The notes beneath the pieces are model-generated. The model saw only the letters and a program-made list of their open reading frames with translations. It made no database searches and was not told the origin of the DNA. This document shows positions 1 through 27,218 of a stretch of DNA of 27,218 nucleotides, one piece after another (position 1 is the first letter of the stretch; every line of letters begins with the position of its first letter). The DNA comes from a virus, in IMG/VR virus record IMGVR_UViG_3300032294_001168, positions 1-27,218 of that record; one strand, 5' to 3'. The translations under genes and the position numbers were made by a program.

Positions 1-1560
1 CTTAGTTCCTGATGCAGGAGGGTTAACCAATGTAGGGTTATTCGTTGCAGCGTTCCACAATCCTTGGTAGTTGACATTACCAATCAACGCATCATTAATC
101 TGAGCCAACGGAACCTTGCCATTGCCATCTAGCGATGCATAGCCGTTCGGTTGTCCTTTCTCAGATGTTACCTGATAAGTCGAGTTATCGTAGCTTATCG
201 TTGTGCCATTTGCCTTGACAAAGCCTGTGCCGTTGAGTTGGTTCTGCTTGTTATTAAATGTACTCCAATCAGTCGAAGACAACGCTCCTCTGTTTGTTGC
301 AGAAGCCGTAGGCAAGTTAAATGTATGCGTATCGGTAGCACTCGCAATGTTAAAGTTCGTTCCATTTGTACCTACTGCAAAGAACTGAACTTGGCTAGTC
401 AATCCGTTTAATGCCGTAAGACCTGTGGTGAATGTGGTTATAACTTGGCAAAGGTGACCATTCTCAGTATGTAGAGTAATTGTTCTGCCAGCAGTAGTAA
501 CATAAATGCGAATAGCTAATCTATCCGTTAAAGTCAGCGTGGTTTGTGGAACTGCTAAAGCACTAAAATAAGCCTCTATTTGTGTGCCATCGTTGATTAA
601 CTTAGGAGAGCCACTATTGGATGCAATTAGGCTAAAAGTTGTTCCATCGTACTTATACAACTCAAGATAAAAGGTTGGAGAACCTCCACCGCTTGATGCC
701 TCAAAGTAAGTTTCAAAATTCCAGTTACCAGCAGGAATAACTAATAAAGATGGGTCGTTTGCATCTGTTAAAAACGAAGCAATGTAACCATTTGAGTTTC
801 TAGTAAAGTCAGTACCTGCTCCGATAATCGGAGTCTTATTCATCTCGTAGTAAGTGACTCCGCCAATCGTTCCTTGGTTAACAGAGCCATTTAAGTAGTA
901 GCTAACAGATGCTCCTCCACCTTCGCCGCTAGTTGGTAGCGTTGCCAAAACACCATCACCACGAACGTACTGCGTCGCATTACCAGCGGCAGTTACTGCA
1001 ATCGTTCCGCTTGTTGTTACAGGACTGCTTGCAACATTAAACGCACTTGGCATAGATAATCCAACTGAGGTAACTGAACCAGTTCCGTAGGCAGTAGAAT
1101 CAACTGAGCCGTCAGCTTTTAAAAATTGTGCAGACGTTCCGCCAGCTTTTACAAATGTGCCAGCAAGAATAGATTGAGCGCCAAGGTTAACAGTTGTTAC
1201 GGCTCCAGTATAAGGCACAAAACCACCGCTGGAGTTTTCCCATTTGCTAGTTGACGAATTGTAAACCAAAACTTGTCCATTGGTAGGCGAAACAATTGTC
1301 ACGTCTCCTAATTGGTCCAAGTCAATGTCTGTTCGGTCTACGTTTTCCCATTTGCTTGTGGTCGAATTGTATTGCAATATCTGACCATTGGTAAGCGCTG
1401 AAATGTCAACGTCAGTCAAGCTGGCTAAAGTGCTTGGAGAACCTGCAAAAAGCGTTGATTTGGTAGTTTGTTTGTTTAAACCATCTTGCCAAATTAAAAC
1501 TATGTCATTGTCGCCAACACTTGCCGCAATTGGGAAATCTATAAACCTTCTATTTGCCAT
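1..1560 (-). CDS. Tail fibre-like protein, C-terminus cut by window edge
   Basis: An open frame of 520 codons starts at ATG 1560 and runs off the left edge without a stop. Its start overlaps the stop of the upstream tail-tip gene by one base (TAATG). The protein is rich in Thr, Ser, Gly and Asn. Near the N-terminus it has two copies of a 26-residue unit ending in TSKWEN, followed by a stretch beginning VPYTGAV and a later STDWSTFNNKQ motif. Such low-complexity beta repeats with NGQ..QYNS..SKW units are typical of fibre or receptor-binding proteins in environmental phage genomes. Position after the tape measure and tail-tip genes fits a host-recognition role at the tail end. The C-terminal tip, which would carry any receptor-binding or chaperone domain, is missing. 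The fibre role is confident; the receptor is unknown. Confidence 0.8.
   Translation of the reverse strand, partial: MANRRFIDFPIAASVGDNDIVLIWQDGLNKQTTKSTLFAGSPSTLASLTDVDISALTNGQILQYNSTTSKWENVDRTDIDLDQLGDVTIVSPTNGQVLVYNSSTSKWENSSGGFVPYTGAVTTVNLGAQSILAGTFVKAGGTSAQFLKADGSVDSTAYGTGSVTSVGLSMPSAFNVASSPVTTSGTIAVTAAGNATQYVRGDGVLATLPTSGEGGGASVSYYLNGSVNQGTIGGVTYYEMNKTPIIGAGTDFTRNSNGYIASFLTDANDPSLLVIPAGNWNFETYFEASSGGGSPTFYLELYKYDGTTFSLIASNSGSPKLINDGTQIEAYFSALAVPQTTLTLTDRLAIRIYVTTAGRTITLHTENGHLCQVITTFTTGLTALNGLTSQVQFFAVGTNGTNFNIASATDTHTFNLPTASATNRGALSSTDWSTFNNKQNQLNGTGFVKANGTTISYDNSTYQVTSEKGQPNGYASLDGNGKVPLAQINDALIGNVNYQGLWNAATNNPTLVNPPASGTK
1234..1419 (-). repeat. Two-copy 26-residue repeat in the tail fibre
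   Basis: Copies at 1342-1419 and 1234-1311 have a 108-base period, so they stay in frame. Both read L(T/G)DV..., TNGQ(I/V)L, YNS(T/S)TSKWEN in protein. The DNA shares the 15-base block GTTTTCCCATTTGCT at 1234 and 1342. This looks like a duplicated fibre unit. Confidence 0.75.
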
Positions 1561-3881
1561 TATGAAATTGGATAAACGTATGCAGTAGGTACTTGCCCAA
1601 AGGTAATTCTTGCAACTCGACTTGCCAAGTCATACTCCCAACCAATTACCTGTAATCTTACACTTGTGTAACCAGTATAATTTAACTCAGTACTCAAAAA
1701 TCCATTGCCAAAAGAGTTGCCTTTGCGTCTAAATGACCCCTCTAATCGGTAGCTGAGAGCATTGTAAACGCTTAACACATTACGAGCATAGCAGTCTCTC
1801 AAAGTAGGCGAATAACCGCCTAAAAGCGCCTGATTTTCAAACGATATGTTGGTTTGCGTGTAGGTAATTGACCCGTTTGCATTGACTTGCAACAAGAATG
1901 TCGACGTTTGGTAATTGTTTCCATTAGAATCCTTTAAAAACACTTGCATTTGCACGTTTGCCTCGCCTGTGTAGTCGTATCCATTAAAGGTTATTGTCAC
2001 ATTTCTTTGCGTGCTGGAAATTGTTGTAACCGTTACGTTCAACTCAGCACTTGGAGGTGGAGGATTACCCGATAAGCTGCTAACTAAAATAAAAACTGAG
2101 TCAATTGTAAAGCCACTTGCTGCCACAAATTGACGCTGGTATGTTCCAGTAACTGTTCCGCCTGAGAAATTTAGCGTATTAGCGCCTAAAGTATCAGTCA
2201 ATCTGTTTACTTGTGTAACCGCACCGCTTGGAATTCGGATAATATTAGGAGTTGACGCCAAAGATTTTTCAACAAAAACAATTGCTGGCAAATCACCAAT
2301 TTTAAACCAGTTTTTAGATGCGGTAATGCATAAATCACTAAATCTTAGCGTGTCCTCTCGCAAACTTGTATAGGCTCTAGCAGTCTCGTAAATCTTTTTT
2401 ACCTCTGTCGGGTTCTTTTTACCCTCAAAAGTTGACAAAATCTTTGCGCTAGTAACAACTGCGTTGCCAGTCTCGCCAAAGTATTTAAGTTCAATTGACA
2501 AAAAGCCAGCCGTTGGCAACACAAAGCTTGTAAGTTTAAACTTGCGCTGGTCGTCGTCTCTTGTTGAATAAAAAACAAACGTGTTATAAGTTTCTTTCCA
2601 GTCTAGCAATGTCAAGCTGCCAACGATTGTAGTACCTAAATACCTTGTCGTATTGCTAGAGTCTACGTGCTTAACCGCAATAGCCAACCCACTTGCAGCA
2701 GTCAAATAGTTAATGTCAACCTCCAAGTCAAGGCTTAATCCAGCAAAATCCAAGAATACTGGCTTTGATGTAATTGGCTGGTCTGTCTCTTCGCCATTAG
2801 GCATAAAACGAATGTCCCAAGAAACCCCTTGCTCGTCATCGTAAGTAGTTTGCGAAGGAATATTATTTGGGAAAACTTGAATAATAGGCGTATCAGGGTC
2901 AGGCGTTACAGTCCAATCGACTGGCTTGTAAGGACCTTCTAAATACCAACTAGCCTCGTTTAATTGCTCGCCATTTGCAATAATTGACTGACCCAAATCG
3001 CCTTGCGTAATTGTAAGTTTTTTAATTGGTCTTTGATACTGCAAAAGCTGGTCGGCTTCTACTGGCACCCAATCTGTATTGATTCCAGTTTGGTCTGCAA
3101 CTGTCTCCAATGTCATTGGATTATTAGTTGATGAGGTCAGTTCGCCAGTAAAGAAATCGTAAAGGTAAATTACGGTGCTAGAAATATTTCTCGCAATCGG
3201 TCGCTGAATAATCCATTTTTCATTTGATTGAAATAAGACCCAACCAAATGTCCTGCATACCTCTTCTAAAAATTGAAAGGCGTTTAAACCCAAAGCATCA
3301 AACGTGCCAGCTTGGACCAACAAATTTTCGTTTTCATCTTGGCTAAAAATAGACTTTGTGTTGTCCATTACCAACCCCTCATAAAGGTCGTTACAGATTT
3401 CAAAATCCATAGCAAGACCAAGGCTATTCAACTGCTGAAAAACCAAAGTTCCCAAATCGGTATCAACGCTTGGACCAGTTAAAGCAACTTCTTTAAGTTG
3501 AGCCAGCGCATCTGTTGCAGTCAATACAACTGGGTAAGGTGGGTCTTGGAATGGCTCGCCAACAATGTCATTTAATAGATAGCCTTTAAATACAATATTA
3601 CCAGCAAATTCGTGGACAACGTAAAACTCTCGGTCAGAATAGCTAAAGAAATTTCTAAAGTCTGTGTTTTCTGTCGAGTAAAAGCTAATGGTTAACGTGC
3701 TTGACATAATTGACGAAAGAATATCCTCGTTATCCTCTCTCTCGTATGTGTGAACCGCTGGTGCATCGGTGGCAATTAATTCAGTTGATGTGCCAACAAA
3801 TCCATCTTGGTAAATGCTTACAAGGTTTGCGTTGTTGTCTACGTCCTTAAATGGAATCGTGTATTTTAAGCCGTATGCCAT
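1560..3881 (-). CDS. Large tail-tip / baseplate protein
   Basis: This 773-residue protein is encoded directly after the tape measure gene (three-base gap) and before the tail fibre, the usual place for distal-tail and tail-tip hub proteins of siphoviruses. I see no signal peptide, transmembrane segment or peptidase motif. The sequence is beta-rich. An N-terminal part of about 250 residues (YGLKYTIPFKDVDNN at the start) is followed by a Trp/Asp-rich middle and a C-terminal third with Thr/Ser-rich, Ig-like strands (around residues 610-700). It ends with a repeat-poor segment rich in Tyr. Length and position fit the proteins of Bacteroidota phages that stand in for Dit/Tal, but no named family can be given from sequence alone. 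Confidence 0.6.
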   Translation of the reverse strand: MAYGLKYTIPFKDVDNNANLVSIYQDGFVGTSTELIATDAPAVHTYEREDNEDILSSIMSSTLTISFYSTENTDFRNFFSYSDREFYVVHEFAGNIVFKGYLLNDIVGEPFQDPPYPVVLTATDALAQLKEVALTGPSVDTDLGTLVFQQLNSLGLAMDFEICNDLYEGLVMDNTKSIFSQDENENLLVQAGTFDALGLNAFQFLEEVCRTFGWVLFQSNEKWIIQRPIARNISSTVIYLYDFFTGELTSSTNNPMTLETVADQTGINTDWVPVEADQLLQYQRPIKKLTITQGDLGQSIIANGEQLNEASWYLEGPYKPVDWTVTPDPDTPIIQVFPNNIPSQTTYDDEQGVSWDIRFMPNGEETDQPITSKPVFLDFAGLSLDLEVDINYLTAASGLAIAVKHVDSSNTTRYLGTTIVGSLTLLDWKETYNTFVFYSTRDDDQRKFKLTSFVLPTAGFLSIELKYFGETGNAVVTSAKILSTFEGKKNPTEVKKIYETARAYTSLREDTLRFSDLCITASKNWFKIGDLPAIVFVEKSLASTPNIIRIPSGAVTQVNRLTDTLGANTLNFSGGTVTGTYQRQFVAASGFTIDSVFILVSSLSGNPPPPSAELNVTVTTISSTQRNVTITFNGYDYTGEANVQMQVFLKDSNGNNYQTSTFLLQVNANGSITYTQTNISFENQALLGGYSPTLRDCYARNVLSVYNALSYRLEGSFRRKGNSFGNGFLSTELNYTGYTSVRLQVIGWEYDLASRVARITFGQVPTAYVYPIS

Positions 3882-3884
3882 TGG

Positions 3885-5702
3885 TTAGAATTTGCGTTGT
3901 CTTGTTTTATGCGCTCTGTTTAATGTGCCAACTAGGTTGTCGCCGCTAATTGTAAAGGTAACATTTCCGCCTAGCATATTTTGCAATTTGTTCAAAGGTG
4001 CAATTACTTCGGGGTTAGTACGTGCGCCTGTGTATTCACCAACAAGCGCTGGAGTTGGTCCTGATACAATGCCTCCCTTTGCAAATGGAGTAAGTCCGCC
4101 TATGCCGTATGCTTTTCCACCTTTTAATAGTTTGCCTAGTCCTGTTGTACCTCCAGCCGCTTCTCCAGCTTTCATTACCAATCCGCCAGTTAATATGTTC
4201 AAAGTTAAAGCCGCTGCAATAGCTGCAACAAATCGAATAATTAAAGCTTTTAACGAATCCATTATTCCTTGGAATATGGCTTTACCTCCTTCACCTAGCT
4301 GACTAATTGTTTGTGCAAACATATCGCCAACAAATAAAGCGGCATTCATATTTTGAGCAACTAAAGCGGTTTCATAAGCCATCTGCGTTTGTGCATCTTT
4401 AGCCGCATTCATTCTAATAATTGCGTCCTCAGGTATTATAATCCCCTGCATTGATGCGCCAATCTGCTTATTAAGAGCCAAGATTCTTTGCCCAGCGTTT
4501 TCCATTATCTTTTGGCGCTCGGCATCAGCATTTCTATTTACATCTAAATTTCTTTGCCCAAATGGGTCTCTGTCAGCTAATTGATAAGTTGCTTTTACGT
4601 GCTTTTCATACTCTTCCGATTCTTTACGCAGCTGCTTAATTTTGTCATCATGTGCTTTTTTTAGCTTTTTAGCTAACTCATCGCTTATTTCTTTAGCCTT
4701 TTCCTTTGTTTCATTTTCTTTTTTTAACGCTTGTTCTGCTTCAACTGCCGCTTTTTTAGTTGCGTTAATTCCAATTGCAACACCTTCCATTCTTGCTGCA
4801 TAAGCTGGGTCAATAAACGAAAGCAATTGTCGACCAAAAGCTTGTAAACCATTATCGCCAGCCTCTTGGGCAACTGTGTTAACTGCATTTAAAGAGGTAA
4901 CTAAATCGCTTAAAATTAAATTGGATAATTGCAGAACACTAGAAATTAATCCAGTTGATGATGAGCCAATTGCTAATTGTAATTGCGTAAAATTGTCTTG
5001 CAAATTAGATATTTGACCTCCAACAGTTTCAGAAATTGCAGCCATTGAACCGCTAACTCCTTCAGCATTTCCAAGACTTATTAAATAGTCCTTAATTGCC
5101 TCATCTGTTTTTTGTACCTCGGTAGTTACACCTTTAAAAGTAAATGCAACCCTATCGCCTTCAGATTTTGCACGAATTCCAAATTCTTTTAAACGTTCAA
5201 ATTCGCCAGTCATTGCGTCCAATGCAGCTTCTGTAAGCTGGTCAAATGATTTTCCAGTAGAGGAAGCTAAATCCCCTAATGCAGTCATTTGGTCCAATGT
5301 TGGTCTAAAACCTCTATTGGCTAATTTTACAAATGAATCTGTTAACTCATTAACTTGAAAAGGAGTTTTTGAAGCAAATTCGACAATGTCTCGCATTGCA
5401 ACTTGAGCCGCTGACTTGCTGCCAAGAGTTGTTGTTAAAACTGCCTCCATTTTTTGGAACTCAGCAGTAGTTGCAATAACTGCTTTGCCAAAATTTAAAA
5501 GCATATCAGCAGCAAATAAGCCACCTAATGTTTTTCCTAAATTTCCAAAAGCAGTAGTTAATGATTTGGTTGATTTAGTGCTTTCGCTATTTCCTTGAGC
5601 AACCTTTTTATTTAAATCATCAACCTCCGACCTTACATCGGACATTGCTTTGTTAAATTCTTTTAACTGGGCGACAATGTCAACATTTAATTTTGCGCTC
5701 AT
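3885..5702 (-). CDS. Tape measure protein
   Basis: This 605-residue protein sets tail length and is threaded inside the tail tube. An N-terminal coiled coil (about residues 1-55) is followed by a hydrophobic segment near 55-75. A typical tape-measure domain with FASKTPF, LANRGF and FKGVTT motifs covers about residues 100-210. A Lys/Glu-rich helix lies around 320-385, and a hydrophobic stretch near 490-515 could insert in the host membrane. The C-terminus has the common GGIVSGPT..LVGE...PEVIAPL pattern. No lytic domain is visible. At about 0.15 nm per residue (the known family rule) the tail would be near 90 nm. Its ATG overlaps the stop of the tail chaperone frame by four bases. Confidence 0.88.
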   Translation of the reverse strand: MSAKLNVDIVAQLKEFNKAMSDVRSEVDDLNKKVAQGNSESTKSTKSLTTAFGNLGKTLGGLFAADMLLNFGKAVIATTAEFQKMEAVLTTTLGSKSAAQVAMRDIVEFASKTPFQVNELTDSFVKLANRGFRPTLDQMTALGDLASSTGKSFDQLTEAALDAMTGEFERLKEFGIRAKSEGDRVAFTFKGVTTEVQKTDEAIKDYLISLGNAEGVSGSMAAISETVGGQISNLQDNFTQLQLAIGSSSTGLISSVLQLSNLILSDLVTSLNAVNTVAQEAGDNGLQAFGRQLLSFIDPAYAARMEGVAIGINATKKAAVEAEQALKKENETKEKAKEISDELAKKLKKAHDDKIKQLRKESEEYEKHVKATYQLADRDPFGQRNLDVNRNADAERQKIMENAGQRILALNKQIGASMQGIIIPEDAIIRMNAAKDAQTQMAYETALVAQNMNAALFVGDMFAQTISQLGEGGKAIFQGIMDSLKALIIRFVAAIAAALTLNILTGGLVMKAGEAAGGTTGLGKLLKGGKAYGIGGLTPFAKGGIVSGPTPALVGEYTGARTNPEVIAPLNKLQNMLGGNVTFTISGDNLVGTLNRAHKTRQRKF

Positions 5703-6426
5703 TTTATGGTCTTGGTTATCGTATCAAAATTGGCTTCTTCTTCAAATTTAAGGTTTTGCCATTGTAGTCCAATTTGGTACGCTCTCTGCTTCTCTTCTTC
5801 AGTCGGAATCACAACTGGTTTGGCGTCTAGCAATGGAATTTTCCAGTACTTATCAGGCTTCCTTATTAGGTCGGATTTCTTTGTAACGTTTACGTTATTC
5901 ATTTGCACCCAAAGAGTCCTAAATAAATTCTCCTCTTTGCTTTGCCGCATAGCATAACCGTAGGCAATCGACTGATACTCGGCAAAAGACATAAAATAAA
6001 AGGAGTCAGGTGCAATACCTAACTCCCCAATGGCGTAATGGCAAACGTCTCTAAATGTTATTTTTTTTTTGACTCTCCAGCGTCTCCACTTGGATACTCC
6101 ACTTTTGTAATTGCACTAATTCCTTGCATGATAACGACCACCACCTTGCCAATTTCGTCTGTCGGATTTGTGTCCACCCAATCAATGATGTCAACAAGTT
6201 CCAAAGTAAATTCTTTGTCGTGGTAAAGCGCATCGACATACAAAGCCGCATAAATAAACTTAGCGATTGCCTTAATTTGACCGACTCCTGTATGGGTTAG
6301 CGCCTCGATTGTTTCTTGGACATCGTAGCCAAGACCTTCGCTAAAATGCAACAAAGCACCCATACCAAATTTGACGGTATAGGTGCTGCCATTAATTGTG
6401 ATTATTGTTCTGCCTGTGTGATTCAT
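5699..6426 (-). CDS. Tail assembly chaperone, frameshifted GT-like fusion
   Basis: The second chaperone reading frame (stop at 5699) is open upstream of its first ATG (5992), all the way to the A10 run at 6061-6070. A -1 slip there turns ...AAA AAA AAA TAA into ...AAA AAA AAA ATA ACA TTT and continues ITFRDVCHYAIGELGIAPDS into the downstream frame. The product would be 122 + 120 = 242 residues. The extension's IGELGIAPDSFYFMSFAEY pattern resembles the T part of gpGT-type chaperones, where a phase-variable short and long form occur together. In such systems the long form bridges the tape measure to the tube protein. If the 97-codon part (5699-5992) were instead translated alone it would lose its conserved start. 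I see no convincing initiation site at 5992. Confidence 0.82.
6002..6026 (-). promoter_or_regulatory. Stem-loop downstream of the slippery site
   Basis: In the mRNA sense, GGAGUUAGGU and ACCUGACUCC pair over 10 bp with one U-G pair, closing a 5-base loop. Two more G-U pairs are possible outward. The stem starts about 34 bases past the A10 run and is followed by UUUUAUUUUAUG, so it also resembles an intrinsic terminator lying inside the fused coding frame. Confidence 0.6.
6058..6426 (-). CDS. Tail assembly chaperone, short form (G-like)
   Basis: A 122-residue protein encoded between the tail tube and tape measure genes, where lambda-type phages encode the gpG chaperone that binds the tape measure during tail assembly. 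It has a short beta-rich N-terminus (TIITINGSTYTVKFG) and an acidic helical remainder. It ends GESKKK followed by TAA. The three terminal Lys codons lie in an unbroken run of ten A residues in the mRNA, directly before the stop. This is the slippery element that lets a fraction of ribosomes enter the next frame. Identification rests on position, size and the frameshift arrangement. Confidence 0.8.
   Translation of the reverse strand: MNHTGRTIITINGSTYTVKFGMGALLHFSEGLGYDVQETIEALTHTGVGQIKAIAKFIYAALYVDALYHDKEFTLELVDIIDWVDTNPTDEIGKVVVVIMQGISAITKVEYPSGDAGESKKK
6061..6070 (-). promoter_or_regulatory. A10 slippery site for -1 frameshift
   Basis: Ten consecutive A residues in the mRNA sense directly precede the UAA stop of the short chaperone. 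The run is in phase for a -1 slip into the open downstream frame. Inserting one A by RNA polymerase slippage would give the same product, so transcriptional and translational slippage cannot be told apart by sequence. Confidence 0.8.
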
Positions 6427-6445
6427 AGGCGAAAGATAATACTAA

Positions 6446-6868
6446 TTAAGTTGATGCTGGTACTACGGTCGCCTTTAGTAAAGGACCTTTTCCAGTAAAT
6501 TCTACTGAGTAGGTTACTGCTGATTCCATTTCTGCACTTACAGAGATGGAGGCAACAGATGCGTTTCCGTAAAATACTAGGTCGCCAGTTACGTTGGTGG
6601 TAAATTTAAGAGCGACAACAGTACGACCACTCAAAAGATTGTAAATGTCTCCAACGTTGTTTGTGTCGTCAAATGCAACCAATCCGTCAGTAGAAACAGA
6701 CCAGTCACGAAGACCAGCAATGTGGTCCGCCCAGCCGCCATCATCTTTGCAAGTTGCATCTGCAAGGTCAACGTTTACAGATAGTTCTGAGGAGGTAGCG
6801 CATCCAATCATTACGTTACCAAGGTATACGTTTAGGAGCGTTCCGTTAAATTTTCCAGTAGTAGGCAT
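6446..6868 (-). CDS. Major tail tube protein
   Basis: A 140-residue beta-rich protein just upstream of the frameshifted chaperone, the standard place of the tail tube gene. The family pattern is visible: an N-terminal GKFNGTLLNVYLG strand, a central ADHIAGLRDWSVSTDGL block, a GDIYNLLSG turn and a C-terminal SISVSAEMESAVTYSVEFTG region. It polymerises into the tube through which DNA leaves the capsid. The start is ATG 6868, preceded by an AT-rich leader with a promoter-like element at 6898-6927, so this abundant protein may have its own transcript. The next gene upstream (6939-7403) is a clear paralogue. Confidence 0.85.
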   Translation of the reverse strand: MPTTGKFNGTLLNVYLGNVMIGCATSSELSVNVDLADATCKDDGGWADHIAGLRDWSVSTDGLVAFDDTNNVGDIYNLLSGRTVVALKFTTNVTGDLVFYGNASVASISVSAEMESAVTYSVEFTGKGPLLKATVVPAST

Positions 6869-6897
6869 ATTTTTTAGAGTTAAATGCTATTTTTTTT

Positions 6898-6927
6898 TAA
6901 AAATAAAAGGACTTGCAAAAAATGCAA
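6898..6927 (-). promoter_or_regulatory. Candidate late promoter before the tail tube gene
   Basis: TTG at 6927-6925, a 19-base spacer, then TATTTTTA at 6905-6898. It differs from the Bacteroidota -7 consensus TAnnTTTG at the last base. The same layout and much of the spacer (CATTTTTT at its start, CCTTT or CCCTTT at its end) recur before the protease and capsid genes. The TTGCA/TGCAA inverted repeat at 6913-6927 overlaps the -33 side. Confidence 0.5.
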
Positions 6928-6938
6928 TACAATAAAAA

Positions 6939-7403
6939 TTAAGTATAAACCAAAAAGTTGCCGTCTTGGTCAATAATGATTTCAAATAATTCGTCAATTA
7001 TAAATCGTTCGGCTGGTAAAATAGTTGGATAAAGTCCGCCAACACCTTTAAAGCTTACTGAAATACTTGCAGCTTCATCCATTAATGCTGACTGGCTTAT
7101 TGACTCAATCGTTGCCAATCCAATAAATGTTAAATTATCCTCTTGCCCAGCTGACAAATAAACTCGCTCACGATTAACGTAAGCGGTGTAAAGGTCCCCA
7201 AAAGAATAGCCTTCTTGTATAAAAAGTGAGTCGCTTGATAATGACCAAGAACCAAGCTTGGAAATATGGTCTGCAAAAAATCCTGACTCGTTGCTTGTCT
7301 TGTCCAACTGGCTCATTTCAGCGGACAAATTGTAAGCAGTAGATTTGGCAATCCTAGCCAAGCCAACCGAAACAAATAAAGCAGAGCCGTTAACCTTACC
7401 CAT
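6939..7403 (-). CDS. Second tail tube-like protein (paralogue)
   Basis: A 154-residue protein if started at ATG 7403; a TTG at 7418 would add five residues but looks less likely. ATG 7403 overlaps the upstream stop by eight bases (ATGGGTAA), a spacing used repeatedly in this genome. Its start, GKVNGSALFVSVG, aligns with GKFNGTLLNVYLG of the major tube protein. The ADHISKLGSWSLSSDSL, GDLYTAYVNRERV and SISQSALMDEAASISVSFKG segments also match it. An extra C-terminal segment of about 25 acidic and aliphatic residues (FIIDELFEIIIDQDGN) is absent from the paralogue. It may be a minor tube, a tube-initiating ring or a decorated tube subunit. Function beyond the tube fold is inference. Confidence 0.75.
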   Translation of the reverse strand: MGKVNGSALFVSVGLARIAKSTAYNLSAEMSQLDKTSNESGFFADHISKLGSWSLSSDSLFIQEGYSFGDLYTAYVNRERVYLSAGQEDNLTFIGLATIESISQSALMDEAASISVSFKGVGGLYPTILPAERFIIDELFEIIIDQDGNFLVYT

Positions 7404-7821
7404 CAATCCAGTTTTCAATAGTCATGATTTCCCGATGCACAATATTTGTGTCAGTAATGCTGGAAAGGCTAGTCTGCTGCACAAGTTTAGCGGTTACAAT
7501 CTTGCCAACTTCTAGCGCTAAATAGTTTTCAGGATAACGGCAAACAATTTGCAAAATAGAGTCTGCAATTGTGTCCGCATCAAAGCGTCCGTATGGCGCA
7601 ATCCCAGCGGTTACAACGTCCAAAGTAATTGTGGTAATGTAATTATACTCTTGGTTGTCTTTGTCGTCCTCTTGGGTCTGATTTGTGATAAGAATGTAAG
7701 GGAAATTGGCATCGTCAGGCGCAAATGTATCGTAGCAAAGAACTGGCGCACCTTTGTAAGTAATGGTCCCGTTTAAAGCTGACCAATAAGCCTTGCGAAC
7801 AAACTTTTTAATATTTCTCAT
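7396..7821 (-). CDS. Probable tail terminator / tail completion protein
   Basis: A 141-residue protein between the gp10-like and tail tube genes, the usual position of the tail terminator (gpU, DUF3168-like) that caps the tube before it joins the head. Predicted alternating helix and strand pattern, with DDANFPYILITNQTQ and TITLDVVT strands followed by a helix (DADTIADSILQIV), resembles DUF3168-type proteins. No catalytic motif is seen. The start ATG 7821 overlaps the stop of the preceding gene by four bases. The family assignment is moderate and depends on gene order. Confidence 0.62.
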   Translation of the reverse strand: MRNIKKFVRKAYWSALNGTITYKGAPVLCYDTFAPDDANFPYILITNQTQEDDKDNQEYNYITTITLDVVTAGIAPYGRFDADTIADSILQIVCRYPENYLALEVGKIVTAKLVQQTSLSSITDTNIVHREIMTIENWIDG

Positions 7822-8270
7822 TTCTCAAATAATTTTTTCAATGTGCGCTCAATATTTTTTGGCAACTCGGTTCTTTGCTTAAAAACTGCTGGGTAAAAGA
7901 AAGGGTCAGCATCAAAGTTTCTTTTTCTTCCAGTTGTACCTTTAAATTGCATTGCAAAGGTTTTTAACTCCGTTGGCACTACAACACCTCCACCAGTTCC
8001 AAACTCAATATAAGGCGCATAAAATGCTCCTACCTCTACTCCTCCAGTCACTTCGTTTTTAGTTACTTTTATTGGCGTTGACTGAATGCTTTGCTTTAAT
8101 GCTCCTCCAAATTCTTTTCCAACTCTAACATTTGACGCAGCTTCTGTTTCGATTGCAAGCATGGAATCCTCCACCTCTGCACGTACAAAGTCAGCAACGT
8201 CTCCCTCTAAATCTTTTAAATATTTATAAAAGGCATTAAGGCTTTTTTTGTCAAAGTTTATACTTATCAT
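7818..8270 (-). CDS. HK97 gp10-like head-tail joining protein
   Basis: A 150-residue protein with the family's hallmark YAPYIEFGTG segment near residue 85, a helical N-terminus (KKSLNAFYKYLKDLEGDV) and a basic C-terminal helix. HK97 gp10-like proteins finish the neck, joining the connector to the tail terminator. Length is normal for the family (about 110-150). Its ATG shares one base with the stop of the upstream head closure gene, and its stop overlaps the next ATG by four bases, so the neck genes look translationally coupled. Confidence 0.8.
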   Translation of the reverse strand: MISINFDKKSLNAFYKYLKDLEGDVADFVRAEVEDSMLAIETEAASNVRVGKEFGGALKQSIQSTPIKVTKNEVTGGVEVGAFYAPYIEFGTGGGVVVPTELKTFAMQFKGTTGRKRNFDADPFFYPAVFKQRTELPKNIERTLKKLFEK

Positions 8271-8611
8271 TAATCTCGTTCTTTAGCAATTAGCTTAATC
8301 ATTCTGTCGTATTCTAGCACGTCAATTATGTTGTCAATAATTAGCGTTCTGCCAGCATAAAGAATGTGCATTGACTTGGTAATTGTAACCAAGGGATTGT
8401 CTCGAATGATTATTTCCCAAGAGTTTTTTATAACCATTTGGTCCTCGCTATTCTGTCGAGTTCCATTTAGGTTAGTAACCTTTGCCCAGCACGTATAAGT
8501 GACACCCATTGAAGAGTAGTAACCTCCAAAGCCATCCGCAAATAGAGTTGGGTTTAGGAATTGTATGCGCTCACGTAAATCGCCAGCTTTAAGTTCGTTG
8601 TTAGTCCTCAT
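8270..8611 (-). CDS. Phage head closure / head-tail adaptor protein
   Basis: A 113-residue protein beginning with a GDLRERIQFLNP strand and continuing with DGFGGYY...CWAKV, the arrangement of SPP1 gp16-type head closure proteins (a small beta barrel). It ends in a DRMIKLIAKERD strand-helix. The family's function is to close the portal channel and provide the docking surface for the tail. It sits between the gp6-like connector and gp10-like genes, and ATG 8611 overlaps the connector stop by four bases. Confidence 0.78.
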   Translation of the reverse strand: MRTNNELKAGDLRERIQFLNPTLFADGFGGYYSSMGVTYTCWAKVTNLNGTRQNSEDQMVIKNSWEIIIRDNPLVTITKSMHILYAGRTLIIDNIIDVLEYDRMIKLIAKERD

Positions 8612-9201
8612 GCACCAAACCAGTTGTAAGTTTTATAAGGCATCAACAATGCTTTTACTCCCAAAGGTGTTTCTGCCACAATAGTTCCAACAATAAGGTC
8701 CTCACGTCGCTCATACATGGTATTAACCATCATTTTAATTGCAAGCTTAATGTCTTCGGGAACTGTTGTAAATCCAGCGGTATAAACCATTTTAAATTTA
8801 AACGACTGATTATTGCTTGTAATAAAAATCTTAGGAAACAATCCAATGTTTAACTGGTATTGCAAAGGCGTTTCAACATTGTTTTGGTCAATAGTTACCA
8901 CCTTAGTCACGTCACTTGCAGAAATTAAAGGACCATAAGGCAACTGCCATTGATATGGGAAAGAAAAAGAATCAATAGTAACAGTCTTACGAATAATTGC
9001 TTTACCCATAAATGATTCGCATTGTAGTCTAGCCATTTTTATAAGGCTAGTAATTAAGGTGTCCTCAAGGGTGCCGTCAATTCTTGCGTATTCTTTTGCC
9101 TCTGCCAATGTAACTGGCTCAGTAACTGGCGCAACGTCTGCAAACTGAACTGCGTAGCCTGTAAATGACAGGTTGCTTGGTGTATATAATAAATCACTCA
9201 T
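8608..9201 (-). CDS. Head-tail connector, gp6-like
   Basis: A 197-residue protein with the VTLAEAKEYARIDGTLEDTLI signature of gp6-type connectors near residues 30-50. A helix with ARLQCESFMG follows, and the C-terminal VPEDIKLAIKMMVNTMYERRE helix is typical of the family. It forms a ring under the portal. I start it at ATG 9201, which overlaps the glycosyltransferase stop by eight bases (ATGAGTGA). A TTG at 9225 would add eight residues but lies deeper in the upstream gene. The overlap couples this neck protein to the glycosyltransferase gene. Confidence 0.82.
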   Translation of the reverse strand: MSDLLYTPSNLSFTGYAVQFADVAPVTEPVTLAEAKEYARIDGTLEDTLITSLIKMARLQCESFMGKAIIRKTVTIDSFSFPYQWQLPYGPLISASDVTKVVTIDQNNVETPLQYQLNIGLFPKIFITSNNQSFKFKMVYTAGFTTVPEDIKLAIKMMVNTMYERREDLIVGTIVAETPLGVKALLMPYKTYNWFGA

Positions 9202-10180
9202 TGTATGGTTTCTTTGCTTTGTCAACGATAAAATTAAAGAATCTTTCCAACTCTTGGTCTTGGTATTTCAAGCGCTCCTCGGCAAGGTTGCGCATTATGT
9301 TTTGGTGAAAATCGTAAAGTATTTCGTCGCTCATCAATTCCTCAATCTTTGCAGCCATTCCGTCAATATCGTCACGCTGGAAATATAATCCAGCAGGTCC
9401 AAGGCATTCCTTTAATCCATCTGTTGGTGTGCAAATAACTGGCAGCCTATTAATGGCAGCCTCCAAACCTACACGTCCATAAGATTCGTAGGACGATGGA
9501 ACAAGAACAATATTTGTTTTACCATAAATTAAATGCACGTCGGGAGTTTGTGCGACATACTTTAAATTTTTTAGCGTATCGTCAATTATTTGCTCGCCAT
9601 AGCTTCCAAGAACTCCCAAAAACTTACGCTTTGGCAATCGCTTCGCTAGTTCAATTAATATCTGACCGCCTTTGTTTTCGTTGCAATTTATTAGCGTAAT
9701 GTATTGCCCATGCTTTCGGTTGTACTTTACATCCTCAGGGAAAATTGGAGGCTTGCAGACAATAGAGGCATTTGGATAGGGACCATTGTCCAAATTCTTT
9801 TCGTTTGCCTTATTGTTGTAAACAACGTGAATGTTTTGCTGCTTAAAACGGACATTTCTGTAATCTGAATCGTTGTGGCTTAAAAAAATCAATTGCTTTT
9901 TAAACCTCATGCACCAATTAATCGCAACGCCAGTATTGTCCAAATGAGTAAATACAACGCTTGCATTTTGTAAGGCTAGAAAAAAATCGTTTGAATAGTA
10001 GCCAGTTATGAATTTTATAAAAGAAAACTTTTCACCATCGGGATAAATTTGACTTTCGGGTAAAATAACCTCAATGTTGCAGCCTTTTTCGTGAAAATAT
10101 TTGGCATAATGCTGCACCGTCCACTCGGCTCCTGAGTTGTGCGTGCCTGCCCAAGCGTGTACAAAAAAAACTATATTCAT
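9194..10180 (-). CDS. GT-B glycosyltransferase, family 4-like
   Basis: A 328-residue enzyme of the GT-B fold. The N-terminal domain begins MNIVFFVHAW..HNSGAEW and is followed by a Rossmann C-terminal domain. The latter contains the EX7E motif (E-SYGRVGL-E, near residue 240) preceded by IVLVPSS and followed by NRLPVICTPTDG, typical of retaining family 4 transferases that bind a nucleotide sugar. It has no membrane segment or signal peptide, so it acts in the host cytoplasm. It lies between capsid and connector genes, downstream of a strong terminator, and overlaps the connector by eight bases. This suggests modification of a virion protein, though modification of host surface sugar is possible. 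The acceptor is unknown. Confidence 0.82.
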   Translation of the reverse strand: MNIVFFVHAWAGTHNSGAEWTVQHYAKYFHEKGCNIEVILPESQIYPDGEKFSFIKFITGYYSNDFFLALQNASVVFTHLDNTGVAINWCMRFKKQLIFLSHNDSDYRNVRFKQQNIHVVYNNKANEKNLDNGPYPNASIVCKPPIFPEDVKYNRKHGQYITLINCNENKGGQILIELAKRLPKRKFLGVLGSYGEQIIDDTLKNLKYVAQTPDVHLIYGKTNIVLVPSSYESYGRVGLEAAINRLPVICTPTDGLKECLGPAGLYFQRDDIDGMAAKIEELMSDEILYDFHQNIMRNLAEERLKYQDQELERFFNFIVDKAKKPYNE

Positions 10181-10227
10181 GCTTTTTTCTTGTTGATTCG
10201 TTTAAAGGTATTGATTTATAGATAAAT

Positions 10228-10255
10228 AAAAAAAAACCCCGACTATTTGTCGGGG
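10228..10255 (-). terminator. Intrinsic terminator after the major capsid gene
   Basis: In the mRNA sense CCCCGAC and GTCGGGG form a perfect 7-bp stem around a 5-base loop, followed by nine U residues (10236-10228). It lies 27 bases past the capsid stop, and would separate very high capsid expression from the glycosyltransferase and neck genes downstream. Confidence 0.88.
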
Positions 10256-10282
10256 TCTTAATCAAACTAAACACCTATTCAC

Positions 10283-11482
10283 TTATGATGCAGAACCGTT
10301 AGCAAGAGCGGCAGCAAATCTACCGAATACCAAAGCCTTAGAGTTGTAAACTGCAAATGCAATTCTTTCCTCAACTCGTACAGTTACAAAGTTCTTAGTT
10401 ACGTTGTCAGCATCTTGCTCAAAGAACTCAAGAGTTACGCCCTGACGAACGAACAATTGGGAACCAAGCGCCCAGTCACCAACGAAGAAATCGCCAGCAG
10501 TTACGGCATTGATTGCATAAACAGGAACTCCCATGATGAACATTTGTCCGCCAGTCATAGAAACGTAGCTAGGCAAGATATATGCACCGCTAGTTTCCTT
10601 AACGGATACCAATTGCAAGTAATCGCTTGGGTTGATAAGGATTGCATTTGGAGCATATTCATCTTTGGTAGTTTGAACAACCGCAGCAGCCAAAACGTCA
10701 AATCTGTTGATTAGAGTACCAAATCTTACAGTTGTCCAAGCAGAGCCATCAGTTGCAACACCATGAAGGTTTTGACCAACACCACTTCCGTAAAGGATTT
10801 GGGTGTCTTCTACGTTCAACAATTTGCTAGGCGCACGGCTAGAAAGGTAAGCGATAAGACCAGGAGTATCGTCCAACATTTCTTTTGTCAATCGCATAAA
10901 AGTTGGGATAGTTCTTACAGAACGGTCAACCGCAGCCAAATCGAAATCAGACTGAGGCTTCAACAAACCTTGTGCAGTTGGTGCAGCAGCATTGTCGTAA
11001 GCGGTCTCACGTACGAAACGGATAAGGTTAGAGGAGGTCTGTCCAGTAGGGATAAAAGAACGAACGTGTACTCGTCTATTTGGGTCAAACTTCAAATCAG
11101 GAACTCGGTCAGCTGGGATAACTTCGCCAGTGTAAGAGTTTCCAATTGTCATGTCTTCCTTCAAGTTAAGGTCCAACTTAACTTTGTTAGCGTTTCCGCT
11201 CTTGTAGTTACCGAATGCATCAGAAGAAAATGCTTTCTCCAATTCGCTAGAGAAAGAATGTCCTTTAGCAGCGCTATTAAAGCCAGCCTGAGTTCTTGCA
11301 TCTACTCCGTCCAACTGAGCCTGAAGAGCATCAGCCTTTTCGTTTAATTTAGCGGTCTCGGCAGAAAGGGACTTTCTGAACTCCTCACCAGCTTCTTTCA
11401 TAGCCTTTACGTCAGAAATCAAAGTTTCGTTTGACTCCAATTTCGCAAGTACTGAATCCAATTGTGATTTAATTGCTTCCAT
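10283..11482 (-). CDS. Major capsid protein, HK97 fold
   Basis: A 399-residue protein directly after the prohead protease. About the first 95 residues form a Glu/Lys-rich coiled coil (SQLDSVLAKLESNETLISDV...), like the HK97 delta domain that acts as scaffold and is cut away by the protease. The mature part begins around residue 100 and includes HVRSFIPTGQTSS.NLIRFVRET, the E-loop and N-arm style region. The P-domain and A-domain segments include NAILINPSDYLQL and GVPVYAINAV, with a C-terminal VTVRVEERIAFAVYNSKALV strand. These are family hallmarks. A strong terminator follows at 10228-10255. A candidate promoter lies upstream of the protease (12217-12247). Confidence 0.92.
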   Translation of the reverse strand: MEAIKSQLDSVLAKLESNETLISDVKAMKEAGEEFRKSLSAETAKLNEKADALQAQLDGVDARTQAGFNSAAKGHSFSSELEKAFSSDAFGNYKSGNANKVKLDLNLKEDMTIGNSYTGEVIPADRVPDLKFDPNRRVHVRSFIPTGQTSSNLIRFVRETAYDNAAAPTAQGLLKPQSDFDLAAVDRSVRTIPTFMRLTKEMLDDTPGLIAYLSSRAPSKLLNVEDTQILYGSGVGQNLHGVATDGSAWTTVRFGTLINRFDVLAAAVVQTTKDEYAPNAILINPSDYLQLVSVKETSGAYILPSYVSMTGGQMFIMGVPVYAINAVTAGDFFVGDWALGSQLFVRQGVTLEFFEQDADNVTKNFVTVRVEERIAFAVYNSKALVFGRFAAALANGSAS

Positions 11483-11488
11483 TGTGTT

Positions 11489-12202
11489 TTAAATAAATTT
11501 TTTAAGTTTTGGTATAAATTCGAACTCCAAAGCCATTGCCAAGGTCGGGTCTAATACGCTTTCGAATTGACTTGCATCGGATTCTACGGACTGGACTGAT
11601 TTTGTTTGCAATGCCTTTAAATGTTCTTGAATTTGCTTTAATCCGATTTCAAGCTGAATCATTGACTCGTCGGTAAGGTTGCCATTTCTTAGAATGCCAC
11701 AAAACTTTGCAATCATCTCCTCGCTTTTAGGCTGGTCCCAGCTTTTCATTGATTCAATCGGTGTGTTTGGATTGGCTCCCCATGTAACGGTTGAACCCTC
11801 CCAAAGTTTAATCTCTTTAATTTCTCTATAACCAGCCTTATTGTCTGCCTTAACAATTTCAAAGCCAACTGAATGCTCGTTAAAAACGCCCTCAGCATAA
11901 AGCTTTATTACGTCCTTGCCGTAGCTTGTTTCGGTAATCTTAGAGGTAAAACGTAATCCTTTTGCGTCCTCCATTAATTCCATTGGTTTTGCCAATGGCA
12001 TCAAAGGATTGTGTTGCAATAAGTGCATGATTCGATTGCGTCCCATTGGTCCGTTTTCGGCAACACTTTTCTTGTAAGCACCTGAAACGATTACGTCGCC
12101 ATCAGAATCAATGTTGTTAAAAGCGGAAAAGTAACCAGTCACGATTCCTTTTACGTCGTCAACGTCTTCGATAATTCCTTGGCTTATATTCTTGTAAATC
12201 AT
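11489..12202 (-). CDS. Prohead maturation protease, HK97 family (S78)
   Basis: A 237-residue serine protease with the visible catalytic set: His64 in LLQHNP, Ser111 in NEHSVGF and a Glu near 135 in KLWEGS, followed by VTWGANPNTP. It cleaves the capsid delta domain during prohead maturation. The C-terminal 70 residues are helical, likely a targeting tail that is self-removed. It is encoded six bases upstream of the capsid gene, in the classic protease-capsid pair. The ATG at 12202 is preceded by a long AT-rich leader with a promoter-like element, matching a need for high late expression. Confidence 0.9.
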   Translation of the reverse strand: MIYKNISQGIIEDVDDVKGIVTGYFSAFNNIDSDGDVIVSGAYKKSVAENGPMGRNRIMHLLQHNPLMPLAKPMELMEDAKGLRFTSKITETSYGKDVIKLYAEGVFNEHSVGFEIVKADNKAGYREIKEIKLWEGSTVTWGANPNTPIESMKSWDQPKSEEMIAKFCGILRNGNLTDESMIQLEIGLKQIQEHLKALQTKSVQSVESDASQFESVLDPTLAMALEFEFIPKLKKFI

Positions 12203-12216
12203 GGTCTCTTTTTTTG

Positions 12217-12247
12217 TAAAAATAAAAGGGTTAAAAAAAAATGCAAA
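12217..12247 (-). promoter_or_regulatory. Candidate late promoter before protease and capsid genes
   Basis: TTTG at 12247-12244, a 19-base spacer, then TATTTTTA at 12224-12217, close to the Bacteroidota TTTG/TAnnTTTG pattern. A near-identical layout precedes the tail tube gene. The -7 box lies about 15 bases before the ATG, so the leader would be very short. Confidence 0.5.
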
Positions 12248-12248
12248 C

Positions 12249-12262
12249 CAATAAATTTATTG
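12249..12262. promoter_or_regulatory. 14-bp perfect palindrome upstream of the capsid promoter
   Basis: CAATAAATTTATTG is a perfect palindrome lying one base upstream of the TTTG box, where an activator or operator could bind. It overlaps the end of the family 25 glycosyltransferase gene, so part of it is coding sequence. AT-rich palindromes can occur by chance. Confidence 0.35.
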
Positions 12263-12835
12263 ATTGATAAAATGAAAGGCTTTTGCCTCGCTTTCCTCAA
12301 ATAAGCTTGTATAATCTTGGAAAACTCCTTCGATGTCGCTTTGACTTGGTCGCTGAAAAGAAAGGAATGGAGCGCAAATGTAAGAGTTACCTTTTGGGTG
12401 TACTTTTGTCCTAAAATGCTCGTCAATTGGAATAGATAATTCTAATCCTGCCATTTCCTTAGCAAATCGGTATGAATAAAGAACTGCGTGAGTAGTCCAA
12501 GAGCCATAAGTGCGAACCAATCGCTTGCTGACTCTGTCCATTCTTGAATCTTTTATGTTAGCGCCAAGCATAAGCATATCCCAATCAGCTGGCAAGTCAT
12601 TTATGCAATTAATTAGGTCGCTATAAGTACCTCTAAAGGTTGCGTCGTCCTCAAATATTAAGACATCGCTTTCGCATTGTGTAAAAATCTTTTTAAATGT
12701 TTTGTTTAATCCATACCAACCCCAGTCATGCTTGGTTGCGCTTACCCTTTCAAGATTAAAATGCGGAGATAACTCATTCATTGAGTCAATCCATTTGTCT
12801 TTGCGGTGGTCAAGATTTATAACGTGTGCAATCAT
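12257..12835 (-). CDS. Glycosyltransferase family 25 (LPS-type)
   Basis: A 192-residue GT25-like enzyme. The N-terminal VINLDHRKDKW motif is the family's opening strand, EDD at 62-64 (LIFEDDA) is the expected metal/nucleotide-sugar binding motif, and GSWTTHAVLYSYRFAKEM and PIDEH segments follow. The C-terminus has a CAPFLSFQRPSQSDI stretch. It is slightly short for the family (about 200-260). No membrane segment is seen, so it acts in the cytoplasm. Its ATG overlaps the MuF-like gene's stop by four bases (ATGA), and the protease follows. In bacteria this family usually adds sugars to lipopolysaccharide; here the setting points to virion modification, which is inference. Confidence 0.85.
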   Translation of the reverse strand: MIAHVINLDHRKDKWIDSMNELSPHFNLERVSATKHDWGWYGLNKTFKKIFTQCESDVLIFEDDATFRGTYSDLINCINDLPADWDMLMLGANIKDSRMDRVSKRLVRTYGSWTTHAVLYSYRFAKEMAGLELSIPIDEHFRTKVHPKGNSYICAPFLSFQRPSQSDIEGVFQDYTSLFEESEAKAFHFINQ

Positions 12836-13623
12836 TTTCTCATTGGTAATCCGTCAACGTCTCGCATAATTCTAAATACAACCTTGCATCTGCAATTGCA
12901 AATTTGGTCGGCTCCAGCGCCTTGCGTTCCGTCTGCTGGTTGTCTCATTTCGTCACCGCCTACAATAAAGTTTTGGTCAAATGGAATCCAAGGCTTGTTA
13001 AGCATTGCAGCGTGGTCAGGTCTAGTTTTGTTATCTGTCGCTGGAATCCATTTCTTTTCATACATAAAATCGGAGGTTGCTGCCGACTGCATTGCTGCGT
13101 TGTTGGTAGCTATTGCCATTTCTGTTCTTGCAATTAACTTGGCTCTATTCCTAAATATTACCGTTACCGAATCTTGAATGTTTCTAGCAATCTCTAGCGT
13201 GCCAAGACCTTCATTTAATCCACCTAAAACAATGTTGCGAATTATCTTTTGGCTAGTCTCGTTGATTTGTATTAGGGTTTGCGGCAAGTTTCTAACTGCA
13301 AACAAACGCATAAAGTCTCTCCAGCCTGCTCGCAAAGCTTCCTTAGTTGCTTTACTTGGTGGTTGTATTGCGTTATACATTGCCTCTGCGTAAGCCGTAC
13401 CAGCAACAACGAAAAGGTTTTCCAATACGTCAGCCAAAGGCGCTGGAGTTATTAAATCAAAGCGGTTAATATTTCCGTCCGCCTGTTTAATAGCATCCAA
13501 ATAAGGCTGCATTTGCTTTTTTAAAGCCGTATAGATTTGCTTTTCGTATCTAACCTCGTAACGTCTCTGCAATGCATCCAATTGCTTTGCAAGCGCTAAG
13601 TCTTTTTTAGTTGGTTTGGGCAT
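12832..13623 (-). CDS. Minor head protein, MuF / SPP1 gp7-like
   Basis: A 263-residue head morphogenesis protein. The family domain is in the C-terminal half: RAKLIARTEMAIATNNAA near residues 155-175, then W..ATDNKTRPDHAAMLNK and the Cys-rich ICNCRCKVVF near 245-255. The N-terminal helical region is typical. Such proteins enter the capsid in a few copies, sometimes with DNA-binding ends. The start overlaps the portal stop by 17 bases. No toxin or other fused effector domain is seen at the C-terminus, which ends soon after the Cys motif. Confidence 0.82.
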   Translation of the reverse strand: MPKPTKKDLALAKQLDALQRRYEVRYEKQIYTALKKQMQPYLDAIKQADGNINRFDLITPAPLADVLENLFVVAGTAYAEAMYNAIQPPSKATKEALRAGWRDFMRLFAVRNLPQTLIQINETSQKIIRNIVLGGLNEGLGTLEIARNIQDSVTVIFRNRAKLIARTEMAIATNNAAMQSAATSDFMYEKKWIPATDNKTRPDHAAMLNKPWIPFDQNFIVGGDEMRQPADGTQGAGADQICNCRCKVVFRIMRDVDGLPMRK

Positions 13624-14983
13624 AGTCTCCCAAATTTTCTAGGTCGTCAACTGGTTGTGCAGAAAACTCCGACAAAGTCATTAAGCCTTGCGGAATAAAT
13701 GGCTGCTCCATCAAAACATTCTCATACTCGCCGTAATTCATGGCTGCACGTTTCTCGTTTGGAGTTAACCACCAAGCCTGTGACAATTGACCAACAAGCT
13801 TATCCATATCGTCTTGCATTTCAGGATAAGCCATATAATCAAAATCCAAGAACAGATTTTTATTGCCATAAGAAGCCAAAAGCCAGTTGTTAAGCACGTC
13901 TCTAATTTCAATATGCAAAGGTCTGACAACGTTATTAATTAGTGCCTTGTACGCAGTTTCAATGTTGTTGAACGTGCTTGCTTCTGTATCTCCAAGCAAC
14001 TTAGCGTCTACTCCATAAACTCGGCATAAAGAACGCAAAATTACTTTCTGAGTATCAATAATAGACATATCGACCGCATTCATTCCCATTTGCACCCAGC
14101 TTAACTTGGCTGGAGTAATGATAACGTCGCCAGCTTTAGTTGCGCCTTGATAGTTGTGTGCATAATCCTCCTTTAGTCCTTGCGCTTGCTCTCGTGTAAT
14201 GTTAACAGTACCGTCTCCAGTTAATATACCTCTTGCACCCATGTTTTGAAGCATAGATAAAAGCGCTTGCTTGCCATCGTTTGACGTGGTAAGGTCACGA
14301 ACTGCGGAACGCAAAGGAGATGCGCCATAAAGATGGTTGGCAGTTCCAGCTTGGTAGCTTAGATTTATATTTTTTAAGTGACCTACGTTAGCAGCGTCAA
14401 TTCTGTCGTATCCGTTGTAGGTTAATCGATATTCTTTAATTGGCTGGTTCAAACCTCCCGAAATAATCTCCATGTACTGGGCAGGCAAAGAATACAAAGC
14501 AATGATTGGAGCATTTGGTTGCTCTCCACGTCTAGCACCGTAAATGTATGCGTTGCCAGTTATTAAACGAAATGCGGCAATTTCTTTTAAAAGGTTGTCC
14601 CAAGTTTGGAACTCGTTTGGCTTTTTAAATAGCTTTTCAAGTTCGGGAATGTGTACCTCTTCCAACGCCTTTGTTTTAAGTCTTTCGGCTTGGAATTTTG
14701 CGCCTGAGTTGTCAAAGTTTCGGCTCATGGATTTGTAGTAATTCAAAGCCTTTTGGTCCTTTACCTCATAAACAACAATTGGAGCGGTGCTTACTTTGTT
14801 AATGATTAAGTTAATTATAGCGTAAAGGTCTGAGTTAAGGTAAAGACCTTTTTCGATAAAGTTTTGCGTTGTTGGTGCAGTCCAAATGACGTTGTTGCCC
14901 AAATAAGGAAAAACTGCATTTAGGTAAGTAGAATCTTTTTGGTTAAAACCCAGTGCGGCTTTAATTCTATCTATGTAATTCAT
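13607..14983 (-). CDS. Portal protein, HK97 type
   Basis: I start this at ATG 14983 (458 residues), since an upstream GTG/TTG-type extension to 15052 would add 23 hydrophobic residues and overlap the terminase gene. Family features include the N-terminal RIKAALGFN, PNEFQTWDNLLKEIAAFRLI, ITGNAYIYG and YGASPLRSAVRDL segments, and a helical C-terminus. The portal forms the 12-subunit ring for DNA entry and exit. It lies immediately downstream of the large terminase with a 56-base gap that carries a TATTTTTAC element, and its stop overlaps the MuF-like gene. Confidence 0.88.
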   Translation of the reverse strand: MNYIDRIKAALGFNQKDSTYLNAVFPYLGNNVIWTAPTTQNFIEKGLYLNSDLYAIINLIINKVSTAPIVVYEVKDQKALNYYKSMSRNFDNSGAKFQAERLKTKALEEVHIPELEKLFKKPNEFQTWDNLLKEIAAFRLITGNAYIYGARRGEQPNAPIIALYSLPAQYMEIISGGLNQPIKEYRLTYNGYDRIDAANVGHLKNINLSYQAGTANHLYGASPLRSAVRDLTTSNDGKQALLSMLQNMGARGILTGDGTVNITREQAQGLKEDYAHNYQGATKAGDVIITPAKLSWVQMGMNAVDMSIIDTQKVILRSLCRVYGVDAKLLGDTEASTFNNIETAYKALINNVVRPLHIEIRDVLNNWLLASYGNKNLFLDFDYMAYPEMQDDMDKLVGQLSQAWWLTPNEKRAAMNYGEYENVLMEQPFIPQGLMTLSEFSAQPVDDLENLGDYAQTN

Positions 14984-15000
14984 TCCGTTTGCTTTTTTTG

Positions 15001-15008
15001 TAAAAATA
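15001..15008 (-). promoter_or_regulatory. TATTTTTA element before the portal gene
   Basis: The mRNA-sense CCCTATTTTTACAAAAAAAG resembles the -7 region before the protease gene, including the CCC and ACAAAAAAAG flanks. No TTG box is found at the expected spacing, so this is only a partial promoter or a shared translation leader. Confidence 0.3.
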
Positions 15009-15039
15009 GGGTAATAAAATAAAAAAATGATGCCATATC

Positions 15040-16251
15040 CTAAACGTGCCAAAATTTAGAAACAGACAACTTATCAAATGCGTAACGAATGGCGTCAATT
15101 GTGTGGTTAAAATCGTCAACTGGCGTGTCCGAACGCTTGTCATTCCATACGTAATTGTTTAACTCTTTAATGATTGTCTTGGATTCTTGCGATACCACAA
15201 TTTGGTAGTCTTGCATTTTTTTAATTCCGTACCTAACCGAATCAGGACCTTTTGTACAAGGGATAATATTAAAGCCAAAATTGTAAATTTCATTAATCAG
15301 TCGAGGCTCTGCTGAGTCGGCAACAATCATATCATTAGGCTGGCAGTATTGACCAATCTTTTTAGCTATGTCGGTGGTTGTTAAGCCAGTTTCTGCAAAG
15401 CATTCTTGGCAATAAATCAATCCTTTGTCCTCATCAACGGAAACTTTTATCAATGTAGTAGGGTCAATGCTAAAACCAAAGTCCATTCCAAACCCAAAAG
15501 GCAATGACGTATCAAAATCAGCAATTTTCCAGTTTTCAAAGATGGCTCCCTCTGCTTTGTCCATCCAATTACCCATTACAATGTGATTAAACTTAGTCGG
15601 GTTTCGCTGCTTCATAGCCTCAAATCGAGCGACAACAGTACTATTTAGGTTGTCAATATTGTCTAAATAGGTCGTATGAATGTACGTGCAGTCATTTTTG
15701 GTGCCTGTAAAGCCTGAGTTTACCATGTAATCCTCAAAAAAACGCTTATAAACCCAATGCTCTTTAGTTGCTGGGTTCATTATAAGCAAAACTCTGTTGG
15801 GTTTGTCTACTGCACGCACAGATAAGTCAATGCGGTCAAAAATATCCTCGTCAACCAACTCCTCTGCTTCATCCATTACCCATGTTGTAACGCCAGCAAT
15901 TGATTTAAGATTAGCCGTTGCGGTCCCTTGGCTAGTCTTTATGCCTCTGAATAGAATCTTGGACCCTGTTGCCTTGTTGATAATTTCTGATTGGGTTATT
16001 TCAAAGTCATCTGACTTATTCATTAACTCAATCTTGTCAATAAATTCAGGAATAATCGAAATAAACGCAGAGGTTAGCGTCCATCTAGTAAATAAAATGA
16101 CGTGACCCTCTTGGTAGGTAAGGTTTAGCAGAAACATAGACAATGTCCACGACTTTCCTGAACCTCGACCGCCAGTTATAAGGTAATAACGTGTTTTTGG
16201 GACCTCTAAAAATAAAGGTTCGTATTTGTCAATTATTTGGATTTTATCCAT
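15040..16251 (-). CDS. Terminase large subunit, PBSX-like
   Basis: A 403-residue DNA packaging motor. The ATPase domain has Walker A GGRGSGKS at residues 27-34, an arginine finger-type segment and Walker B WVMDEAEE around 128-135. The nuclease domain has MDFGFSIDP near 256, IVADSAEP and a C-terminal DDFNHTIDAIRYA, three acidic clusters that bind metal. Its ATG overlaps the stop of the small terminase gene by 19 bases. Length is slightly short but normal for the PBSX-like group. A headful or cos mechanism cannot be decided from sequence. Confidence 0.92.
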   Translation of the reverse strand: MDKIQIIDKYEPLFLEVPKTRYYLITGGRGSGKSWTLSMFLLNLTYQEGHVILFTRWTLTSAFISIIPEFIDKIELMNKSDDFEITQSEIINKATGSKILFRGIKTSQGTATANLKSIAGVTTWVMDEAEELVDEDIFDRIDLSVRAVDKPNRVLLIMNPATKEHWVYKRFFEDYMVNSGFTGTKNDCTYIHTTYLDNIDNLNSTVVARFEAMKQRNPTKFNHIVMGNWMDKAEGAIFENWKIADFDTSLPFGFGMDFGFSIDPTTLIKVSVDEDKGLIYCQECFAETGLTTTDIAKKIGQYCQPNDMIVADSAEPRLINEIYNFGFNIIPCTKGPDSVRYGIKKMQDYQIVVSQESKTIIKELNNYVWNDKRSDTPVDDFNHTIDAIRYAFDKLSVSKFWHV

Positions 16252-16493
16252 TCAATTGGTGGTGTTACCTTTTCACCTAAAGTTGTAACGTCAACTACTT
16301 GCTTAGGCATTCCAAAGCGGTAGTTAAGCCAGCATTTGATGGCTTGTATGTCTCCGTCTTGGCATCTGTCCCAAAGCGCTTTCCAAGCTTGCTCAGGTAC
16401 GGCAATAGCGTCCATTTGCTCAATGATTTTAATCTCATCGGCTTTTGGCTTTCTGCCTCCTCCTAGCCTTGCTCCTCCGTGTCCGTTGCTCAT
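16233..16493 (-). CDS. Terminase small subunit candidate
   Basis: An 86-residue protein just upstream of the large terminase and overlapping it by 19 bases. Its N-terminus, GGARLGGGRKPK, is a basic glycine-rich motif common in small terminase and packaging-site proteins. A helical middle (EQAWKALWDRCQDGDIQAIKCWLNYRFGMP) follows. It is shorter than usual small subunits (about 120-180), so it may lack an oligomerisation region. Role rests on position and the motif. Confidence 0.7.
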   Translation of the reverse strand: MSNGHGGARLGGGRKPKADEIKIIEQMDAIAVPEQAWKALWDRCQDGDIQAIKCWLNYRFGMPKQVVDVTTLGEKVTPPIEWIKSK

Positions 16494-16524
16494 CTTGCAA
16501 AAATTTGTTTATTCAAGTAAAGAT

Positions 16525-16550
16525 AAAAAAAAGCCTAACCAAAGTCAGAC
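16525..16550 (-). terminator. Intrinsic terminator after the methyltransferase gene
   Basis: In the mRNA sense GUCUGAC and GUUAGGC pair over seven positions (two G-U pairs) around UUUG, followed by eight U residues. The stem begins at the stop codon of the methyltransferase gene and separates it from the terminase genes. Confidence 0.72.
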
Positions 16551-17105
16551 CTTATCAAATACCATTATCGTGTATCCAAACCAAGACGCATTGGTTGCAG
16601 CGTCCCTAATCGTTTGTGAATCCTTTGGATTGTGCTTAAATCCTCGGTCTACAATTTGCCCAATAATGCAGTCATTATTTGCACAATTAACGTGACCATC
16701 TCCGCCTTGACCTACTACCGCCCAGCTAATAATCAAATGCTTTTTAGCGTGCTTGGTAATGTTGTCAATAAATTGCTCCTCAAATTCTTTTGGAATATGC
16801 TCACCAACTTCAAGCGACAAAACAACGTCAAATTTTTTGCCCAAATAAAATGGTTTGGACAGGTCCAGCACTTTACCAATTCCACCGCTTATAATTTCTG
16901 TATTTGGGTTGCCGTCATAAGCCTCGACTTTAAAACCATTGGCTTTAAAAGCCTTTGCGTAGTCACCAAGTCCACATCCAAAGTCGACAACTGTTATTGC
17001 TTGCTTATCTGCTAAGTACTGGCATAGAGCAGCGCAAATGCTTAGGTCGTGTATGTGTCCTGTTTGGTCCGTTGTCTCCCAAAAACCTACCTCGTTAATT
17101 TTCAT
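16545..17105 (-). CDS. SAM-dependent methyltransferase, class I
   Basis: A 186-residue class I methyltransferase. Motif I is VVDFGCGLGDYAK near residue 40, followed by an acidic residue-bearing strand (EAYDGN) and a LSLEVGEHIPKEF segment resembling Methyltransf_11/23 domains that act on small molecules, lipids or sugars. No target-recognition domain or (D/N)PPY motif of a DNA methylase is visible. The gene sits alone between two intrinsic terminators (17119-17145 and 16525-16550) and before the terminase genes. A role in methylating a sugar or virion glycan is possible given the nearby glycosyltransferases; this is a guess. Confidence 0.78.
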   Translation of the reverse strand: MKINEVGFWETTDQTGHIHDLSICAALCQYLADKQAITVVDFGCGLGDYAKAFKANGFKVEAYDGNPNTEIISGGIGKVLDLSKPFYLGKKFDVVLSLEVGEHIPKEFEEQFIDNITKHAKKHLIISWAVVGQGGDGHVNCANNDCIIGQIVDRGFKHNPKDSQTIRDAATNASWFGYTIMVFDKV

Positions 17106-17118
17106 ATTTTAAAATTTT

Positions 17119-17145
17119 AAAAAAAAGCTTGAGCAGAACCCAAGC
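17119..17145 (-). terminator. Intrinsic terminator before the methyltransferase gene
   Basis: In the mRNA sense GCUUG and CAAGC form a 5-bp stem with a 9-base loop, followed by eight U residues. A-U pairs could lengthen it. It lies after the XRE and 83-codon genes. The opposite strand also ends in five U residues, so it may act in both directions. Confidence 0.65.
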
Positions 17146-17173
17146 CTTTTTACTTAACAAAAACCCAAAATAA

Positions 17174-17425
17174 CTACATTAATATTATTGTTTGACCAGT
17201 CGGCTCGCCACTAAAATTGCAAAGCTTTCCGTTCCATTCAAATCTTACTTCTTTCTCTCGTCCTTGGTAAGCTGCTGCCAAAGTTCTTATTTGGCGTTGG
17301 ACTATCTCCATGCTTTCAAATTTACCCTTCCCTTTGTTTGACCAAGGCGACCATTGTCCGTCCCTTAGTCGGTATCTAATCTCAAGCGAATAGTCAGGCT
17401 TTGAAATCGGGTAACCTTTAGCCAT
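17174..17425 (-). CDS. Small hypothetical protein after the XRE regulator
   Basis: I do not recognise this 83-residue protein. It is basic with Trp and Tyr residues (SLEIRYRLRDGQWSPWSNKGKGKF), a helical middle (MEIVQRQIRTLAAAYQG) and a beta end. No membrane segment or Cys motif is seen. Its ATG overlaps the XRE stop by eight bases (ATGGCTAA), so the two are co-translated, and a terminator follows. It may be a cofactor or antagonist of the XRE protein, but sequence gives no direct proof. Confidence 0.65.
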   Translation of the reverse strand: MAKGYPISKPDYSLEIRYRLRDGQWSPWSNKGKGKFESMEIVQRQIRTLAAAYQGREKEVRFEWNGKLCNFSGEPTGQTIILM

Positions 17426-17621
17426 CTTTTCGCTTAATTACTACCTCCAAACCAATCTCGTCACAAATCTTTCGCAAGTTAAAAAGGCTTATAGATTCCA
17501 AGCCATTCTCGACATGGTTAATTGGTGCATGACTCAATCCAATTTTCTTGCACAAATCCAGCTGGTTGTATCCAGCTTGCTTTCTTGCTTTTTTAATTAG
17601 TAACCCTTCGTAAATGCTCAT
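17418..17621 (-). CDS. XRE-family HTH regulator
   Basis: A 67-residue protein consisting almost entirely of one HTH_3 domain: LIKKARKQAGYNQLDLCKKIGLSHAPINHVENGLESISLFNLRKICDEIGLEV, with the recognition helix around residues 28-38. It binds DNA as a dimer in known relatives. It has its own promoter at 17638-17665. An inverted repeat CGCAA/TTGCG overlaps the -7 box, consistent with autoregulation. Because no integrase is visible, whether it controls lysogeny or only gene timing cannot be decided here. Confidence 0.85.
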   Translation of the reverse strand: MSIYEGLLIKKARKQAGYNQLDLCKKIGLSHAPINHVENGLESISLFNLRKICDEIGLEVVIKRKDG

Positions 17622-17635
17622 TTGCTTAATCTTTA

Positions 17636-17653
17636 CGCAAATATAAGATTGCG
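17636..17653. promoter_or_regulatory. Candidate operator overlapping the XRE promoter
   Basis: CGCAA at 17636-17640 and TTGCG at 17649-17653 form an inverted repeat with an 8-base centre. It covers the TATATTTG box, a typical layout for XRE autorepression. The binding protein is inferred. Confidence 0.45.
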
Positions 17654-17665
17654 ATTTGATTCCAA
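17638..17665 (-). promoter_or_regulatory. Promoter for the XRE regulator
   Basis: TTG at 17665-17663, a 17-base spacer, and a perfect TAnnTTTG box (TATATTTG, 17645-17638). It matches the initiator-gene promoter at 19920-19947 in both boxes and spacing. Confidence 0.72.
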
Positions 17666-17685
17666 GTTAAAACCAAGATTTTTGT

Positions 17686-18027
17686 TTAAAAAGGTAAAAG
17701 CTGATAAATACCCATTTGTATAAATTCTTCTCCTTTTTTGACCAAGCACTTGCGCACGTTTAACTCAAAAACATTTTTGTCGTCAAAACCGTACTTTTTC
17801 TGTGCAATGTCCATCAATAACTTAACTGGGTTGTCTAGGTCACTTGCTGAGTTGCTAAACCCAAAGAAAAACTCAACCCTAAGCATTTGACTTGTGTCTA
17901 CTTTTGATGCTGGCATACGCAAAAGCATTGCCTTCTCGTAATCTTTGTAGGCTGGCGTTTTAAATCGTTTGCCTTGCCAAGCCAAATTAACGCTTAAAGG
18001 CTTTTCGTTTATTTTAAACTGAATCAT
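17686..18027 (-). CDS. RusA-like Holliday junction resolvase
   Basis: A 113-residue protein of the RusA family, which cuts four-way DNA junctions. The conserved SDLDNPVKLLMDIAQK block near residue 63-78 and the FDDKNVFELNVRK segment supply the acidic residues expected at the metal site; the Lys of VRK is also family-typical. I choose ATG 18027, which overlaps the stop of a small membrane-protein gene by four bases (ATGA). A GTG at 18033 would only add two residues. Its place downstream of the SSB-like gene fits DNA recombination and packaging-ready processing. Confidence 0.85.
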   Translation of the reverse strand: MIQFKINEKPLSVNLAWQGKRFKTPAYKDYEKAMLLRMPASKVDTSQMLRVEFFFGFSNSASDLDNPVKLLMDIAQKKYGFDDKNVFELNVRKCLVKKGEEFIQMGIYQLLPF

Positions 18028-18173
18028 TTGCACCGTTCATAAATCCAAGACCAAGCGATTGTCCACAAAGCAAGCAATACCATAAAAAGGAGCAGGCTAG
18101 ACAATTTAAGCAGCAAAAGTAGGCTAATGCCTACCAGCGCTGCAAAGATTGCGTACAAATCGTTTTTTTTCAT
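18024..18173 (-). CDS. Tiny membrane protein, two hydrophobic segments
   Basis: A 49-residue protein too short for usual ORF cutoffs. It starts MKKNDLYAI and has two hydrophobic stretches, about residues 8-22 (FAALVGISLLLLL) and 27-44 (LLLFMVLLALWTIAWSWI). It ends with charged YERCK. The ATG follows the stop of the SSB-like gene with no gap (TAAATG), and its stop overlaps the resolvase ATG (ATGA). This tight fit in a replication operon supports it being real. Function is unknown; a membrane anchor for DNA metabolism or an inhibitor of a host membrane process are possibilities. Confidence 0.7.
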   Translation of the reverse strand: MKKNDLYAIFAALVGISLLLLLKLSSLLLFMVLLALWTIAWSWIYERCK

Positions 18174-18446
18174 TTAGAAAGGTAAGTTATCGTTTTCGAC
18201 AATGCGCTTCTCTGTAGGCTTGTTTGCTACCTGTACAGGCTTCCAATCGTCTACCTCCAAGTAATGTGTTGCTTTGCCTTCCACTTTCTCTTGCTTTTCC
18301 TTCATAACTAGGTTGACCCATTCGGTATCGTTGGCGTTTAGGTATGCCAACAATTTTTCTAGGTCAGTTCTGCTTTGGCTAATCTTTGTCATTGTGCCAA
18401 ATTTGGTTTGGATAATCTTTGCGTTTCCGCCGTAAATCTTGCTCAT
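18174..18446 (-). CDS. Small protein with an SSB-like C-terminal tip
   Basis: A 90-residue protein in the replication and recombination operon. Its last residues are ENDNLPF, close to the acidic DDDIPF tip by which bacterial SSB recruits partner enzymes. The body (MSKIYGGNAKIIQTKFGTMTKIS at the start) has basic and beta-prone residues followed by Glu/Lys-rich helix, and is shorter than a classic OB-fold SSB (about 110 residues before the tail). It may be a divergent ssDNA-binding protein or a decoy for SSB partners. It precedes a membrane protein and RusA. The OB fold itself is not visible by eye. Confidence 0.65.
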   Translation of the reverse strand: MSKIYGGNAKIIQTKFGTMTKISQSRTDLEKLLAYLNANDTEWVNLVMKEKQEKVEGKATHYLEVDDWKPVQVANKPTEKRIVENDNLPF

Positions 18447-18457
18447 AATTGTTTTGG

Positions 18458-19087
18458 TTATATTAATTTATCTAAATCCTTGTTTTCTCTAATTGCCTGT
18501 AAAATAAACAACTTCCAAATTTTGTTTTTAGTCTTGGCACCAACGCTAGTCTCGTCTACATATCTAACCGTCAAGCGTAACTCTTTGCGTACGTCGTTCT
18601 CCATATCCTCCACATTATACTCCCAAGGCTTTAAAATTCCTTTTTCTTGAAATTTATTAAACCAGTTCATTCCCCATTCAGCAATGTCTCGGCAAAATCC
18701 TGTCTCCTTGGCATACTGGTAATTATCTCTAAATATCTGCTTACCAACTTCAATCCAATAAGCAATCTCTTCGTTGCTTGGCTCTTTCTCTTTGTTGTTT
18801 AAAGCTTGTACTTCTTGCACAATTTGGCTTTGGTGATGCGCATAGTATTGGTTAATCCAAACGCTCACGGTCTTCTCGTTTACGTGGTAAAAATCGCCGT
18901 ACTGTCCTCGCATACCAGCGTGCAGGATGTAGTCAACTCTTGCCTCTGTCATCCAGCCGTAGCTGCCAAACAATTTGCTAAGGCATCCAAGTAACTCGCT
19001 TGCCTCTTCCTTTTTGTATTCTTTAAATTGCTTTAGTCCGCAAACAAACTCCATCTTTCGGAGGTGCGTTAAAATAATCTCATTCAT
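18458..19087 (-). CDS. Unknown protein coupled to the replication initiator
   Basis: I do not recognise a named family for this 209-residue protein. It is mostly helical with Trp/Tyr-rich segments such as GMRGQYGDFYHVNEKTVSVWINQYYAHHQSQIV. No Walker motifs are present, so it is not an ATPase loader of the DnaC type. It starts at ATG 19087, overlapping the initiator stop by eight bases (ATGAATGA). An overlapping, initiator-adjacent gene of about this size is the arrangement of lambda O and P, where P brings in host DnaB helicase. A helicase-recruiting role is inference from position. Confidence 0.65.
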   Translation of the reverse strand: MNEIILTHLRKMEFVCGLKQFKEYKKEEASELLGCLSKLFGSYGWMTEARVDYILHAGMRGQYGDFYHVNEKTVSVWINQYYAHHQSQIVQEVQALNNKEKEPSNEEIAYWIEVGKQIFRDNYQYAKETGFCRDIAEWGMNWFNKFQEKGILKPWEYNVEDMENDVRKELRLTVRYVDETSVGAKTKNKIWKLFILQAIRENKDLDKLI

Positions 19088-19823
19088 TATTTAGGTGTTT
19101 TTGTTTTTGTAAATCTTGGTAAAGTTCGTCAAATACGTTTTTGGCTTTGCTTTCTTTTTTCGGTATTGGGTTGCCTCTTTTTACCCAATTAAAAAAATGC
19201 TCCTTGGCAAACTTTTCATTTTCTTTAAAATCAGCCTTTAAGATACATTCTTGCCTAAAGGTATTCAAATGGTTTTTAACTTCTGTTAAATCAGCTTTCC
19301 AGTTCATTGCTAATCCTTCGAGCCAAATGTTATTATTCCATAATTGACGAAAAATCGCATTATGTGAATCCTCATTTACTTTACTTTCTTTTTCTTTAAT
19401 TTCTTTTACTTTACTTTCCTTTAATTGCATTGCATCCGCATTGCGTTCGCTATGCGTTCGCATTGCGTTCGCATCATTATCTCGATTCCAGCGTTTCTTG
19501 GCTGATTCTCGTGCCTTTTCTGAACGTTCTTCCTTTAATTCCATACGTTTTAATAGGCTTTCAGACCAAAAATATTGGTCATCTAATTGAAATAAATCAA
19601 AGTCATTAATAAGCTTTTTTATGCAATCCTCATGCGTTTGCAATGCGAATGCAATGCCTTTGTAATGCGTTCGCATACGAAAGTCGCTTTCATTTCTTAG
19701 CATCTCAATTATTGCCCAAAACAACCCATATCCCTCCCAACCCATTTCCATTCTTAGCTGGAGAATCTTTGGGTCATCTTTGGCATTTGAATCGTGGGAA
19801 AAGTAATAAGCCTCTTTTTTCAT
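19080..19823 (-). CDS. Replication initiator-like, DUF4373 N-domain
   Basis: A 247-residue protein. The N-terminal half (AYYFSHDSNAKDDPKILQL, MGWEGYGLFWAIIEMLR) matches the DUF4373/Lin1244-type winged-helix domain found in phage replication proteins. A charged, repeat-rich linker (about residues 115-155) follows, then a C-terminal helical domain (residues 160-235). The linker's DNA contains four tandem 11-bp iterons and a purine-rich AT tract, so the gene may contain the replication origin, as lambda O does. The ATG lies nine bases after the U-run of a terminator-like hairpin, and a perfect promoter sits at 19920-19947. No catalytic primase or helicase motif is seen. Confidence 0.78.
   Translation of the reverse strand: MKKEAYYFSHDSNAKDDPKILQLRMEMGWEGYGLFWAIIEMLRNESDFRMRTHYKGIAFALQTHEDCIKKLINDFDLFQLDDQYFWSESLLKRMELKEERSEKARESAKKRWNRDNDANAMRTHSERNADAMQLKESKVKEIKEKESKVNEDSHNAIFRQLWNNNIWLEGLAMNWKADLTEVKNHLNTFRQECILKADFKENEKFAKEHFFNWVKRGNPIPKKESKAKNVFDELYQDLQKQKHLNNE
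19375..19472. other. Candidate replication origin: iterons plus AT tract inside the initiator gene
   Basis: Four tandem 11-bp units lie at 19429-19472. In the mRNA sense they read GCGAACGCAAT, GCGAACGCATA, GCGAACGCAAT and GCGGATGCAAT. The period is not a multiple of three, so each copy encodes different residues, which points to selection on the DNA. Directly next to them is a nearly pure purine/pyrimidine, AT-rich tract (19375-19426) containing two 14-bp direct repeats at 19375 and 19405, a possible unwinding element. The order iterons then AT tract within an initiator gene is that of lambda ori. Confidence 0.65.
19632..19676. repeat. Second iteron-like cluster in the initiator gene
   Basis: ATGCGTTTGCA (19632), ATGCGAATGCA (19643, again an 11-bp step) and ATGCGTTCGCAT (19665-19676). 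The last is the exact reverse complement of the ATGCGAACGCAT found in the main iterons. The unit is near-palindromic (TGCG-AA-CGCA), so both orientations could be bound by one dimer. Confidence 0.55.
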
Positions 19824-19860
19824 AAAATAAAAAACCCCAACAGGTGAGAGACTGTCGGGG
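19824..19860 (-). terminator. Terminator-like hairpin before the initiator ATG
   Basis: In the mRNA sense CCCCGACAG and CUGUUGGGG pair over 9 bp with one G-U pair, around UCUCUCAC, followed by UUUUUUAUUUU. The wobble pair exists only on this strand, which fixes the direction. The U-run ends right at the initiator ATG, so full termination would stop initiator expression. Confidence 0.8.
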
Positions 19861-19913
19861 CAGGTTGAGTTAACCTATGGAATCATTCTTGCCTCTCACC
19901 TCAGGAATGATTC
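19824..19913 (-). ncRNA. Structured leader or short RNA with complementary hairpin loops
   Basis: Starting about seven bases past the promoter box, the RNA folds as: P1, GAAUCAUUC/GAAUGAUUC (9 bp, 19905-19913 with 19880-19888, 16-base loop); P2, AGGUU/AACCU (19862-19876); and the terminator hairpin (19835-19860). The P1 loop contains AGGUGAGAG (19893-19901), fully complementary to CUCUCACCU (19842-19850), of which seven bases lie in the terminator loop. This is a possible kissing interaction. It could be an attenuator, a ligand-sensing leader or an about 85-base regulatory RNA ended by the terminator. I recognise no known class. Confidence 0.62.
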
Positions 19914-19919
19914 GATACA

Positions 19920-19947
19920 CAAATATAAATCTTTTCGATTTATCCAA
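19920..19947 (-). promoter_or_regulatory. Promoter for the initiator leader
   Basis: TTG at 19947-19945, a 17-base spacer and perfect TATATTTG at 19927-19920. The predicted RNA start (about 19913) coincides with the first base of hairpin P1. The -33 box lies in the end of the upstream HTH gene. An inverted repeat (ATAAATC/GATTTAT, 19925-19943) covers the spacer. Confidence 0.75.
19925..19943. promoter_or_regulatory. Candidate operator in the initiator promoter
   Basis: ATAAATC (19925-19931) and GATTTAT (19937-19943) form an inverted repeat with a five-base centre, covering the promoter spacer and -7 box. The 49-residue HTH protein encoded immediately upstream or the XRE protein are candidate binders. 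Confidence 0.4.
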
Positions 19948-20089
19948 CGAGTGAACGCTTCTTTAGTTGAAAATAAATACAACCGTAGGATAGTCCCATT
20001 TCCATAGCAATTACCTTAATTGGCTTTCTGTCTTGCCAGCCTTCAAAGATTAACTCCTTTTCGTACTTAGTCAAGTTTCTGCGTCTCAT
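19940..20089 (-). CDS. Small HTH protein, 49 residues
   Basis: A short gene starting at ATG 20089 (or 20095, two residues longer). It begins MRRRNLTKYEKELIFEGW and contains PIKVIAMEMGLSYGCIYFQLKKR, a helix-turn-helix of the homeodomain/resolvase type with the turn at MGLS. It overlaps the end of the preceding gene by about 23 bases. The promoter for the initiator leader overlaps its last codons, so it is well placed to regulate that promoter. No enzymatic part is present. Confidence 0.65.
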   Translation of the reverse strand: MRRRNLTKYEKELIFEGWQDRKPIKVIAMEMGLSYGCIYFQLKKRSLVG

Positions 20090-20432
20090 AGTCATTTAAA
20101 ATTTGTTCAATAGCTGCTAGACAGTCATGGAATAGATTGCCACCTTGGTCAATGGAATTGTGGAGGCGTTCAAACAAAGTCACAAACTCGTGAAACTGCT
20201 TAATTGTTGCCTCGCCTCCGTCGTAATTTTCCAAGAATCTAAATGCCTCGGTTGATTTACGTTTTAAAGCGTTAATCATATTCTTATGCTTGGTTTTTAG
20301 GTCGCCATCAAATGCCTTGAGCATTGTCACGTCTTCGTAGTAATCCAGCATAATTTCCTGAAGAGCCAAGTATACCAAGTACTTTTGCGTTGCTCGGTGA
20401 TTAAGTTCCAATATTATTTCCTCTCTAGTCAT
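20067..20432 (-). CDS. Hypothetical helical early protein
   Basis: A 121-residue protein that I do not recognise. It appears almost wholly helical (IILELNHRATQKYLVYLALQ, KNMINALKRKSTEAFRFLENY, LFHDCLAAIEQILNDY) with mixed charge and one Cys. No DNA-binding turn or membrane span is visible. It lies in the early leftward operon, before the small HTH gene, and its 3' end overlaps that gene by about 23 bases. The ATG at 20432 follows the upstream stop by 17 bases. Confidence 0.65.
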   Translation of the reverse strand: MTREEIILELNHRATQKYLVYLALQEIMLDYYEDVTMLKAFDGDLKTKHKNMINALKRKSTEAFRFLENYDGGEATIKQFHEFVTLFERLHNSIDQGGNLFHDCLAAIEQILNDYETQKLD

Positions 20433-20449
20433 TTTTTAATAATTTTTGT

Positions 20450-20674
20450 TCAACTAAATTCCAAGTCATATTTTTCTAATTCTTGTTTTACTTGGCTCCA
20501 AAACTCCAATGTATCTTTTTGCCAATGTGAGTCATCTAATGTTTGAACTGTTTTAATAATGTTATTAACACAGATTATTGAATTCAATACTGCGTATTCA
20601 AAATCATTATCATTTTCCATTTCATAAGTAAGAAATTGACCAATTAATTCATCTACTTTTTCTAATGGTGTCAT
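20450..20674 (-). CDS. Small acidic hypothetical protein
   Basis: A 74-residue acidic, helical protein without a recognised domain (LEKVDELIGQFLTYEMENDNDFEY, then VQTLDDSHWQKDTLEFWSQVKQELEKYD). Its acidic character suggests a protein-binding or anti-host role but nothing proves it. Start ATG 20674 overlaps the preceding stop by four bases. Confidence 0.6.
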   Translation of the reverse strand: MTPLEKVDELIGQFLTYEMENDNDFEYAVLNSIICVNNIIKTVQTLDDSHWQKDTLEFWSQVKQELEKYDLEFS

Positions 20675-21030
20675 ACTAAATCCTTTATTTTAACAAGCAC
20701 GCCAACACTGGTGTTGTTGTCCCCACCTCTGACGTTTGGTCTTGCTTTGCCTTCGTCTACTAATTTTTTTACAAGCATTTTTAGTTCGTCTGTTTTAATT
20801 ACAATTGCTTTAAATTCTGCGATTTTATAAACCCAATAATCGGCTTGAGTTGTGGCAATGCCTGAAAGTTTACCTCGGCTTTCGTATTCAATGTAAATGT
20901 TTCCAGTCCTTGCAGACATTCGGTCGGTCTTGACCTCAAATTTGGAATTACTTACAATGTCGTGAAACCAAGTTTCTCCCTCGACAATGCCATACTCTAA
21001 GTCGTATCTAAAATCGCTATTAAACTCCAC
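20671..21030 (-). CDS. Probable PD-(D/E)XK-type nuclease
   Basis: A 119-residue protein with a small nuclease-like core: FEVKTD near residues 31-36 (E-x-K, the catalytic element), then TGNIYIEYESRGKLSGIATTQADYWVY. This GNIYIEYE...SGI..T.ADYW pattern is known from small phage endonucleases of the PD-(D/E)XK superfamily, related in fold to archaeal Holliday junction resolvases. The preceding acidic residues (about 12-22) could complete the metal site. It could process branched DNA or host DNA. It overlaps the following HTH gene's stop side by 11 bases. Confidence 0.68.
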   Translation of the reverse strand: MEFNSDFRYDLEYGIVEGETWFHDIVSNSKFEVKTDRMSARTGNIYIEYESRGKLSGIATTQADYWVYKIAEFKAIVIKTDELKMLVKKLVDEGKARPNVRGGDNNTSVGVLVKIKDLV

Positions 21031-21235
21031 GCTTTAAAAAGTAGCGTGCAACCCTCTTGCCATTCTCCAGTGTAACCATATCTGTCACCACGTTTAAACC
21101 TTTGTCTCTAAGGTCAGCAATTCTTGCGGCTAGTCTAAAGCATCCAAACTGGTTTAAAGCTTCTAGCTGGGTCAAGGAATAGCCATTTAAAAGCCATCCC
21201 TTGATTAGTGCGTTTTGTGAGTCGGTGTTTGTCAT
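21020..21235 (-). CDS. HTH_39-type DNA-binding protein
   Basis: A 71-residue protein matching the phage HTH pattern SQNALIKGWLLNGYSLTQLEALNQFGCFRLAARIADLRDKG, with a wing (MVTLENGKRVARYFL). The family is common in phage early regions and probably regulates genes or aids replication. Start ATG 21235 shares one base with the upstream stop, and the stop overlaps the nuclease gene by 11 bases. Confidence 0.75.
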   Translation of the reverse strand: MTNTDSQNALIKGWLLNGYSLTQLEALNQFGCFRLAARIADLRDKGLNVVTDMVTLENGKRVARYFLKRGV

Positions 21236-21534
21236 CAGTTCAAATAATCTAAAAGTAAAATACTTGCTTTAGTGTACTCCTCTTTAAATTCTTCCTCAGT
21301 AATAGCAATCAAATCTTGGCTGATTGTATTTTGATGCCATCGATTAGCTGACCAGCTGATTTGTAAAATTGAAATCTCAGGATAAAATAGCAAAGACTCG
21401 TATAAATTAGACTTTACAAATAGATAGGTCTTGTCATCCAAAATCATGTGATAATGATTTGCAATTTTAAAATACTTTGGAACAGTAAACTCGGTTTCCA
21501 AAAGAACTTGTGATGTAATTTTAATCGTTTCCAT
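21235..21534 (-). CDS. Hypothetical early protein
   Basis: A 99-residue protein with no recognised domain. Aromatic, beta-rich N-terminal part (TEFTVPKYFKIANHYHMILDDKTYLF) and an acidic helical end (ITEEEFKEEYTKASILLLDYL). Its ATG is preceded directly by AAACACCT, the block shared by four early genes here. Function unknown. Confidence 0.6.
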   Translation of the reverse strand: METIKITSQVLLETEFTVPKYFKIANHYHMILDDKTYLFVKSNLYESLLFYPEISILQISWSANRWHQNTISQDLIAITEEEFKEEYTKASILLLDYLN

Positions 21535-21546
21535 AGGTGTTTTTTT

Positions 21547-21657
21547 TTACATTTTTTCCATTAATTTCAATCCTAGCATATAACCCAGCGCAAAGATGGG
21601 TGACAGTCCTAAAATGATGTAAAGAATTTTTCCGATTACTCTACTTGCTTTTTTCAT
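21547..21657 (-). CDS. 36-residue single-span membrane protein
   Basis: A very short frame starting MKKASRVIGKILYII, with one hydrophobic segment (about residues 11-30, including LGLSPIFALGYMLG) and a basic N-terminus that would stay inside. The start is preceded by the conserved AAACACCT block, which supports real translation. Ends LMEKM. Function unknown; it may act on a host membrane component. Confidence 0.6.
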   Translation of the reverse strand: MKKASRVIGKILYIILGLSPIFALGYMLGLKLMEKM

Positions 21658-21716
21658 AGGTGTTTTTTTTTAAATGTTTAACAAATATTAAAAGATTCTA
21701 AGAAATAAAAAAGATT

Positions 21717-22049
21717 TTATATCTTTTTCTCAATCATTTTTTTAGCCTCAGCAACATCCAGCAACTTCTTAACCTTGCGGAATTCTATGTTTTGGTCCTC
21801 TGCTATTTCTCGGCAGCAATAACCATAAGTTGCCAAAGTTAATATTCGGCTTACTTGGTGGTCACTAAGTATCTGAAAAATGTTTTCATCCATTAGCTTT
21901 CGTGGGTAAATTTCATGCAGCTTTAGCTTTGTGTAAAGTAGGTAACCTACCTTTTCTGCATCCAATCCTAGCTTTGCAGCTATCTTTTTACGTGTAAAAC
22001 CTTCGATGTACAAGCGCTTGATTTCGTCGATTATTTCTTGAGTTTCCAT
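21717..22049 (-). CDS. Double-HTH DNA-binding protein
   Basis: A 110-residue protein with two helix-turn-helix units. The first, residues 5-40, includes EGFTRKKIAAKLGLDAEKVGYLL. The second, about residues 65-105, includes LATYGYCCREIAEDQNIEFRKVKKLLDV. Both resemble resolvase/homeodomain-type HTHs. It has no catalytic domain and probably regulates transcription of the early region or binds an origin. Overlaps the upstream 45-codon gene by 19 bases. Confidence 0.68.
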   Translation of the reverse strand: METQEIIDEIKRLYIEGFTRKKIAAKLGLDAEKVGYLLYTKLKLHEIYPRKLMDENIFQILSDHQVSRILTLATYGYCCREIAEDQNIEFRKVKKLLDVAEAKKMIEKKI

Positions 22050-22168
22050 AGCCGTTCAAAGGTTTCGTTAAATGGTAGCTTTTCTGTTTGGTAAGTAGAC
22101 TTAACGCCTCTTGGCGCTAGGTCTGCTGGGCGTTGTATCTCTCTGCCCAAATAGGTGTATTTGTTCAT
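22031..22168 (-). CDS. Small hypothetical protein, 45 residues
   Basis: A gene shorter than usual cutoffs. It starts MNKYTYLGREIQRPADLAPRG and ends RLWKLKK. The ATG overlaps the stop of the Gp157-like gene by four bases (ATGA), the tight coupling used throughout this operon. It is basic and has no membrane span. Unknown function. Confidence 0.6.
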   Translation of the reverse strand: MNKYTYLGREIQRPADLAPRGVKSTYQTEKLPFNETFERLWKLKK

Positions 22169-22650
22169 TTGATTTGTAAATTAAAGTTTTCAATTATTCT
22201 TGCTCCAGTAATATTTTCGCCTCGTTTGATGGCTTCCTTGATTGCTACCTTGTCAGCAGTTACCACGTTTTTAACGTTTATAAACTGGCTAGGTAAAGCC
22301 TCCACAATGTCAACCTCTACCGCTTCGCTACGGCGCAAACTAAGCTTGAATAAAGGACTTTCTATTTTGTCAATGGCACTTACCAGCATTGCCTCTCTAA
22401 GCGCATCCTTAAGCCTTGTAATGGCTCGCTCCTTACTGTCCTTCATTGCTTTGAGTCTTTTAATCTCTTGGTCGATTGCATCGGAATCGCTTTGAATGTT
22501 TGCAATTACCTTGGCGTAATTGCCAGCCTTGACTTGGAGTTGCTCTTGGTTTATTACGAGCATTTGCTCCAACTCAGGTGTTAACTCTTCGGTCTCCAAT
22601 AGGGAGGCTAACTCTAGCGCCTCCCTTGTAATTTCATATAAATTTGCCAT
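22165..22650 (-). CDS. Siphovirus Gp157-like protein
   Basis: A 161-residue protein with the family layout. A helical N-terminal half (about residues 5-95, with EITREALELASLLETEEL and KRLKAMKDSKERAITRLKDALREAM, likely coiled coil) is followed by a short beta region (LFKLSLRRSEAVEVDIVEAL) and a helix (DKVAIKEAIKRGENITGARI). In phages it sits beside recombination genes, and relatives have been linked to recombination or phage resistance. Here it follows the ERF gene with one-base overlap. Confidence 0.82.
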   Translation of the reverse strand: MANLYEITREALELASLLETEELTPELEQMLVINQEQLQVKAGNYAKVIANIQSDSDAIDQEIKRLKAMKDSKERAITRLKDALREAMLVSAIDKIESPLFKLSLRRSEAVEVDIVEALPSQFINVKNVVTADKVAIKEAIKRGENITGARIIENFNLQIK

Positions 22651-23195
22651 TATAGTAATCCGTCTAAGGTGTCCTTTTGGTCCTGTGTCAATTCGTATTT
22701 AGTCAAAGCATCCTTGGCTTGCTTGCGCTGGGCATCGGTTCCGTTTAGGTAGCGAACTATGTAGGCAAATTGCTCGTCTGTCGGCTTAGTTTTTACAACC
22801 GCTGCAACCTTTGGTGAATGGTCATTAGTTGCGTCAGGGTCTTTCGTATCGTCTATAAGAAAAAGACCGTTAAGCGCATACTTTCGAGAGTAACTGCTTG
22901 ACGCTCCGAAACATTGCGCAACATCCATGCCCTTTCGGTTAATATCAATGCCAGCTTGCGCCGTAACTGCTCTGCCTTCCATGTCCTTCTGTATTGCAGC
23001 AGTAGACTCAATAAATACTATTCCTCCAACTTCTTTTACCTCATCCTCAATAGTCAAGGTGCATTCGTACTTTAATAGCAATGGTTTAAGAGCCTCAAGG
23101 ATGTCCTCGCAGCTGCGATACTTGTACTTGCCAAAGGCATTAAACTGGTTTTTTGGAGCCTTTAACTCCGCTTGAATTGCGATTAACTCTTTCAT
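22650..23195 (-). CDS. erf: ERF-family single-strand annealing protein
   Basis: A 181-residue annealing protein of the ERF superfamily. The N-terminal FGKYKYRSCEDILEALKPLL segment (residues 21-40) and GASSSYSRKYALNGLFLIDD (about 97-116) are typical. The acidic end after the core (DTKDPDATND) and a helical C-terminal domain (residues 135-181) may bind partner proteins. It anneals homologous single strands during phage recombination and circularisation. The gene starts with the AAACACCT-ATG block. Confidence 0.85.
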   Translation of the reverse strand: MKELIAIQAELKAPKNQFNAFGKYKYRSCEDILEALKPLLLKYECTLTIEDEVKEVGGIVFIESTAAIQKDMEGRAVTAQAGIDINRKGMDVAQCFGASSSYSRKYALNGLFLIDDTKDPDATNDHSPKVAAVVKTKPTDEQFAYIVRYLNGTDAQRKQAKDALTKYELTQDQKDTLDGLL

Positions 23196-23209
23196 AGGTG
23201 TTTAGTTGT

Positions 23210-23485
23210 TTAAATGTTACGTTCAATGTTTAGTACTACTTCGTAAATAAGAGAGTTGGTAATTGTCACCTCATCCCAGCCGTTGGTCTCTTCGTTAAAC
23301 TTGGTGATTGCTTTGGTTGTCTCAATCTCAACCTCAACCTCAGAGTCGCCGCAGTAATCCCAGTCGGCTTGCTCGCCGCATTGCTTGACCTCGTAATGAC
23401 CAGTCCAGCAATACTCCTCACCTTCGTAAAAGAATAGCACCTCTTGGTCGAGGTACATTTCAGAATCGTTAAATAGTTTTCCCAT
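23210..23485 (-). CDS. Acidic hypothetical early protein
   Basis: A 91-residue, strongly acidic protein (EEYCWTGHYEVKQCGEQADWDYCGDSEVEVEIETTK) with three Cys and several Trp. It is beta-rich, with no membrane segment. High acidity may mean a DNA-mimic or protein inhibitor, but this is speculation. The ATG at 23485 carries the AAACACCT block. Confidence 0.6.
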   Translation of the reverse strand: MGKLFNDSEMYLDQEVLFFYEGEEYCWTGHYEVKQCGEQADWDYCGDSEVEVEIETTKAITKFNEETNGWDEVTITNSLIYEVVLNIERNI

Positions 23486-23497
23486 AGGTGTTTTAAG

Positions 23498-23776
23498 TTA
23501 ATATGCCCATTTTGCTTTTTTATGCATATCCTTACATAGTTTGTCGTCAAACCAAGAACTAAGGGTAATGCTTTTACACTCTATTCCTTCAAAAAATCTT
23601 TCACCAAAATAAACTGTAACGATTTGGCTTTTAGGAATCCAATTACCGTCTACCAAAATAGCATTTGGGGTTACGAATTCCACCAAATAACCAGCGCCTC
23701 TAAAGGAATCATTCATGTCAAAAGCTAGTAAATCGCCTTCTTTGATTCCATCAATTCTTTCAGATAAATTTTTCAT
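23498..23776 (-). CDS. First gene of the leftward early operon, unknown
   Basis: I start it at ATG 23776 (92 residues, MKNLSERIDGIKEGDLL...). The longer reading to 23923 adds a Lys- and Phe-rich stretch from AT-rich promoter DNA and is unlikely. A beta-rich fold with IKEGDLLAFDMND, GYLVEFVTPNAILVDG and WIPKSQIVTVYF suggests a small SH3- or barrel-like protein. Two Cys near the end. Function unknown. Confidence 0.6.
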   Translation of the reverse strand: MKNLSERIDGIKEGDLLAFDMNDSFRGAGYLVEFVTPNAILVDGNWIPKSQIVTVYFGERFFEGIECKSITLSSWFDDKLCKDMHKKAKWAY

Positions 23777-23908
23777 AAATAGTTTTTTAGGGTTAAATGA
23801 ATGACCAAAATTAAATAAATAAATTAGAATAAAAAATATTTCTAACTTTTTTTTTAACAAAAAGCGATATTTTTTTAAAGTCTCGTTTTTTATGCTTTTA
23901 ACTTGCGT
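23777..23908. other. AT-rich divergent promoter region
   Basis: The 132 bases between the divergent early operons are strongly AT-rich with runs of T and A. On the leftward strand TAATTTTG (23813-23806) fits TAnnTTTG, about 30 bases before ATG 23776, but no TTG box lies at the normal distance. On the rightward strand I see only imperfect TA..TTT boxes. No ORF is credible here. Confidence 0.5.
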
Positions 23909-24214
23909 ATGGAAGAGGCACAAATAATTAACCCGTTTGGCTACCTAAGCGCAACCAAGGTGCTAGATGAGAACCGCAAGCCAGCTGATTGGTGGCATGA
24001 ATACCTTGAGTTTAACCAAGCCGTTGCAGAGAATGAATTCTACATTCTGTTTGCCGATGGATTGCTAGTCAAAAAAGGAAAATCTAAATTTACGACCTCT
24101 CAATATGTTAAAGGCGAAAAATACGTGGACTTTAAGACGTTTTACCACCAAGCGAAACTTGAAAAAGATTCCTGCGATGCTTGGATTTTGTATGGTGATA
24201 ACTTGCCTTATTAA
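23909..24214 (+). CDS. First gene of the rightward operon, unknown
   Basis: A 101-residue protein starting at ATG 23909 (MEEAQIINPFGYL); a TTG at 23903 would add two residues. Trp- and Tyr-rich, acidic and Lys-rich parts, no membrane span. It is the first of four rightward genes, unlike nearly all others in the window. Unknown function. Confidence 0.6.
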   Translation: MEEAQIINPFGYLSATKVLDENRKPADWWHEYLEFNQAVAENEFYILFADGLLVKKGKSKFTTSQYVKGEKYVDFKTFYHQAKLEKDSCDAWILYGDNLPY

Positions 24215-24240
24215 GTGGTGGCTTGAATTTATAAAAATAC

Positions 24241-24507
24241 ATGGATAAGAATTTTTTTGCCGTACAAGTTACGGTTGTACTTGAGGAAATACGGGATTTG
24301 CTAATTGCTAAAAATCAAAAGTACGGCAACTCAGCGCTGGAACCCCTTGGAGTATTTAGTCAGTTGTCCGCAAAAGAAGGACTACTGGTCAGAATCGATG
24401 ACAAGCTAAAGCGAATAAAGAACGGAAGCTTAGAGAAAGATGATGAGGATGTGGTAAACGATTTGATTGGTTATCTAGTGTTGCTAAAAATAATTGAAGA
24501 CAAATGA
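24241..24507 (+). CDS. DUF1599-like nucleotide-linked protein
   Basis: An 88-residue helical protein. The core NQKYGNSALEPLGVFSQLSAKEGLLVRIDDKLKRI followed by EDDEDVVNDLIGYLVLLK... matches the pattern I associate with DUF1599 / nucleotide-modification-associated (Nmad1-like) phage proteins. Its conserved acidic EE-D..D residues resemble the all-alpha MazG-type pyrophosphohydrolases, so it may hydrolyse or bind a nucleotide. No other base-modification enzyme is visible in the window. It overlaps the next gene by four bases (ATGA). Confidence 0.65.
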   Translation: MDKNFFAVQVTVVLEEIRDLLIAKNQKYGNSALEPLGVFSQLSAKEGLLVRIDDKLKRIKNGSLEKDDEDVVNDLIGYLVLLKIIEDK

Positions 24508-24722
24508 AACAGACAGCAGTAGAATGGTATTTTACGGAATTATGGACCGCACCAAAGGATAAGTTTATTTGGCATAGCATTTTAATAAAAGCCAAAGAGA
24601 TGGAGAAGGAGCAGATAATAAGAGCAAGAATTGATGGAGATGAAAATTATACATTAGTAGGAAATAAAAGAAAAGAATACGCAGAACAATACTACAACGA
24701 AACCTACGAAAAAGATGCCTGA
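24504..24722 (+). CDS. Small hypothetical phage protein
   Basis: A 72-residue helical protein (QTAVEWYFTELW, IKAKEMEKEQIIRARIDG, RKEYAEQYYNETYEKD). The AKEMEKEQI...DG....EQYYNET pattern is common in small Bacteroidota phage proteins of unknown role. Four-base overlap with the previous gene and eight-base overlap with the next. Confidence 0.6.
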   Translation: MKQTAVEWYFTELWTAPKDKFIWHSILIKAKEMEKEQIIRARIDGDENYTLVGNKRKEYAEQYYNETYEKDA

Positions 24723-24909
24723 CATCACCATGTGCCTAGGGACAGATTGTCCCTACAAAGAAACTTGTTACCGCTATACGGCAAAGCCTAGCGATTGGCA
24801 AAGCTATTTTTCTGTTCCACCCATCAAAGATGGCAAATGCGATATGTATTGGGGAGACAATGCAGAAGCTATTTTTAATCAGCTTAAAGATATTGTCAAG
24901 CCTAAATAG
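24715..24909 (+). CDS. Cys-rich small protein, putative metal-binding
   Basis: A 64-residue protein with four conserved-looking Cys in TMCLGTDCPYKETCYRY and a fifth in GKCDMYWG. The CX4CX5C spacing suggests a zinc site. The YRYTAKPSDWQSYF segment resembles small proteins of Bacteroidota phages. Role unknown; DNA or protein binding is possible. Last gene of the rightward operon. Confidence 0.6.
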   Translation: MPDITMCLGTDCPYKETCYRYTAKPSDWQSYFSVPPIKDGKCDMYWGDNAEAIFNQLKDIVKPK

Positions 24910-24914
24910 GTATC

Positions 24915-24929
24915 TCGGATAATATCCGA
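24915..24929. terminator. Weak hairpin between convergent genes
   Basis: TCGGAT and ATCCGA form a 6-bp stem with a three-base loop between the two opposing stop codons. Neither strand has a convincing U-run (only UUAAAA-type sequence on each side), so the terminator role is uncertain. Confidence 0.35.
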
Positions 24930-24930
24930 A

Positions 24931-25479
24931 TTAAAACAACTTTTTAGACACTCCAATCTGATGTATCTTGTCCATTGGCTGGTACTGATACTGAAACAAA
25001 TACTTATTGTCTAAGTAGGAAACTGATGCACTCGGTTTTAACAAAGAGTTGACTCCTGCACCCAAGTAAATTCCTTTAGGTTTTTGGACAATTGTCTTGG
25101 TTTCTGTGTTGGTTATTGTATTCGTAACGACTGGTATTTTAAAATCATTCGTAGCGGTCATTTTTAGCACTTCTCCAATGACTTCACCGCTTACATTGGT
25201 ACTTCCATACTCAAAAGGAAACGACGCGTTAAACTGGCTAATTTGTGGCTTAAAATCAACAACTACTGTATCTCTTAAAACTTCGGTTTTTATCTTGGTT
25301 TTAGGAATGTAAACTGTCGACAATTTGTCGACAAACAAAGTGTCTGTTTTTGTCACGGTTTCAAACTTGTAGACAGTCTCCTGCTCGTGTCTTGGGTAAA
25401 CTACAAACGTCAAAACCACGCCAATTAAAAAGGCGACAATTGCTATGCGTATGCGCTCGTCATCCAGCAACTCTTTCAT
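24931..25479 (-). CDS. Membrane-anchored protein in the lysis region, spanin-like candidate
   Basis: A 182-residue protein with one N-terminal hydrophobic span (about residues 11-28, RIAIVAFLIGVVLTFVVY), then about 150 mainly beta residues (VTKTDTLFVDKLSTVYIP, TNTITNTETKT) expected outside the membrane. It ends in YLFQYQYQPMDKIHQIGVSKKLF. No lipobox is visible. Together with the nearby M15 endolysin, an N-anchored periplasmic protein could be a spanin-like membrane fusion factor. This is only a positional guess. Confidence 0.6.
   Translation of the reverse strand: MKELLDDERIRIAIVAFLIGVVLTFVVYPRHEQETVYKFETVTKTDTLFVDKLSTVYIPKTKIKTEVLRDTVVVDFKPQISQFNASFPFEYGSTNVSGEVIGEVLKMTATNDFKIPVVTNTITNTETKTIVQKPKGIYLGAGVNSLLKPSASVSYLDNKYLFQYQYQPMDKIHQIGVSKKLF
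25315..25333. repeat. Near-perfect 19-base palindrome in the membrane-protein gene
   Basis: TGTCGACAA-T-TTGTCGACA has 9-bp arms around one central base and two GTCGAC sites. It lies inside the coding sequence. A binding site or an mRNA hairpin are possible; chance or codon-driven origin cannot be ruled out. Confidence 0.4.
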
Positions 25480-25697
25480 TTATCTAGGTCTATATTTTCC
25501 TCGTAAAGCAAAGTCCTAAGCTGGTCTCGACAAGCTTGAAAAACTTGATGCTGGTCATCGTTTAAGTCTTCGTATTTAATCTTAGACCGCAACCATTGGT
25601 CAAATTCATTTAAAACGCAATGCATTCCGCTTGCATTTACCGCCATGTACCAGCCATGTTGGTCTTCAGGTAGTTCAAATATTAGCTTAGCTTTCAT
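25476..25697 (-). CDS. Small hypothetical protein between endolysin and membrane protein
   Basis: A 73-residue acidic protein starting KAKLIFELPEDQHGWYMAVNASGMHCVLNEFDQWLRSKIKY. The LPED..GW..AVNA......L..FD.WLR pattern is common among phage proteins of unknown function near lysis genes. It is soluble and helical at the C-terminus. Four-base overlaps with both neighbours. Confidence 0.65.
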   Translation of the reverse strand: MKAKLIFELPEDQHGWYMAVNASGMHCVLNEFDQWLRSKIKYEDLNDDQHQVFQACRDQLRTLLYEENIDLDK

Positions 25698-26080
25698 TTT
25701 TTCCAGCGTCTTGGTGTTTTCCCGTCAAAATATAGGTCATAATGAATCCAAGTGCGATAAATACCTAAACCGCCTTGCTTCATCTTTCCTTCTTTAATCA
25801 ACAACTCGATTGCTTTAGCTACGTCTTCGGGTTTAATTTTGGCAACTTGGATGTCCGCAGCCATGCCTAGCACATGGAAGCTATTAGTTGCTCCGCCTAT
25901 CTTCTTGTTATGCTCCCTTGACCTAAAGCCTGACGTTACACGTATTGGCTGACCAATATGCTTACGCAATACCTCCAAGTTCTTGGCTAGTTCAGTCAAG
26001 TTTTTCAGAACCTCACCGCTAGGAGCAGTTCCATCGGCAGAGGCAAATTCGTCTAGGCTAAAGTTTGTCGAGAGTTTCAT
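25694..26080 (-). CDS. Endolysin, peptidase M15-like
   Basis: A 128-residue zinc peptidase of the M15 type (M15_3-like). The N-terminus NFSLDEFASADG is typical. Metal ligands are visible as His69 and Asp76 in SFHVLGMAADI and His113 in WIHYDLY. Arg53 in SGFRS is the usual catalytic neighbour. It cleaves peptidoglycan cross-links at host lysis. No signal peptide is seen, so it needs a holin. It overlaps the metallophosphatase gene by four bases. Confidence 0.85.
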   Translation of the reverse strand: MKLSTNFSLDEFASADGTAPSGEVLKNLTELAKNLEVLRKHIGQPIRVTSGFRSREHNKKIGGATNSFHVLGMAADIQVAKIKPEDVAKAIELLIKEGKMKQGGLGIYRTWIHYDLYFDGKTPRRWKK

Positions 26081-26958
26081 AGCGGAAATTTACAAGAATC
26101 GACTAGCAATTCCCAAGTATCATTTTCTTTGGTCCTAATCCGTCTGCCATCTAGGTTTAAAATTCTGCCTCCAGTTGGCTTAATTGGTGCGCCTCGTTCA
26201 ATATGCCAGCCTCCAAATCCGTCTTCATATTCTTCCTTATAAGCGCCAGTAATGGCAAGGTGAATTTGCTTTTGAATTAACTCATGGCAATGCTTTCCTG
26301 AGTTATATTGTATTGCATCCCTAGCATCATTTCTGCTAGAGTTTTCGTGGATGTGACCCATTATAAAAACATCCATATTTTCATACATTTCAAGCGCTCT
26401 AGTTAAGTTAATCGCTCCCTTAGTTACCACTCCACCGCCTCCGCTACCATGAAAGTATTTAACCATCTTAGTCATAAACGTGTTTGTTTCAACTTGCTTT
26501 TTAACAACAAGCCAACCACCATAACCGCCAGTATGCACGCTAGTTTTATTAGTGTAGTTGAGCAAGTCAACAAATCTCTGCAATGGGTCGGTCTCAAGAT
26601 TTTTGATTATAGCAGTTTCGTGGTTGCCGTAACCAATAACAGTTAAAAGGTTGGCGTATGGAGACCACCAATCTACTGCATCCTCAATTACTGCATCAAT
26701 ATAATTAGCCTTGTTATGCTCAGGCAATACATCCTTTTTGCTTCGTCTTGGGTCATATTTACCCTGCATCAAACAAAAAAAATCGCCGTTTATAAAAATT
26801 GGCATTTCTTGCTCTTTGCAATAGTCCAAATGGCGTTTTAGTTTTTCTCGGTCGCATTTAGGGTTGTCCCAGTGAATATCAGATAACAACGCAATTTTGG
26901 ACTCTTTTAGGTCAAGGTTGATTTGGTGCAAATTCCTTGATATTTTCTTTATCTCCAT
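26077..26958 (-). CDS. Calcineurin-like metallophosphoesterase
   Basis: A 293-residue phosphoesterase with the full metal set: DIH at 27-29, GDF at 58-60, GNHE near 111-114, a GSGGGG-preceded His around 170 and GHIH near 202. The glycine-rich HGSGGGG is unusual for the family and could shape the active site. Known relatives cut phosphodiesters in nucleotides or DNA (Mre11/SbcD type is larger). It lies in the lysis region, just upstream of the endolysin. Substrate is unknown. Confidence 0.8.
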   Translation of the reverse strand: MEIKKISRNLHQINLDLKESKIALLSDIHWDNPKCDREKLKRHLDYCKEQEMPIFINGDFFCLMQGKYDPRRSKKDVLPEHNKANYIDAVIEDAVDWWSPYANLLTVIGYGNHETAIIKNLETDPLQRFVDLLNYTNKTSVHTGGYGGWLVVKKQVETNTFMTKMVKYFHGSGGGGVVTKGAINLTRALEMYENMDVFIMGHIHENSSRNDARDAIQYNSGKHCHELIQKQIHLAITGAYKEEYEDGFGGWHIERGAPIKPTGGRILNLDGRRIRTKENDTWELLVDSCKFPL

Positions 26959-27137
26959 TATAGGATTAAGCTAGTGACGATTGTTTTTAGTAATTCAAAG
27001 AATGCCCCAACGCTATGCTCAGGCAATAGAAATGCAGCGGTTCCTCCGACTACAATTAAAAAAACCGCCCATATTCCTAGGCGGATGTATTTTGCTTTAT
27101 CTTCCTTGACCACGATACTTCTTTGGCTTTTGCTCAC
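26958..27137 (-). CDS. Small membrane protein, holin candidate
   Basis: A 59-residue frame starting at GTG 27137, or GTG 27113 for 51 residues. It has a hydrophobic segment (YIRLGIWAVFLIVVGGTAAFLL) and a second amphipathic one (VGAFFELLKTIVTSLIL), with charged ends. The stop overlaps the metallophosphatase ATG by one base (TAATG). It lies two genes upstream of the endolysin, so it could be a holin, but no holin family is recognised and non-ATG start lowers certainty. Confidence 0.5.
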   Translation of the reverse strand: MSKSQRSIVVKEDKAKYIRLGIWAVFLIVVGGTAAFLLPEHSVGAFFELLKTIVTSLIL

Positions 27138-27218
27138 TCTTAGAATAAGCTTTCTTGGCTTTGCCGTTTCTACGCTTACCGAATGAGTTTGGTTTAGTTG
27201 CTTGTACTGCCTTCGCCA
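27097..27218 (-). CDS. Small very basic protein, start just outside the window
   Basis: A 40-residue Lys/Arg-rich protein: its second base onward is inside the window and an ATG one base beyond the edge would complete MAKAVQAT. Core NSFGKRRNGKAKKAYSKSEQ and end KPKKYRGQGR recall a family of tiny basic proteins in Bacteroidota phages. Probably nucleic-acid binding. It partly overlaps the next small membrane gene. Confidence 0.55.
   Translation of the reverse strand, partial: AKAVQATKPNSFGKRRNGKAKKAYSKSEQKPKKYRGQGR

Follow-up and report, generated by a model that had tools for sequence, protein, structure and literature searches.

Loop-loop complexes between RNAs from opposite strands are formed by RNA I and RNA II of ColE1, and the CI RNA of phage P4 and the c4 RNA of phage P1 are antisense immunity RNAs. 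In antisense attenuators of the pT181 type, kissing hairpins act in the leader of an initiator mRNA, and the specificity of their loops can be diversified (PMC4878617, PMC3753616). In the guanidine-IV riboswitch (GGAM-1/mepA motif), the loop of a 5' hairpin kisses the loop of the terminator hairpin just before the start codon (PMC7736828, PMC11611296). There the kissing loop, once formed, makes it harder for the terminator stem to be completed and so allows read-through (PMC11611296), and in the discoverers' proposal the kissing hairpins are a rigid pair by which the linker is stretched (PMC7736828). Guanidine-IV is thus a tested precedent for the control of termination by a kissing interaction (PMC7736828, PMC11611296).

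The leader considered here comes from a 27,218-base virus record, the whole of which I will call the window and whose phage genes lie mostly on the minus strand. Judged by its sequence and those of its relatives, it is very probably a real and undescribed switch that sets the amount of a replication initiator. With guanidine-IV it shares a 5' hairpin loop and a terminator loop, then U's, then a start codon. The original prediction, that no class has this layout, is borne out by the lack of any Rfam match but was too strong in view of guanidine-IV (PMC7736828, PMC11611296), which is laid out similarly. Guanidine-IV is the nearest known layout, but the leader falls outside that class: it matches neither the covariance model nor the defining loop sequence, its loops have no conserved nucleotides with which to build a ligand pocket but at least 20 kissing combinations, and it occurs in phages of Bacteroidota before initiators and endonucleases, whereas guanidine-IV is found mainly at transporter genes of Firmicutes. 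Guanidine-IV is controlled at the level of termination, as the leader presumably is.

The resemblance to pT181-type systems lies in a putative attenuator with kissing hairpins placed before a replication initiator. In the leader, however, no counter-transcript is evident, the complementary loop being in the same RNA, nor is there an antiterminator that invades the terminator stem: the conserved complementarity is confined to loops, and the minimum-energy fold keeps both stems. The P4 CI and P1 c4 RNAs are likewise short leader RNAs of phage early operons, with self-complementary elements that govern downstream expression, but their structures are different, the leader has no Rfam match, and its action in trans is hypothetical. 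The fully complementary 7-nt loops recall ColE1, except that in the leader the pairing is within one transcript and beside a terminator.

No family reached its gathering score in a scan of Rfam, and permissive scans gave only weak matches to unrelated or generic families. The trpB RNA motif (RF04312) was rejected, since it scored 25.8 bits in the window and 27.1 bits in one relative (L081) against a gathering score of 59 and matched no more than a generic hairpin with terminator. The matches to NsiR1 and CopA-like families were dismissed as weak and generic. A literature search of open-licence papers found no prior description of the element.

The Leader and Its Parts

The leader occupies a non-coding stretch of the minus strand, between a 51-aa open reading frame (ending at 19940) and the initiator reading frame (starting at 19823). 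Its parts are as follows:

19944..19947, minus strand: upstream promoter element TTGG, from sequence
19920..19927, minus strand: -7 box TATATTTG, from sequence
19880..19913, minus strand: hairpin P1, with arms GAATCATTC and GAATGATTC, 9 bp extended by a mismatch and 2 bp, and a 10-nt apical loop; from folding
19893-19901, minus strand: 9-mer of the P1 loop, AGGUGAGAG, which contains kissing half 1
19893..19899, minus strand: kissing half 1, GUGAGAG, in the P1 loop; complementary to half 2, with compensatory changes
19862..19876, minus strand: linker hairpin P2 (AGGUU/AACCU), from folding
19835..19860, minus strand: terminator hairpin P3, 9-10 bp with an 8-nt loop; from terminator scan, folding and two-sided pair changes
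19844..19850, minus strand: kissing half 2, CUCUCAC, in the P3 loop; complementary to half 1, with compensatory changes
19824..19834, minus strand: U-tract UUUUUUAUUUU, running up to the ATG
19080..19823, minus strand: replication initiator (Lin1244_N, DUF7833, PHROG 2562), by matches to Pfam (7e-12) and PHROG (3e-26)

The downstream gene is thus an initiator, as had been proposed, by its matches to Lin1244_N and PHROG 2562. Its ATG, at 19823 on the minus strand, directly follows the U-tract of P3, which agrees with the claim of a terminator-shaped hairpin ending at the initiator ATG. The minimum-energy fold consists of P1, P2 and P3 (-30.5 kcal/mol). With the kiss left out of the energy, it lies at z = -3.1 relative to dinucleotide shuffles, 2 of 200 being as good.

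The nine loop bases said to be complementary do all pair in the window: AGGTGAGAG (19893-19901, minus strand) is fully complementary to CTCTCACCT (19842-19850, minus strand), and there is no further exact copy of the 9-mer elsewhere in the window. Seven of the pairs are loop to loop, however, and the other two would invade the P3 stem; only the seven are conserved as a kiss.

The 51-aa reading frame directly upstream (19940-20095, minus strand) looks by eye like a helix-turn-helix protein and has no match in Pfam or PHROG.

The Kissing Pair in Relatives

Relatives of the initiator were gathered from metagenomic viral contigs, yielding 162 distinct leaders. In what I will call the folded-loop test, the hairpin on the terminator side was folded by itself and the 7-mers of its loop were sought upstream as complements, P1 playing no part in the choice of the loop. 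A complement was found in 108 of 123 leaders but in only 1.9% of dinucleotide shuffles. The 15 failures look like chance hairpins within the ends of upstream genes. A separate scan for the whole architecture found the arrangement in 110 of the 162 leaders, with 22 loop types; it is looser, giving weak matches in shuffles as well (92 of 1,620), and the folded-loop test provides the better figure. The predicted structured leader RNA before the initiator is present with all its elements, on the minus strand and far above chance.

Altogether 223 leaders with the kiss were found, containing 20 distinct kissing pairs. In 19 of the 20 types the second position of the kiss is U and the sixth is A, while the three middle positions vary. 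The geometry is fixed: the two halves are 45-52 nt apart in all 223 leaders, and the P3 half ends 20-37 nt upstream of the ATG in every one of them. The terminators of the relatives have GC stems and U-runs that abut the ATG, that is, the GC-rich hairpin and U-tract upstream of a gene that define an intrinsic terminator.

Leader Types and Covariation

The leaders fall into at least three types, unrelated in sequence, that follow a common kissing plan. Type A (the window and L001-L063) has a long P1, a linker with P2 and a simple P3. Type B (L066 and L075, for example) has a short P1 with a loop of exactly 7 nt, a linker built around AACUUAUU, and an internal loop in its P3. The design of type C (L081-L094) is different from both. 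Single examples (L116, L307 and L333, the last from a bacterial contig) follow the same plan with still other sequences.

Absence of covariation among homologs would speak against the structure and was looked for; covariation was present instead. In the type B alignment, pairing of the given structure, including the kiss, amounts to 94.5%, and its covariation score is 0.676 as against 0.205 ± 0.017 in shuffles (none of 500 reaching it). The kissing helix itself is 93.4% paired, while controls in which it was slid reach at most 52.5%, and five of its seven pairs show changes on both sides. This score, together with the folded-loop test, bears out the proposed loop-loop pairing. In type A, two-sided changes are seen in 12 of the 20 predicted stem pairs of P1 and P3. 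Covariation of the type A kiss was judged from individual loops, because the MAFFT alignment displaces the kiss by one base in leaders of the GUGG types. A P2 stem of at least 5 bp can be formed by 23 of 25 distinct type A linkers, which, since individual linkers are short, is suggestive of a conserved stem.

Promoter and Strand

The window leader is preceded by TTG-N17-TATATTTG, a promoter layout of the Bacteroidota type. Of the 223 kissing leaders, 217 have a -7 box of the form TANNTTYG before P1. The RNA was predicted to begin at the first base of P1, and the promoter is indeed directly upstream, but in the kissing leaders 2-6 nt usually separate P1 from the G of the -7 box, and so the start probably coincides with P1 or precedes it by a few bases.

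The stem variants of type A include 45 cells with G·U and 1 with A·C, and therefore the RNA is that of the minus strand. The same counts led me to reject a DNA cruciform or operator. Leader-peptide attenuation was rejected as well, there being no conserved small reading frame. Control by an antisense RNA is disfavored by the rarity of antisense promoter boxes: TANNTTTG, the -7 box in antisense orientation, occurs in 6 of 110 leaders and the sense box in 96 of 110, so that a counter-transcript is not needed. In the window, a scan for this type of promoter found no antisense -7 box on the plus strand from 19700 to 19960.

Genes Behind the Leader

A search pattern made from the type B RNA sequence alone found at least 120 stretches. 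Among the matches listed, nearly all precede an initiator, a gene inserted before an initiator, or an HNH endonuclease. The initiators are of at least six N-terminal types: Lin1244_N, DUF1376-like, HTH_36, DnaD_N/HTH_36, replisome organizer (PHROG 6251) and O-like, the last assigned by its C-terminal part. The DUF1376 assignment and two of those to HTH_36 fall short of the curated cut-off of Pfam and are based on matches to PHROG. Some leaders are followed by a GIY-YIG gene or a DNA methyltransferase, with the initiator immediately next; the type C leaders of L087-L094 are followed by an HNH gene and then the initiator; and others precede free-standing NUMOD4/HNH_3 endonucleases. One leader precedes an ATPase gene, behind which lie a second kissing leader and an initiator.

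Non-homologous initiators may have the same loop pair, from which it follows that the constant part is the RNA. Recognition of the loop by the initiator was rejected on the same grounds, one loop type serving initiators that are not homologous. The element is undescribed, widespread and tied to replication initiators with several unrelated N-terminal types, and the tie points to a common need in Bacteroidota phages, that of limiting the dose of initiator.

Several initiators (L438, L441, L444, L446 and L477) have different N-terminal domains but similar C-terminal parts (L438 and L441, for instance), as if N-terminal modules had been exchanged.

The type of promoter and prophage-like relatives in Bacteroidota bins point to Bacteroidota as hosts. 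No close cultured relative was found, and a blastn search of the leader against cultured phages gave matches only at the level of chance. Three annotated phage relatives from outside Bacteroidota (EF62phi, LBR48 and Vibrio phage 2.095.A) have no room for such a leader, the initiator lying close behind other genes.

Within the initiator gene of the window are imperfect 11-bp repeats resembling GCATTGCGTTC, in two clusters (19420-19485 and 19622-19676) that are partly inverted relative to each other. These are probable iterons, and the replication origin may therefore lie within the initiator gene, as it does in phage lambda.

A Possible Mechanism for the Leader

Comparison of the sequences establishes the structure of the RNA and the strand to which it belongs, the promoter, conservation of the kiss, the shape of the terminator, the fixed geometry and the tie to initiator or endonuclease genes. 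How the parts work together is a matter of interpretation, and the leader is probably an attenuator of transcription that acts in cis and consists only of RNA, in which the kiss, by competing with the terminator or tuning it, would set the dose of initiator. Transcription would start at the strong promoter just before P1, which would fold first. The loop of P3, on leaving RNA polymerase, would pair with the P1 loop through 7 bp, and this kiss would compete with, or tune, the final closing of the P3 terminator, which reaches the start codon with its U-tract. Depending on how much of the RNA is terminated there, at about 85-90 nt, and how much is read through, more or less replication initiator would be made, and the probable origin within the initiator gene would be transcribed more or less often.

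Because a GC-rich hairpin and a U-tract abut the ATG in all designs, I infer that termination is the regulated step. With less certainty, the kiss may favor read-through, as in guanidine-IV, because a rod of P1, kiss and P3 (about 29 layers) would be hard to span with an 18-nt linker in which P2 is folded. Rough estimates, which ignore bending of the kissing complex, put the rod at about 28-31 layers (78-87 Å) and the linkers at 15-19 nt; the reach of a type A linker with P2 folded, estimated just as roughly and again ignoring bending, is about 42 Å. These lengths agree with what is known of guanidine-IV. The P3 stem of type A, calculated alone, is already strong (-16.5 kcal/mol), and for this reason the kiss may have little weight in termination in that type. 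The fixed frame and freely varying middle of the kiss provide natural matched and mismatched pairs with which to test its effect on termination, a question still open for guanidine-IV.

It is possible, if doubtful, that the kiss only stabilizes a compact terminator or a short RNA, in which case nothing would be switched and the leader would be a fixed brake or the source of a stable small RNA. Both inner stems can be formed while 7-nt loops kiss through 7 bp, and the strength of P3 fits as well. However, stable terminators normally have short, tight loops, and a matched second hairpin, kept in many unrelated designs, would be a costly means to stability alone. The constant abutment on the ATG also disfavors an independent gene for a small RNA.

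Changes of Loop Type and Possible Sensing in Trans

On a tree of type A initiators with 44 tips, at least 19 changes of loop type are needed, close to what is obtained with random labels (mean 24, minimum 20). Initiators that are 97-98% identical may have different loop pairs (L051 and L052, L038 and L042), and in these cases both halves have changed together and are matched. The leaders of L038 and L042 are nearly the same on the promoter side but differ in the RNA from P1 to P3, so the leader moves or changes as a unit. In all seven records with two leaders, the two loop pairs differ. Loops thus switch almost independently of the ancestry of the initiator, which would be expected equally of frequent recombination and of selection for specificity, and which leaves room for sensing of dose in trans.

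Such sensing would work by pairing of loops between the terminated leader of one genome copy and the nascent leader of another, which would then terminate, so that more copies give less initiator. The leader would resemble an RNA controlling plasmid copy number or an immunity RNA of the P4/P1 type, except that one transcript would supply both partners, and the loop's variable middle would determine which co-infecting genomes sense each other, as in copy-counting or incompatibility. I consider this unlikely. A constant frame around a highly variable middle, near-random scatter on the tree, and matched pairs that differ between nearly identical initiators and within single records do form a pattern that resembles an incompatibility determinant. 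Yet the loops should pair within one molecule in preference to pairing in trans, except where folding puts the leader under strain; leader cassettes that recombine with no selection acting on them would also have scattered loop types; and the leaders before endonucleases form lineages of their own, so that differences between loops within a genome may be only a matter of history. Were it true, action in trans would give phage genomes a means, made of RNA only, to count or exclude one another.

Ligands and Autoregulation as Improbable Alternatives

A metabolite riboswitch, in which a ligand would stabilize the kiss as in guanidine-IV, is an improbable explanation. Guanidine-IV does have the same layout (PMC7736828), and in type B the internal loop and the linker are conserved, but no unpaired sequence common to types A, B and C is available for a single pocket, the freely varying kissing bases contrast with the highly conserved loops of guanidine-IV, and an Rfam match is absent. 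Autoregulation by an initiator that binds its own leader RNA, or the use of the inverted repeats in DNA as an operator, is more improbable still: nucleic-acid binding is expected of the gene product and the two halves do make an inverted repeat in DNA, but nearly identical leaders precede non-homologous initiators and endonucleases, G·U without A·C is specific to RNA, and both halves lie exactly within hairpin loops.

Other Hairpins and Possible Leaders

Two leaders depart from the common plan. L365 (upstream of 1353) retains the type B terminator hairpin P3 but has no P1, and L491 retains the type B terminator hairpin without a normal P1, so P1 may be dispensable in some phages. Elsewhere in the window (10224-10306, minus strand), a GC-rich hairpin with a U-run lies just after a 399-aa open reading frame (10283-11482); it matches the type A model weakly (E 0.3) and resembles an ordinary terminator. 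Finally, the leaders of L153, L154 and L156 are larger, contain a segment that may kiss (TCAACGACCA/TGGTCGTTGA in L153 and GAGTAAC/GTTACTC in L156), and perhaps represent further types.
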